64,000 bases of DNA from Hellea sp. (GTDB lineage: Bacteria; Pseudomonadota; Alphaproteobacteria; Caulobacterales; Maricaulaceae). This document shows, piece after piece, positions 1-64,000 of the stretch. Under the pieces are notes generated by a model. The model was not told the DNA's origin. It worked only from the letters and a program-made list of their open reading frames with translations, and ran no database searches. The position numbers were made by a program, and so were the translations under genes. Every line of letters starts with the position of its first letter. Positions within the stretch are counted from its first letter, which is position 1. Location: NCBI GenBank assembly GCA_020631215.1, contig JAHDHS010000006.1, positions 38,592 to 102,591 on the forward strand, written 5' to 3'.

Positions 1-1
1 G

Positions 2-1596
<1,595 letters not shown>

Positions 1597-1639
1597 GATT
1601 GCTTAACCAAAGTGCATTCAGGCTCCAAGGATTATCCGG

Positions 1640-1948
1640 GTGAAACGACTGGCACATATACGTGAGAAGTTTCCAGTGATTGCACTGCTAAGCCTCTATG
1701 CCTATTTGGCCTTCCATGCTTTCAGCGGTTCTCAGGGTTTAATGCGATGGGTCAGCTATGCTGAACAGAGTAAAAAACTAGAGGCGAAACATGAAGCCTT
1801 GCTAGAGCGGCGCAGTCATCTACAGAGCCAAGTTGATGCGCTCGACCCAAAAGCACTTGATCTGGATGTGTTAGATGAACGAGCGCGCGAGACATTACAT
1901 GTTTCGGATACGAAAGATATTACGATTTGGCTTGACCCTAAGCCATAA
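1640..1948 (+). CDS. ftsB: Septum formation initiator, FtsB/DivIC family
   Basis: ~100 aa, one N-terminal TM then coiled coil, 'LDLDVLDERARETLHV' motif; sits between eno and pdhA as in other alphaproteobacteria. Confidence 0.85.
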   Translation: MKRLAHIREKFPVIALLSLYAYLAFHAFSGSQGLMRWVSYAEQSKKLEAKHEALLERRSHLQSQVDALDPKALDLDVLDERARETLHVSDTKDITIWLDPKP

Positions 1949-2008
1949 CTTTCGGAGATAAAGGCTGTAAGAACTGTAATTATTTCGTATATGAAATAAA
2001 GGTGTATT

Positions 2009-3055
2009 ATGGCCAAAAAGCCTTCCGCGAAGAAACCGGCGAAAAAGACCAAGTCCAAAGCGCCGGCTAAAAAGAAACTCGTCGCAAAGCCGGATGAAAT
2101 GCTAAAATATTATCGGGATATGCTCCTGATACGCCGCTTTGAGGAAAAAGCCGGACAGCTTTACGGTATGGGTCTAATTGCCGGGTTTTGTCACTTATAT
2201 ATCGGCCAAGAAGCTGTTGTGACGGGCTGCAAAGCTGCGATGAAAGATGGCGATCAGATGATTACAGGCTATCGCGATCACGGCCATATGCTGGCGCTGG
2301 ATATGACCGCTAAAGGCGTCATGGCAGAGCTCACCGGGCGAGAGGGCGGTTATTCGCGCGGCAAAGGCGGGAGTATGCACATGTTCTCAACTGAAAAGAA
2401 ATTTTATGGCGGTCATGGTATTGTGGGCGCGCAAGTGCCGATTGGCGCTGGGCTGGGCTTTGCCAATAAATATCTGGAAAACGGCGCGGTCAGCCTCGCT
2501 TTTTTCGGGGACGGGGCGTCAAACCAAGGCCAGGTCTATGAAGCCTTCAACATGGCGAAGCTGTGGGATCTTCCCGTCGTCTTTGTGATCGAGAATAACC
2601 AATATGCCATGGGCACATCGGTCAAGCGCGCCTCGGCAGAAACGGAACTCTATAAGCGCGGCAGCAGTTTTGAAATCGAAGGCATGGAAGTGGATGGCAT
2701 GAATGTACTGGCCGTGCGTGACGCCGCGCAAAAAGCCATCAAACACGCCCGCGACGGGAAGGGGCCGATGATTTTAGAGATGAAAACCTATCGCTATCGC
2801 GGGCACTCCATGTCTGATCCGGCCAAATATCGCAGCCGCGACGAAGTTACCAAAACACGCGCCGAACGGGACCCGATTGATTGGGCGCGCGCGCGCATTT
2901 TGGACGAAGGCTGGGCGGATGAAGATGAGCTGAAAAAGATCGATAAAGAGATCAAAGGGATCGTGGCCGAAGCGGCGGAATTTGCGCAGGAAAGCCCGGA
3001 ACCTGACCCGAGTGAGCTCTGGACGGATGTGCTTTTGCCCGTGGACGCCGCCTAA
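2009..3055 (+). CDS. pdhA: Pyruvate dehydrogenase E1 component subunit alpha
   Basis: Lys/Ala-rich N-terminus then MLLIRRFEEKAGQLYGMGLIAGFCHLYIGQEAV, TPP motif GDGASNQGQVYEAFNMAKLWDLPVVFVIENN. Confidence 0.96.
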   Translation: MAKKPSAKKPAKKTKSKAPAKKKLVAKPDEMLKYYRDMLLIRRFEEKAGQLYGMGLIAGFCHLYIGQEAVVTGCKAAMKDGDQMITGYRDHGHMLALDMTAKGVMAELTGREGGYSRGKGGSMHMFSTEKKFYGGHGIVGAQVPIGAGLGFANKYLENGAVSLAFFGDGASNQGQVYEAFNMAKLWDLPVVFVIENNQYAMGTSVKRASAETELYKRGSSFEIEGMEVDGMNVLAVRDAAQKAIKHARDGKGPMILEMKTYRYRGHSMSDPAKYRSRDEVTKTRAERDPIDWARARILDEGWADEDELKKIDKEIKGIVAEAAEFAQESPEPDPSELWTDVLLPVDAA

Positions 3056-3540
3056 TGCAGCTCGCGCAGCTAAATATCGCTGAGAGCCTCTATCCCATGA
3101 CGGATGCGCGGATGTTGCCTTTCACGGGGCGGATCGACGCGATCAACGCCTTGGCGGACAGGAGCGAGGGCTTTATCTGGCGCTTGAAAGACGACAGTGA
3201 TGTCGATGGCGCGCTGGAATTGCGCCTGTCGGGCGATGAAAATACACTCGTCAATATGTCGGTCTGGGACGGTCTAGAGAGCCTGTTTGCGTTTGTTTAT
3301 AAGACCGCCCATGCCAAAGTTATGACAGATAATCGTGACAATTTTAGAGACCTTGTGAAGAGCCACATGGTGCTTTGGTGGGTGGAAGACGATCATATTC
3401 CTGACTTGGTGGAAGCCAAAGCGCGGCTGGATCATCTGCGCGATCATGGCCCAACACCAAAAGCCTTCACTTTCAAACTGCCATTTAACGCGAATGGCGA
3501 TCCTGTCACTCCTAACTTTCCGAAAAAGGACTGTGCTTAA
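3055..3540 (+). CDS. DUF3291 domain-containing protein
   Basis: [10 protein letters not shown]...[19 protein letters not shown]...[26 protein letters not shown]...[38 protein letters not shown] matches the DUF3291 pattern; start overlaps pdhA stop (taATG). Confidence 0.8.
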
Positions 3541-4943
3541 TGGCGATTGATATAAAGATGCCCGCGCTCTCTCCGACCATGGAGGAGGGCACATTATCCA
3601 AATGGCTTGTCAAAGAGGGGGACACTGTGTCTTCCGGTGACATCTTGGCCGAGATTGAAACCGACAAAGCCACGATGGAAGTCGAGTCAATTGACGAAGG
3701 CACGGTCGGTAAAATCATCGTGGCTGAAGGCTCCGAAGGGGTGAAGGTCGGCGCTGTTATCTTGCAATTATTGGAAGACGGTGAAAGCGCAGATGATTTG
3801 GGCGCGCCAGCATCTGCGCCCGAAAGTGAGGCTCCTAAAGGTGAAGATCAGCCGGGCACGACAGGAGAGTCTCATCCAAAAGATGATAGCACCGACGAGC
3901 CCGCGCCGATGCCGAAAACCAAACCCGCCAATGACCCGGATATCCCGACCAATATCAAGATGGTTGAGACAACGGTCCGCGACGCACTGCGCGATGCGAT
4001 GGCCGAGGAAATGCGCCGCGATGAGACCGTCTTTGTAATGGGCGAGGAGGTCGCGGAATATCAAGGCGCTTATAAGGTGACGCGTGAGTTGTTGCAGGAA
4101 TTTGGCGCCAAACGCGTCGTCGATACACCGATCACTGAATATGGATTTGCCGGCATTGGCGTGGGCGCAGCCTTTGGCGGGCTAAAGCCGATTGTCGAGT
4201 TCATGACATTTAACTTTGCTATGCAAGCCATTGATCATATTATCAATTCCGCCGCGAAAACGCTTTATATGTCGGGCGGGCAAATGCGTTGCCCCATCGT
4301 CTTTCGCGGGCCCAATGGCGCGGCCTCCCGCGTGGGCGCGCAGCACAGTCATGACTATGCCGCGTGGTATGCCAATGTTCCGGGCCTGAAAGTCATCGCG
4401 CCATATGATGCAGCGGATGCCAAGGGCCTGCTGAAGGCCGCGATTCGAGATCCAAACCCGGTCGTCTTTTTGGAGCATGAGCTGCTATACGGCGAAACAT
4501 TTGATGTGCCGGATATGGATGATTTCCTGATCCCGATTGGTAAATCCAAAGTGCGTAGTGAGGGCTCTGATGTAACCTTAGTTGGATTTGCACGTATGGT
4601 CGGGCGCTGTCTGGAGGCCGCTGAGATTTTAGCAGGTGAAGGGATCGACGCCGAGGTCATTGACCTGCGCACTATTCGCCCGCTGGATAGCGACACCGTC
4701 ATTGAAAGTGTGAAGAAAACCAATCGTATTGTCTGCACCGAAGAAGGCTGGGGCCAATCCGGCATTGGCGCAGAGATCGCGGCCCGCGTGGTGGATGAAG
4801 CCTTTGATTATCTCGACGCCCCGCCCGCCCGGGTGTTCCAAGCCGACGTCCCGCTCCCTTATGCGGCCAATCTCGAGGCGCTCTCGCTCCCCGGTACAGA
4901 AGATGTCGTGAAAGCGGCGAAGAAGGTGTGTTACAAGGATTAA
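3540..4943 (+). CDS. pdhB: Pyruvate dehydrogenase E1 component subunit beta with N-terminal lipoyl domain
   Basis: N-terminal lipoyl domain ([13 protein letters not shown]) then E1-beta ([60 protein letters not shown]). Confidence 0.96.
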
Positions 4944-4946
4944 ATC

Positions 4947-6308
4947 ATGCCCATTGAAATTCTTATGCCTGCTTTGTCACCCACTATGGAAGAGGGGACT
5001 TTGTCCAAATGGCTCGTCAAGGAGGGCGATACGGTCAATTCCGGTGATGTGTTGGCTGAGATTGAGACCGATAAAGCTACCATGGAAGTTGAAGCCGTGG
5101 AGGAAGGCAAGCTCGCCAAAATTCTTGTGGCGGAGGGCACTGACGGGGTGAAGGTCAATGCGCCGATTGCACTCCTGTTGGAGGAAGATGAAGATGAGAG
5201 CGCGCTGGAGGGGTATTCCCCTAAGTCCGCTCATCCCCGCGCAGGCGGGGATAAAGCGGAGAGCCAGAGCAAGCCTCAAAAATCTGATAAATCCGATAGT
5301 GAAGAAAAGCCTTCTAATGCAGGTTCTCAACCTGATCCCCGCTTGCGCGGGGATGAGCGGGAGAGTGGTGCAGACCGCATCAAAGCCTCGCCCCTCGCTA
5401 AACGCATGGCTGAGGATGCCGGGATTGATTTGGCCTCTGTTAAAGGCTCCGGCCCGCATGGGCGGATCGTGAAACGCGATATAGAAAATCACAAACCCGC
5501 TTCCCCAGCGCAGGCTGGGGCCTCAACCGAGGGAGACCCTGACCTGCGTCATGGCAGGGAGCTCGGCCCAGTTCGTAGCGGTACAGGCGTAGATTATCTG
5601 ACCAAGCTGGGCGTGGAGCCGGGCAGTTATGATCTGGTGCCGCTGACGGCCATCAATAAGGTTGTGGCCAAGCGCCTGACCGCCAGCCATGAAAATATCC
5701 CGGACTTTCCGCTCAATGTGGACTGCGAAATCGATGAATTGCTGGCCATGCGCAAGCAACTCAACGCTCAAGCCCCCGAGGGCGTTAAAATCTCGGTCAA
5801 TGATATGCTGATCCGGGCTTGTGCTTTGGCGTTAAAACACGTCCCCGAAGCCAATGTGAGCTACACTGATGATGGCGTGGCCATGCATAAACATGCGGAT
5901 GTGGCTGTGGCTGTTGCCATTGACGGCGGGCTGATCACGCCCATCGTGCGGGAGGCCGAAAATAAAGGTCTGTCGACCATTTCATCCGAGATGAAAGATC
6001 TGGCGGGCCGGGCGCGGGAGCGTAAATTAAAGCCGCAGGAATATCAGGGCGGCACATTCTCTATCTCTAATCTGGGGATGATGGGCATTAAATCTTTCGG
6101 TTCTATCATCAATGAACCGCATGGCATGATCCTTTCCGTTGGGGCAGGCGAACCGCGCCCCGTGGTCAAAGAGGGCGAGGTCGTCATCGCCACAGTGATG
6201 TCTGTGACCCTGACCTGTGACCACCGCGTTGTGGACGGCGCAACTGGGGCGAAATGGCTCCAACATTTCAAACGTTATGTCCAAGCCCCCATCACCATGA
6301 TGCTATAG
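4947..6308 (+). CDS. pdhC: Pyruvate dehydrogenase E2 (dihydrolipoamide acetyltransferase)
   Basis: Lipoyl domain, E3-binding domain ([34 protein letters not shown]), catalytic DHRVVDGA motif. Confidence 0.96.
5227..5259. repeat. Palindromic element inside pdhC linker, copy 1
   Basis: ccgctcatccccgcgcaggcggggataaagcgg, near-perfect palindrome encoding '..[11 protein letters not shown]..'. Confidence 0.8.
5335..5361. repeat. Palindromic element inside pdhC linker, copy 2
   Basis: ATCCCCGC-ttgc-GCGGGGAT followed by gagcggg; encodes '..[10 protein letters not shown]..'. Confidence 0.8.
5503..5520. repeat. Palindromic element inside pdhC linker, copy 3 (CCCCAGC variant)
   Basis: CCCCAGC-gcag-GCTGGGG, perfect 7-bp arms; encodes '..SPAQAGAS..'. 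Confidence 0.75.
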
Positions 6309-6538
6309 ATTGGTTGTAAATTCCCTGAGTCGTCGTTATTGTCTCTCGGTGTATTGACATACGCCTGCGCCTTTGCGCCTAGAGCTAGACCATTTCCATT
6401 CCAATCTATAACTTTCTCTAGAAAGAAATTCGTTCAAAGCAGGTCGTTGCTAACGGTTCTCCTACTGCGCGAGTCGGTTGGCCATTGCCCCGCCTTCATG
6501 TTATCTTAAACGCGATTGGAAACGCGGAGACATCTAAG

Positions 6539-7615
6539 ATGTTACTTAAATCCCTGACTGCGGGCGTAATTTTAGCGGGGCTTGCCGGCGGCGCCGTTTA
6601 TTACGGTATGGGGGAGGAGCTGGCCGACCGGGGCGGGATTTTGCAATCTGAAAAGCACCCTGCGCCCGAGGTAAAAGCCGCGGATGCTAAGGCGAAAGAC
6701 GCTGTCAGTTCTGTGGTCGAGTCGACCAAAAGCACGGCTGAATCGGCCAAAGATAAAGTCTCGGAAATGATCGGACGAAAGCCCAAATCAGAGAGCGAAG
6801 AGATCCTTCTGGAGGATGAAGATCAGGATAGTTCAGAAACTTTGCTGCTCGAAGACAGTTTAGATCCAGACAGGCCCAAGGCGGGCAAGCCCAAAAAACG
6901 CTGGCTGGACGAATATTTGAAGTCAGAGCAATCCGAAGAAGATGACGCGTCAGAGGCAATTGAAGCGGCAACAGAAAATGTTGTCGCCGATCCGGATGTT
7001 GAAGAAACGCCAGATGAAACGCCAGTAAGACAGCCGGATACGGTTATGAAAACGGTTGAGGCGGTAGATGAAGTCCTTGAGGACGGCAGCATAAAAACCA
7101 CGACAACGACGGTGACTGAAACGATCTACACTGACGGCACGACCGAAAAACAGGAAGATATTGCTGTCACTATTCAAGCTGCGCCAGATTCTAAGCCTGA
7201 AGAGAAAGAAATATCCGAAGCTGATAACTCGGCGGCACAGTCCGCGCCCACACCTATGATGTCCAAAGCCACGAGCAGCTTCAAAGTGGAATCCGATCCC
7301 GAAGTGATGGAGCTGTTGCTGACCGAGGCCGAGAAGCTCGACATCCCCGATATGCGGGATCAGGCCTATCTGAATATTGTTGATTATGCGCTGTCCAAAG
7401 GTGATCGCGATAGAGCCGAGTCGGTTTTGGCGCAGCTTTCCCGGGAGGAATTACGCGATACGGCGCGCGGGCGCGTGGCAGTATCTTTGGCACAGGCAGG
7501 GCGTATGGAAGCGGCTTTTGCGGTCTTGGAAGAATTAGAGATCAAGGAACTGCAAGACCCAATCCGTTTGCAGATCATTGAGGCGGCCACGAGCGGCAAT
7601 CCTGCAATCCAATAA
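6539..7615 (+). CDS. Hypothetical protein: N-terminal hydrophobic segment, long acidic linker, C-terminal helical-repeat-like region
   Basis: ORF from MLLKSLTAGVILAGLAGGAVYYG; acidic low-complexity middle; C-terminal Ala/Leu/Glu-rich repeats (QAYLNIVDYALSKGDRDRAESVLAQL...AFAVLEEL). Confidence 0.7.
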   Translation: MLLKSLTAGVILAGLAGGAVYYGMGEELADRGGILQSEKHPAPEVKAADAKAKDAVSSVVESTKSTAESAKDKVSEMIGRKPKSESEEILLEDEDQDSSETLLLEDSLDPDRPKAGKPKKRWLDEYLKSEQSEEDDASEAIEAATENVVADPDVEETPDETPVRQPDTVMKTVEAVDEVLEDGSIKTTTTTVTETIYTDGTTEKQEDIAVTIQAAPDSKPEEKEISEADNSAAQSAPTPMMSKATSSFKVESDPEVMELLLTEAEKLDIPDMRDQAYLNIVDYALSKGDRDRAESVLAQLSREELRDTARGRVAVSLAQAGRMEAAFAVLEELEIKELQDPIRLQIIEAATSGNPAIQ

Positions 7616-7685
7616 TCGATTTTTGCGGCTTCTAATTTGCGGCTAAATCTGCCATAGCTTCGGCGCAATATCCGGAGACTATTTC

Positions 7686-9077
7686 ATGTCCGAAACATCT
7701 TTCGACGTCATCATTATTGGGTCAGGCCCCGGCGGTTATGCGACGGCCATTCGGGCGTCTCAATTGGGCTTTAAAACGGCGATCATCGAGAAAGCCGAGC
7801 TGGGCGGTGTCTGCCTGAATTGGGGATGTATTCCAACTAAGGCGCTGCTGCGTTCGGCGGAAGTTTATCACAATATGCAAAACGCCAAGGCTTATGGGCT
7901 GGGCGCGGAGCCGACCTTTGACCTGGACGCGATTGTCAAACGTTCCCGCCAGATCGCAGGACAGCTGTCGGGCGGTATCAAGCATTTGATGAAGAAGAAT
8001 AAAATCACAGTGATCAACGGATTTGCATCACTCAAAGCCGCCAAGCTCGCCCCGAAAGTGATTGTCGACAAAACCGAATACACCGCCAAGCACGTTATCC
8101 TGGCCACGGGCGCCCGCGCGCGTCAAATCCCGCAAGCCGGATTGGAAGCCGACGGCAAGTTCATTTGGACGGCGCGCGAAGCTATGGTGCCTGAAGCCAT
8201 GCCCAAAAAGTTGCTCGTTATTGGCAGCGGCGCGATCGGGATGGAATTCGCCAGCTTTTACAATGATTTCGGCGCGGATGTGACCGTCGTTGAAATGGTG
8301 GATCGCATTCTGCCCGCCGAAGATGTCGAGATTTCAAAATTCGCTCAGAAGGCCTTTGAGAAAAAAGGCGTGACCATCAAGACAGGCACGCAGGCTTCGG
8401 TCAAAACGGGCAAAGATGGTGTGACTGCGACGCTGAAAACCGGCGATAAGGCCGAGACCGCAAAATTTGACCGCGTCATCCTGGCCATCGGGATTGTCGG
8501 CAATGTCGAAGATATGGGGCTGGAAGAGCTGGGCGTGAAAATCGACCGTAGCCATATCACAGTGGATGAGTATTCCCGAACCGGAGTCGATGGCCTTTAT
8601 GCTATTGGGGATGTCACCACCCCGCCATGGCTGGCCCATAAGGCGACTCATGAGGGGATCATCTGTATTGAGAAAATCGCGGGGCAAAACCCGCATCCGC
8701 TCAATGCCAATACCATCCCGGGCTGTACCTATTGCCAGCCGCAAATTGCCAGTGTCGGCCTGACCGAGGCCCAAGCCAAAGAGGCCGGGCATGAGATTAA
8801 AGTCGGGAAGTTCCCCTTTATCGGCAATGGGAAAGCCATTGCGCTGGGGGAGCCGGAAGGCCTGATCAAGACTATATTTGACGCCAAAACGGGCGAACTA
8901 CTGGGCGCGCACATGATCGGCGCGGAAGTAACGGAATTGATCCAAGGTTATACAATTGCGCAAACGCTCGAGACGACAGAGGCAGAGTTAATGCACACCG
9001 TCTTCCCGCATCCGACGCTCTCAGAAATGATGCATGAATCTGTGCTCGACGCCTATGGCCGCGTCATTCACCTGTAA
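7686..9077 (+). CDS. lpdA: Dihydrolipoyl dehydrogenase (E3)
   Basis: FDVIIIGSGPGGYATAIRASQLG, GGVCLNWGCIPTKALL, C-terminal HAHPTLSE-like HTVFPHPTLSEMMHE. Confidence 0.97.
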   Translation: MSETSFDVIIIGSGPGGYATAIRASQLGFKTAIIEKAELGGVCLNWGCIPTKALLRSAEVYHNMQNAKAYGLGAEPTFDLDAIVKRSRQIAGQLSGGIKHLMKKNKITVINGFASLKAAKLAPKVIVDKTEYTAKHVILATGARARQIPQAGLEADGKFIWTAREAMVPEAMPKKLLVIGSGAIGMEFASFYNDFGADVTVVEMVDRILPAEDVEISKFAQKAFEKKGVTIKTGTQASVKTGKDGVTATLKTGDKAETAKFDRVILAIGIVGNVEDMGLEELGVKIDRSHITVDEYSRTGVDGLYAIGDVTTPPWLAHKATHEGIICIEKIAGQNPHPLNANTIPGCTYCQPQIASVGLTEAQAKEAGHEIKVGKFPFIGNGKAIALGEPEGLIKTIFDAKTGELLGAHMIGAEVTELIQGYTIAQTLETTEAELMHTVFPHPTLSEMMHESVLDAYGRVIHL

Positions 9078-10184
9078 CTAATCCAGCAACATCTGATCGG
9101 CGCGATAAGCCGGTTTGGGTTTCTGACTGCGCAGCTTGCCCGCGAGCCAAGATTTGCGTGACAACATCGGCTTTTCGACACATGTCCATGACAACCATGA
9201 CAGGCCGACCGTAATCGGGAAGCCAAGGGCGAAAAGCTGCCAGACTGACAGTTCCGGCATCCAATGAAACAACATCTGCATGACCGCCCAGTGATATATA
9301 TAGATGCCGTAGGACATATCAGGTATCTTTTTCGTCCAGTTCAGCTTCGGCAAATTTGCATAAGCTATAAGCATGACAAAATAGGCCAAGAGCAGATTAA
9401 CTGTCACTTCAATCGCGGGCGTTTTATGGGTCAGCCATGTCAACGCAAAGACAATGGGCAGGCCGATCCAATGAAACTTAATTCGGTCACGATAGGCATA
9501 AATTGTTGCCCCAAGGCCGTAAGCGATCCCAAAACGTAGTAAATTCACGCCTGTCGCGGGCAGAAGGTCCATCCATCCCGTCATTGTGAAGATTAGATAG
9601 GCGAGGGATGGCAGAATAAATTGTGCCAAAACCATCCATTTTTTACGCATCAAGCCCAGCAAAAATATGATCAGCGTTCCAATATAAGCTAGGATTTCAT
9701 AACGTAATGTCCAAAGCGGGGCCGAGCCGAGTTGTTCGGCATTCGTCTCAAACGCGCCGGGCATGACCATACCGGTTTCAAAGAACGTTAAGACCATCAT
9801 GGGCTGTAGATACCAATCCGGAGAGGTGAAAAACTCTTTGAGCGGCAAAGACGTCGCCAGGGGCCCGATAATCAGCATCACGAATAAGACATGCGCAATC
9901 AAGGCCGGATAAATGCGTAAGCCCCGCGCCGATACGAAACCTGCGCTGTCGCCGCGGTAAAGCATGGATTTCGTCACAAGAAAGCCGGAGGCGATAAAGA
10001 ACATATTCACCGCCATATAGCTGAATGTATAGTGATAAAGCATATTCGGTTCGGCAGAGATGTCACGCAAAGCAATGACAAAAGCATGGCCAATCACAAC
10101 CAAAGACGCGAATATCAGGCGCAAAGGCGTGAAAAAATTATCATGCCCGTCCCGAATTCTTACAGATTTCAGCCAATCAGCCAT
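9078..10184 (-). CDS. Acyltransferase family 3 (OafA-like) membrane protein
   Basis: Multi-TM; LRLIFASLVVIGHAF, YMAVNMFFIASGFLVTKSM, SYGIYIYHWAVMQML. Confidence 0.88.
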   Translation of the reverse strand: MADWLKSVRIRDGHDNFFTPLRLIFASLVVIGHAFVIALRDISAEPNMLYHYTFSYMAVNMFFIASGFLVTKSMLYRGDSAGFVSARGLRIYPALIAHVLFVMLIIGPLATSLPLKEFFTSPDWYLQPMMVLTFFETGMVMPGAFETNAEQLGSAPLWTLRYEILAYIGTLIIFLLGLMRKKWMVLAQFILPSLAYLIFTMTGWMDLLPATGVNLLRFGIAYGLGATIYAYRDRIKFHWIGLPIVFALTWLTHKTPAIEVTVNLLLAYFVMLIAYANLPKLNWTKKIPDMSYGIYIYHWAVMQMLFHWMPELSVWQLFALGFPITVGLSWLSWTCVEKPMLSRKSWLAGKLRSQKPKPAYRADQMLLD

Positions 10185-10309
10185 TTTTTACCCTCATCTA
10201 AGTCCTGTAGTGACAGATAAGGTTTAATATTTGCAAAAATCGCGCCGGAATCCGCTTTGAGGTGGCGTTCAGCCTTGTTTATCGTCGCCGAACGGGCCAT
10301 TTAGCGCCT

Positions 10310-11275
10310 ATGGCTACTTTGATTGACATGGATAAGAAGCGCCCCAAAGCAAGGACAAGGCATCCGGAAAAGGCGAACCGCCCGGACACGGAGGTACTGC
10401 GTAAGCCAAGCTGGATTCGCGTGAAAGCGCCGACCTCCAAGGGGTATGCCGAGACGCGTAAAATCGTCAAAGATAAAGGCCTCGTCACGGTCTGCGAGGA
10501 AGCGGCTTGCCCCAATATTGGCGAGTGTTGGGAGAAGTCCCACGCCACCTTTATGATATTGGGCGAGATTTGCACGCGCGCTTGTGCGTTTTGCAATGTC
10601 GCGACGGGCCTGCCGCAGGATGTCGATGCCTATGAGCCAGGCAAGATAGCCGAAGCGGTCAAGGAAATGGGCCTGCAACATGTGGTGATAACCTCGGTTG
10701 ATCGCGATGACCTGTCCGATGGCGGGGCGCAGCATTTTGTCGATGTCATTCACGCCATTCGCGACGAAAGCCCCAAGACCACCATCGAAATTCTGACCCC
10801 GGATTTCCTGCGTAAGCCGGACAGCGCGGTCAATGCCGTCATCGATGCGCGGCCGGATGTGTTCAATCATAATCTTGAAACCGTGCCGAGGCTTTACCTA
10901 AAGATTCGCCCGGGAGCGCGCTATTACCATTCCCTGCGATTGCTGGAAAAAGTCAAAGAACGTGACCCAAGCCAGTTCACCAAATCCGGCTTGATGGTTG
11001 GGCTCGGCGAGACCAAGGAAGAGGTCATGCAAGTCATGGATGATATGCGCTCTGCGGGTATCGATTTCCTCACCATTGGGCAGTATCTGCAGCCCACGCG
11101 CAAACATGCCAAGCTCGACCGCTTTGTCACACCGGAGGAATTTAAGGCCTATGAAACCATCGCGCGGGCCAAGGGCTTCCTGCTCGTTTCCGCCACGCCG
11201 CTGACGCGCTCTTCCTATCACGCGGATAGCGATTTTGCGAAACTTCAAGCGGCCCGTCAGGCGCAGACAGCCTAA
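10310..11275 (+). CDS. lipA: Lipoyl synthase
   Basis: Radical [16 protein letters not shown] and auxiliary cluster motif [13 protein letters not shown]; start assigned to internal ATG of ORF 10262. Confidence 0.97.
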
Positions 11276-11276
11276 G

Positions 11277-11777
11277 ATGCCCAGCACCAGTTTCCAGCGC
11301 CATGTTTGCCATGCTCCGGATGAGCTTTTGGAGATGGTTGCCAATGTCGAGGACTATCCTAAATTCATCAATCTGATCTCGGCGCTGCGGATTACCAAAC
11401 AGATCAATGATACGGATTTCGAGGCTGAGGCCGTGATTGCCTATAAGATGATCCGGGAAAGCTTCCGCTCGCTGGTCCATATTAACCGCGAGACGCGCTT
11501 TATCCGCGTGACCAAGGCCGAACGCGGCGGAGCGGTCAAGACGCTGGAAAACACATGGACTTTCCACGAATTATCCGATGGCTCCACCCTGGTCGATTTC
11601 TATGTCGATGTCTCGCTCAAAGCCTTCCCGCTCAATATGCTCATCCGGGAAAAAATGGACCGCGCCTCCGACAACATTATGTCAGCCTTCGAACGCCGCG
11701 CCGCGCAGGTCTGTAAGTCTGTCGGGTCGACTGATATTGACCTAGCAGCGGAGAGGACAAGGTTGAGGGTGGGGTAG
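11277..11777 (+). CDS. COQ10/RatA START-like family protein
   Basis: FQRHVCHAPDELLEMVANVEDYPKFINLISALRI...WTFHELSDGSTLVDFYVDVSLKAFPLNMLI; directly after lipA. Confidence 0.88.
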   Translation: MPSTSFQRHVCHAPDELLEMVANVEDYPKFINLISALRITKQINDTDFEAEAVIAYKMIRESFRSLVHINRETRFIRVTKAERGGAVKTLENTWTFHELSDGSTLVDFYVDVSLKAFPLNMLIREKMDRASDNIMSAFERRAAQVCKSVGSTDIDLAAERTRLRVG

Positions 11778-11961
11778 AGGGCTTTCCGACTACAACCCGC
11801 TCATCTCATGGAAAGTTGAGGACTCGAACAAAAAACCGACCTCCGCGCCGGGTTTATGCGTGGTTAATACCCATTGCGGACTTTAGTTGAGCGGCTAATT
11901 TCTAGCCATACAATACTTTAAGGCCTTTGACGCCATTTAACAATGTGCGTATGAAGACATC

Positions 11962-12600
11962 ATGACGGGCAATACAAGAGATCAATTTTTATTTAAGGTC
12001 TACGATCAAATGTTCGCAGACATTAATCAACACATTAATGTTGTGTGGCAATCGATAGGTGTTGTCGTTGGCTCACTAGCCTTGCTGTCATTGGCGGAGA
12101 AGAATATAATTCCTATAGATGTATCTTTCTCTTTAATAGTGATTTTGATAGGTTGGATGGCAGCTAATTTGATAGACTCTTCGTATTGGTACAATCGCAA
12201 TTTAGTAATAATTGCAAATATTGAACGTCAATTTCTTGAACAAAAAGATCTGAAAGAAATTCATTATTACTTCGGCGCTCACAGACCGAAAAATAAGATG
12301 ATTACCCATTTAAAAGTTCAAATGTACTTGGGCATGGCGATTGCAGTATTGATTTTATTATACCATTTTTATGAACGTGTTTTCCCTGGTCTTTGCCAAC
12401 CGATAGAGTTTTTCGAACCACTCAGGGCCCTGCCTTACTTAGCAGTTACAGTCTGTATTTTTACATTGTTAAGATTGCAGAAAAAGAAATCGAGCGATTA
12501 TGATGAGTTTATCAACAATTCACCTGGCAAACCAATAGACGCAACAAGCGTAAGTTACGGACCTGGGCATGGATTTCCTAAACCAAGCGAACCTAACTAG
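11962..12600 (+). CDS. Hypothetical membrane protein (about four predicted TM segments)
   Basis: AT-rich ORF; hydrophobic stretches VVWQSIGVVVGSLALLSL, FSLIVILIGWMAANLI, VQMYLGMAIAVLILLYHF, LPYLAVTVCIFTLL. Confidence 0.65.
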   Translation: MTGNTRDQFLFKVYDQMFADINQHINVVWQSIGVVVGSLALLSLAEKNIIPIDVSFSLIVILIGWMAANLIDSSYWYNRNLVIIANIERQFLEQKDLKEIHYYFGAHRPKNKMITHLKVQMYLGMAIAVLILLYHFYERVFPGLCQPIEFFEPLRALPYLAVTVCIFTLLRLQKKKSSDYDEFINNSPGKPIDATSVSYGPGHGFPKPSEPN

Positions 12601-12641
12601 CATGGGTTTAAAAACTATACCTATTAAAGGCGCCATATAAG

Positions 12642-13286
12642 TTGCCTCTAAAAATGTATATTTGTCACAGTAAAAAAGCTGTAAATATTGGCTTGGAGTT
12701 TGGTTGGTGCCCTGGTGCTAGGTATACAAATTTAAGGGACGTTAAACACTTAGGATCACCGCAGTTTCTAGATATCGATTGGAAAAATTACTCATTCGAC
12801 AAACATTTATCTGTAGCTAAAGAGCACCGTCCTGAACTAACCATAGCCAGAGATGTTGAGTGTATGACCTCCCTTCATGAGGTTTTAAAAGAGGCGGATC
12901 AACTACTAGAGTATTGTGATCAGGTTGCAATCGTTCCAAAAGACCCGAATCTCGCTTCGCAAATCAAAACGCAAATTCCTAAACGTTTCATTTTAGCATT
13001 TAGTGTGCCTACAAAATACGGCGGTACAAAAATTCCAACTAAGTACTTTGACCGACCTGTTCACTTACTAGGCGGTAGACCTGATGTTCAAAGGAGGCTA
13101 GCTGATGAAATGAAAGTCGCCTCCTTAGACTGCAACCGATTTACTTTTGATGCAAAATTTGGAGATTTTTTTGATGGAAAGAAATTCGTACCTCACCCGG
13201 AGGGTGGATACGAAAAATGTTTGCGTGCATCATATCAAAATATAAATCAAATTTGGGAAAATTACGATCTTAGAGACTACTTATAA
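12642..13286 (+). CDS. Hypothetical protein, DUF6610-like / possible tRNA-guanine-transglycosylase-like fold
   Basis: AT-rich ORF; VECMTSLHEVLKEADQLLEYCDQVAIVPKDP...FILAFSVPTKYGG...PVHLLGGRPDVQRRLADEMKVASLDCNRFTFDAKFGDFF; family assignment tentative. Confidence 0.5.
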   Translation: MPLKMYICHSKKAVNIGLEFGWCPGARYTNLRDVKHLGSPQFLDIDWKNYSFDKHLSVAKEHRPELTIARDVECMTSLHEVLKEADQLLEYCDQVAIVPKDPNLASQIKTQIPKRFILAFSVPTKYGGTKIPTKYFDRPVHLLGGRPDVQRRLADEMKVASLDCNRFTFDAKFGDFFDGKKFVPHPEGGYEKCLRASYQNINQIWENYDLRDYL

Positions 13287-13344
13287 CGGGCTTTTTTTAA
13301 CCAAAATATGACAAGCATAACGACCGCTCTGCCCTCTAATAAGC

Positions 13345-13839
13345 CTATCCGAAGGTCGCCCGCAGCATCTTTAACGCATCCAGCACCGCATGATCCCGAA
13401 CTCTGTTTCGTCCGATATCGCCATAGTTGAATAATTTGGCGGTGGTTTTGTCTTTCGCGGCGAGGCCGATCCAGACGGTTCCGACGGCTTTGTCTGGGCC
13501 GCCGCCGCCGGGGCCGGCGATGCCGGTCACGGAAAGGGCGATGTCGACATTCAGGGCATCTTTTGCGCCCTTGGCCATTTCAGTTGCGGTGGCTTCGCTG
13601 ACTGCGCCATGGGCTTTGAGTGTGTCTTTTTGGACACGCAGCAGATCTATTTTGACGTCATTATCATAGGCGGTGATCCCGCCTTTGAAGACAGCTGAGC
13701 TGCCTGAAATCGCGGTGATCGCCCCGCCGATCAGTCCGCCGGTGCAGCTCTCCGCTGTGGCGAAGGTCAAGTTTTTCTCCGCCGCCAATTCGATGATGAT
13801 TTTCGCCTCTGCGAATATGTCTTTCAATAAAGGATTCAT
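13345..13839 (-). CDS. pncC: CinA C-terminal domain / nicotinamide-nucleotide amidohydrolase
   Basis: LTFATAESCTGGLIGGAITAISGSSAVFKGGITAYDNDVK, SVTGIAGPGGG. Confidence 0.95.
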   Translation of the reverse strand: MNPLLKDIFAEAKIIIELAAEKNLTFATAESCTGGLIGGAITAISGSSAVFKGGITAYDNDVKIDLLRVQKDTLKAHGAVSEATATEMAKGAKDALNVDIALSVTGIAGPGGGGPDKAVGTVWIGLAAKDKTTAKLFNYGDIGRNRVRDHAVLDALKMLRATFG

Positions 13840-14987
13840 GAGGCACCCTCCACGGGGAGCTGTATCGTCACGGTCGCCTGTGCGGCAAGGCCTTCCCCCC
13901 GTCCTGTGAAGCCGAGCTTTTCTGTGGTCGTCGCTTTGACCGAAACGCGGGTCAGGGGGAGCTCCAGGAGCTCTGCGATGCGAGCCCGCATGGCCTCCCG
14001 GTGCGGTTTGATTTTGGGTTTTTCACATATGAGGGTAATATCAACATGCTGCAATTTACCCTTGCGTTTGTTAACCATAAATCGACTGAAATCGACGAAT
14101 TTTGACGAATTTTGGCCTTTCCACTTCGGATCGCTGGGCGGGAAGTGATCGCCAATGTCTCCGGCGGCTAAAGCGCCCAAAATGGCGTCTGTCAGGGCGT
14201 GTAATCCCGCATCGGCATCGGAATGGCCTTTCAGCGTGTAGCCGCATTTTATGGGGACTCCACAGAGCCAGAGCGTATCGCCTTCGGTGAATTGGTGGAC
14301 GTCAAAGCCGGACCCGGTTGCGATATATGTCTGTTTTTGCAGCATGTTTTCGGCTTTGGCAAAATCTTCGGGGTAAGTCACCTTGAAATTACGGGCCTGT
14401 CCGGGTGTGAATTGGATGGTCATGCCTGCGGCTTTGGCCACAGCGATATCGTCGGCATAATCCGCCTTTTTCAGCGAGTCATAGGCCTGTTTGATCTTGG
14501 CGTAGTGAAAGGCCTGCGGCGTTTGAACCCGCAAAAGCGTATCCCGGTCGACACTTTCGCCGCTTTTGGTTTTCAAGGCATCCGCTATCGGCAGGGCAGG
14601 CGCAGAAGACTCGTGTGTTTTCAAGGCGTTAGCCAGGGGGCGGAGCAAGCCTGCATTGACAAAGGGGCGCGCGGCATCATGGATATAGACATGGTCGATA
14701 GATTGACGGCTGATAGCTTTAAGGCCTTCATGCACAGATTTTGTGCGGGCATCGCCTCCATTTGTGACGGTAGCGTCTATCTTTAACTCATCCAGAGTAT
14801 CGCGGATGTAAGGGTCATTTTTCGCAGTCACCACGACGATTTCGTCAAAATTCATCGCATTTACAAGGTTTTCGAGCGTATGCGCGATGAGGGGGCGGCC
14901 CGCAATCTGTTGATATTGCTTGGGCCTATCTCCGCCTGCGCGCTGCCCTGATCCGGCAGCGACCAAAATAAGTGCAGATGTCGGCAT
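13836..14987 (-). CDS. ispDF: Bifunctional IspD/IspF
   Basis: N-terminal IspD (LVAAGSGQRAGGDRPKQYQQIAGRPLI) fused to IspF (GSGFDVHQF...GHSDADAGLHALTDAILGALAAGDIGDHFPP). Confidence 0.97.
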   Translation of the reverse strand: MPTSALILVAAGSGQRAGGDRPKQYQQIAGRPLIAHTLENLVNAMNFDEIVVVTAKNDPYIRDTLDELKIDATVTNGGDARTKSVHEGLKAISRQSIDHVYIHDAARPFVNAGLLRPLANALKTHESSAPALPIADALKTKSGESVDRDTLLRVQTPQAFHYAKIKQAYDSLKKADYADDIAVAKAAGMTIQFTPGQARNFKVTYPEDFAKAENMLQKQTYIATGSGFDVHQFTEGDTLWLCGVPIKCGYTLKGHSDADAGLHALTDAILGALAAGDIGDHFPPSDPKWKGQNSSKFVDFSRFMVNKRKGKLQHVDITLICEKPKIKPHREAMRARIAELLELPLTRVSVKATTTEKLGFTGRGEGLAAQATVTIQLPVEGAS

Positions 14988-15049
14988 AAAGTCGCTAATC
15001 CCATGATGAAATATTGTGCAAACGCAAAATCTCGATTACAGGGACATAC

Positions 15050-16048
15050 ATGGCAAACCCGCTACATATCGGCAAGCTCGAATTACGCAGCCGCGTTTTG
15101 GTCGCGCCCATGTCGGGTGTGACGGACCTGCCGTTTCGGAAAATTCTTCAACGATTTCAACCGGGTATGGTCGTGTCAGAGATGGTCGCGGGGGAGCGTT
15201 TGGTCAAAGGCGACCCGGAAAATATCGCCCGCGCCGCCGGCGGGGCCGAGCTAAATCCCTTTGTAATTCAATTGGTTGGCCGCGATCCCCACTGGATGGC
15301 CGAAGGCGCCAAAGCTGTCGAGGAAGCAGGCGCCGAAATTGTGGATATCAACTTTGGGTGCCCCTCCCGAAAAGTGACGACAGGCATGTCCGGATCCGCC
15401 CTTATGCGAGAACCAGAACTGGCTCTGTCTATTGTCCAAGCTGTTGTAAAGGCTGTGAAAGTTCCGGTGACCGTAAAGATGCGTCTGGGCTGGGATCACA
15501 ACAGTCTCAACGCGGTCGATATTGCCCGCGCGAGTGAGGATTTGGGCGCGGAAATGATCACGGTGCATGGCCGCACGCGCTGTCAATTCTATAAAGGGCA
15601 GGCCGATTGGGCGGCTGTCGCTCCCGTCAAAGAGGCGGTCTCTGTGCCTGTTTTTGTCAATGGCGATATTTTATCGGGCGAGGATGCGATAGCTGCCTTG
15701 AGGGAATCCGGCTGTGACGGGGTGATGGTTGGGCGCGGATTAATCGGCGCGCCCTGGAAACTGGCCGAGATTCAAGCCGCGGTGGATGGAGGCAAGTCGC
15801 TGAAATCCTTGACGTTTTCAGAGAAGGGTCAGCTCGCCATTACGCATTACCGGGATATGCTCGCCTTTTATGGTGAGGGTAAAGGTCTGCGCATGGCGCG
15901 GAAACATTTGGCGGGTTATGTGGATATGTTGGCGCCCGACAATTTGGAAAGCGTGCGGTCGCGGCTCTGCCGGTCGCTCAATCCGGATGATGTGATTGCG
16001 CAATTATCGGATTTATTTGGCGTCACCGATGAAGTGGTCGCGGCATGA
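15050..16048 (+). CDS. dusB: tRNA-dihydrouridine synthase
   Basis: [44 protein letters not shown]. Confidence 0.96.
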
Positions 16049-17082
16049 CAGAGCTTCATCCACATCCTTTGGCCGAAGACTCGCCTTTTCCACTTTTATT
16101 AATTTCGCCGGATGAGGAAACAATCCTTTGGGTTAATCAGGCCGCGCAAGAATGGCTGGGTAAATCCAAGCGGCATTTGATCGGCTTAAACCCTTGGAAA
16201 TTCATCAAAATTGAAGAGGGCGCACAGGGAATAATCGGGAAATGCCGGAAGGGGCGATCGCCTCTGACGATCCGTGATGCGAGGATTATGCATCAGGGCG
16301 AGACGCAGCTTTACCACATCACGGCTTACCCGACCGAGGCCGGGATTGGGCTGAACCTGGCTCGCAGTGGCCGCCAACCGCAGGCCGGCCGGCTGGGCGG
16401 CGAGCTTGTTTCCGGCATGGGCCGTATGATCGCGCATGAGCTGAAAAATCCATTGGCGGGGATCAAGGGCGCAGCGCAATTATTACGCGATGATATCGAC
16501 ACCGCCGAAGGTCTTGATTTGCTTGATTTAATTAGTTCAGAGATTGACCGTATACGGCGTTTGGCGGACCGAATGGAAACGCTGGGCGATCAAGATCCGG
16601 ACAATACGGAACAGGTCAATATCCACGAATTGCTCCGTCAAGCCCGCCGCGTTATTCAATCTGCTAATCCGGATTTGATCTTCACGGAACGCTATGACCC
16701 TTCGCTGCCGATGACCACGGGGGATGCGGATACATTGATGCAGGCGCTTTTAAATTTGATCAAGAATGCCTCCGAAGCCATTGAAAACAATACTGATAAT
16801 GGCGAGATCACCTTGGAGACGCGGTTTCGCGCAGGGGTACGAAATGGCAGACGTGAAGGGCCAAGGCACCTGCCGATTGAAATCCGGATCATCGATAATG
16901 GCCCGGGCGTTCCACCGGAATTAATTCACGAACTCTTCCAGCCTTTCGTGACGACCAAGGCTGATGGTCAGGGCTTGGGGCTTGCGCTTGTCTCCAAAGT
17001 GGCGCGCGCGCATGGCGGTTTGGTCGAAGTCAATTCCGCGCCGGGGCATACTGAATTTTCTCTTTTATTGCCAACAAGTTGA
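16045..17082 (+). CDS. ntrB: Nitrogen regulation sensor histidine kinase NtrB
   Basis: PAS-like N-terminus, [21 protein letters not shown]-box, DNGPGVP and GQGLGLALV boxes. Confidence 0.94.
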
Positions 17083-17092
17083 AAGGCCTGAC

Positions 17093-18403
17093 ATGAAATA
17101 TGAAGTCTTACTCGCTGATGACGATGACAGTGTACGGCTGGTTCTGTCCAAGGCGCTCAGCCGCGCCGGACATAGCGTCAAAGCCACAGACAATGCCGAT
17201 ACTTTGCTGAAATGGGCGGAGGCAGGGCAGGGCGATATCGTCCTCACGGATGTTATGATGGGCGGCACCGAAGTTTTTGACAGCCTGCCGCGCCTGTCTG
17301 AAATGCGCCCGAAAATGCCGATCATCGTGATCAGCGGTAATAATACCGTCAACACAGCCCTGAAAGCCGGGCAGAACCGCGTATTTGAATATGTGCCAAA
17401 GCCATTTGATCTGGATGATGTTACCAACGCCGTCTCCCGCGCTGGTCTGTCTGTCAAGCCGAGCCGTGCCAAGAGCGGCGCTGCCAGTAAAAAACTGCCT
17501 ATGATTGGCCGCAGCGCGGTCATGCAGCCTGTTTTTCGCGCTGTTTCCCGTTTTGCCGCCGGTAACCTTCCCGTGCTGATACATGGCGCTGTGGGAACCG
17601 GTAAAGATTTGGTGGCGCGTCTGCTTCATGATGGCGGTCCGCGCGGCGCGAGACCTTTTTTGCGTTTGGCGGATTTTGAAAACACGTCTCTTACTCTGCA
17701 GAAAGTCAATGGCGGCGATATTTACATCGATGAGATTGCGGAGCTGTCATTACATCAGCAAGAAAGGCTTTTAGCTTTGATGACAGAGGCAGAATTGATC
17801 CCGGCCAATGACCGTCCCCGTATTTTATCAGCTACACGCAAAGACCTGCGCAGCCTCGCAGAAGATGGGCATTTTCGGGATGATCTGCTTTTTCGGATCA
17901 ATGTCGCTGAAATTCGTATCCCGCCCCTATCGGAGCGGGACAAGGACACATATGAATTGGCAGAGGCCTTTTTGCAGCAAGCCTCCCCAAGTGAAGCGCG
18001 CCGCTTCGAAACCGAAGCTCTCGATGTGCTTCACCGTCACGACTGGCAAGGGAATGTCAGAGAGCTTGAAAATATGGTTCGGCGCTTATCAGTCTTATAT
18101 TCCGACGATGTCATCACGGCAGATATGGTGCTGCAAGAATTTTCTAAAGATATCAGACCGCAAGACAGCTCGAGTGAGGCCATGAGCCAGTTGGACAGGC
18201 AATTGGAAATAGCGTGCAGGGGACTACTAAACTCAACGGACTTGGAAGACGTTCCACACCAAATAGCGATCAATTGGGTCGAAAAACCACTAATTATCGA
18301 GGCTTTACGACTGACGGGCGGGAACAGGGCAAAGGCAGCTGACAAGCTCGGGATTCACAGAAATACACTTCGAACCAAGTTAAACGCGCTAGATATCGAA
18401 TGA
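17093..18403 (+). CDS. ntrC: Nitrogen response regulator NtrC (GAFTGA-less AAA+ domain)
   Basis: Receiver (LLADDDDSVRLVLSKALSRAG), AAA+ Walker A GAVGTGKD, Walker B GGDIYIDEIAEL, Fis-type HTH (LTGGNRAKAADKLGIHRNTLRTKL); ATG at 17093 rather than the ORF-track start. Confidence 0.93.
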   Translation: MKYEVLLADDDDSVRLVLSKALSRAGHSVKATDNADTLLKWAEAGQGDIVLTDVMMGGTEVFDSLPRLSEMRPKMPIIVISGNNTVNTALKAGQNRVFEYVPKPFDLDDVTNAVSRAGLSVKPSRAKSGAASKKLPMIGRSAVMQPVFRAVSRFAAGNLPVLIHGAVGTGKDLVARLLHDGGPRGARPFLRLADFENTSLTLQKVNGGDIYIDEIAELSLHQQERLLALMTEAELIPANDRPRILSATRKDLRSLAEDGHFRDDLLFRINVAEIRIPPLSERDKDTYELAEAFLQQASPSEARRFETEALDVLHRHDWQGNVRELENMVRRLSVLYSDDVITADMVLQEFSKDIRPQDSSSEAMSQLDRQLEIACRGLLNSTDLEDVPHQIAINWVEKPLIIEALRLTGGNRAKAADKLGIHRNTLRTKLNALDIE

Positions 18404-18485
18404 CATAGAATGAGTTGATTTATTGCAACACTGCGATATGAACGCAACAGTTGGCGGGCATTTGCGCATATAGCAATGGAGTCAT

Positions 18486-20753
18486 ATGAATTCGCAAGCG
18501 GAATTCTTAACTGAAAATTTGAAACCGGTACAAGCAAGTTTGCCGGCCTTTTCGCGTATTCGAAGAGCCCCGGAAATTATTCAGTCTGCCTTGTTCGGCA
18601 TGTTATTCGGCGCGGCTATCATCATTACCGTTATCGGCGTTTTTATGTCATTCTCTCAAGACACAGAACAAGTCGAGCGGGCTTATAATATTTTGCAGTT
18701 CAACCTGATCCTGATTTTGGCTTTGGCGGCCTATTTGGCATACCGGGTTTGGCGGGTTTTATTCAAGCAAAGAACAGAACAGTCCGCGCCTGTTCTGCAC
18801 AGGCGTTTTGTCTTGATTTTCAGTTTGGCGGCTCTGGTCCCCGCTTTGATTGTCGGGGCTTTCACGACAGCTCTAATCAGTCAAAATATCTCGGGCATAT
18901 TTGGTGATAATGTCCGGTCCAATATGGAGCAGGCTCAAGCTATTCTCGATGACTATGTCAATGAAGAGTTAGAAGAACTGGGCGAGGATATGACAGCGGT
19001 TAAGCGCGTATTGTCCCAAAGCCAAACCAGCATGAAGTCAAGGATCTCCTATACGGCTGATTTGCAGGTTCTATCACGGCTTAGGGAGGTCGATGCAATA
19101 TATGTTCTAGGCCCGGAAGGGTTTATTTTATCGAGGGTCGAGACGCCGGCGACACCTGATTTTCAATTGCCAAACCCAGCTGTGTTTTCGGGTTTGCAGC
19201 CCAATGACGTGGCGTTTCAAAAACGGACGGACAGCAATTACCTCATCGCTGTCACGCCGCTGGATAAAGAGGCTCAAACCTATCTTTACTTGGGCCGGAT
19301 ATTAAGATCCAAAAGCCAGGTTCTATCGAGTATTTCCGGCATCAAAGATGCCACTGATGTAATCGCGAAATTCAATGAAGAGCAGGCCCGTATGAATAAA
19401 ATCTTTGGCCTGACCTTTGTAGAGACAGCGGGTCTTATTCTAATGGCTTCGATCTGGGTTGGTTTGATTTTGGCAAACCGAATAATTAACCCACTCTCAG
19501 GGCTTATTCATGCGGCGGAACGCGTCAGGGCTGGCGATATGAATGCCCGTGTGAATGTGCAGGAACAATGGGGAGAGGTCTCGGATTTGGGCAGCGCCTT
19601 TAACCGTATGACTCAACAGCTAAACTCCCAGCGTGAGGCCTTGGTGCGCGAGCATGATTTATCCGAGCAACGACGACAATTTTCCGAAGCGGTTTTGTCT
19701 GGCGTCAGGGCTGGAGTTATTGGTCTGGATCAAAATGGCAAGATCACCCTAATGAACGAGTCGGCTCGTAACTTATTGGGGCTGCATGGGCAGGCTTATT
19801 TAGGACAACCTATCTCAGAGGCATTGGCGGAATTCGCGCCCGCTTTCACCCAGGCACGGGAGAATATTACAGGCGCGGCTGAAGATCAGGTTACGATGGA
19901 AATCGGGGAGGGCATGAAGAATTTCGACCTTCGAGTTTCAGCTTATGAAGGCGCGCGCAAAGACACGGGGTGGGTGCTGACTTTTGATGACATGACACGT
20001 CTTGTCGCGGCTCAGCGGCACTCCGCTTGGCGCGAAGTCGCCCGCCGTATTGCCCATGAAATTAAAAACCCGCTGACACCTATCCAATTATCTGCCGAAC
20101 GCCTCGCCAGAAAATATCAAAATGAGATCAAATCTGATCCTAAGACTTTTGAAAATTGTACGCAGACCATAATTCGGCAGGTGGGAAGCTTAGAACAAAT
20201 GGTCAATGAATTTTCTGCCTTTGCCCGTATGCCATCACCTGAATTTGAACCGCTCGATATTCATACATTGATTGATAATGTGTTGTTTGAAGAGGGCGTC
20301 TCATTTCCTGATATTCAATTTAAGCTGACAGGCGAATTGCCGGAGAACTATGAGGCACGCGGTGACACCCGCTTGCTGACGCAGGCTTTGACGAATATCT
20401 ATAAAAATGCAGGCGAAGCTGTGTTGCGGTTTCAGGATCAAAGCGGTGAAGACTTACCTCACGGGATCATTGAAACAGATCTACAAGGTGACAGCGAAAG
20501 TATTAGTATAACCATAAGTGATAATGGTTCGGGGTGGCCGCTTGCCGATCTAGACCGGCTGTTGGAGCCATATGTCACGACGCGGGAGAGCGGGACAGGT
20601 CTTGGCCTGGCGATTGTAAAGCGCATTGCCGAAGATCACGGCGGATCGCTTGAACTCCTGAGTCGTCCAGACGGAGAGCGCGGCGCTTCAGTGCGTTTGT
20701 CCATACCGGCAATTCTGAATATTAAGGCTGAGCCAGCAAAGGAGACGTCATGA
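18486..20753 (+). CDS. ntrY: Sensor histidine kinase NtrY
   Basis: Multi-TM N-terminus, HAMP, PAS, RIAHEIKNPLTPIQLSAERLARKY H-box, GTGLGLAIVKRIAEDHGG. Confidence 0.95.
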   Translation: MNSQAEFLTENLKPVQASLPAFSRIRRAPEIIQSALFGMLFGAAIIITVIGVFMSFSQDTEQVERAYNILQFNLILILALAAYLAYRVWRVLFKQRTEQSAPVLHRRFVLIFSLAALVPALIVGAFTTALISQNISGIFGDNVRSNMEQAQAILDDYVNEELEELGEDMTAVKRVLSQSQTSMKSRISYTADLQVLSRLREVDAIYVLGPEGFILSRVETPATPDFQLPNPAVFSGLQPNDVAFQKRTDSNYLIAVTPLDKEAQTYLYLGRILRSKSQVLSSISGIKDATDVIAKFNEEQARMNKIFGLTFVETAGLILMASIWVGLILANRIINPLSGLIHAAERVRAGDMNARVNVQEQWGEVSDLGSAFNRMTQQLNSQREALVREHDLSEQRRQFSEAVLSGVRAGVIGLDQNGKITLMNESARNLLGLHGQAYLGQPISEALAEFAPAFTQARENITGAAEDQVTMEIGEGMKNFDLRVSAYEGARKDTGWVLTFDDMTRLVAAQRHSAWREVARRIAHEIKNPLTPIQLSAERLARKYQNEIKSDPKTFENCTQTIIRQVGSLEQMVNEFSAFARMPSPEFEPLDIHTLIDNVLFEEGVSFPDIQFKLTGELPENYEARGDTRLLTQALTNIYKNAGEAVLRFQDQSGEDLPHGIIETDLQGDSESISITISDNGSGWPLADLDRLLEPYVTTRESGTGLGLAIVKRIAEDHGGSLELLSRPDGERGASVRLSIPAILNIKAEPAKETS

Positions 20754-22123
20754 CGTCTGATGTATTGATTGTCGAAGACGAAGACGACATTCGTTCTATG
20801 ATTTCAGGTATTCTGGAAGATGAAGGTTACGATGTCCGCGAGGCGGCAACGTCAGAACAAGCCCTAGACGCTATTCGGGCCCGGAAGCCTAATCTGGTCG
20901 TATTAGATGTCTGGTTGAAGGGGAGTTCCATGGACGGGATTGAACTGCTGGACCGATTGAAGGAGCAGCATCAGAACCTGCCTGTCATTATCATTAGCGG
21001 CCACGGAACAGTAGAGACGGCTGTGTCGGCCATCCGCAAGGGGGCTTATGATTACATCGTCAAACCGTTTAAAGCCGATAAATTGATCGTGACGGCCACA
21101 AGGGCTTTGGAAAATGCCCGGCTGCGTCAGGAGAATGAAGAGCTGAAAGGTATGACAAAGACAGTCAATCAGCTTATCGGCAGTTCCCCGATTGTTACAC
21201 AACTGAGAGCCAAAATAGGCAAAATCGCGATGACGAATTCCCGTGTGTTAATTACAGGGGCCTCGGGAACGGGCAAAGAATTACTGGCGCGTTTGCTTCA
21301 TGAGCATTCCAGCCGGGCGATAGGGCCTTTTAAAGCAGTAAATGCCGCTTCTATGGTGCCTGAACGGGTTGAAGAAGAACTCTTCGGTGTCGAAGGGGGG
21401 GATGATTTCGACGTTAAGACCGGTATTTTGGAACGCGCCCATAACGGCACGCTTTATCTGGATGAAGTTGCGGACATGCCGATGGAGACGCAAGGCAAGT
21501 TACTGCGACTTTTGGTCGAACAGCGTTTCCAGCGCATAGGCGGCCGCGACGATGTTCAGGTCGATGTACGCGTGATAACGTCGTCTTCCCGTGATTTAAA
21601 CGAAGAGGTGGCTTTGGGGAAATTCCGTGAGGACCTCTACCACCGATTAAATGTTATGCCGCTTGTTGCCCCGCCGCTGTCAGAACGCCGCGAGGATATT
21701 CCGGAGTTGGTCAATCATTTTATTGAACAATTGGCGGCAACGTCAGGTTTGCCAGCGCGTGAAATCGGGGATGATGCGATGGCAGCATTACAGGCCCATG
21801 ACTGGCCCGGGAATGTCAGGCAGCTTCGCAACAATGTTGAAAGGCTGCTGATTCTGGCTACGGGTGAACCCAGCCAGCCGATCACGCTGGAGACTTTACC
21901 GGCGGAAGTTTCTGTTGTGCGCAGCGGTGCAGCTAGCAATGAGAATGAACGTATGATTGCCATGCCATTGCGCGATGCGAGGGAACATTTCGAACGGGAA
22001 TATTTGCAGGCGCAGATTGACCGTTTTGGCGGCAATATTTCACGCACAGCCAGCTTTGTTGGAATGGAGCGTTCGGCCTTGCATCGCAAACTGAAAGCGC
22101 TAGGGTTGGGCGGCAAGGACTAA
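20750..22123 (+). CDS. ntrX: Response regulator NtrX
   Basis: LIVEDEDDIRSMISGILEDEGY receiver, AAA+ GASGTGKELLARLLHEHS, Fis HTH (FGGNISRTASFVGMERSALHRKLKALG). Confidence 0.95.
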   Translation: MTSDVLIVEDEDDIRSMISGILEDEGYDVREAATSEQALDAIRARKPNLVVLDVWLKGSSMDGIELLDRLKEQHQNLPVIIISGHGTVETAVSAIRKGAYDYIVKPFKADKLIVTATRALENARLRQENEELKGMTKTVNQLIGSSPIVTQLRAKIGKIAMTNSRVLITGASGTGKELLARLLHEHSSRAIGPFKAVNAASMVPERVEEELFGVEGGDDFDVKTGILERAHNGTLYLDEVADMPMETQGKLLRLLVEQRFQRIGGRDDVQVDVRVITSSSRDLNEEVALGKFREDLYHRLNVMPLVAPPLSERREDIPELVNHFIEQLAATSGLPAREIGDDAMAALQAHDWPGNVRQLRNNVERLLILATGEPSQPITLETLPAEVSVVRSGAASNENERMIAMPLRDAREHFEREYLQAQIDRFGGNISRTASFVGMERSALHRKLKALGLGGKD

Positions 22124-22145
22124 TCCGCGCCGGGGAGAACAAGGC

Positions 22146-23519
22146 ATGCGAGTCATTATTTGTGGTGCGGGGCGTGTCGGCCACGGCCTGGCGTCCAGAT
22201 TGGCGGCGGAAGGCAATATGGTCACGGTTGTTGACCTGTCTTCAGAGCTCATTCGTCAGATTACAACAGAACTTGATGTGCGCGGCGTCGTGGGACATGG
22301 CAGCCATCCTGATGTTCTGGTCAAGGCCGGAATTGAAAGTGCGGATATGATCATAGCCGTCACCTATGCCGATGAAGTTAATATGATGGCCTGTCAGGTC
22401 GCGCATTCACTCTTTAATGTGCCGACCAAAGTTGCCCGGGTGAGAGCGCAAAGCTACCTCGATAATCGATGGAATGATCTTTACAGCCGTGAAAATATGC
22501 CAATCGATATCATCATCTCGCCAGAGATTGAAATTGGCAAGGCGATCCTTCGCCGCCTGAAAACGCCTGGCGCTTTTAATGTTGTTCCATTTGGTGAAGG
22601 GCGGGTGCAATTACTCGGCGTTAGAATTGAAGAAGATTGTCCGATCATTGAAACGCCGATCAAGCAGATACCGGATTTATTTACTGACCTTCATGCCGCG
22701 ATTGTCGGCATTAAACGCGATGGTGATATTTTTGCGCCCACTCAGGACGACCCCTTAAAGGCAGGCGATGAAGCTTACATCATAACCAAGGCTGAGCACG
22801 CATCGCGCCTATTGGAAGTATTAGGCACAAGAGGTGCTCAAGCCCGCCATATTGTTATTGTGAGCGGCGGGAATATCGGCACTTATGTTGCTGGACAGTT
22901 AGAGGCTGTATCAGGCCTTCGTGTCAGAGTGATTGAACGGAACAAGGAAACGGCGGAAACCGCCGCGCGCCTGCTGCCCAAGACCGTTATTCTGAATGGT
23001 GACGCCATGTCAGCGACGATACAGGAAGAAGCTGGTGTATCACATGCTGAAATGGTCATTTGCCTGACAAATGATGATAAAACGAATATCCTATCGGCGG
23101 TGCTGGCCAAGAAGCTTGGCGCGGGACATACGATCAGCTTGATCAATGAAGTTTCAATGCAGAAGATGCAGTCAGAGCTCGGGATTGATATGATCATTGA
23201 TCCGAGAGCCAGTACGATCAGCTCTATCCTGCGTCATGTTCGCCGCGGCCGAATTCTGGATGTCTATACTTTAGAACAGGGCGGGGCAGAGGTCATGGAA
23301 GGCGAGGTCTTGGAGACGTCACCTTTGGCGGGTAAAACACTTCGTGATGCGGGCCTTTCTGACGGGATTGCCTTGGGCGCTGTTTTGAACGGTGACGGCA
23401 TTGCTTTTCCGGATCCTGATCTACAAATCAAACAAGGTGACCGTATAATCCTGCTGGCCGAAAAAACGGCTTTAAAGGAAATCGAAGCCATGTTCCGGGT
23501 AAGTTCGGATTATTTCTAA
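22146..23519 (+). CDS. trkA: Trk system potassium transporter TrkA
   Basis: Two RCK_N/RCK_C repeats (MRVIICGAGRVGHGLASRLAAEGNMVTVVD; ARHIVIVSGGNIGTYVAGQLE). Confidence 0.96.
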   Translation: MRVIICGAGRVGHGLASRLAAEGNMVTVVDLSSELIRQITTELDVRGVVGHGSHPDVLVKAGIESADMIIAVTYADEVNMMACQVAHSLFNVPTKVARVRAQSYLDNRWNDLYSRENMPIDIIISPEIEIGKAILRRLKTPGAFNVVPFGEGRVQLLGVRIEEDCPIIETPIKQIPDLFTDLHAAIVGIKRDGDIFAPTQDDPLKAGDEAYIITKAEHASRLLEVLGTRGAQARHIVIVSGGNIGTYVAGQLEAVSGLRVRVIERNKETAETAARLLPKTVILNGDAMSATIQEEAGVSHAEMVICLTNDDKTNILSAVLAKKLGAGHTISLINEVSMQKMQSELGIDMIIDPRASTISSILRHVRRGRILDVYTLEQGGAEVMEGEVLETSPLAGKTLRDAGLSDGIALGAVLNGDGIAFPDPDLQIKQGDRIILLAEKTALKEIEAMFRVSSDYF

Positions 23520-23522
23520 ACC

Positions 23523-24965
23523 ATGGCGCTGACCCGCATCATATTGTGGTTGGGCAATAGCATTATTTTTTGTGCGGCCTTATTTGCCATAACATCTTTG
23601 ACGGCATTTCTGAGCACGGATTTTGACGCAGCTGTAAAGATGGGCGGCTTGACCATTGTCGCGGGGCTGGTCGGGACTATTTTAATTGCCACGACGTTCA
23701 ACACCTCCATGCGGGAAAGCAATGTCGAAGCGATTATATTCCTTATTCTATTCTGGCTGATAATGCCGTTTATATTTGCCTTTCCATTTCGGGTGCTGGG
23801 CGGCAGCGCAACTTATTTGACAGCTTATTTTGAAGCAGTTTCGGCTTTCACGACGACGGGCGCAAGCCAACTGACCGCGGATGCTCAGAGGCCAGCCTTG
23901 TTGTTTTGGCGGTCCCTTTTGCAATGGTTTGGCGGCGTCAGTTCTGCGACCTTTGCGGTCGTCATTCTTGCGTCATTAAATTTGACGGGAACCGGTGTAC
24001 ATCGTTCTTTGCTTTTTACACATAAAACAGGCGAATTATTCACCCGCTTGATGGGCATTGGGCGCATAGTGGCGGGTATTTATCTTTTTATTACATCGGC
24101 TGGGTTCATATTTATGGTTTTAGGCGGGGCTCCGGCATTTGAGTCTATTTGTCTGGCGTTAAGCGGGGTTGCAACAGGCGGTCTTTCACCTCGATCCGGC
24201 GCGCTCAGCGAATTCATGTCACCATTTTCAATCACGATTTTGGCTATTATTTGTACGCTGGGCGCTATGAATATTGCAGTCCTTTGGGATTTATTGCGTG
24301 GGCGCAATTGGAGGAATATTCGCCGATTGTTTAACAATGTGGAACATCGAGGCTTGTTTGGCATGTTGGCATTCATGATCGTTGTTGGCGTGATCTATGC
24401 CGGACCGCAAAACATCTTTTCTCTGCTGATTGACTCAATGTTTTTCGTTAGCACTGCCGGATTTCAGTATGATGTTATCAGTTTGGATGTAGTCCATCCG
24501 GTTATCCTAGTATGCGCGTCCTTAATTGGCGGAGCGGCCTTGTCTACGGCTGGCGGAGTCAAAGTTATAAGGATGCTGCTTTTGATACGGCACCTAAGCA
24601 CTGATTTGTCTCGCTTGTCTCATCCTTCCCGCGTTGTGCCCGTTACATTTAAGACACAGACAATTCCGGATCAGGCCTTTCTGTCTATTTGGATGTATTT
24701 TTTCGCCTACACGCTGTGTTTCGGCATAGGCATCACGGCCTTTGGAGCCACCGGCTTGTCATTGACAGACGCGATGACGGTGAGTGCCGCATCCTTATCG
24801 AATATGGGGCCGCTTTTGACATTGACCTATCCCGAATCAGGTTTGACATATGCTGATTTCAACAGCCTACAAATCTTTGTGTCCTCGATGCTTATGCTAC
24901 TGGGCCGGGTTGAAATTCTGGCAGCTATCGTCCTTGTAACTCCCGGCTTCTGGCGAAACACTTAA
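23523..24965 (+). CDS. trkH: TrkH family potassium uptake protein
   Basis: Multi-TM; YFEAVSAFTTTGASQL, LQWFGGVSSATFAVVILASLN, STAGG selectivity-like loops. Confidence 0.95.
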   Translation: MALTRIILWLGNSIIFCAALFAITSLTAFLSTDFDAAVKMGGLTIVAGLVGTILIATTFNTSMRESNVEAIIFLILFWLIMPFIFAFPFRVLGGSATYLTAYFEAVSAFTTTGASQLTADAQRPALLFWRSLLQWFGGVSSATFAVVILASLNLTGTGVHRSLLFTHKTGELFTRLMGIGRIVAGIYLFITSAGFIFMVLGGAPAFESICLALSGVATGGLSPRSGALSEFMSPFSITILAIICTLGAMNIAVLWDLLRGRNWRNIRRLFNNVEHRGLFGMLAFMIVVGVIYAGPQNIFSLLIDSMFFVSTAGFQYDVISLDVVHPVILVCASLIGGAALSTAGGVKVIRMLLLIRHLSTDLSRLSHPSRVVPVTFKTQTIPDQAFLSIWMYFFAYTLCFGIGITAFGATGLSLTDAMTVSAASLSNMGPLLTLTYPESGLTYADFNSLQIFVSSMLMLLGRVEILAAIVLVTPGFWRNT

Positions 24966-25073
24966 TTACAGTTCCTACCGCAAAATAGGCTTGCAAGCGG
25001 GGCGTCTCTGGGACAAGACACGATTGTGGGTTGTGCCCAACGAGGCGCTTAAAAGAATAAGAAAGGTCAAAAC

Positions 25074-25322
25074 ATGTCTGGTGACAAGAAACAAAATCTT
25101 CAGGACACATTTCTCAATTCCGTACGCAAATCCAAAACGCCTTTGACGATTTTTTTGGTCAATGGGGTGAAATTGCAGGGCGTGGTGACATGGTTTGATA
25201 ACTTCTGCGTCCTTCTGCGCCGCGATGGGCAAGTACAATTGGTCTATAAACATGCGATATCCACGATCATGCCTGGCGCCCCGGTCCAGCTTTTTGACCC
25301 TGAAATTGTGGATGACGAATAG
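25074..25322 (+). CDS. hfq: RNA chaperone Hfq
   Basis: [60 protein letters not shown]. Confidence 0.98.
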
Positions 25323-25327
25323 GCTCC

Positions 25328-26647
25328 ATGAAGGAACACGAAACCCGCATAGAACGGGCGTTCATAGCGCATCCAAAATTTTCCAATGCTCAGTCCAGTG
25401 ACGCCGATCACGATCTGGAAGAAGCCATTGGCCTTGCCGAAGCCTTAGGCGTTAAACCGATTGACGCTAAAATCATTCCGATCCGTGATCTGAAAGTTTC
25501 TAATTTCTTTGGCTCCGGGCAAATCGAAGATATTGGCGCGGTAATCAAAGCCAAAGATTTAAACCTCGTCATCGTCAATGCCGCGCTATCCCCGATCCAG
25601 CAGCGTAACCTTGAACGTATCTGGAAAGCCAAAGTCATTGACCGTGCAGGATTAATTCTGGAAATTTTTGGCTTAAGAGCAGCCACAAAAGAAGGGCGAT
25701 TGCAGGTTGAGTTGGCACGGCTGGCCTATGAACGATCCCGGCTTGTAAGGACATGGACTCACTTGGAGCGTCAAAGAGGCGGCACGGGTACGGTGGCGGG
25801 CCCGGGCGAAACCCAAATTGAGAGTGACCGTCGAATCTTAAACGACAAAATGACGATATTAAAGCGCAAGCTGGAAAATGTGCGCCGAACGCGAGGCTTG
25901 CAGAGGCAAAAACGCCAACGCGCCCCTGAGCGGGTCGTGGCCTTGGTCGGTTACACGAATGCCGGTAAGTCAACTTTGTTCAACCAGCTTACCACGGGCG
26001 GCGTGCTCGCACAGGATATGCTGTTTGCCACGCTCGATACAACGCACCGCATCCTGCCTTTGCCCAGCGGTCAATCCGCTATTTTATCGGATACTGTGGG
26101 TTTTATCTCCGATCTGCCGACAATGTTGATCACGGCGTTCCGGGCCACATTGGAGGAAGTTAAAGAAGCCGATATATTGCTGCATGTCCGGGATATGTCA
26201 GACCCATTAACCGAGCGCAGGCGCGAGGATGTGATGGATGTGCTGGAACAAATCGAAGCCGGCCCTGAACATGGACAGGAAATCATTGAGGTCTGGAACA
26301 AAGTTGATTTGCTAAATGACGTTGATGCGGCGGCTTTAAATGAACGGGCAGACGCGACCCGGCAATTAGAGGATATGATAAATGCACATGTGATCTCTTG
26401 CCTAACAAGTGACGGAATCGATGAATTGCGGCAGGGCATCGAAGACTCGCTGACGCGCCATGATCACATCCTGTCCGTCAACATCACGCCGCAGGCTTTT
26501 TCAGCGCGGGCTTGGCTGCATGAAAATGGTCATGTCATCGAAGAAAGCTCTGGTAAACATGGGATTGTCCGCATGAAAGTCAGGCTGTCCGAGTCAGATG
26601 CCGGTAAGTTCCGTGTCCGTCATTCCGAATTAATAGATGCGCTATAG
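25328..26647 (+). CDS. hflX: GTPase HflX
   Basis: RLQVELARLAYERSRLVRTWTHLERQRGGTGTVAGPGETQIESDRR, VALVGYTNAGKSTLFNQL. Confidence 0.97.
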   Translation: MKEHETRIERAFIAHPKFSNAQSSDADHDLEEAIGLAEALGVKPIDAKIIPIRDLKVSNFFGSGQIEDIGAVIKAKDLNLVIVNAALSPIQQRNLERIWKAKVIDRAGLILEIFGLRAATKEGRLQVELARLAYERSRLVRTWTHLERQRGGTGTVAGPGETQIESDRRILNDKMTILKRKLENVRRTRGLQRQKRQRAPERVVALVGYTNAGKSTLFNQLTTGGVLAQDMLFATLDTTHRILPLPSGQSAILSDTVGFISDLPTMLITAFRATLEEVKEADILLHVRDMSDPLTERRREDVMDVLEQIEAGPEHGQEIIEVWNKVDLLNDVDAAALNERADATRQLEDMINAHVISCLTSDGIDELRQGIEDSLTRHDHILSVNITPQAFSARAWLHENGHVIEESSGKHGIVRMKVRLSESDAGKFRVRHSELIDAL

Positions 26648-27397
26648 GCCTTTATTTTTGGCCTGACGCCACAAGGCCTCCAGCCCGTCAATATTCATTT
26701 CATTCAAAGACTTATCGGCATTGTCTTCAACATATTCAAAGCGCCGCTCAAATTTGGCATTGGTCCCGCGCAAAGCCGTTTCCGGATCAATGCCGGATTT
26801 ACGCGCCAGGTTTGTGACGGCGAATAATAAGTCTCCGATTTCTTCCTGGATTTTATCCTTGTCTTGGGTGAGCAGCGCGTCTTTCACTTCGGTCAATTCT
26901 TCGTCAATTTTGGCGAAGACGCCCTCCATATCCGGCCAATCGAAGCCAACCTTGGCCGCGCGTTTAGAGAGTTTTTCTGCCCGCATGAGTGCCGGCAGGG
27001 ATAAGGCCACGCCAGACAAGACACGATCATCGGTTTTGGCGCGTCGCTCTGCGGCCTTAATGCTTTCCCAGTCAGGTTTATCAGCGCCGGCAAAAACATG
27101 CGGGTGACGCCGAACCATTTTATCGACTAGCCCGTCACAGACATTATCCATATCAAAATGCCCGGCCTCTTCGGCCATGATCGCATGGAACAGAACCTGG
27201 AAGAGAAGATCGCCCAGTTCATCCTTTAAGGCGTCCATATCTTGCCGCTCGATTGCATCGGCGACTTCATAGGCTTCTTCAATTGTGTAAGGCGCGATGG
27301 TGTGAAAGTTTTGCTCCCTGTCCCAAGGGCAATCCCGTCTCAACCGCCCCATGAGCGTTTTGATGCGTTCATAAGGGGTGTCACCGGATATGCTCAT
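26642..27397 (-). CDS. mazG: Nucleoside triphosphate pyrophosphohydrolase MazG
   Basis: MGRLRRDCPWDREQNFHTIAPYTIEEAYEVADAIE, duplicated MazG domain; start ATG overlaps ccmD stop. Confidence 0.96.
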   Translation of the reverse strand: MSISGDTPYERIKTLMGRLRRDCPWDREQNFHTIAPYTIEEAYEVADAIERQDMDALKDELGDLLFQVLFHAIMAEEAGHFDMDNVCDGLVDKMVRRHPHVFAGADKPDWESIKAAERRAKTDDRVLSGVALSLPALMRAEKLSKRAAKVGFDWPDMEGVFAKIDEELTEVKDALLTQDKDKIQEEIGDLLFAVTNLARKSGIDPETALRGTNAKFERRFEYVEDNADKSLNEMNIDGLEALWRQAKNKGL

Positions 27398-27504
27398 GGC
27401 CGGGGTTTTGTCCATGTGCGGAAGACCAATATGCCAATCATAAGCGCGCTGATGCCATAGGCGGCCCAGATGAAAACGGCGTCTTTGCCAAGGTCAAGCA
27501 TCAT
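27394..27504 (-). CDS. ccmD: Heme exporter protein CcmD (36 aa, absent from the ORF track)
   Basis: Minus-strand translation MMLDLGKDAVFIWAAYGISALMIGILVFRTWTKPRP*; single TM, between ccmC and mazG with ATGA overlaps on both sides. Confidence 0.88.
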   Translation of the reverse strand: MMLDLGKDAVFIWAAYGISALMIGILVFRTWTKPRP

Positions 27505-28244
27505 GACAAAGTTTCCAGGGTCACTTTGGCCGGGTTTTGCGGGGCACTGCGTTCGGATCTCTGCCGCACGATGTCGGCCTCAGTGCCGCGTAGAGCCAGC
27601 CATGTGAGCAAGCATGTATAGCCCAGCGCCATCAGAGCCAAGGGTAGCAGCAATTCAGCCGGCAGGCCGGGTGTTCCGGGCTGACTGATTGTGGCAGTTT
27701 GGTGCAGGCTGTTCCACCATTCGACAGAAAACTTGATAATCGGGATATTGATCCAACCGACCATTCCTAAAATGCTGGCCAGCCGTGCCGCGCGCCGCCG
27801 GTCCGGTGTGAGGCTCCATATGGCTAGATAACCCAGATATATGAATAAAAGCACGAGGACTGATGTCATACGCCCATCCCATTGCCACCATGTGCCCCAA
27901 GCAACTTTGCCCCAAAGACTACCCGTAACCAAAGCAAGGACCGTAAATATTGCGCCAGGCCATGCCAGCGATTTTGCCGCGCTATCGGCAACGGGATGCC
28001 GCCAGATGAAACTCACGAGGCTGGCAATGGCGATGCCCGTATAGGCCGCCATGGCACACCAAGCGGCGGGTACGTGAACATACATCATCCGGACATTTTC
28101 GCCGTGATCCACGGCAGGTGGTGATCCGATTAAAGACAGATAAAGACCAGCCGCCAAAGCTATGGTCGCGCCCCATCCGGCCACAGGCACAGCAAAGCGC
28201 GAAAAGCGCAGAAACCGGGCCGGATTAGCAAGATAGTTGATCAT
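27501..28244 (-). CDS. ccmC: Heme ABC transporter permease CcmC
   Basis: Multi-TM; MMYVHVPAAWCAMAAYTGIA, WGKVAWGTWWQWDGRMTSVLVLLFIYLGYLAIW (WGTWW..DxR heme motif). Confidence 0.96.
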   Translation of the reverse strand: MINYLANPARFLRFSRFAVPVAGWGATIALAAGLYLSLIGSPPAVDHGENVRMMYVHVPAAWCAMAAYTGIAIASLVSFIWRHPVADSAAKSLAWPGAIFTVLALVTGSLWGKVAWGTWWQWDGRMTSVLVLLFIYLGYLAIWSLTPDRRRAARLASILGMVGWINIPIIKFSVEWWNSLHQTATISQPGTPGLPAELLLPLALMALGYTCLLTWLALRGTEADIVRQRSERSAPQNPAKVTLETLS

Positions 28245-28903
28245 GACGTCTCCAAATTCGCAGATAGAGCCGCGATAATTGCAGGGAAACCTAGCGCGAC
28301 ACTGACCAGACTTAAACCGAAAAGGATGCGTAATTCTGCCGCCATAATCCCGCTATCGGGAAAGGCTTTGGCGGCTGCCACGCCAAAGATAAGCGTTGGG
28401 ATCATCAAAGGCGCGGAAATTAAAATCGCCAGGAATCCGCCTGTTTTTTGTCCGCACAGCAAGGCACCCGAGAGGCCCATATAAATGGCGACGGCAGGCA
28501 GACCGATCAGCAGACTGATGATAAGGCCCGCTATTTGCGGCCCATTTAACCCAAAGAGTTGCGATAGGAGTGGCGTCATAACGACCAGAGGCAATAAGGT
28601 TAGCAGCGCGTAGTTTATAAGCTTCGCTGCGCTGACTGTGCCCATGCCAATTCCGGCCAGTTTAAACTGTGCCAAAGATCCGTCTTCCATCTCTCCGCGA
28701 AAGATTTGTGAGACGGATAGCAGCGCGGCAAAGATGAAGGCGAGCCAGGTCAATGGAAGGCTAAGCTCTGACAAGCGTGTCATTTGACCGCCCATGGCAA
28801 TGCCGCACAGCGCCAAAAACAGCGCAAAGAAAATAAGGCTGAGTGCCCAATGACCGCCAGATCGCATAGCGAGTTTGATATCCCGGGCAATGATCGCGCG
28901 CAT
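28241..28903 (-). CDS. ccmB: Heme exporter protein CcmB
   Basis: Multi-TM; IIARDIKLAMRSGG N-terminus, LLSVSQIFRGEMEDGSLAQF. Confidence 0.93.
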   Translation of the reverse strand: MRAIIARDIKLAMRSGGHWALSLIFFALFLALCGIAMGGQMTRLSELSLPLTWLAFIFAALLSVSQIFRGEMEDGSLAQFKLAGIGMGTVSAAKLINYALLTLLPLVVMTPLLSQLFGLNGPQIAGLIISLLIGLPAVAIYMGLSGALLCGQKTGGFLAILISAPLMIPTLIFGVAAAKAFPDSGIMAAELRILFGLSLVSVALGFPAIIAALSANLETS

Positions 28904-29550
28904 TACTGCCTCCCCAGCGTCAGGCGCATGACGCGCTCTGCCGCAATATCGGCCGGGTTATGAGAGGCGATGACGGCCATTCCGCCGCGGGCCAGATGTT
29001 GCCTCACGATATCTGTGACCAGAGACCTGCCGTCCGCGTCCAGCCCGGCCATCGGTTCATCCATCACCCAGATAGGTCGGTTTGCTACTAACAGTCTGGC
29101 AAGGGACAAGCGCCGCTTTTGACCGGCGGATAAGTGCTGCGTTTTCGTGCTTAGCGCGGTTGCCAGACCAACATAGGACAGCGCCGACAGCGGGGGGCAT
29201 GATCCTGTCACCATGCGTCCCCAAAACTCAAAATCCTCTGCCAATGTCAGGCCAGCTTTGGTGTAACCATTATGCGTTTGATAAGATAGGCTGCTTTCCG
29301 GCCGAATGGCCCCAGACCCATCATACCAGCCAATACATTTAGGTGGCAGGCGTATTAGCCCCGCTAACATTTTCAGCAAAGTCGTCTTACCTATGCCGTT
29401 TTCGCCGACTATCCACAGCAGTTCCCCTGAACTGACATCTGCGGTTAAGTCTGTGAACAGCACCCGACCGTCAAAACGGGCCTCGGCATTTCGTATCTGA
29501 ACACGATATTGCGCGAATTGCGTCTGAAAATATGGCGTTTCTTGGTTCAC
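28903..29550 (-). CDS. ccmA: Heme ABC exporter ATP-binding protein CcmA
   Basis: Walker A GENGIGKTTLLKML, LSAGQKRRLSLARL, WVMDEPMAGLD. Confidence 0.95.
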   Translation of the reverse strand: MNQETPYFQTQFAQYRVQIRNAEARFDGRVLFTDLTADVSSGELLWIVGENGIGKTTLLKMLAGLIRLPPKCIGWYDGSGAIRPESSLSYQTHNGYTKAGLTLAEDFEFWGRMVTGSCPPLSALSYVGLATALSTKTQHLSAGQKRRLSLARLLVANRPIWVMDEPMAGLDADGRSLVTDIVRQHLARGGMAVIASHNPADIAAERVMRLTLGRQ

Positions 29551-29624
29551 GCTCTGCCTATATGCCGCGGGCGGCGGCCTGTCACCCCGTTTGCGTGTCG
29601 CGCCGGACAGCTCTATAATTCGGC

Positions 29625-30047
29625 ATGGTTATTCAAAAGAAACACCGCCGCATGGTCACGCTGTTGATCTGCGCCGTCTTATTGGTTTTCGGGGTGTGGA
29701 TCATCCTGTCCGCTCTGAAACAGAATTCGCAGTTCTTCTATAATGCCAGCGATGTGGTCGCTTCGGGTTTTAAGCCGGAGTCAGAACCTTTCCGGATTGG
29801 CGGTCTGGTCAAAGATGGCTCAGTTCAGACGTCCGGTATCACCACAAATTTTCAGATTGTTGATTTTGAGCGCGAGATGAAACCCCCGCTCTCCGTGAGT
29901 TATTCGGGGGCGCTACCGGATTTGTTCCGTGAGGGGCAGGGCGTGGTTGTTTCCGGCCGGTTGCTGGGCCCGACTGAGTTTGCCGCCGAGACTGTCCTGG
30001 CCAAACATGATGAAAACTATCAGCCAAAAATCGATTATCAAGAGTAG
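29625..30047 (+). CDS. ccmE: Cytochrome c maturation protein CcmE
   Basis: N-terminal TM, FRIGGLVKDGSV, heme-binding His/Tyr motif VLAKHDENYQP. Confidence 0.93.
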   Translation: MVIQKKHRRMVTLLICAVLLVFGVWIILSALKQNSQFFYNASDVVASGFKPESEPFRIGGLVKDGSVQTSGITTNFQIVDFEREMKPPLSVSYSGALPDLFREGQGVVVSGRLLGPTEFAAETVLAKHDENYQPKIDYQE

Positions 30048-30355
30048 GGTGAATGGCAAACGGTTTGGCCGATGTGGGGCAACCTCACCGTTTACCGGCC
30101 TATCTTTCGATAAGCTTGACCTAGGTGGCACATAAAATTTCTAATTGGGAGTGTTCACTGCAGTAATACTAAAAAAATATGCAGAAAAACCGCAAAGAAG
30201 CACAATTTTTTCAATGTTTTACAACTTTTGTTTTATGTGTTGTAGATAGTTCTTGCCCTGCGTGAAAGATGTCAGTCGGCGCGGAAAAATGATTCTTATT
30301 GCTAGGCGATATGACGTAGTGACTACAGGCGAGAAAAGGGGATAATAATCAGTCT

Positions 30356-31561
30356 ATGAACGATCAACCGGATATGATTATTGTCGGTGCCGGGCTCTCC
30401 GGCCTGTTGACGGCGTGGCGCTGTCTGGACGTCAATCCGGAGCTGTCCGTGTTGGTCATTGAGGGGAGCGACCGCATTGCCGGAGATCATACTTGGTCAT
30501 TTAATCTAACCGATGTGGATGAAAGCCTGCGCGACTGGATCAAACCTTTCATAGCCTATCAATGGGATAGCTATGATGTGAAATTCCCAAAGCGGGAACG
30601 AACGCTCGATATCGCTTATTGCACGGGAAATAGCGAAACGCTGCGGGCCTGTGTGCAGCCGCATATTGATAGCGGACGGTTACAGGTGAGGCTCAACACC
30701 AAAGCAGCTGAACTAACGGAAGACAGTGTGACCTTGGAAAGGGGAGAGGTTCTAACCGCGAATTGTGTGTTAGATGCGCGGGGGTTTAAGCCCAATGACA
30801 ACGTGTTTCTCGGCTATCAGAAATTTGTCGGTCATGTCATTAAGACCGCTAAGCCGCATGGCGTGAAACGGCCTATCATTATGGACGCGACGGTCAAGCA
30901 ACTCGGCGGCTATCGTTTCGTCTATTGCCTACCCTATAGCGAGACCGAAATCCTCGTTGAAGATACCTATTATACGGACGGCCCGGAGCTACAGAGACAG
31001 GAAGTTGATGCCCGGATCAAGGACTACATCCGCGATAATCTCGGTGTGAGTGACTATGAGATGGTCAGGCGGGAGAAGGGAGTATTGCCGATTACTTTGG
31101 CTGTGAACGAATTAGAATTCAATAACATTCAAAAAATAGGCATACGTGGAGGGTTCTATCATGCTGTCACAGGTTATAGCTTTCCGGTTGCCCTAAAAAC
31201 TGCGGATAGTTCAGCTTTCAACTTAGATTTTTATTATTCCGATGCTAAAAAACATTCTCCGTTTTATGATTATAGAGCGAACAAGCATATCTCAGGGCAT
31301 ATAAAAAAAGAGCGCTTTCTCCGCCTCCTCAATCGCATGCTCTTCCGCGCCGCGAAACCCGAGGAACGGTACAAAGTCCTGCAACGCTTTTACGGCCTGC
31401 CGCAGGGGCTGATTGAGCGGTTTTACGCGGGCACGCTCACCAAAGCGGACAAGCTGCGTATTCTCACCGGCAAGCCGCCCGTACATGTGACAAAGGCGCT
31501 CTATAATTTCTCGGAGAAAGCCTTTATCAAGCGGGAAAGAGCTAAGAGAGAATCTGAGTGA
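30356..31561 (+). CDS. crtY: Lycopene beta-cyclase
   Basis: DMIIVGAGLSGLLTAWR, DHTWSFN, YRFVYCLPYSETEILVEDTYYTDGP, GIRGGFYHAVTGYSFPVAL. Confidence 0.93.
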   Translation: MNDQPDMIIVGAGLSGLLTAWRCLDVNPELSVLVIEGSDRIAGDHTWSFNLTDVDESLRDWIKPFIAYQWDSYDVKFPKRERTLDIAYCTGNSETLRACVQPHIDSGRLQVRLNTKAAELTEDSVTLERGEVLTANCVLDARGFKPNDNVFLGYQKFVGHVIKTAKPHGVKRPIIMDATVKQLGGYRFVYCLPYSETEILVEDTYYTDGPELQRQEVDARIKDYIRDNLGVSDYEMVRREKGVLPITLAVNELEFNNIQKIGIRGGFYHAVTGYSFPVALKTADSSAFNLDFYYSDAKKHSPFYDYRANKHISGHIKKERFLRLLNRMLFRAAKPEERYKVLQRFYGLPQGLIERFYAGTLTKADKLRILTGKPPVHVTKALYNFSEKAFIKRERAKRESE

Positions 31562-31585
31562 CGTTACCACCCATATCCCTAAATT

Positions 31586-31661
31586 CCGCTCATTCCCGCG
31601 AAAGCAGGAGACCAGAGCGGGTTTTTGTGACTTTTTCACGGGACCCCAGCCTAGGCTGGGG
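31586..31661. repeat. Palindromic element(s) between crtY and crtI, related to the pdhC-linker elements
   Basis: CCGCTC...GAGCGG (31586-31620) then CCCCAGCctaGGCTGGGG (31644-31661); the latter resembles pdhC copy 3 (CCCCAGCgcagGCTGGGG). Confidence 0.7.
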
Positions 31662-31679
31662 TGAGCGGGTAGTCGGAGC

Positions 31680-33185
31680 GTGACCCAACCCACAGCTATC
31701 ATTATTGGTGCCGGATTTGGCGGGATTGCGCTGGCCATTCGCCTGCAAGCTATGGGTTTTGCCACGACGCTGATCGATAATCGCGATAAGCCGGGCGGGC
31801 GGGCCTATGTCTATGAGATTGACGATTATAAATTTGATGGCGGGCCGACTGTCATCACCGACCCGGATTGCCTGAAAGAACTCTTCGATCTGGCCGGCAA
31901 AGACATGAATGACTATGTCAACCTCGTCCCTGTTGATCCATTTTACCGCCTGCAATGGGAAGATGGCGAGGTCTTTGACTATAATAATGATGATGATTTT
32001 CTAGAGCAACAAATCGCGGCCCGAAACCCCGATGACGTGGCGGGCTATCACAAATTCCTCGCCTATTCCAAAGAGCTTTACCGCGAAGGCTATGAAAAAC
32101 TTGGTACGACGGCTTTCCTGAATTTTTCGCAGATGATTTCCGCTGCCCCGCAGCTGATCCGCCTGCGGGCCGATAAGTCGGTTTATTCCATGGTGGCGAA
32201 ATTCGTCAAAGATGAAAAAGTCAGGCAGCTCCTGTCATTCCAATCGCTTCTTGTGGGCGGCAATCCGTTTAAGACCAGCTCGATTTACGCGCTCATTCAC
32301 GCGCTGGAACGCAAGGGCGGGGTCTGGTTTGCCAAGGGCGGCACAGGGGCGCTCGTGACGGGATTAATAAATTTATTCAAAGATTTGGGTGGGGAGGTTA
32401 AACTCTCCACTGAGGTCACGGATATCCATACTAAAGGCGACCGCGTCACAGGCATTACCACAGTCAATGGCGCGCGGATGGAAGCTGACTTGATCGCGTC
32501 CAATGCGGATGTCGTGCATACATATTCAAAGCTTTTACGGGGTCACATACGCGGCCAAAGCTATGGTAAGGCGCTGAAAAAGAAGTCGCATTCTATGTCG
32601 CTTTTTGTGATTTATTTTGGCCTGAAAACCACACATCCCGACATGAAACATCACATCATTTTACTCGGTCAGCGTTATAAGGAATTAATTGCCGAGATAT
32701 TCGGGAAGGGCGGGAAACTGCCCGAAGATTTCTCGCTATATCTCCATGCGCCTTGCGTCACCGACCCGTCCATGGCGCCGGAAGGATGTAGCTCTTATTA
32801 TGTGCTCTCGCCCGTACCGCATCTCGGTCATGCTGATATTGATTGGGACGAGGTCGGGCCGCGCTATACGCAGGTCATTCTGGATTATCTGGAAGAACAT
32901 GCCATTCCGAATTTGAAAGATGACTTGACCGTGCTTCATACGCTCACGCCTTTCGGGTTTCGTGATGAAATGAACAGTCATTTGGGCAGTGCCTTTTCAG
33001 TCGAACCTATCCTGACCCAATCCGCTTGGTTCCGCCCGCATAACCGCGATGATGTGATCGACAATCTATACATAACCGGAGCGGGAACCCATCCCGGCGC
33101 GGGCGTGCCCGGCGTCGTCGGAGCCGCCAAAGCCACGGCGGGCGTGATCGCGCAGGATTTCTCTGAATTTCTTGGCTCTAAATAG
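31680..33185 (+). CDS. crtI: Phytoene desaturase
   Basis: GTG start; AIIIGAGFGGIALAIRLQAMGFATTLIDNRDKPGGRAYVYEIDDYKFDGGPTVITDP and C-terminal GAGTHPGAGVPGVVGAAKATAGVI. Confidence 0.96.
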   Translation: MTQPTAIIIGAGFGGIALAIRLQAMGFATTLIDNRDKPGGRAYVYEIDDYKFDGGPTVITDPDCLKELFDLAGKDMNDYVNLVPVDPFYRLQWEDGEVFDYNNDDDFLEQQIAARNPDDVAGYHKFLAYSKELYREGYEKLGTTAFLNFSQMISAAPQLIRLRADKSVYSMVAKFVKDEKVRQLLSFQSLLVGGNPFKTSSIYALIHALERKGGVWFAKGGTGALVTGLINLFKDLGGEVKLSTEVTDIHTKGDRVTGITTVNGARMEADLIASNADVVHTYSKLLRGHIRGQSYGKALKKKSHSMSLFVIYFGLKTTHPDMKHHIILLGQRYKELIAEIFGKGGKLPEDFSLYLHAPCVTDPSMAPEGCSSYYVLSPVPHLGHADIDWDEVGPRYTQVILDYLEEHAIPNLKDDLTVLHTLTPFGFRDEMNSHLGSAFSVEPILTQSAWFRPHNRDDVIDNLYITGAGTHPGAGVPGVVGAAKATAGVIAQDFSEFLGSK

Positions 33186-33275
33186 CGTTCGAGCCGCATA
33201 ATTACGTTACGCTGTGCTGTAATTTCGACCTGAACATAGAGCCCAAATTTTTTTCATGTCTTTGCATTTCTGTTG

Positions 33276-33304
33276 TTGACGGATAGGGGGGACGTGGCTA
33301 AACC
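33276..33304 (+). promoter_or_regulatory. Possible sigma70 promoter for tRNA-Asp
   Basis: TTGACG - 17 nt - TAAACC shortly upstream of the tRNA; hexamers only partly match consensus. Confidence 0.35.
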
Positions 33305-33318
33305 GCGCCAACATCTTA

Positions 33319-33395
<77 letters not shown>

Positions 33396-33510
33396 TTTCC
33401 CAAGGGAATTGGCACAGATCACTATCTCACATCCTTGTTACGTCTCTCGCAACGCCTTGACCTGTCTTATCGGGCGACCTACCAAATATGTTAGCCGACA
33501 GGAGAGACAT

Positions 33511-34167
33511 ATGACCTTAAAGACTTATATTTTGATGGGCGCATCAGCTGCGATTTTGGCAGGCTGTGGTCAGGCGGATACGATGACGAAAAAGGCCGCC
33601 GAGGCACCGCAAGCGGTTAAAGCCGCCGCCAACGCCAATTACGCCGAAGCCCCCGCCGGAGATTATCAAATCGAGAAGACCCACGCCTATATCACATTCA
33701 GCTATGTGCATCAGGGTTATTCAAAGCCGCTATTGCGTTGGCGAAATTGGGATTCGACCTTGAGCTGGGATCCTGAAAACCCGGAAAATTCCTCTGTGAC
33801 CGTTGACATTAAGGTCGTGGATATCGATTCTGGTGTGGATGTTTTCGATGATCATTTGCGCTCCGCCGACTGGTTTGACGCGGAAACATATCCGAATATT
33901 ACATTTGCGAGCACATCGGTTAGTAAGACCGCAGGCGACCGGGGAACCATCACCGGTGATTTGACCATCAAAGGGATGACAAAACCCGTGACGCTGGACG
34001 TGACCTTTAACAAGGCGGGCTATAGCGCGCGCAGCAAGTCGCATAAACTCGGCTTCTCCGCCAAGGCGAATTTGAAACGGTCTGATTGGGGGCTGGGCAA
34101 TTACGCTCCGGCGGTGTCTGATGAGGTCGATCTGATTATCGAAGTCGAGTATGAGAAGCCGGAATAG
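33511..34167 (+). CDS. YceI family (lipo)protein
   Basis: Lipobox-like LAGC at N-terminus; YQIEKTHAYITFSYVHQGYS...FDDHLRSADWFDAETYPNITFAST...GDLTIKGMTKPVTLDV. Confidence 0.92.
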   Translation: MTLKTYILMGASAAILAGCGQADTMTKKAAEAPQAVKAAANANYAEAPAGDYQIEKTHAYITFSYVHQGYSKPLLRWRNWDSTLSWDPENPENSSVTVDIKVVDIDSGVDVFDDHLRSADWFDAETYPNITFASTSVSKTAGDRGTITGDLTIKGMTKPVTLDVTFNKAGYSARSKSHKLGFSAKANLKRSDWGLGNYAPAVSDEVDLIIEVEYEKPE

Positions 34168-34734
34168 ATGGGCTCGACCTTAACGCCTTCATATTCGAAG
34201 GTAGCGATCATCCTGCATTGGCTGATCGCGCTATTGATTATTGGGCAGCTGATCGGCGGCAAGGTCATGATGGCCATGGATCCGAACGCGCTGAAATTTG
34301 AGCTGTTTCAGCTGCATAAATCTTTTGGGATCCTGATCCTGATCCTCTCCGTGCTTCGGCTCTTATGGCGATTAACGCATAAGGCGCCGCCCCTTCCTGA
34401 GGGAATGAAGCCCTATGAACGATTTGGGGCAAAATTCTCCCATTGGGGATTTTATGTTTTGATGATCGGCACGCCGCTTGCGGGCTGGTTGATGGTCTCC
34501 GCCAACCCTACGATAATAACAACCAAGCTTTTCAAACTCGTCAAATGGCCGGATGTGCCCGGGATCGCGCGCTCCGAAGCTTTGAAAGATTTGATGAGCC
34601 AAACGCATGAATATATGGCCTATGCGATCATCGCTTTATTGATATTGCATGTCGGCGCGGCCTTGAAGCATCATTTCATCAATCAGGACGATGTGCTGAC
34701 CCGTATGCTCCCATTTTTGAAACGGAAAACCTGA
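34168..34734 (+). CDS. Cytochrome b561
   Basis: SKVAIILHWLIALLIIGQL, LHKSFGILILILSVLRLLWRLTH, YAIIALLILHVGAALKHHFINQDDVLTRMLP. Confidence 0.93.
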   Translation: MGSTLTPSYSKVAIILHWLIALLIIGQLIGGKVMMAMDPNALKFELFQLHKSFGILILILSVLRLLWRLTHKAPPLPEGMKPYERFGAKFSHWGFYVLMIGTPLAGWLMVSANPTIITTKLFKLVKWPDVPGIARSEALKDLMSQTHEYMAYAIIALLILHVGAALKHHFINQDDVLTRMLPFLKRKT

Positions 34735-34735
34735 C

Positions 34736-35356
34736 ATGAAACACATTCTCTTATCGATTATAGCGGCCACAGCTATAGCGGGCTGTTCGGCGGAGCGAAC
34801 GGCCGTGGCGTCGGAAAGCACGTCCGTCATATCACAGCAGCTGCCGGAACTGTCCGGCGACTATATCTGGGATATGATTCCCGAAGAGAGCCGTCTGGGG
34901 TTCGAAGCCTATTATAATGGCCAGTTGATCGGAACCTTTGAACGTTTTGATACGGCGATCAAGCTGAACCCTGCCGCGCCAGAGACGGGCGAAATCCATG
35001 CGGTCATTGATCTGACCTCGGTGAGTGTGAAAGATAATGACGTAAAATCCAATCTGGCTGCGCCGGATTGGTTTGATACCAAATCCTACCCCCATGCGAT
35101 TTTCAAATCCAGCGACATCAAATCGACTGGGGACGGAGCCTTTCTCGCCACAGGCACATTGACGATTAAAGGAATCAGCCAGCCCGCTGATTTGATTTTC
35201 ACTTTGGCGGTTGATGGCGAAATCGCCAAAGCCTCAGGTGAAGCGCAAATTTCCCGCAAAGACTTTAAAATTGGCTCCGGCGCTGACTTTCAAACCGAAG
35301 ATTGGGTAAAATTTCCTGTCACGGTTCGGATAGATATCACAGCCAAACAAAGGTGA
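34736..35356 (+). CDS. YceI family lipoprotein (second paralogue)
   Basis: Lipobox IAGC; ESRLGFEAYYNGQLIGTFERFDTAIKLNP...GTLTIKGISQPADL. Confidence 0.9.
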   Translation: MKHILLSIIAATAIAGCSAERTAVASESTSVISQQLPELSGDYIWDMIPEESRLGFEAYYNGQLIGTFERFDTAIKLNPAAPETGEIHAVIDLTSVSVKDNDVKSNLAAPDWFDTKSYPHAIFKSSDIKSTGDGAFLATGTLTIKGISQPADLIFTLAVDGEIAKASGEAQISRKDFKIGSGADFQTEDWVKFPVTVRIDITAKQR

Positions 35357-35360
35357 TAAA

Positions 35361-36062
35361 ATGAGTAAAGTCTATAAAAATGCGGCGGAGGCGCTGTCCG
35401 GCTTAACCCATGACGGTATGACGGTTATGAGCGGCGGTTTCGGTCTGTGCGGCATTGCCGAAAACCTGATTGCGGCGCTCCGTGACAGCGGCGCAAAAGA
35501 TTTGACGGTGATCTCAAACAATGCGGGCGTTGACGGGTTTGGACTGGGCCAATTATTGGAAACGCGTCAGATCAAGAAAATGCTGTCTTCCTATGTGGGC
35601 GAGAACAAAGAATTTGAACGCCAATATCTCGCTGGAGAGCTGGAACTGGAATTTAACCCCCAAGGCACATTGGCCGAACGCATCCGGGCAGGCGGCGCAG
35701 GCATACCCGGCTTTTATACCAAGACAGGCGTTGGCACACTGGTCGCCGAGGGCAAAGAGCACAAGGACTTTGGCGGCGAGACTTATATTATGGAATCCGG
35801 CCTGACGGCGGATTTATCCATCATCAAAGCTTGGAAGGGCGATGCCGAGGGCAACCTCATTTTCAAAGCCACAGCGCGGAACTTCTCGCCCATGATGGCG
35901 ACGGCTGGCAAAGTGACGGTAGCGGAGGTGGACGAACTTGTCCTGGTCGGGGAGCTTGATCCCAACTTCATCCATACGCCCGGCATTTTTGTGCAGCGTA
36001 TCATCGAGGCGAAATGTGAGAAGCGCATTGAGCAGCTCACCACCCGCGAGAGGAGCGCATAA
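35361..36062 (+). CDS. scoA: 3-oxoacid CoA-transferase subunit A
   Basis: [66 protein letters not shown]. Confidence 0.95.
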
Positions 36063-36700
36063 TGGCTTGGACTAGAGATCAAATGGCGGCGCGGGCGGCG
36101 CAGGAACTGGAAGACGGTTACTACGTGAATCTCGGGATTGGTATACCGACTTTGGTCGCCAATCATATTCCAGACGGCATGGATGTGACGCTGCAAAGTG
36201 AAAACGGCATGCTGGGCATGGGGCCGTTTCCTTATCCCGGCGATGAAGATGCCGACCTGATCAATGCAGGCAAACAAACAATCACCACCCTGCCAAAATC
36301 CAGCTTTTTTGACAGCGCAACCAGCTTTGCTATGATCCGCGGCGGGCATATTGATCTGTCAATCCTGGGCGCGATGGAAGTGGCCGAAAATGGCGACATC
36401 GCCAACTGGATGATCCCGGGCAAAATGGTTAAGGGCATGGGCGGGGCGATGGATCTGGTCGCGGGCGTGAAGAAATGTATTGCCGTCTTTGATCACACGA
36501 ATAAGCGCGGCGAACCGAAATTTTTGAAAGCCTGCACATTGCCTCTGACCGGGCAGGACTGCATCGATATGGTGATTACGGATTTGGGTGTGTTTCTACG
36601 CGAAGGCGAGCAGCGCCGCTTCCGCCTAAAAGAGCTTGCACCGGATGTGTCTCTGGAGGAAGTGAAATCCAAGACCGAAGCCGATATTGTTTGGGAATAA
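36062..36700 (+). CDS. scoB: 3-oxoacid CoA-transferase subunit B
   Basis: [38 protein letters not shown] (catalytic Glu in SENG motif). Confidence 0.95.
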
Positions 36701-36701
36701 G

Positions 36702-37595
36702 CTAAAGCGTTTTCCCAAAAGCGATAACCATCTCGCTTAGCTCTTCCGGCACATCTTCTTGCAGAAAATGCCCGCCGCCTTTCAGGGTGCGGTGAGGCTG
36801 TCCCGCACAGCCCGGAATAAGTTTCTGAAAGGCCCTGTCACCGCCTGCCGTAATCGGGTCTTGGTCAGAGAAACAGGTCAAAAAAGGCTTCTCCCATTGG
36901 CTCAGAACTTTCCAGGCATCTACATTATCGGCTGCGCCGTCCATATCGGGTGATGTGGGCACCAGCGCCGGAAAGATGCGTGCACCAGCCTTATAGCTCT
37001 CATCGGGGTAGGGGGCATTATATGCCTCTTCGACGCCCTCGCCGAGCGGTTTCACCGTCGCTCCGCGAATAATGCCGCCAACGGGAAATTCCGGGACGGT
37101 TTTGGCAAATTCCCGCCATTTCTTAAAGGCGTCACCGGGATCGCGGTCTCCCGTCGGTAAAAACGTGTTCCCAGCCATGATGCCTGCGAAACGGTCAGGA
37201 TTGGCCGCGACGAGGCGCAGCCCAATCAGCCCACCCCAATCCTGACAGAACAGAACCGCACCGCTGACATGCATCTGATCCAGCCAATCCTGCATCCAAT
37301 TCACATGCGAGGTGTAGCTGTAATCACTTATTTCACTGGGTTTGTCTGACCGTCCAAATCCAATCAAATCGGGCGCAAGGACGCGATAACCTGCATTGGC
37401 GACAGCCGTAATCATGTGACGATAGAGATATGACCAGCTTGGCTCCCCATGCATCATAATGACCATGCGTCCGTCGCGAGGGCCCTCATCGACGTAATGC
37501 AGGCGCAAGCCATCAGAAATATCAACATAATTTGGCGTGAAGGGGTAATCGGGCAGGTTGTCAAAACAATCATCGGGTGTGCGCAGGATTTTCAT
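36702..37595 (-). CDS. Haloalkane dehalogenase
   Basis: FCQDWGGLIGLRLVAANPDRFAGIMAGNTFLPTGD nucleophile region, GGHFLQED catalytic His; start chosen at MKILRTPDDCF. Confidence 0.85.
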   Translation of the reverse strand: MKILRTPDDCFDNLPDYPFTPNYVDISDGLRLHYVDEGPRDGRMVIMMHGEPSWSYLYRHMITAVANAGYRVLAPDLIGFGRSDKPSEISDYSYTSHVNWMQDWLDQMHVSGAVLFCQDWGGLIGLRLVAANPDRFAGIMAGNTFLPTGDRDPGDAFKKWREFAKTVPEFPVGGIIRGATVKPLGEGVEEAYNAPYPDESYKAGARIFPALVPTSPDMDGAADNVDAWKVLSQWEKPFLTCFSDQDPITAGGDRAFQKLIPGCAGQPHRTLKGGGHFLQEDVPEELSEMVIAFGKTL

Positions 37596-37752
37596 CTTCA
37601 ACCTCTTATCCAATTCACCGCGTATGTAGACCGCCACAGCGGGTCTGACCATGGACAATGCTTAATAGCGTCAATTCGAATGTCAGAATATCGCTTGTCA
37701 CGGCGTAATCCCTGTGTCACTAGGCCTCCATTAGTGATATAAAGGAATCTTT

Positions 37753-38766
37753 ATGCGAATTTCGCTGTCAGATTTGCTCAACCAGAAACAACTCTTGCTC
37801 GCCGATGGCGCGACAGGCACGAATTTCATGGAAATGGGCTTGGAGCCGGGGTTCCCGCCTGACATCTGGAATATGACCGAGCCGCAAAAGCCGGCTGCTC
37901 TGCATCAAGCCTTTGTCGATGCGGGCTCTGATATTATCCTGACCAATACATTCGGAGCCAATGCGCCGCGCTTGAAACTGCATGACGCGCAGGATGATAC
38001 CTATGCGATTAATAAGGCGGGCGCTGAAATCGCCGGGAAAGTGGCCGAAGCTGCTGATCGCCCCGTTGTTGTCGCGGGCTCTGTCGGGCCGACAGGGGAG
38101 CTGTTCCAGCCCATGGGCGAGATGACAATGGAAAGCGCTATTGATGCCTTCACAACCCAAATTCGTGGTCTGAAAGATGGCGGTGCGGACGTCATCTGGA
38201 TTGAAACCATGTCTGCCGCCGAAGAAATCCAAGCCGCCTGTCAGGCCGCGATTAATCTGGAAATACCTTATGTTTTCACGGGCAGCTTTGACACGGCTGG
38301 ACGCACCATGATGGGCATCGCGCCGCAAAATCTGGGTCAGGTCGCCGATGATTTATCAGTCAAACCTGTGGCATATGGCGCGAATTGCGGGGTTGGGGCG
38401 TCTGATATGCTGATTACTAATCAAGCTATGACCAGCGCTGCGCCAGAGGCCGTCATCGTCAGCAAAGCCAATTGCGGCATTCCGGTCGTGAAGGGCAAGC
38501 ACACGGTGTATACGGGCACGCCTGAAATTATGGCCGACTTTGTGCGGATGGCCGCCGATAGCGGCGTGCGCATTATTGGCGGCTGCTGCGGCACGGCACC
38601 CAATCATGTTGCCGCCATGCGGAAGGCCATGGATAGCTATGAAGCCGCCTCGCGGCCAACTTTGGAACAGATCGTTGCGAAGATTGGCCCTCTGGTTGCG
38701 CCGGCCAATGAAGCGGGCGCGGCGGAGCGCCGCCGTGAGCGTTCCGCGCGCCGCCGCCGGTCTTAG
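37753..38766 (+). CDS. Betaine/methyl-donor--homocysteine S-methyltransferase (Hcy-binding domain)
   Basis: LLADGATGTNFMEMGLEPGFPPDIWN, ANCGVG and GGCCGTAPNHVAAM zinc-binding Cys motifs. Confidence 0.9.
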   Translation: MRISLSDLLNQKQLLLADGATGTNFMEMGLEPGFPPDIWNMTEPQKPAALHQAFVDAGSDIILTNTFGANAPRLKLHDAQDDTYAINKAGAEIAGKVAEAADRPVVVAGSVGPTGELFQPMGEMTMESAIDAFTTQIRGLKDGGADVIWIETMSAAEEIQAACQAAINLEIPYVFTGSFDTAGRTMMGIAPQNLGQVADDLSVKPVAYGANCGVGASDMLITNQAMTSAAPEAVIVSKANCGIPVVKGKHTVYTGTPEIMADFVRMAADSGVRIIGGCCGTAPNHVAAMRKAMDSYEAASRPTLEQIVAKIGPLVAPANEAGAAERRRERSARRRRS

Positions 38767-38827
38767 GCCGCTGTAGCATAAGCATTTCTTTTATTGCCAC
38801 ATCGAGGCCTAGCTGCGAAAAAGCCTT

Positions 38828-39829
38828 ATGAGTCAGGCTTTGATTGACAGTTTTGGGCGTGAAATTACCTATTTGCGCATGTCCGTGACGGATCGATGCG
38901 ATCTGCGCTGTACCTATTGCATGGCAGAGCAGATGACATTTCTGCCGCGTAAAGAGCTGCTGACTCTCGAGGAATTAGAGCATGTCGCCGAGGCTTTCAT
39001 CGCGCGCGGCGTGCGCAAGATACGCCTGACAGGCGGGGAGCCTTTGGTGCGCCGCAATGTCATGAGCCTGGTGCGCGCGCTGGGGGATCACGTCAAAGCG
39101 GGCGCGCTGGATGAGATCACTTTGACAACCAATGGGACGTTACTGTCCAAATACGCCCAAGAACTCGTCGATTGCGGGGTCAAGCGGATCAATGTCTCTT
39201 TGGATACATTAAAGCCTGATATCTTCGCGCAGCTATCCCGGCGCAATATGCTGCCGCAAGTCTTGCGCGGTATCGAAGCGGCGCGGCAAGCGGGTTTGAA
39301 GGTCAAGATCAACACTGTCGCGCTGAAGGGCGTGAATGAGACGGAAATCCCGGACATGGTGCGTTGGTGCCATGATCAAGGCATGGACATGACCCTGATT
39401 GAAGTCATGCCGATGGGCGAGATAGAGGCCGACCGTTATGATCAGTATTTGCCGCTCTCTGCCGTGCGGGACGCGCTGGAAGCCAGTTACACATTACAGG
39501 ATACGGCCATCAGAACAGGCGGCCCGTCCCGATATGCGCGCGTGCAGGAAACAGGCGGATTGCTGGGGTTCATTACGCCGCTGACGAATAATTTTTGTGC
39601 GGGCTGCAACCGTCTGCGCGTGACTTGTACGGGACAAATTTACATGTGTTTGGGCCAATCAGATCGTGTTGATTTGCGGGAGGCTTTGCGCGGAGAAAAA
39701 CCGGAAGAGGCCTTACAGGCGGCACTAGATCAGGCCATGATCCGTAAGCCGGAAAAGCATGATTTCGGCATTGCCGCATCGGGCGTGACAGGGGTTATGC
39801 CGCGCCATATGTCGGTTACTGGGGGGTAA
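38828..39829 (+). CDS. moaA: GTP 3',8-cyclase MoaA
   Basis: [24 protein letters not shown] radical SAM motif; C-terminal cluster [20 protein letters not shown]-terminal GG. Confidence 0.97.
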
Positions 39830-39830
39830 A

Positions 39831-41060
39831 ATGAGCGGCCAATCAGCCATTATCATCGGGGCGAGTCATGCGGCGGCGCAGGCCTGTGTGTCTTTGCGCC
39901 AGGGCGGCTGGGACGGCGCGATCACAGTCATCGGCGATGAGGACGCGCTACCCTATCACCGTCCGCCATTGTCCAAGGATTTTCTCTCCGGCGCGAAGGA
40001 GCTATCTGAAATCCTGATCCGCCCCGCAGACAGCTATGAGCAGATCAATGTCGAGATGCGCCTCGGCACGCGGGTTGGCGCGATTGACCGCGAGGCTAAA
40101 ACTGTTCTGACCGAAGACTGCGAGCATCTGCCCTATGATAAGCTGATCCTGACGACGGGCGCGCGGGTACGGCAATTACCTGTGCCGGGCGAAGATTTAG
40201 ACGGCGTGTTTTATCTGCGCGACACCGCCGATGTGATGCAAATCAAAGCCGGGGTCGCCGATGGAAAACAGGCGGTCATTATTGGCGGCGGTTATATTGG
40301 TCTGGAGACAGCGGCCAGCCTGCGCAAGCAGGGCATGGATGTGACTGTGCTCGAAGCGATGCCGCGTATCCTACAACGTGTCACCGCGCCGGAACTCTCT
40401 GCCTTTTATAAGCGCGTTCACATGGAAGAGGGCGTCAATATCCTGGAAGGCGTCATGGCCTCGGAAATAAAACAGGCTGATAAAAGACTGTCCGTTCACA
40501 CATCTTGTGATCAAAGTTTTGACGCGGATATGGTGATCATCGGCATCGGCGTTATCCCCAATACAGAGCTGGCCCAGATGGCCGGATTGGAGATTGGCAA
40601 TGGTATCATCGTCAATGAATATGGCCAGACATCCGACCCAAATATCTACGCCGCTGGCGATGTGACCTGGCACTATAATCCGATCTATAAGCGCCACATA
40701 AGGCTGGAGTCCGTGCCAAACGCCACCGAGCAAGCCAAGGTCGTCGCAGCCCATATTAACGGGACGCTGAAACCCTATAACAGCCTGCCTTGGTTTTGGT
40801 CGGATCAATTTGATTTGAAACTACAAATCGCTGGATTATCAGAGGGTTATGATGATTTGATCATCCGGGGTGATATCGAAAATTCGCGCAGTTTCGCCGC
40901 CTTTTATTTCCAAGGCGATCGGCTTTTGGCGGTGGATGCGGTCAACGCCCCGCGTGAATTTATGATGAGCAAAATGACCCTGACCAAGGGGATGACGCTG
41001 GATAAATTAATTATCGCTGACCCGGACGGAGATCTGAAATCTGCGATGAAGCCCCTTTGA
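39831..41060 (+). CDS. FAD-dependent oxidoreductase (ferredoxin-reductase type)
   Basis: AIIIGASHAAAQACVSLRQGGWDGAITVIGDEDALPYHRPPLSKDFL; VIIGGGYIGLETAASLRKQGMDVTVLE; YAAGDVT. Confidence 0.92.
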   Translation: MSGQSAIIIGASHAAAQACVSLRQGGWDGAITVIGDEDALPYHRPPLSKDFLSGAKELSEILIRPADSYEQINVEMRLGTRVGAIDREAKTVLTEDCEHLPYDKLILTTGARVRQLPVPGEDLDGVFYLRDTADVMQIKAGVADGKQAVIIGGGYIGLETAASLRKQGMDVTVLEAMPRILQRVTAPELSAFYKRVHMEEGVNILEGVMASEIKQADKRLSVHTSCDQSFDADMVIIGIGVIPNTELAQMAGLEIGNGIIVNEYGQTSDPNIYAAGDVTWHYNPIYKRHIRLESVPNATEQAKVVAAHINGTLKPYNSLPWFWSDQFDLKLQIAGLSEGYDDLIIRGDIENSRSFAAFYFQGDRLLAVDAVNAPREFMMSKMTLTKGMTLDKLIIADPDGDLKSAMKPL

Positions 41061-42220
41061 AAATTTTAATCGCAGGCGGCGGGATCGGCGGCCTGACGGC
41101 CGCGCTCTGCGCCTTGCATCAGGGGTTTGAGGCCACTGTTTTTGAACGGGCCAAAACCTATGAACCGATTGGCGCCGGGATACAGCTCTCGCCTAATGCG
41201 ATGAAAGTCTTTCGGGCCATTGGCCTTGAAGACGCTATCACGGCCAAAGCCTTTCAGCCAAATTCCTTACAGGCGCGCATGGGCCGTAGCGGGCGGGAGA
41301 TGTTTAATATCAGCCTCGCCAATCACAAATGGGGCGCGCCTTATTTGCATATTCACCGTGCGGCCCTGATGGAGATCTTGGTCTCGGCGCTGAATAAGCG
41401 CGCGCCATACTCGCTGCAAATGGGCCGCGAGGCGAGGGGCTATGACGGCGGCACGCTTCTGCTTAACGACACAGAGGTGACAGGCGATATCATCATCGCG
41501 GCGGACGGGATTAAATCATTACTTCGCCAGCAAATGATCGGCCCGCAGCGCGCAGAGTTTACGGGCAATGTCGCTTGGCGTGCGGTCATGTCTCTGGACG
41601 CGTTGGGCGAACACGCCCCGCCGCCGACAGCTTGCGTCTGGATGGGGCCTAAGCGTCATGCGGTGACGTATCGTTTGGGGCAGGACAACCTGGTCAATTT
41701 TGTCGGTGTCGTGGAGCGCGATGACTGGCAGGGTGAAAGCTGGACAGAACGCGGTGCGCCCGCCGAGCTGCAAGCGGATTTTGCGGGCTGGCATCCGGTG
41801 ATTGACCAAATCATTCAAAATGTGCCGCCTGATAAGCTCTTTAAATGGGCGCTGTTTGATCGCCCGCCTTTGGATGATTGGGTCGAGGGCCGTACCGTGT
41901 TGCTGGGAGACGCCGCTCATCCCATGTTGCCCTTCATGGCGCAGGGCGCGGCCATGGCGATTGAGGATGGCTGGGTTTTGATGCAGGCATTGAAAGATAA
42001 TCCCGATCCAGAGGCCGTATTAAACAGCTACCAATTGCAAAGACAGCCCCGCACAGCCCGCGCGCAGCGCCAATCCCGCGCGAATATGGGACTATATCAT
42101 AAGAAGAATGCACTCTCCCAAGCCCTGACATATGGGCCGATGTGGCTGGGCGGAAAACTCGCCCCGCAATTCGCCCGAAGCCGTCTGGATTGGCTCTATA
42201 GTTGGGCGCCTGAAGAATAA
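41057..42220 (+). CDS. FAD-dependent monooxygenase (salicylate-hydroxylase-like)
   Basis: TTG start; KILIAGGGIGGLTAALCALHQGFEATVFERA, LLGDAAHPMLPFMAQGAAMAIEDGWVL. Confidence 0.92.
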   Translation: MKILIAGGGIGGLTAALCALHQGFEATVFERAKTYEPIGAGIQLSPNAMKVFRAIGLEDAITAKAFQPNSLQARMGRSGREMFNISLANHKWGAPYLHIHRAALMEILVSALNKRAPYSLQMGREARGYDGGTLLLNDTEVTGDIIIAADGIKSLLRQQMIGPQRAEFTGNVAWRAVMSLDALGEHAPPPTACVWMGPKRHAVTYRLGQDNLVNFVGVVERDDWQGESWTERGAPAELQADFAGWHPVIDQIIQNVPPDKLFKWALFDRPPLDDWVEGRTVLLGDAAHPMLPFMAQGAAMAIEDGWVLMQALKDNPDPEAVLNSYQLQRQPRTARAQRQSRANMGLYHKKNALSQALTYGPMWLGGKLAPQFARSRLDWLYSWAPEE

Positions 42221-42363
42221 CACCTTGCTATTCATGATTGCTCTATCTAGCCTTACCTGAAATTCGGAGAAAGACAGTGAACAAGTAAGCTTCAGACCAT
42301 AGCCTTGAATGAGACGCCCCGCCGTAAAGCCAGGCGCGTACACTGTATTTTGAAAGACATTCC

Positions 42364-43149
42364 ATGAAACGATTAGACCAAAAAACCTGTCTGGTGACGG
42401 GTGCCGCGCAAGGTATCGGGGCCGCGATCGCCCAAGCCTTTATCGACGAAGGCGCGACCGTCATCCTGATCGATAAAAACGAAACCGCCGTCAAAACCAC
42501 GGCCGAAAAGATGGGCGGCACGGCATTCTGTCTGGATGTCCGCCTTGAGGCCGATTGGGCCCGCCTGTCCGACTCCCACCCAAATATTGACGTGCTGGTC
42601 AATAATGCCGGGATTACCGGCTTTGAGGACTCGCCCGCCCCGCAAGACCCTGAACATGCGTCACTCGAAGATTGGCGGCGGGTTCATGCCACCAATCTGG
42701 ACGGCACGTTTCTGGGGTGCCGCTACGCCATCAAGGCCATGCGCGAGAAAGGCGAGGGGGCAATCATCAATATTTCCTCGCGCTCCGGCATGGTCGGCAT
42801 TCCGGGCGCGGCGGCCTATGCGTCGTCTAAGGCTGGCATTCGCAATAATACAAAATCCGTCGCGCTTTATTGTGCGCAGAACGGGCTGAATATCCGCTGC
42901 AACTCCATCCACCCGGCCGCGATCCTGACACCGATCTGGGAACCCATGCTGGGCGACGGCCCGGACAGGCAGGCCCGAATGAACGCGCTGGTCGCGGACA
43001 CACCCGCCCGCCGCTTCGGCTCCCCCGAAGAAGTCGCCGCTGTCGCCGTCATGCTCGCCTCGGATGAAGCCAGCTATATCACCGGCACAGAAATCACGAT
43101 TGATGGTGGGTTGCTGGCAGGCTCAGCGGCTAGTCCGCAACGGGATTAA
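42364..43149 (+). CDS. SDR family oxidoreductase
   Basis: [50 protein letters not shown]. Confidence 0.94.
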
Positions 43150-43207
43150 TGCGGGGGATTACGGTTTCCCTCTGTTCATCCCTGCGCAGGCGGCGTGACG
43201 TATTCTT

Positions 43208-43259
43208 CCCCTTCTCCCATGGGGAGAAGGTGTCGCGAAGCGACGGATGAGGGGTTCCA
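43208..43259. repeat. Left palindromic flank of the DUF559 cassette
   Basis: CTTCTCCCatGGGGAGAAG hairpin + GTCGCgaaGCGAC hairpin + TGAGGGGTTCCA, inverted relative to the right flank. Confidence 0.85.
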
Positions 43260-43288
43260 AGCCTTGCGATATACGCTATTCTTCCGGC

Positions 43289-43639
43289 ATGAGTTTCGAA
43301 AAGAAGACCGCATTCGCGCGACAGTTACGAAGCAATCAAACCTCAGCCGAAGAGCTTATGTGGCAGGCTTTGCGTAACCGTCGTTGCGGAGGGTATAAAT
43401 TCAGGCGGCAGGTGCCCTTGGATAAATATATCGTCGACTTTTTGTGCCAAGCTCAAAAACTTATTGTTGAGATTGACGGGCCAAGTCATGAAGACAATCA
43501 GGATTATGATAGTGGGCGAACGGAAGTTCTTACGACCATGGGGTATCATGTCATCCGGTTTCTTAACTCTGATGTTTATGAGGATATAGATGGCTGTCTC
43601 GAAGCCATTTGGCAGGCCTTGGAAAATGCAAAACCGTAA
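43289..43639 (+). CDS. DUF559 / Vsr-like endonuclease-fold protein
   Basis: MSFEKKTAFARQLRSNQTSAEELMWQALRNRRCGGYKFRRQVPLDKYIVDFLCQAQKLIVEIDGPSHE...RTEVLTTMGYHVIRFLNSDVYEDIDGCLEAI; canonical DUF559 pattern. Confidence 0.92.
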   Translation: MSFEKKTAFARQLRSNQTSAEELMWQALRNRRCGGYKFRRQVPLDKYIVDFLCQAQKLIVEIDGPSHEDNQDYDSGRTEVLTTMGYHVIRFLNSDVYEDIDGCLEAIWQALENAKP

Positions 43640-43661
43640 GGTTTTAGAGACTCTCACTTTC

Positions 43662-43731
43662 TGGAACCCCTCACCCGCCTGCCGCGTTTTTTCAAAACGC
43701 TCTAGGCACCCTCTCCCTATGGGAGAGGGGG
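43662..43731. repeat. Right palindromic flank of the DUF559 cassette
   Basis: TGGAACCCCTCA + GCGTTTTttcAAAACGC hairpin + CCCTCTCCCtatGGGAGAGGG hairpin, mirror of the left flank. Confidence 0.85.
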
Positions 43732-43748
43732 ATGTGAGTCATCCTCTC

Positions 43749-46700
43749 CTATACCCCCGCTAGCAAACTCGCATTGCCGCCTGCGGCTGTTGTGTCGATG
43801 GTGATGGTTTTTTCGTGGGCGTAGCGTTCAGGATCGTCTTGGCCGGAGAGGATGGGCAGGATGGGGCCGTTAAGGCCGGAGAGCCATAGATCCAGCGCCT
43901 GCCTATGCGGCCAGTCTGACGCCACGGCGTCGAAGCCGTCCTCAAGGTAAGGCGACAGCGCTTCTGCGATTTGCTCCGGCGTGGTGAGTGCCTCTGCGGT
44001 TTCACGTGAAACAGATATGATTTCATTGCCCATCAACAGCGCCAACGCCGTCTGGCGATCCAGATCGGCGGCGTCCGGGCCGCCCAGAGATAATATCCGG
44101 CCGCGCGGATGCAGGGTCAGTTCATTGCTCTCGCCCGTCGGGCCGGGCAGGGTGATCTGGCGGTCCAGTTCAATTTCGCGGCCCAGAAGCGGTTTTTTGG
44201 GTCTCGACAGGCGCAGCAAATAAAGCGGCCCGCCAGCTTTGGGGCCCGTGCCGGACAGACCTTCGCCGCCAAAGGGCTGCACGCCGACGACTGCGCCGAT
44301 CTGATTGCGATTGACATAGACATTGCCCATTTGCGCTTGGGCGGTGACGCGCGCGACCCGGTCATCAATGCGGGAATGCAGACCAAAGGTCAGGCCAAAA
44401 CCAAGCCCGTTAATTTTATCAATCAGGCTTTCAAGCTCGCCCGATTTGAAGGTGACGACATGCAGAACAGGGCCGAAAATTTCCCGCGTCACATCGGAGA
44501 GATTTTCTACGCGAAAGGCAATGGGCCGTACAAAGAAGCCATGCTCGCCTGCGCCTTTCAGACGCGTTTCGGCAATGACGGGCCAAACGGCTTTTTTCTC
44601 TCTGATGTAATCGGTCAGCATTTTATGCGCCGTGCCGTCAATGACCGGGCCGACATCGCTGGAGAGAATGGTCGGCGGGCCTGCCCGCAACGCTGCCATG
44701 GCCCCGACCAGCATTTCTTCAAAACGGCTCGCCACATCTTCCTGCACGCAGACAATCCGGCAGGCCGAACATCTTTGTCCCGCACTCTGAAACGCCGCGG
44801 CCATCACGTCACCCACCGCCTGCTCCAGCAGAGCTGTGGAGTCGATAATCATGGCGTTGATGCCGCCTGTTTCCGCGATCAGGACGGTTTCATCCTCATG
44901 GCTTTGGGCCAAAGATTTATGGATCACCTTGGCCGTCTGGGTAGAGCCTGTGAAACAGATGCCCGCAATATCCGGATGAGCGGTCATGGCCGCGCCGACT
45001 TCGCCCCCGTCGCCCGGAATGAAGTGAATGGCGGAGGGCGGCACCCCGGCTTCGAGTAATAATTTCGTGGCCTGATAGGCGATGAGCGGGGTTTCCTCTG
45101 CGGGTTTGGCGATGACTGTATTGCCCGCCGCCAGACTGCCAACAATCTGCCCCAAATAGATCGCCAGAGGGAAGTTCCAGGGCGAGATACAGCCAATGAT
45201 CCCGATGGGCGTGCGCGTCTGATGGCGGGGCTGCAGGATTTGATCGGCATAGTAACGGCAAAAATCCACGGCCTCGCGGATTTCGGCCACGGCGTCCGGC
45301 ACGGCTTTGCCCGCCTCATGCACACAGAGATTCATGTAAAGGTCAAAATCCCGCTCCAGCAAATCGGCGGCCTTGTACAGAATTTTGGATCTCGCCTTGG
45401 CGGAGGTTTTGGGCCAGCTGGATGTTTTACAAGCGGCCACGGCCTTCTCGACCGACGCGGCATTGCCATTGACACATTGCCCGACAGTGATGCGCGTATC
45501 ATAGGGGGCGGTGCTGTCCTGAGAACCGCGTCCGTTATCTTTGCCATTGATGATCGGGCGGGCCTTGATTTTAGTGGTTTTGGCGAGGGCTTTGGTTACG
45601 CGGTCAAAGGTGTCGCTTTGTGTCCAGTCTATGCCCACGCCGGATTTCCGTCCGGTGGAGAGGTGATGTTGCGGGCGGGGGATGTTGGGGTGCGGAATAG
45701 ATTTGTGGGCCTGAACGGTTTTGATCGGGTCGCGCAGCAGTTCATCGGCGGACACATCTTCATTGGAGAGCTGATTGACGAAGGAGGAATTGGCTCCGTT
45801 TTCGAGTAATCGCCGCACTAGATAGGGCAGCAGATCCGGATGCGCCCCGACCGGTGCGTAAATCCGGCTGGCCCCGCCTAGATCCTGGATGATGGCTTCG
45901 TGCAGCTCCGTGCCCATCCCGTCGAGTTTTTGAAATTCATAAGGGTGCGGGCAGTCCTGCGCCATGTAATGAATCGCCGCCACGCTCTGGACATTATGGG
46001 TCGCAAATTGCGGATAGATATGATCCGCGACGCTCAGCATTTTTTTGGCGCAGGCCAGATAGCTGACATCGGTGTTTTCTTTGCGGGTGAACACCGGATA
46101 ATCAGGCAGGCCCATTTCCTGAGCGCGTTTGATTTCCATGTCCCAATAGGCGCCCTTGACCAGACGCACGCAGATTTTACGGCTCTCGGCTTGGGTGCGT
46201 TCTGACAGCCACTCAATCACCGCCATGCCTCTGCGGGAATACGCCTGCACGGCCAGACCCAGACCGTCCCATCCGGCCAAATCCGGATGACGCAGCAAAT
46301 TGTCAAAGACCCATAATTGCAGCTCCAGCCGGTCGGCCTCCTCGGCGTCAATCGTCAGGGCCAGATTGGCGGCTTTGGCGATTTTGGCCAGCTTCAACAT
46401 TTTCTTGGTCAGGGCCGGAACGCAGTCATCGGCATGGGTGAACTCATATCTGGGGTGCAGGGCCGACAGCTTGACCGAAATCGAGTCTGCGCCCGGCGCG
46501 TTAACCTTAAATCGATCGAAATTGGCCGTTTTTGGCTGTTTTTTGGCCATTTCCTGCAGGGCATGTTCATAGGCCGCAAAATAGCGTTCCGCGTCGCCAT
46601 GGGTCAGCGCGGCTTCGCCCAGCATGTCATATGAAAAGCTAAAGCCTTGTTTTTTATCGCTTTCTGCGGCTTCCATGGCGTCGCCAATATTGCGGCCCAG

Positions 46701-47210
46701 CACAAAGTGGTTGCCCATCATGCGCATGGCCTGATCCATGGCCAGTCGCAGAACCGGGTCGCTGATTTTGGCCAGCAGGCCTTTTCCGGCCGCGCCGCCC
46801 GTGCGGTCAATCCACCCATCGGCGAAGATCAATCCCCGCGTGGCGAGGTTAACTAGCGCGCTAGGGCTTTGTTTTTTATGGGCTTTCCAGTTGCCCCCTG
46901 CCAGCTTATCCCTGATCAGATAGTTTGAAGTCCCCGCATCGGGCGTACGGAGCAAGGCTTCGGACAGGCGCATTAAGGCAATCCCTTCCGCGCTCGACAA
47001 ACTATATTCCTGCAGCAGCGCATCCATCAAAGGCGGTTTGTTTCCACGCTTTTTGACATGGGCCAAAAGCGTATGAGCGGCCTTGGAAATTTCATCCAAA
47101 TCGTGGGCGCTTAAATCCGCCTGCTTTATCAGGGACTTAACATGCGTCGTCTCATCGGCCAGATAAAATGGCGCGAGCAGTTTGAAATCTGGCTGACCTT
47201 GATGCGACAT
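43749..47210 (-). CDS. putA: Bifunctional proline dehydrogenase / L-glutamate gamma-semialdehyde dehydrogenase PutA (no N-terminal RHH domain seen)
   Basis: PRODH (AVQAYSRRGMAVIEWL, RLVKGAYWDMEIKRAQEMGLPDYPVFTRKENTDVSYLACAKKML) and P5CDH (GCISPWNFPLAIYLGQI, QSAGQRCSACRI) domains. Confidence 0.96.
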   Translation of the reverse strand: MSHQGQPDFKLLAPFYLADETTHVKSLIKQADLSAHDLDEISKAAHTLLAHVKKRGNKPPLMDALLQEYSLSSAEGIALMRLSEALLRTPDAGTSNYLIRDKLAGGNWKAHKKQSPSALVNLATRGLIFADGWIDRTGGAAGKGLLAKISDPVLRLAMDQAMRMMGNHFVLGRNIGDAMEAAESDKKQGFSFSYDMLGEAALTHGDAERYFAAYEHALQEMAKKQPKTANFDRFKVNAPGADSISVKLSALHPRYEFTHADDCVPALTKKMLKLAKIAKAANLALTIDAEEADRLELQLWVFDNLLRHPDLAGWDGLGLAVQAYSRRGMAVIEWLSERTQAESRKICVRLVKGAYWDMEIKRAQEMGLPDYPVFTRKENTDVSYLACAKKMLSVADHIYPQFATHNVQSVAAIHYMAQDCPHPYEFQKLDGMGTELHEAIIQDLGGASRIYAPVGAHPDLLPYLVRRLLENGANSSFVNQLSNEDVSADELLRDPIKTVQAHKSIPHPNIPRPQHHLSTGRKSGVGIDWTQSDTFDRVTKALAKTTKIKARPIINGKDNGRGSQDSTAPYDTRITVGQCVNGNAASVEKAVAACKTSSWPKTSAKARSKILYKAADLLERDFDLYMNLCVHEAGKAVPDAVAEIREAVDFCRYYADQILQPRHQTRTPIGIIGCISPWNFPLAIYLGQIVGSLAAGNTVIAKPAEETPLIAYQATKLLLEAGVPPSAIHFIPGDGGEVGAAMTAHPDIAGICFTGSTQTAKVIHKSLAQSHEDETVLIAETGGINAMIIDSTALLEQAVGDVMAAAFQSAGQRCSACRIVCVQEDVASRFEEMLVGAMAALRAGPPTILSSDVGPVIDGTAHKMLTDYIREKKAVWPVIAETRLKGAGEHGFFVRPIAFRVENLSDVTREIFGPVLHVVTFKSGELESLIDKINGLGFGLTFGLHSRIDDRVARVTAQAQMGNVYVNRNQIGAVVGVQPFGGEGLSGTGPKAGGPLYLLRLSRPKKPLLGREIELDRQITLPGPTGESNELTLHPRGRILSLGGPDAADLDRQTALALLMGNEIISVSRETAEALTTPEQIAEALSPYLEDGFDAVASDWPHRQALDLWLSGLNGPILPILSGQDDPERYAHEKTITIDTTAAGGNASLLAGV

Positions 47211-47359
47211 ATAATTCACACTTTGCCGAGGAAGATGAATTTCGCAGATGGACTAAAAAACGAAGAAAGTAACCCCCTTTTTTCGCTATTTTACGATTTA
47301 TAACGTGCTTAAAATTTAGGTTTGACGCGAAAACTTACCTCAAAGTGACAGGTGAGGGG

Positions 47360-48160
47360 TCAGCTATCTTCCAAGGCCTTGATAAGTTTGACATTTTGGG
47401 CCTTGCACAACTCTGCCAACGGCCCGGAGACCTGCTTTTCAGTCACAAGAATATCAATATTCTCAAGGTGGGTCATGCGGTGGTTCGCCCGTTGCCGTGT
47501 CTTCTTTTCATCGGCGACCAGAATGGTGCTTTGAGAATTGTTGATAATCGTTTGAGTGATATGAGCTTCGTCCAGGTGATTGGTGTAAAGTTCGCCGGAT
47601 TCCGTGATCGCGCCTGCGCCTATGATACTGTAATCAAAGCGATAATCCTTGATCAGGCCACGGGCATGCGGATCCAGCATGCCGCCATCCTGCTCTCGGA
47701 CATGGCCTCCACTCAGGATTAAATCGCTGTCTTTTACGTTGCGTAAAGTCATAGCCACATTAAAATTATTTGTGACAAACAGCATCCCTGTGTGATCTGT
47801 CAAATAGCGGGCGACGGCCTCGGCGCTGGTGCCTAAGCTTAGGAAAACACAGCGATTATTCTCTATGAGTTGAGCTGCGGCCCGACCGATCATGTCCTTT
47901 TCATGGGACTTTGAAGCCAGCCTTTGCGAATATGGACGATCAGTTACGCGAAGCGGCGTGCTCGCTCCGCCGTGGACGCGCCGGATAAGTCCTTGTTTTT
48001 CAAGGATTTCAAAATCCCGCCGGATAGTTTGAGTGGTTTTTTCGAAAGTTTTTGCCGCAGCCTCAGTTTCCGCAAAACCCTGACTAAGAATCATTTCAAG
48101 CAGCTTGCTTTGCCGCATATTAGGTTTGAAATTTGGATCAGTGGTTTCGACAGATGTCAT
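47360..48160 (-). CDS. DeoR/GlpR family transcriptional regulator
   Basis: RQSKLLEMILSQGFAETEAAAKTFEKTTQTIRRDFEILEKQGLIRRVHGGA DeoR HTH; C-terminal sugar-phosphate sensor (LSLGTSAEAVARYL). Confidence 0.94.
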   Translation of the reverse strand: MTSVETTDPNFKPNMRQSKLLEMILSQGFAETEAAAKTFEKTTQTIRRDFEILEKQGLIRRVHGGASTPLRVTDRPYSQRLASKSHEKDMIGRAAAQLIENNRCVFLSLGTSAEAVARYLTDHTGMLFVTNNFNVAMTLRNVKDSDLILSGGHVREQDGGMLDPHARGLIKDYRFDYSIIGAGAITESGELYTNHLDEAHITQTIINNSQSTILVADEKKTRQRANHRMTHLENIDILVTEKQVSGPLAELCKAQNVKLIKALEDS

Positions 48161-48212
48161 AGTTTTTGGCGGGATTACTTACATTCGATCTAATTTATCT
48201 TCATATAACAAC

Positions 48213-48238
48213 AAAAATGTTGAAAAACAAACATTTTT
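48213..48238. promoter_or_regulatory. Candidate operator: perfect 9-bp inverted repeat between the DeoR-family gene and gap
   Basis: AAAAATGTT-gaaaaaca-AACATTTTT in the divergent intergenic region. Confidence 0.55.
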
Positions 48239-48299
48239 ATCTTCACTTCCTATGCGTATGTCGTTATTCCAACACCTGTCTTGAGTGCGAGGTGAACCT

Positions 48300-49307
48300 A
48301 TGACGAAAATTGCTATTAACGGGTTTGGCCGTATTGGTCGTATGACTTTACGGGCCTTGATCGAAAATGGTCGCGATGACTTGGAAGTCGTTGGGATTAA
48401 TGATTTGGCCGCGGCCAATCGTCTGGCGCACCTCTTAAAGTTCGATAGTGTCCATGGCCCGTTTCCGGGTGAGGTTGGTTCTGATGACTCCCACATCATA
48501 GTGAATGGGCAGAAAATCCCGGTTTACAGTCAGCGTGACCCCGAAAACCTGCCTTGGGAGAAACTTGGCGTGGATATCGTCATGGAATGTACGGGCTATT
48601 TTCTGACGCAGGATTTGGCCGGTAAGCACATCATGGCAGGTGCAAAGAGAGTTCTGATGTCTGCCCCCGCGAAAGATGACACAAAAACAGTGGTTTACGG
48701 CGTTAATGACAATATCATCGACGCGAAAGATATCTTCATCTCCAATGCGTCCTGCACAACAAATGCCTTGGCGCCTTTGTTAAAGGTGCTTCATGAAAAT
48801 TACGGCGTTGTCAGCGGTATCATGACAACGGTGCATGCTTATACGGGCGATCAGCCGACTCATGACGGCATGCATAAAGATCCTTACAGAGGCAGAGCGG
48901 CGGCTGTATCAATCGTGCCTACGACAACCGGCGCTGCAAAGGCGATTGGTAAGGTGTTGCCGGAGTTGAACGGAAAGCTGGAGGGGGTTGCTGCACGTGT
49001 GCCGGTTCCGAATGTTTCGATGGTGGACCTGACCGTGCAGACCGAAAAACAGGTAACGGCGGATATTATCAACTCGGATTTCAAGAAAGCCAGCGAGGGA
49101 GATTTAAAAGGCGTTCTGGGCTATATCGATGAACCTATGGTCTCCATCGATTTGAATCATAATCCAAATTCTTCGAACTTTACTGAAGATCAAACCTATG
49201 TGACGCAAAGCGGCCTTGTCCGTGTTATGGCTTGGTATGATAATGAGTGGGGATTCTCTAACCGCATGCTGGACACCGCAGCGGTCATGGCGAAGCATCT
49301 GAAATAG
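48300..49307 (+). CDS. gap: Type I glyceraldehyde-3-phosphate dehydrogenase
   Basis: TKIAINGFGRIGRMTLRALIE, SNASCTTNALAPLLKVLHENYGVVSGIMTTVHAYTGDQ, WYDNEWGFSNRMLD. Confidence 0.97.
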   Translation: MTKIAINGFGRIGRMTLRALIENGRDDLEVVGINDLAAANRLAHLLKFDSVHGPFPGEVGSDDSHIIVNGQKIPVYSQRDPENLPWEKLGVDIVMECTGYFLTQDLAGKHIMAGAKRVLMSAPAKDDTKTVVYGVNDNIIDAKDIFISNASCTTNALAPLLKVLHENYGVVSGIMTTVHAYTGDQPTHDGMHKDPYRGRAAAVSIVPTTTGAAKAIGKVLPELNGKLEGVAARVPVPNVSMVDLTVQTEKQVTADIINSDFKKASEGDLKGVLGYIDEPMVSIDLNHNPNSSNFTEDQTYVTQSGLVRVMAWYDNEWGFSNRMLDTAAVMAKHLK

Positions 49308-49315
49308 AGGTAATT

Positions 49316-52135
49316 TTGCGCCGAAAATCTACATCTGAATGGCTGGACTATTTTCATGAAAAATTGGCTAGTCACCAAAGCTGGATTGAAAATGATCCAC
49401 AATCCAATCCCATACGCCTGCTCGCTTATGATATTTCAAAATATATCGAAACCAGAGAGCTGGCCTTTCGTGACATTGAAGAGATCATCAAGATACTCTC
49501 TGATGAAGGCGCAATTGCCAGGGCTATGCGGTTACGTGAGCGGGCCGCGGTCGATCAGATAAAATCCTTGAAAAAAAGCATTGAGGGTTTGGCTAAGTCC
49601 AAGGCTGACGAGGGATTCAATAAATTTAAAGCATGGGCGGAAAAGGCGGGGCAGGGTATCGTTCTGACAGCTCATCCGACTTTTTCATTGTCACCGGAGA
49701 TACGTGATGTGCTCGGCCAAATCGCGACATCGGGCAAAACCAAGGATGAAGGCGAAGCGCTAAAAGCTTTACCATATCTGCCCAAACGCGCCCCGACACT
49801 GGCCGAAGAACATGTGCAAACACAGCAATCCATCGCCCGTATCCAAAGCGCGCTTCGGAATATCAATGCCATCGTTTTAAAGGTTGCGCAGACCCGGTTT
49901 CCTGACAAATGGCTGGAGATTACGCCCTGCCTTGTGAAGGTCTATAGTTGGGTTGGATATGACATAGATGGACGGACGGATATATCATGGGGCGATGCCA
50001 TTGGCCTTCGTCTGGAAGAAAAGGCAACCCAGCTTGAGAGATATTTGGACGCCGCTAAGCGCCTCTCCAAAGCAACTCAATCCAACAAAGCCTTGTCGAA
50101 GTTGTCAGAGCAGCTTTGCCTGCGTCTGGAAGAGGCTTGGGAGAGTACGAAAAAAGACCTCAGCCTGTTCCGCAAGGACTTGAACGATACAGATAATCTG
50201 GTCGAAGCGGCCAATCACCTGACACGCCAGTCTGATCGTCGCTTGCGGAGCACAGCCAGCCTATATCCGATCATGGCAGAGATGCAGGCCGCGACTGATG
50301 ACAAATCTCTCCAGACGGAGATTGCGCTTTTGCGGGCGGATTTACGGGCATATGGATTGGGCACTTCCCGCATTCACTTCCGCCTGAACAGTCGCCATGT
50401 GATTAATGGTATTCGGTCTGCATTTGGGTTGAAAGAAGGCGTGACCGACAGCCGAACCCTTCTGATGCGGGCGTCAGAATTGACATTAAAAGTAGAAAAA
50501 CAGCCCGTGAATTTTGCGTCCCTTGCGCTAGAGAAAAACACGGCGCATCAACAAATGATCCTAACGGCGCAAATTCACAAATATATCGATGAAGAAACGC
50601 CGATCCGTCTTCTGATTGCCGAGACCGAAGATGCCCTTGTGCCAATGGGCATGCTTTTCTTGGCCAAGCAATATGATCTGGATGAGCATTTGGATATCTC
50701 ACCTTTGTTCGAGACGGCCAACGCCCTGAATAATGGCGGGCGGATAATCCGCAAAATGCTGAGCAATTCCGTTTATCGCGATTACATAGAAAAACGCGGA
50801 ATCTTTGCCATTCAGACAGGGTTCTCAGATGCCGGCCGTTTCATGGGACAAGTGCCGGCAACGCTGGCCATAGAGCGCCTGCAATCGCATTTTGCGCAGG
50901 CTTTGGCGGATGCGAATTTGAATGACGTCGAAGCCATTATTTTTAACACGCATGGCGAGTCGCTTGGGCGCGGCGGGCATCCCGGAAGTTTGGCCGAACG
51001 ACTGGATTATGTCATGAGTCCCTGGGCCAAAGCCCAATTTGACAAAAGAAATTTGCCCTTCATTCACGAGACCAGCTTTCAAGGCGGGGACGGTTTCCTT
51101 TGGTTTCAAACCGATGAGTTGGCTTTGGCGACGGCATCATCTTTGCTGCTGTCGCGTCATGATGATACGTCTGATGCGGAAGATGACATCTTCTATCAGG
51201 ACAATGATTTCTCCTGGGATGTTTTCAGATCCCTCTCAATCGAGCAGGATCAGCTCTATAATAATACAAATTATGGGCGTTTATTAGGGCCTTTCGGACA
51301 GAATTTACTTATTCCAACGGGTTCACGGGCGGCGCAGCGTAAAAGCGGCGGGGGCAGTGCCTCAGCCAATCCCCGGCAATTGCGCGCAATTCCTCACAAT
51401 GCGATCTTGCAGCAATTCGGGATCACAGCAAACATTTTCTATGGAATAGGCCGGGCCTCATTAATCGACGGAGATAAGTTTATGGATTTGCTCGCATCCT
51501 CTGCCCGCGCCAAATCTGTCTTTGGTTTGGCGTCTACAGCAATTGCGCGCAGCGACATTCGTACGTTAACGGCTTACAGCCGCCTGTTTGATGCGGGCTA
51601 TTGGGCCAGCCGGGCGTCGTCGGGACAAGAGCCGATGATTGCGCAGAAATCCATCGAAATTGCCAATTCCCTCATAGAAAATGATTGGCGGGCAGGTCTG
51701 GTTGATTTGGCCAATGTGCTTCGGCTGGAGGCCTTCAATATTCCTGACGACGTGAAGTCGCTCAGAGATAATCAGGTTAATGAAGACTGCTTGAAAATAT
51801 TACATGCCATCCGCTTGGCCGTTATTTCCAAAATGGCCCTTATAGCTTCGGACCTGCCAGTCTATGCAAGTGCGGGCACCTCGCGATTGGCGGTATTGCA
51901 GAAATTGCAAAATATGCAGATTGATGATGTCATTGAAGGTTTGCGGTCTGAATATCCGGCCATCGGACGGGACCTCTCATGGACAGAGAAACTGTCCGAA
52001 GAGGCCGCCGGGGTAAAACGCTCTATGTCCTTTCCGCATCTGGTGGAAACTGTTATCAATCCGCTGAACCGTGCGGGACAATTGGTACGTCAGGCGACAA
52101 TTGCCGTATCTCACAATTATGATGCGTTCGGATAG
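49316..52135 (+). CDS. Phosphoenolpyruvate carboxylase family protein, divergent
   Basis: GIVLTAHPTFS, SWVGYDIDGRTDI, FRLNSRHV, SPLFET, GFSDAGRFMG, NTHGESLGRGGHPG - PEPC-like motif order but several altered. Confidence 0.8.
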   Translation: MRRKSTSEWLDYFHEKLASHQSWIENDPQSNPIRLLAYDISKYIETRELAFRDIEEIIKILSDEGAIARAMRLRERAAVDQIKSLKKSIEGLAKSKADEGFNKFKAWAEKAGQGIVLTAHPTFSLSPEIRDVLGQIATSGKTKDEGEALKALPYLPKRAPTLAEEHVQTQQSIARIQSALRNINAIVLKVAQTRFPDKWLEITPCLVKVYSWVGYDIDGRTDISWGDAIGLRLEEKATQLERYLDAAKRLSKATQSNKALSKLSEQLCLRLEEAWESTKKDLSLFRKDLNDTDNLVEAANHLTRQSDRRLRSTASLYPIMAEMQAATDDKSLQTEIALLRADLRAYGLGTSRIHFRLNSRHVINGIRSAFGLKEGVTDSRTLLMRASELTLKVEKQPVNFASLALEKNTAHQQMILTAQIHKYIDEETPIRLLIAETEDALVPMGMLFLAKQYDLDEHLDISPLFETANALNNGGRIIRKMLSNSVYRDYIEKRGIFAIQTGFSDAGRFMGQVPATLAIERLQSHFAQALADANLNDVEAIIFNTHGESLGRGGHPGSLAERLDYVMSPWAKAQFDKRNLPFIHETSFQGGDGFLWFQTDELALATASSLLLSRHDDTSDAEDDIFYQDNDFSWDVFRSLSIEQDQLYNNTNYGRLLGPFGQNLLIPTGSRAAQRKSGGGSASANPRQLRAIPHNAILQQFGITANIFYGIGRASLIDGDKFMDLLASSARAKSVFGLASTAIARSDIRTLTAYSRLFDAGYWASRASSGQEPMIAQKSIEIANSLIENDWRAGLVDLANVLRLEAFNIPDDVKSLRDNQVNEDCLKILHAIRLAVISKMALIASDLPVYASAGTSRLAVLQKLQNMQIDDVIEGLRSEYPAIGRDLSWTEKLSEEAAGVKRSMSFPHLVETVINPLNRAGQLVRQATIAVSHNYDAFG

Positions 52136-52144
52136 GAATAGGCT

Positions 52145-53608
52145 GTGGCAGAATTTATACCCGTTGATCCGTTTGATATTGTCATATTTGGCGGGACAGG
52201 TGATTTGTCCAAACGAAAATTAATCCCGGCGCTTTTTCATCGCTTTTTGGATGGTCAAATTGACAAGACTTGCCGCATCGTGGGTGTCGCGCGCTCAAAA
52301 TTATCTCAATCAGACTTTGCGGAATTAGCCAAGGTTGCATGTCAGGCGGCGACGAGTGAGTGGTCAGAAGCAGCATGGGAAAAGTTTGCTTCTTTGCTAG
52401 AATATATTGCCATGGATATTACCAAAGCCGGCAAGGATTGGGATGTTTTAAAAGGCTATTTGACGAATGATGGGCGGCCTCAGATTTTTTATCTTGCCAC
52501 AACGCCTTTGATCTATGTCGATGTTTGTAAGACTTTGGGTGATGTCGGGCTTAACACGCCAAATGCTCGGCTGGTGCTGGAAAAACCGATCGGAACTGAT
52601 TTAGAATCCGCCCGTGCGATCAATGAAGGCGTAGGCGCTGTGTTTGACGAGCGCGCTATTTATCGCATTGATCATTATCTGGGCAAAGAGACCGTTCAAA
52701 ACTTAATCGTTCTACGGTTTGCAAATGCACTATTCGAGCCGGTTTGGTCACGCAATGCCATTGATCATGTTCAAATCACAGTGGCTGAAGATATTGGTTT
52801 GGAAGGCCGGGCGGATTATTATGACCGCAGCGGCGCAGTTCGCGACATGATCCAAAATCACTTGCTGCAACTGCTCTGCCTCACTGCTATGGAGCCACCA
52901 AATTCTTTGGACGCAGATGATGTAAGAACCGAAAAAATCAAAGTCTTAAAAGCGTTAAAACCATACACAGCAGAAACGGTTGGCCAGAATAGTGTTAAGG
53001 CGCAATATGAAGCCGGGCTTGTCCACGGAGAAAAGGTCTCATCTTATCTTGATACCCTCTCAGCGGAAGATGCTCAAAGTGAGACGGAAACTTTTGCTGC
53101 TCTTAAAGTAAGTATTGAGAATGGCCGTTGGGCCGGCGTGCCTTTCTACCTGCGAACCGGCAAGCGTATGGAAGCGCGGCGTTCTTCGATCATGATCCAG
53201 TTTAAACCAACACCTCATCCCTTGTTTAACTCAGCGGATAGAGTGCCCAATCGCCTTGTCATGCGCCTGCAACCTGATGAGGGCATGCGCCTCTTCATGC
53301 AGATCAAGGAGCCCGGGCCGGGCGGTATGCGCCTAAAATACCTACCATTGGATCTGTCCTATGCGGAGAATTTTACGGTTCGCTATCCGGATGCTTATGA
53401 GCGGCTTTTGATGGATGTGGTGCGCGGCAATCTGGCACTTTTCATGAGCCGTGATGAAGTCGAGGCGGCATGGCGCTGGGTTGATCAGCTATTGGCCAGT
53501 TGGGAGGAGTCGGAACAGGCGCTTGAAACTTACGCCGCAGGGTCGCAAGGGCCGATGCAATCGGCGATTATGCTGGACCGTGATGGACGTGAGTGGTGGG
53601 AGCAGTAA
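52145..53608 (+). CDS. zwf: Glucose-6-phosphate dehydrogenase
   Basis: DIVIFGGTGDLSKRKLIPALF, RIDHYLGKETVQNLIVLRFANALFEPVWSRN. Confidence 0.97.
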   Translation: MAEFIPVDPFDIVIFGGTGDLSKRKLIPALFHRFLDGQIDKTCRIVGVARSKLSQSDFAELAKVACQAATSEWSEAAWEKFASLLEYIAMDITKAGKDWDVLKGYLTNDGRPQIFYLATTPLIYVDVCKTLGDVGLNTPNARLVLEKPIGTDLESARAINEGVGAVFDERAIYRIDHYLGKETVQNLIVLRFANALFEPVWSRNAIDHVQITVAEDIGLEGRADYYDRSGAVRDMIQNHLLQLLCLTAMEPPNSLDADDVRTEKIKVLKALKPYTAETVGQNSVKAQYEAGLVHGEKVSSYLDTLSAEDAQSETETFAALKVSIENGRWAGVPFYLRTGKRMEARRSSIMIQFKPTPHPLFNSADRVPNRLVMRLQPDEGMRLFMQIKEPGPGGMRLKYLPLDLSYAENFTVRYPDAYERLLMDVVRGNLALFMSRDEVEAAWRWVDQLLASWEESEQALETYAAGSQGPMQSAIMLDRDGREWWEQ

Positions 53609-54321
53609 TGGCTTTGAGCCGGTACAAAAGCTTTGCTGACCGCAAGACTTTGCAGGCCGCTACAGCAGCCCGTATCGCGGCGGGCCTGATGGAATCTATC
53701 AATGCGAAAGGAAAGGCGAGCCTGTTTTTATCCGGCGGGTCGACGCCTGGACCGGTCTATGAGGCTTTATCAGAGGTCGATTTGCCTTGGGACAAGGTCG
53801 ATGTCGGTCTGGTGGATGAACGCTGGGTCGATGAAGATGATGAAGGGTCTAATGCGACGCTCATTCGCAGGACGCTTTTGCGCGGCGCGGCCGGTAAAGC
53901 CAATTTCACGCCCATGAAAACAGATCACGTGACCCCGCAAGCCGGACAGGATGTGGTGGCAAAGCTTTATAAGCCCCTGCTTCAGACGCGCAGCATAGCT
54001 ATTTTGGGCATGGGTACCGATGGGCATGTCTGTTCCTGGTTCCCACAGTCGGCAGGCCTGACGCAGGCTTTGGACCCGGCCAACCCATCACCTGTTCAGG
54101 CGATCAAGGCCCGCCAAAGCGAGGTGACAGGAACCTATCTGGATCGCATGACGTTGACTTACAGCGCGGTGGCGGCTTGTGACACTGTTATCCTACTCAT
54201 CACCGGTGAGGCCAAGCGGGCTGTTATAGATCGGGCTCTTAACGGGGAGGGCGGCGATCTGCCAGTATCTCGGCTTTTATCATTAAAACCCGAGCAATTT
54301 TCAATTTACTACGCGGCTTGA
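53608..54321 (+). CDS. pgl: 6-phosphogluconolactonase
   Basis: LFLSGGSTPGPVYEALSEVDLPWDKVDVGLVDERWVDEDDEGSN, LGMGTDGHVCSWFP. Confidence 0.95.
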   Translation: MALSRYKSFADRKTLQAATAARIAAGLMESINAKGKASLFLSGGSTPGPVYEALSEVDLPWDKVDVGLVDERWVDEDDEGSNATLIRRTLLRGAAGKANFTPMKTDHVTPQAGQDVVAKLYKPLLQTRSIAILGMGTDGHVCSWFPQSAGLTQALDPANPSPVQAIKARQSEVTGTYLDRMTLTYSAVAACDTVILLITGEAKRAVIDRALNGEGGDLPVSRLLSLKPEQFSIYYAA

Positions 54322-54324
54322 TTT

Positions 54325-56142
54325 ATGGAGTCTTCCCTGCATCCCAAACTACAAGAGGTCACTGACCGGATCATTAAACGGTCCAAGGACAGCCGCGCAG
54401 CCTATTTGGAGGTCACAGCCTCCATGCGCCCGGACGGCCCGGTTCGCGCAGGGCTGCATGCGGGCAATCAGGCCCATGCCTATGCGGGTTGTGCGTTAAA
54501 AGATAAAACCGCTCTATTGGGCGCGAAGTGGCCGAATGTCGGCATCGTGACGTCCTATAATGACATGTTGTCCGCCCATGCGCCCTATGCGGGTTATCCG
54601 GAAATCATCAAAACGGCGGCACGCAAGTCCGGCGCAACGGCGCAGGTGGCAGGCGGCGTACCGGCCATGTGTGACGGCGTTACCCAGGGCACGGACGGGA
54701 TGGAGTTGTCTCTCTTTTCCCGCGATGTCATTGCGATGGGCACGGCGATAGCTCTGTCCCACAACACTTATGATGCCGGACTTTATCTGGGTATTTGTGA
54801 CAAGATCGTTCCCGGCCTGTTGATTGGTGCTTTGCAATTTGGCCATGTGCCCGCAATTTTTGTCCCGGCCGGGCCGATGCCTTCAGGATTGCCAAATAAA
54901 GAAAAAGTCCGCATTCGGCAGCTTTTCGCAGAAGGTAAAATCGGCCGGGAAGATTTGCTGAAAGCCGAAATGGAAAGCTATCACAGCCAGGGCACCTGCA
55001 CATTTTACGGAACTGCCAATTCCAATCAAATGCTAATGGAGGTCGGTGGGTTGCATATACCTGGCGCAGCGTTTGTGAATCCCGGACTGGGTCTTCGAAC
55101 CGCTTTGACTGAGGCGGCCACAAGCCGGGCGACTGAAATCACAGCTATGACGGACAGCTACATTCCAATCGCGGATGTGATCAGTGAGAAAACCATTGTG
55201 AATATGATTGTTGGGCTTATGGCCACGGGCGGCTCCACCAATCATGCCCTGCATATTCCGGCCATCGCCAAGGCCGCCGGCATTATCGTTGATTGGAATG
55301 ATTTTGACGCGATTTCTAAAGTCGTACCCTTGCTGACAAAAGTTTATCCGAATGGTGATAAGGATGTGAACCATTTCCACGCTGCGGGCGGTATGGGCTA
55401 TCTGATCCGCGAATTGCTAGACGCTGGTTTGCTACACGAAGACGTCATGACCGTGATGGGGCAGGGGCTGCGGGCCTATACACAGGAACCTGTCATGGAC
55501 GGTGACAAGGTTATATGGCGCGACGCGCCGACTAAATCACTCGACGCCGAGATATTAACAACTCCGGATGAGCCCTTCCGTCCGGATGGCGGCCTTACAG
55601 TCTTGACCGGATCGCTTGGCCGGAGTGTGATTAAGTCATCGGCTGTTCGCCGCAAGCATCACAGGGTTACGGCCCCGGCGGCGGTGTTTGACAGCCAGTA
55701 TGATATGCTCACCGCTTTTCATGCTGGAGAACTAGATAAGGATGCGGTGGTCGTCGTGCGCTTTCAAGGCCCGAGTGCCAATGGCATGCCGGAGCTTCAC
55801 AAGCTTACGCCGTCATTGGGCGTCTTGCAGGATAAGGGCTTCAATGTTGCGCTCGTTACGGATGGCCGAATGTCCGGCGCCTCCGGGAAAGTCCCTGCCG
55901 CGATCCATGTGACGCCCGAAGCGGCCCATGGCGGCCCGCTCGCTAAGGTCAAGGATGGCGACATGATCACGCTGGACGCGACAACAGGGCAGCTATTGAT
56001 CGATATCGATCCGGAGGCTTTCGCCGCCCGCACGCCGGATCCTTACAAACCGAACCAAAAGCGCATTGGCTTTGGCCGCGATATTTTCAAAACCTTCCGC
56101 ACACAATGCCACTCAGCCGAGACCGGCGCGGGGATATTCTAG
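54325..56142 (+). CDS. edd: Phosphogluconate dehydratase
   Basis: [94 protein letters not shown]. Confidence 0.97.
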
Positions 56143-56144
56143 TC

Positions 56145-57101
56145 ATGATTTTGGCTGGGGATATAGGCGGCACGAATGCCCGTTTCGGGTGTCTAGAAAA
56201 GAAAGCTCAAGGCGGCTGGACTGTAAATCACTTCACTAAAATCAGAGGCGCAGATTTCTCAACCTTTGACGAAGCTTTAGACTCTTACCTATCCGGGCTT
56301 GCCCAGAAACCACGGCGCGCGGCCTTTGCTGCCGCTGGTCCGGTTGAGGATGGCTACATCAATTTAACCAATGCCGATTGGCAAATATCAGCCAGACGGC
56401 TGGAAGATGTCCATGATTTGGATGTCTGCATGTTATTCAATGATTTTTCCGGTATGACGCGCTCTATACCGGAACTCACCGACGATAATTTTACAATTAT
56501 TCGCGATGGACAGCCTAGGGAAAATGAACCGATTTTAGTGGCCGGGCCGGGAACGGGATTTGGTGTTGGCTATCTCGTGCCGACCCGATCGGGTTGGCAC
56601 GTCATGTCTACTGAGGGCGGTCATATTTCATATAGCGCAAAGTCGAAATTAGAGCTCGATTTACTACAAGTGCTCAACCATGACCGGGATTTTGTGTCAC
56701 TGGAACTGGTCAGTTCGGGTAAAGGTCTTCCTATTATCCATAAAGCTGTCTGCGATATCCATGGTGTGAAATATGAATTTATGGAACCGGACCTCATTCG
56801 CGAAGCAGCGAAAAATCATGATCCTGTTTGTGCAGATGTTTGCCGTATCAGGGCGATGGCGACAATGGGCGCGATTGGTGATTTGGCGCTGGCAGGTGGT
56901 GCCAGAGGCGGCATTGTGCTGGCTGGTGGCGTGAGTGAACGCATGATCGATTATTATATGCAGGCCCCGGCTATGAACCGTTTCCTCAATCGCGGCGCGC
57001 GGTCTGATTATGTTAGAGATATTCCTGTGCGCCTGCTTACATGCCCGCTTGCGCCGCTGATCGGCTCCGCGGCATTACTGGAAGATCAATCTACTGAGTA
57101 A
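56145..57101 (+). CDS. glk: Glucokinase
   Basis: MILAGDIGGTNARFGC, VAGPGTGFGVGYLV, STEGGHISY, GIVLAGGVSERM. Confidence 0.94.
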   Translation: MILAGDIGGTNARFGCLEKKAQGGWTVNHFTKIRGADFSTFDEALDSYLSGLAQKPRRAAFAAAGPVEDGYINLTNADWQISARRLEDVHDLDVCMLFNDFSGMTRSIPELTDDNFTIIRDGQPRENEPILVAGPGTGFGVGYLVPTRSGWHVMSTEGGHISYSAKSKLELDLLQVLNHDRDFVSLELVSSGKGLPIIHKAVCDIHGVKYEFMEPDLIREAAKNHDPVCADVCRIRAMATMGAIGDLALAGGARGGIVLAGGVSERMIDYYMQAPAMNRFLNRGARSDYVRDIPVRLLTCPLAPLIGSAALLEDQSTE

Positions 57102-58012
57102 ACAAGCCGGAAGCCAATGTGATTGGTTGAGAAATCAAGTTCCTGATTTTGTCGGGCGGCTGGACGGTAGCGGCGGCAATAATTGCTTGCGCACAAATAA
57201 GACCCGCCTTTGATGATGCCTTGATTGCTGGCCTGATCACTGTCTTTGGTCCATTCCCAAAGATTTCCTGTCATGTCATACAGGCCATATCCATTGGGCT
57301 CATAACATCCCACAGGGGCGGTGCCGACATATCCGTCATCCGCCCGGTTGATGACCGGGAATATACCCTGCCATGTATTAGCGCGGGGAATATCCATTTG
57401 ATCAGGCTCCACATCGCCCCATTCATAGGCCGCGCCATCCAGCCCGCCGCGCGCGGCATATTCCCATTGCGCTTCGCTTGGTAAATCCCCGCCTGCCCAT
57501 ACAGCAAAAGCGAGGGCATCTTCATAGGCGATATGATTGACGGGATGGTTCATCTCGGCGGCTATCTTTGATTGGGACCCATCCGGTTTGTCCCATGCTG
57601 CGCCGGGCACAAATTGCCAACGCCCGGCCTGACTATCACCGACAGCCATCGAAAAGACTGCGGAGCCTGCCACTAATTTATCCTCTGGAATATTGGGATG
57701 TAATGCTGGATCAGGTTTGCGCTCCGCGACTGTTACATAGCCGGTGGCTTTGATGAATTCTTGAAACTGTGCCCGTGTCACCTCGAAAGGATCGATTTTA
57801 AATGGCGCAAGGGTGAAAGTCCTCACCGGCCCTTCATCTGAATAATGGTTGTCAGAGCCCATTTGAAAGGTTCCGCCCGATAAGGATATGGGGCTCGCAC
57901 CAATTGGGTCTTGGCACGCATTGGTCTGAGTAGGGCCCGGCAAGTCTTTTTGGCCGCACGCGGCCAAGGAAAATGCACAGGCGAAGATAAATGCTGCTGA
58001 CTTAAGTTTCAT
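57086..58012 (-). CDS. Formylglycine-generating enzyme (SUMF1) family lipoprotein
   Basis: Lipobox LAAC; GGTFQMGSDNHYSDEGPVRTFTLAPFKIDPFEVTRAQFQEFI, WEWTKD, GGSYLCASNYCRRYRPAAR. Confidence 0.9.
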   Translation of the reverse strand: MKLKSAAFIFACAFSLAACGQKDLPGPTQTNACQDPIGASPISLSGGTFQMGSDNHYSDEGPVRTFTLAPFKIDPFEVTRAQFQEFIKATGYVTVAERKPDPALHPNIPEDKLVAGSAVFSMAVGDSQAGRWQFVPGAAWDKPDGSQSKIAAEMNHPVNHIAYEDALAFAVWAGGDLPSEAQWEYAARGGLDGAAYEWGDVEPDQMDIPRANTWQGIFPVINRADDGYVGTAPVGCYEPNGYGLYDMTGNLWEWTKDSDQASNQGIIKGGSYLCASNYCRRYRPAARQNQELDFSTNHIGFRLVYSVD

Positions 58013-58119
58013 AATGTGTCTTATCTGACAGGTCATGTTTTCCCAATAGATAGTTGGCTGCCGAAATGGAAAGTGTTTGGGGTGAATATCGCCCGTAAAA
58101 TTAACTCGCCAAACGTCCT

Positions 58120-58134
58120 TGTTATGCTATAACA
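58120..58134. promoter_or_regulatory. Zur-like palindrome upstream of CDF exporter
   Basis: TGTTATgctATAACA, perfect 6-bp arms, 7 nt before the CDF start codon. Confidence 0.45.
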
Positions 58135-58141
58135 TGGCCCG

Positions 58142-59152
58142 ATGAGTGCATTGCCGGATATAGAACAGGCGGCGGTTGATGACCGTTTTGATCAGCCCGA
58201 CCGCCGGGGCCGTCCCGGGCGTTTGCCGCCTGAAGGGTCTGGCCGTATCACGCGCCGGATTACGGCGGTGGCGGTTTTGCTCGGCCTCGTTATGGCGGCG
58301 GGTAAATTATGGCTATGGCAGGAAACGCATTCGGTTGGCCTGCTGGCGTCTCTCGTGCATTCTTTATTGGACATTGTCGGGGCTATCTCGAGCTTTGTGG
58401 CCGTGCGCTACGCAGCTAAGAGCCCGGATGCGGAATATCGATTTGGGCGGGGCAAAGCCGAGAGCTTTTCCGCAGTATTTCAAGTCTGCCTGATCGTTTT
58501 TGCGGCGCTTCACCTGCTTGAGGAGGTGATCGAGCGTCTTGGGCATACAGGGCACATTGAGCAAAGCGGGCTGGCCATTCTGGTCCTGTCTCTCTTTATC
58601 GTACTGACACTTTGGTTGATCATCGCGCAAAGCTGGGCGATCCGTGCGACGGGCTCAATCGCGGTTCGGGGTGATCGGGCGCACTATACCGCCGATCTAT
58701 TTGCCAATGTTTTTGTCATGATCGGGATTGCGATTACGGCCTTTACGTCCTTTATCTGGGCGGATGTGATTGTCGGCGGAGTGATGGTTTTATGGCTCCT
58801 GTGGACGGCGCTAAAGATTGCCCGACTGGCTTGGGCACAATTAATGGATATGGAGCTGAACGCAGATGAACGCGCGGCCTTAACGCGTCTGGCCATGGCC
58901 GACCCAAAGGTTCGCGCTGTGCATGACCTGCGCACGCGTGCGTCAGGGCCGCATCTACATGTTCAAATGCGTTTGGATTTGGATGAAACCCTGTCTCTGT
59001 CAGAGGCGCATGATATTATCCTTGCCGCTGAGGCCCGCATGATGACGGCATTTCCGGCCGCGGATATCCTGATCCATCCGCACCCGGCGGGATGTGGCCA
59101 CAGCCATGGCAATCACCGCTTTCAGCTGCCGACAGAATCACCACCCGGTTAA
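58142..59152 (+). CDS. Cation diffusion facilitator family transporter
   Basis: LLASLVHSLLDIVGAISSFVAVRYAAKSPDAEYRFGRGKAESFSAVFQ; ADVIVGGVMVLWLLWTALKI; C-terminal His-rich HPHPAGCGHSHGNH. Confidence 0.93.
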   Translation: MSALPDIEQAAVDDRFDQPDRRGRPGRLPPEGSGRITRRITAVAVLLGLVMAAGKLWLWQETHSVGLLASLVHSLLDIVGAISSFVAVRYAAKSPDAEYRFGRGKAESFSAVFQVCLIVFAALHLLEEVIERLGHTGHIEQSGLAILVLSLFIVLTLWLIIAQSWAIRATGSIAVRGDRAHYTADLFANVFVMIGIAITAFTSFIWADVIVGGVMVLWLLWTALKIARLAWAQLMDMELNADERAALTRLAMADPKVRAVHDLRTRASGPHLHVQMRLDLDETLSLSEAHDIILAAEARMMTAFPAADILIHPHPAGCGHSHGNHRFQLPTESPPG

Positions 59153-59186
59153 GTTTCCGTTATCCATAAATGGTTAAACAGACGCG

Positions 59187-59864
59187 ATGCGCACGCTCTA
59201 TCATTTTCCACTTCATCCGGCCTCCCGTCAGGCCCGGATTGCGCTCGCCGAAAAAAAGCTGAAAATCAAAGAGGAAATCATCGATCCATGGCAGCCCTCA
59301 GAGGCTTTCACGGAATTGACAGCCGAAAGTGTACCGCCCGTTTTGATTGATATTATTCCCGGCGGCACGGTCACGATTTCCGGCGTGCGCGCGATCACCG
59401 AATATGCCAATGATGGCAGCACGCGGCACCCTTTACTGGCCGAGGATGTTTTTGAGCGCGCCGAGGCCCGGCGCATTGCGGCCTGGTTTGACACACGTTT
59501 CACCGACGAAGTTGACGCCTATATTCTGTCTGAAAAGGTCGAGAAAACCATTATGGGCGGGGCCAGTGCCGATCCGGCTGTTCTGCGCGAGGGGCGGGAG
59601 CATTTGCAATTTCATTTGGGCTATCTCAGCTGGCTGCTGGAGCAGCGGGACTGGCTCGCCGGGCGAAAATATTCATTGGGCGATGTTGCGGCAGCGGCGC
59701 ATATTTCGGTGCTGGATTTCCTGGGCGAGGTCAAATGGCGCGACTGGCCGGATCTGAAAGAATGGTACCAAAAAATCAAAAGCCGCCCGGCTATGCGCGG
59801 CGTGATCAATGATCGCGTGGCCGGATTCCGCGCCCCCCGCCACTACACGGATCTGGATTTTTAA
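59187..59864 (+). CDS. Glutathione S-transferase family protein
   Basis: TLYHFPLHPASRQARIALAEKKLKIKEEIID thioredoxin-like domain, SGVRAITEYAND, AGRKYSLGDVAAAAHISVLDFLG. Confidence 0.9.
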   Translation: MRTLYHFPLHPASRQARIALAEKKLKIKEEIIDPWQPSEAFTELTAESVPPVLIDIIPGGTVTISGVRAITEYANDGSTRHPLLAEDVFERAEARRIAAWFDTRFTDEVDAYILSEKVEKTIMGGASADPAVLREGREHLQFHLGYLSWLLEQRDWLAGRKYSLGDVAAAAHISVLDFLGEVKWRDWPDLKEWYQKIKSRPAMRGVINDRVAGFRAPRHYTDLDF

Positions 59865-59921
59865 TCAGGGCTGGATACGAAGCATAATATCTCTTAAGCT
59901 ATTCTCCAAAGAGAGAAGTTT

Positions 59922-60980
59922 ATGCGTAAAATATTTATCTCATTAGGTCTGGGTTTCTGGTTGGCTGTGTGTTCCGCGCTGTTGCCATCGAGTAATGCGC
60001 AGGTCCATGCTAGAGAAGACACCACAATCACTGCTGCTCAGGAAATGCTTGCGTGGCAACAACAATATATGACGATTGTGACTGAACTTAGCTCTATCAT
60101 GAGCGCTGATAATATAAGCTTTCTATACGGTTTGGATTATGACGACATTGATAGCGTAAATTTGGAATTCAGCGAATACGACTCCAAGCGTGAAAAAATT
60201 CTTTCAAATGTTGCTCAATTGAAGGCGAAGTTGCCGCCGCCTGAAAGATGGGACATTCAAAAATCACTATTCGATAGAACTGAGAAAGCTCTCTTCAAGG
60301 CGATGAAAGAGCAATATAAGGGCTTAAATTCGATGATAGAGGATTTTGAAATTGCTTCAGATTTTTCCGTTATCATGGACGAAGCGATAAGTGGCAATTC
60401 TGAAACGGCTTTGCATAATGTTATTATTCGTCAGATCGATGCCAGTGAACGTATGATCCAAGCCGAAAATAGTCAGGTGGATGCCTTCTTACTTGCCATC
60501 CCCAAGAATAATCCGAACCATCAATTTCAACAAATTGTCAAAGCCACTAATCTTGCAGGATTACAAGAAGCCCGATGGAGCCGTCTGATTTTGCAGGACG
60601 GGACGATCGAAGATAGGCAAGCCCTGGGGCTGGAAATGAAAAACCATTTAAAAGCAGTCCCGGATTTGATAGATACGGGCAGAAAGAATATTAAGTCATC
60701 AAAGAGAAAATTTGAAGCTTTGATAAATAATACCCGCGCGTCATCACAGCAAAAACAGTTCTTTAGACAAGCCATAAAGGCTCTTGATACATTTGAGGCA
60801 ACATTTGAAACGGAAGATAGAATTTTCCAAAATCAGCGTCAAACCAGTAACTTAATGCAGACGGCTTTTACCGATGACGAGCAGGAGGGTGAACAGGATA
60901 AAATTGATCTTGAGTTTTATGAGTTAATTGACAAACGGGCTGCCATCATGACTGATCGCCTGGCGCTGATGGGGCAATAA
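59922..60980 (+). CDS. Hypothetical secreted helical protein
   Basis: Signal peptide MRKIFISLGLGFWLAVCSALLPSSNAQVHA followed by mostly helical, charged sequence. Confidence 0.75.
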   Translation: MRKIFISLGLGFWLAVCSALLPSSNAQVHAREDTTITAAQEMLAWQQQYMTIVTELSSIMSADNISFLYGLDYDDIDSVNLEFSEYDSKREKILSNVAQLKAKLPPPERWDIQKSLFDRTEKALFKAMKEQYKGLNSMIEDFEIASDFSVIMDEAISGNSETALHNVIIRQIDASERMIQAENSQVDAFLLAIPKNNPNHQFQQIVKATNLAGLQEARWSRLILQDGTIEDRQALGLEMKNHLKAVPDLIDTGRKNIKSSKRKFEALINNTRASSQQKQFFRQAIKALDTFEATFETEDRIFQNQRQTSNLMQTAFTDDEQEGEQDKIDLEFYELIDKRAAIMTDRLALMGQ

Positions 60981-60985
60981 TCATC

Positions 60986-62020
60986 ATGAATTCGGCGCTG
61001 GCTTGGGAGAGGCGCGCGACGTCTCTGGGTTTTACCGCGCCTCATATTTTAGATTTGAACACTTTCGGGGATGAGGCTCGCCGGGGGCTGAAAAGCTATC
61101 TTGCAAAAGGCCATCACGGGACGATGGATTGGATGGCGGAGACATTTGATCGTCGTGGTCATCCGCTCGACCTTTGGCCGGAGGCAAAATCGGCAATTAT
61201 ACTGGGCATGAATTACGGGCCTGAAACTGACCCGCTGCTGACATTGTCTGAAAAAAGCAAAGCGACGATTTCGGTCTATGCCCGCAACCGGGATTATCAT
61301 GACATCATCAAAGGCCGCCTGAAAGAGATTGCCGGGTTGATTGCGCGCGATACGGGCGAAGATGTGAAGGTCTTTATTGATACGGCGCCCCTGATGGAAA
61401 AGCCGCTCGCCATGGCGGCTGGCTTGGGCTGGCAGGGGAAGCACACTAATCTGGTAAGCCGGGAATATGGATCCTGGCTGTTTATCGGCACGATCTTAAG
61501 CGCCGCTCAGTTTAAACCCACTCCGCCTGAAATCGATCATTGCGGCACCTGCCGCGCCTGTCTGGATATTTGCCCGACAGATGCGTTCCCAAGCGCCTAT
61601 GAGCTCGATGCCCGGCGCTGCATTTCCTATCTGACTATCGAACATGCGGGCCCCGTGGAAGAAAGCCTGCGCGAGGCCATGGGCAACCGGATTTATGGCT
61701 GTGATGATTGCCTGGCCGTTTGTCCCTGGAATAAATTCGCAGAGACAGCGCAGGAAATAAAATTACAGGCACGAGACGATTTAAACGCCCCTGATCTGGC
61801 GGCATTGGCACAATTAGGGGAGGCGGGCTTTCGGCAGAAATTTTCAGGCTCCCCGATTAAACGCATTGGCTGGCACAGATTTTTACGTAACGTGCTTTAT
61901 GCCATTGGAAACAGTGATGATCCGGATTTGAAACCCATCGCTGAGACATATCTTATGCATTGCGATCCGATTATATGCGATGCCGCTCACTGGGCGGCGA
62001 CGCGCTTGTCCTTGCCATAG
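60986..62020 (+). CDS. queG: Epoxyqueuosine reductase QueG
   Basis: KGHHGTMDWM, two 4Fe-4S motifs CGTCRACLDICPTDAF and CDDCLAVCPWNKFA. Confidence 0.96.
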   Translation: MNSALAWERRATSLGFTAPHILDLNTFGDEARRGLKSYLAKGHHGTMDWMAETFDRRGHPLDLWPEAKSAIILGMNYGPETDPLLTLSEKSKATISVYARNRDYHDIIKGRLKEIAGLIARDTGEDVKVFIDTAPLMEKPLAMAAGLGWQGKHTNLVSREYGSWLFIGTILSAAQFKPTPPEIDHCGTCRACLDICPTDAFPSAYELDARRCISYLTIEHAGPVEESLREAMGNRIYGCDDCLAVCPWNKFAETAQEIKLQARDDLNAPDLAALAQLGEAGFRQKFSGSPIKRIGWHRFLRNVLYAIGNSDDPDLKPIAETYLMHCDPIICDAAHWAATRLSLP

Positions 62021-62076
62021 GGCGGTATCTCTGCCTTAATGTGGTCGTTGGGACAGATGATTGGGCTGGGGGATGC

Positions 62077-63474
62077 ATGCAACAAACCGGGATCAGGCTT
62101 GCGCGGGCATCTGACCGCCGCAGACGGCCTTTTTTGATTATATCTATTGTGCTTGGGATGATGGTATTTGCCTGGTGCTTGATACAAACGATAAGCGGCA
62201 CATTGATGAGCATAACGGCGGCGGTTGCTGCGGTGAGTTTTTTCGTGTCAGGCCTGCGGGTGATGGCCATAATGACACCCAAGCCTGCGTCTTTCATCCC
62301 CTTAAAAGATGATGAGGCGTTGCCGGATTACACGATTTTGCTGCCGCTCTTTCGCGAGGCCAATATGGTTCAAACCTTGATGAAGGCGCTGGATCATGTG
62401 GATTATCCGGCGGATAAATTGCAATGCCTGTTGATTTGCGAAGAGGTTGATCCTGATACCATTCAAGCCGTGCGCCAAGAACTGCGCCGGCCATTCGAAT
62501 TAATTATCGTGCCTAAGGGAAAGCCCCAAACCAAACCGCGGGCGCTAAACCATGCCATGCAATTTGCGCGCGGGCGGTTGATTACGATTTATGACGCCGA
62601 GGACCGGCCGCACCCTTTGCAATTGCGTCAGGCCGCCGCCGCCTTTGCCGCGCGGCCGGACTGGCAGGCCCTGCAAGCGCCGCTGGATTATTTCAACAGT
62701 GATGAAACATGGCTGACACGGCAATTCGCTCTGGAATATGCTGCTTTGTTTCATGTCTGGGTGCCGTTTCTGTCACGGCTCGGTCTGCCATTTCCGCTGG
62801 GCGGGACATCCAACCATATGCGCCGTGACGCCTTGGAAAACATTGGCGGGTGGGATGCCTATAACGTCACCGAAGACGCGGATCTTAGCTTTCGTCTCGC
62901 AGCCCATGGCGGGCAGATCGGCTATATTGATTTGCCAACGGATGAAGAAGCCGTCTCCACTCTGAAGCCTTGGCGATTGCAACGTTCCCGCTGGATCAAA
63001 GGGTATTTGCAAAGCTGGGATATACATATGAGCGCTCCGCTGCGGCCCGGGGGCATAGCCGGACTTAAGCGGTTTCTGACGTTACAGCTGACGCTTGGTT
63101 TCACGCTTCTGTCTATTCTTTTTTATACGCCTACGGTATTGATTCTCACCTTATGGGGCGGCTGGTTACTGGCATCTGGGCAGCCGATCAGCGCGCCTGC
63201 GCTGTTTATCGCGGCGGGTGTGTTTTCCGTGGGGGTTGGCATGGCCGTTGGTGCGGCGGGCGCCATACGTGCGGGTAAATCCCATCTGGCCGGTTTTGCC
63301 CTGTTCATGCCAGTCTATTGGCTTTTATTGTTTCGCCCCGGTCTACGCGCGGTGAAAGAGCTGCGCGAGCGTCCTTTTTTCTGGCATAAGACGGAACATG
63401 GTGTTAGCTCCGAACGCCATCAATACCGCCCTATAGTGACCCGCGAGTCTGCCGCATATGAGCCAATCGGATGA
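62077..63474 (+). CDS. Membrane glycosyltransferase family 2
   Basis: DYTILLPLFREANMVQTLMKALDHVDYP, IYDAEDRPHP (DxD-like), NVTEDADLSFRLA, QRSRWIKGYLQSW (QxxRW), flanking TM segments. Confidence 0.93.
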   Translation: MQQTGIRLARASDRRRRPFLIISIVLGMMVFAWCLIQTISGTLMSITAAVAAVSFFVSGLRVMAIMTPKPASFIPLKDDEALPDYTILLPLFREANMVQTLMKALDHVDYPADKLQCLLICEEVDPDTIQAVRQELRRPFELIIVPKGKPQTKPRALNHAMQFARGRLITIYDAEDRPHPLQLRQAAAAFAARPDWQALQAPLDYFNSDETWLTRQFALEYAALFHVWVPFLSRLGLPFPLGGTSNHMRRDALENIGGWDAYNVTEDADLSFRLAAHGGQIGYIDLPTDEEAVSTLKPWRLQRSRWIKGYLQSWDIHMSAPLRPGGIAGLKRFLTLQLTLGFTLLSILFYTPTVLILTLWGGWLLASGQPISAPALFIAAGVFSVGVGMAVGAAGAIRAGKSHLAGFALFMPVYWLLLFRPGLRAVKELRERPFFWHKTEHGVSSERHQYRPIVTRESAAYEPIG

Positions 63475-63673
63475 TTTAACCCTCAGCCTTATCGCCCTGC
63501 TGTTTTTAGTCGCGCTGGGCATAATCAGCTTTCGCAATCATTTTAAAACCCATGATACCATCAAACCGCACAGGCTGCCTTGGATGATAATCTGCCTGGG
63601 CGCAATTGCCACCAGCTTTATGATCGTCGTGCATATCGTCAATCTTTTGGGATTTGAGACTGGTCGGCGCTGA
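63458..63673 (+). CDS. Hypothetical small membrane protein (two TM segments)
   Basis: 71 aa, overlaps 3' end of the GT2 gene; LTLSLIALLFLVALGIISFRNH and LPWMIICLGAIATSFMIVVHIVNLLGFE. Confidence 0.6.
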   Translation: MSQSDDLTLSLIALLFLVALGIISFRNHFKTHDTIKPHRLPWMIICLGAIATSFMIVVHIVNLLGFETGRR

Positions 63674-63771
63674 GGTTTCTATTAGGGACTGCTTAATCAT
63701 ATAATGCAAACATAGATTGCAATTGATGCTTTTGGCGTCATACGAGGCGTGCAATTGAAAGATTGCATGAC

Positions 63772-63846
63772 CCTTTGCGGGCTGCGCCGGGTGGAGATGC
63801 CCCTCTTACCTTCGCGTAAGTCTTGATGCGGCGCAGCCTGCAGAGG
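63772..63846 (+). ncRNA. Candidate structured RNA element (18-bp stem with internal hairpin)
   Basis: CCTTTGCGGGCTGCGCCG pairs with CGGCGCAGCCTGCAGAGG (18 bp, two wobbles if transcribed from +); inner CTTAC-cttcgc-GTAAG hairpin. Confidence 0.4.
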
Positions 63847-63956
63847 ATTTAGCTTCGGATATCTTGCCTCACTTGATCAATCTTTTCACATGACAGGCCG
63901 CAAAGACCATTGACCGCCCCCATCCAATCCCCTAAATCGCGGCCTTCCAATGACGT

Positions 63957-64000
63957 GCCCAGATGGCGGAATTGGTAGACGCGCTAGCTTCAGGTGCTAG
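63957..64000 (+). tRNA. tRNA-Leu (CAG), 3' end truncated by window
   Basis: GCCCAGATGGCGGAATTGGTAGACGCGCTAGCTTCAGGTGCTAG; anticodon stem CTAGC-ttCAGgt-GCTAG. Confidence 0.92.

Follow-up and report, generated by a model that had tools for sequence, protein, structure and literature searches.

A DUF559 nuclease gene between mirror-rule palindromic repeats in Hellea sp.: a probable gene-bearing copy of a dispersed mobile element

The 64,000-nt stretch of Hellea sp. DNA analysed here (the window) contains a short gene of the DUF559 nuclease family that lies between two complex palindromic repeats, which raises the question of what joins this gene to its flanks. An earlier note on the same DNA had proposed a nuclease-repeat cassette that parallels REP elements and their RAYT transposases. 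Our preferred reading, to which we assign a probability of roughly 0.6, is that a dispersed mobile repeat is present here in a gene-bearing form and that its family has in DUF559 a nuclease of its own, which would cut its cognate folded repeat.

Layout of the locus and its copies in the genome

The features of the locus are as follows.
43210–43230, plus strand: left outer palindrome P1, CCTTCTCCC-atg-GGGAGAAGG
43232–43244, plus strand: left inner hairpin H2, GTCGC-gaa-GCGAC, with a GNA triloop on the purine strand
43245–43254, plus strand: left tag GGATGAGGGG, which mirrors the purine arm of P1 according to the rules for purine-motif triplexes (G.GC, A.AT, T.AT)
43248–43259, plus strand: left inner edge TGAGGGGTTCCA, consisting of the tag and the beginning of the element centre
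43289–43639, plus strand: ORF of the DUF559 (PF04480) nuclease, 116 aa
43662–43673, minus strand: right inner edge TGGAACCCCTCA, the left inner edge inverted
43667–43676, minus strand: right tag GGGTGAGGGG (minus-strand reading), which mirrors the right P1 purine arm GGGAGAGGG
43677–43707, minus strand: right inner hairpin H2, with a GCGTTTT/AAAACGC core and a GAA loop on the tag strand
43709–43729, minus strand: right outer palindrome P1, CCCTCTCCC-tat-GGGAGAGGG

The ORF is intact and is assigned to DUF559 with 139.1 bits against a Pfam curated cut-off of 20.6. Its only Pfam matches are DUF559 and REase_MTES_1575, so that no HUH/Y1 transposase lies between the repeats. The neighbouring genes encode an SDR dehydrogenase and PutA, and no methylase gene was found among them. 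The layout described in the earlier note, an ORF between two complex repeats, agrees with the sequence and its coordinates. The inverted repeat at the inner edges, TGAGGGGTTCCA/TGGAACCCCTCA, is present and reaches 16 nt at 94% identity in a longer form, while the outer inverted repeat of the arms extends over 26 nt at 88%. Both hairpins are found on each side, and on either strand none of the 200 dinucleotide shuffles of an arm folds as well as that arm (z −3.7 to −4.25). An Rfam search of the locus gave no match. The outer palindrome pattern occurs within the window only at the two arms (both strands of each match), against a chance expectation of 0.14. An in-frame ATG at window position 43247, inside the left tag GGATGAGGGG, would extend DUF559 to 130 aa, and the repeat might from its sequence play a role in translation too.

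What the earlier note had missed is that the tag mirrors the palindrome and that the outer palindromes are scattered over ~40 sites of the genome, mostly as gene-less pairs with the same ends as the gene-bearing copies. The palindrome CCYTCTCCC..GGGAGARGG has 43 exact matches per strand in the 2.55 Mb draft, with 0 for a reversed-pattern control; a search that allowed mismatches gave 71/73 matches versus 4/7 for the control. Most palindromes of this genome form inverted pairs ~90–130 nt apart with no gene between them, and all three DUF559 genes lie between inverted repeat copies, with a pair spacing of 410–500 nt. The solo repeats that the earlier note had proposed to look for thus exist, and they contain the full half-repeat (P1, H2 and the tag G[AG]TGAGGG) together with the centre of the gene-bearing copies. 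The left arm of the window is identical to a gene-less solo copy elsewhere in the genome (48/48 nt).

The copies fall into subfamilies. The window copy belongs to the one with the centre (C/T)TCCAAGCC..GTTCC, and its centre TTCCAAGCC is common to gene-less copies of the CTCCAAGCC/GTTCCAAGCC subfamily; copy L003 on contig C9 matches the subfamily with the centre TGTACCCAAGCC..GTACA. The inner hairpin varies as a module, with 20 distinct forms among the 44 half-repeats of this genome, and the H2 module of the right arm recurs in two gene-less copies (L102 and L119). As a separate observation, some inner hairpins in gene-less copies (L098, L099, L112, L117 and L120) are a nested TCCCTGC..GCAGGGA palindrome that resembles CGTC-type REPs, as if one repeat class had been inserted into another.

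The mirror rule and the association of repeats with DUF559 genes

Each half-repeat consists, in order, of the palindrome, a small hairpin and a tag that mirrors the purine arm of that palindrome. The rule admits the triplets of a purine-motif triplex, in which G lies over G and either A or T lies over A. Perfect mirrors were found in 104/139 arms, whereas letter-scrambled controls gave a mean of 20 and a maximum of 34, and the reverse complement gave 0. Among 92 arms with an asymmetric purine arm, the mirror order was perfect in 52 and the direct order in 5. Both window arms obey the rule perfectly. The tag follows the arm in each sequence class: purine arm GGAGAAGG occurs with tag GGATGAGG in 18/18 cases, GGGGGAGG with GGAGGGGG in 17/20, GGGGAGGG with GGGTGGGG or GGGAGGGG in 12/15, and GGGAGGGG with GGGGAGGG or GGGGTGGG in 7/8. 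In 42/44 half-repeats of this genome, P1 and the tag agree at their varying base. The gap between arm and tag is 2–3 nt in 104/219 arms and 2–7 nt in 110/219, the alternative being a hairpin, and a GNA triloop in this hairpin lies on the tag strand 57 times and on the opposite strand twice. GNA triloops are unusually stable in DNA hairpins. Because duplication and inversion yield direct or inverted repeats rather than mirror repeats, we read the mirror rule as probably reflecting selection on a folded single strand. A G-quadruplex as the cause of the G-tracts was considered and rejected, since it would not predict the excess of mirror over direct tag order (52 versus 5).

Repeats of this kind accompany DUF559 genes well outside the window. 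In a first sample of 114 DUF559 genes, taken from the family and class to which the window's bacterium belongs and from a few plasmid records, with the class sample weighted to high-scoring genes and some non-independent loci related by descent among the counts, a matching palindrome lay within 250 nt in 142/227 flanks versus 22/893 windows placed 250–1250 nt away at the same loci. Palindromes were present on both sides at 55/113 loci versus 2/437 controls, and the inverted-repeat score exceeded 32 at 68/107 loci versus 1/107 controls. An independent sample, similarly weighted and likewise including loci related by descent, comprised 80 named loci, mostly from alpha-, beta- and gammaproteobacteria with a few deltaproteobacterial, Marinimicrobia, Binatia and Chloroflexi records; it showed a perfect triplex motif within 300 nt in 104/155 flanks versus 14/747 further out, on both sides in 34/75 versus 0/347, and on at least one side at 70/80 loci. 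A recognisable motif is missing from about a third of flanks. Cyanobacterial DUF559 genes show the same layout in another sequence, CCCCC-AATTCT-GGGGG..TTTAGGGGG, and the E. coli DUF559 gene ycjD has triplex motifs just downstream. In Neisseria gonorrhoeae (L096), DUF559 is accompanied on both sides by CCTCTCCC..GGGAGAG-type repeats in direct rather than inverted orientation. The comparison of flanks among relatives, which the earlier note had put forward as a check, therefore finds repeats far above background in related genomes and in several phyla; the opposite outcome that it had named, repeats spread genome-wide with no enrichment at DUF559 genes, is not what was seen. The association of gene and repeat is well supported.

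The repeats differ in type. Type A has TCTCC arms and TGAGGG tags, and type B has CTCCCC or TTCCCC arms and mainly GGAGGGG or GTGGGGG tags. On the protein tree, which is short (106 columns) and has many unresolved forks, the types require 10 changes versus 28 when shuffled (0/500 shuffles), and within the window's bacterial family alone they require 3 versus 18.9. Ten genomes have both types, and labels shuffled only within genomes reached 10 changes in 1/5000 trials. Since the match with the nuclease clade is closer than that of labels shuffled within genomes, the repeat goes with the protein and not with the host, a pattern that would follow equally from joint inheritance without direct recognition.

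GIY-YIG genes of the same bacterial family served as a control set of 30 loci (L290–L319; for example L293, G000:C61:10118-10339 with flanks). Triplex repeats were found in 0/60 of their flanks. CGTC-type REP hairpins, by contrast, lay within 250 nt of GIY-YIG genes in 15/60 flanks versus 2/240 further out, and at DUF559 genes in 2/227 flanks. A strong inverted repeat was present at 13/30 GIY-YIG loci, and CGTC-type REPs in inverted copies flank small GIY-YIG genes. Such REPs apparently have no dedicated transposase (PMC3733652), and their pairing with GIY-YIG genes is unreported in the open-licence literature searched. Within one bacterial family, this double dissociation speaks for a match between nuclease family and repeat class.

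Movement of units and the enzyme

Duplicated units, polymorphic sites and interrupted genes bear on whether gene and repeats move together. One genome (G026) contains two 672-bp units that are 98.8% identical, lie in unrelated surroundings and end at outward-facing tags, and a second such pair (556 bp, 88.5%) occurs in G009. Congeners differ at the site of one G026 unit: G368 has no repeat, G361 has one gene-less dimer, and G363 has DUF559 in the opposite orientation between two dimers. The empty-site comparison called for in the earlier note thus finds one orthologous site that is empty, repeat-only or gene-bearing according to species. The dimer of G361 (L169 and L170 representing G361 and G363) is bordered by host CCGGGATT..AATCCCGG, as if it lay at the midpoint of a palindrome or terminator, and a target preference is possible. 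The site of the window copy itself was replaced by this other locus for the comparison because the SDR and PutA genes are not adjacent in congeners. Three further candidates were set aside: S. meliloti versus Shinella, where the site is empty and an IS element is inserted there too; Azospirillum plasmids, where every copy is filled; and E. coli ycjD, where the variation is a replacement by the eef operon (PMC12817139).

In Pseudanabaena galeata, a dimer-DUF559-dimer unit with outward tags at its ends lies in frame within a methyltransferase gene on plasmid pPg_02 (L207, about 1850–2460), and uninterrupted homologues of this gene are found in Aulosira and Azospirillum. The same methyltransferase apparently contains another gene-less triplex repeat in frame (SPLPPSPKEGEGGERSLAPLSR). 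On a plasmid of Synechocystis sp. B12 (L206, 1316–3840), DUF559 and triplex-type repeats apparently split a DUF1156 methylase gene, and in G007 (L186, 1507–2460) two near-identical DUF559 genes, both with type-B repeats, lie in tandem ~640 nt apart. No target-site duplication was seen at the units examined. Judged from these sequence comparisons, the mobility of the unit is well supported. Paralogous and orthologous DUF559 pairs give dN/dS values of about 0.05–0.2, indicating strong purifying selection and therefore a protein that has been kept working. The earlier note had suggested that the unit could be non-autonomous or domesticated; this selection and the near-identical units at two places in one genome suggest that the gene-bearing copy is instead autonomous.

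In the enzyme, D46, E57, D59, H63 and R73 in domain numbering (D50, E61, D63, H67 and R77 in the full protein) are among the residues that are invariant or nearly so, and the first four of them form the motif D..ExD..H. Foldseek searches with an AlphaFold model of the window protein (pLDDT 86) gave Neisseria 3hrl as the best match (E 2e-7), and phmmer identified the same entry, N. gonorrhoeae NGO0050, as a DUF559 homologue (E 7e-23); the description of PDB 3hrl gives a name only (endonuclease-like protein), with no activity. The best match outside the DUF559 family was I-Bth0305I (PDB 3r3p; E 7e-5, TM 0.80 over the target), and Vsr was a weaker one (E 0.03–0.08). The window protein is thus predicted to have the catalytic-domain fold of EDxHD homing endonucleases. 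A defence system was considered and rejected, the only PADLOC match being weak (PDC-S37, E 0.003) and the NCBIfam match (ProA) far below its cut-off.

On our preferred reading, a half-repeat would fold into a hairpin or triplex form when its strand becomes single, for example during replication. The mirror-image tag would cap the purine arm of the hairpin to give an intrastrand purine triplex, with a loop of ~3 nt or a small, usually GNA-looped hairpin between purine arm and tag. DUF559 would recognise its cognate folded form and cut or nick at or beside the repeat, and a unit or a gene-less repeat could then arrive elsewhere in the genome, either through repair that uses another copy or because the released piece is joined in. 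Gene-bearing copies would be the autonomous members of the family and gene-less copies the non-autonomous ones.

Alternative readings and relation to known systems

The strongest rival, which we regard as unlikely, is pure homing into existing repeats, in which a free-standing DUF559 would cut gene-less repeats and copy its own gene into them by recombination of the arms, the repeats being spread otherwise. Homing would account for I-Bth0305I, a homing endonuclease, as the best fold match outside the family, for the common ends and centre of gene-bearing and gene-less copies, for the site with a solo repeat in G361 and DUF559 in G363 and G026, and for the pairing of GIY-YIG, another homing-type nuclease family, with a different repeat class. 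It does not account for whole G026 units, including their dimers, at sites with unrelated flanks, or for the unit in the methyltransferase gene, which brings its own outer tags. These whole-unit moves indicate that movement is not limited to the conversion of existing repeats. Two genomes of the window's bacterial family (G041 and G049) have 22 type-B palindromes each and no detected DUF559 gene, so that the repeats there either outlast the nuclease or manage in its absence, and repeat counts do not differ significantly between DUF559-positive and DUF559-negative genomes when gene-adjacent copies are subtracted (p=0.12). Both observations weaken our preferred reading, and the persistence of repeats without the gene fits it and homing alike.

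It is improbable that another enzyme, or accidents of replication or repair, move the repeats and that DUF559 is captured cargo. Several genomes do have repeats without DUF559, and solo copies far exceed gene-bearing ones, as this explanation would lead one to expect. Set against it is the recurrence of one gene family, in several phyla, with repeats unrelated in sequence, as well as the tracking of nuclease clade by repeat type within genomes; cargo would moreover be mixed, whereas the sampled GIY-YIG genes were never found in triplex repeats.

A housekeeping role, with DUF559 as a Vsr-like repair nuclease for T:G mismatches or folded DNA and the repeats as its substrate or regulator, seems less probable still. 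It draws on the weaker fold match to Vsr, on the earlier relation of YcjD-like proteins to Vsr (PMC1189080) and on Caulobacter VsrA, which has a Vsr-like PD-(D/E)XK fold like the window protein and contains a DUF559 domain. According to passages of its paper (PMC12907096), VsrA is connected with a cytosine methylase, being needed for the SOS response in cells without the ScmA methylase, and is read by its authors as a mismatch-repair enzyme; its gene is likewise unlinked to a methylase gene, and palindromes, inverted repeats and mobility are not mentioned in these passages. The cytosine methylase link by which Vsr is recognised is lacking at the window gene, which has no neighbouring methylase gene. 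A housekeeping role also fits poorly with the patchy distribution of DUF559, with 0–5 copies per genome in one bacterial family and as many as 10 in a single genome from the class, and with duplicated units in unrelated flanks and an insertion inside a coding gene. Plain intrinsic terminators or composition artefacts, expected at any small gene, would explain short G+C-rich hairpins beside genes and can scarcely be the answer, given control windows at 2–3% in the same loci, none in the GIY-YIG flanks, a layout that includes tag, inner hairpin and centre, and units with defined ends.

Rhizobial RIME elements, reportedly described by Osteras et al. in 1995, are said to be bipartite palindromic intergenic repeats of similar size. 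The parts of the element studied here are known separately. Intrastrand triplex motifs were described as PIT elements, TM_ECO and BoxC by Holder et al. 2015 (PMC4666352, citing Hoyne et al.). Like the repeats studied here, they have a pyrimidine arm, a purine arm and a mirror-image purine third strand, and are intergenic, present in many copies and often arranged as inverted pairs. Their second loop is about 3 nt, whereas here it is often a hairpin of 13–36 nt; for the same reason the window arms fall outside the ITxF definition, which sets loops of 1–6 nt. A TM oligonucleotide of E. coli forms a stable triplex in vitro, no triplex footprint was seen at the motif in vivo, and there is more rearrangement around it (PMC4666352). 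These motifs showed no association with transposons, phages or plasmids, their flanking genes had no common function, and no nuclease partner was described (PMC4666352), in contrast to the DUF559 gene found here between repeats.

The parallel with REP/REPIN elements and RAYT drawn in the earlier note is borne out by the enrichment of repeats at DUF559 genes, the gene-less copies and the polymorphic orthologous site; both systems have palindromic repeats dispersed as inverted pairs, a nuclease-type gene enclosed by two such repeats, and numerous copies that lack a gene. The enzyme of REP/RAYT is an HUH/Y1 transposase and its tag is GTAG, whereas here the enzyme is DUF559 and the tags are G[AG]TGAGGG(G), GGAGGGGG and GTGGGG, and the repeat, unlike REP, obeys the mirror rule. 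Because the two defining features of REP/RAYT are absent, we do not place the element in that family; it is best read as analogous to REP/RAYT, unrelated to it, and served by a nuclease with a homing-endonuclease fold. I-Bth0305I, the closest solved fold outside the DUF559 family, is a multi-domain phage enzyme whose target spans nearly 60 bp (PMC3943268), whereas the window DUF559 is a single domain of 116 aa between repeats. No report that pairs DUF559, including ycjD, with repeats was found in the open-licence literature, and prior work elsewhere is possible. Within that searched literature, the pairing, the link of the mirror rule to nuclease clade and the mobile unit appear to be new.

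More tentatively, and with slightly less than even confidence, we suggest that dispersed palindromic repeats outside the RAYT world may be mobile and served by structure-matched homing-type nucleases (DUF559 with triplex repeats in several phyla, GIY-YIG with CGTC-type REPs), each of which would recognise its own folded strand. DUF559 is a widespread nuclease family with no agreed role, and here an orphan repeat family and an orphan gene family appear to make up a single mobile element between them. If they form one mobile system, gaps in the understanding of the repeats and of DUF559 would close together, and the cause of repeat-linked instability would become testable; the interpretation of VsrA-dependent DNA damage in Caulobacter would also be affected. 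The element would then rely on three-stranded DNA folding instead of a plain hairpin, and on an enzyme unrelated to the REP transposases.
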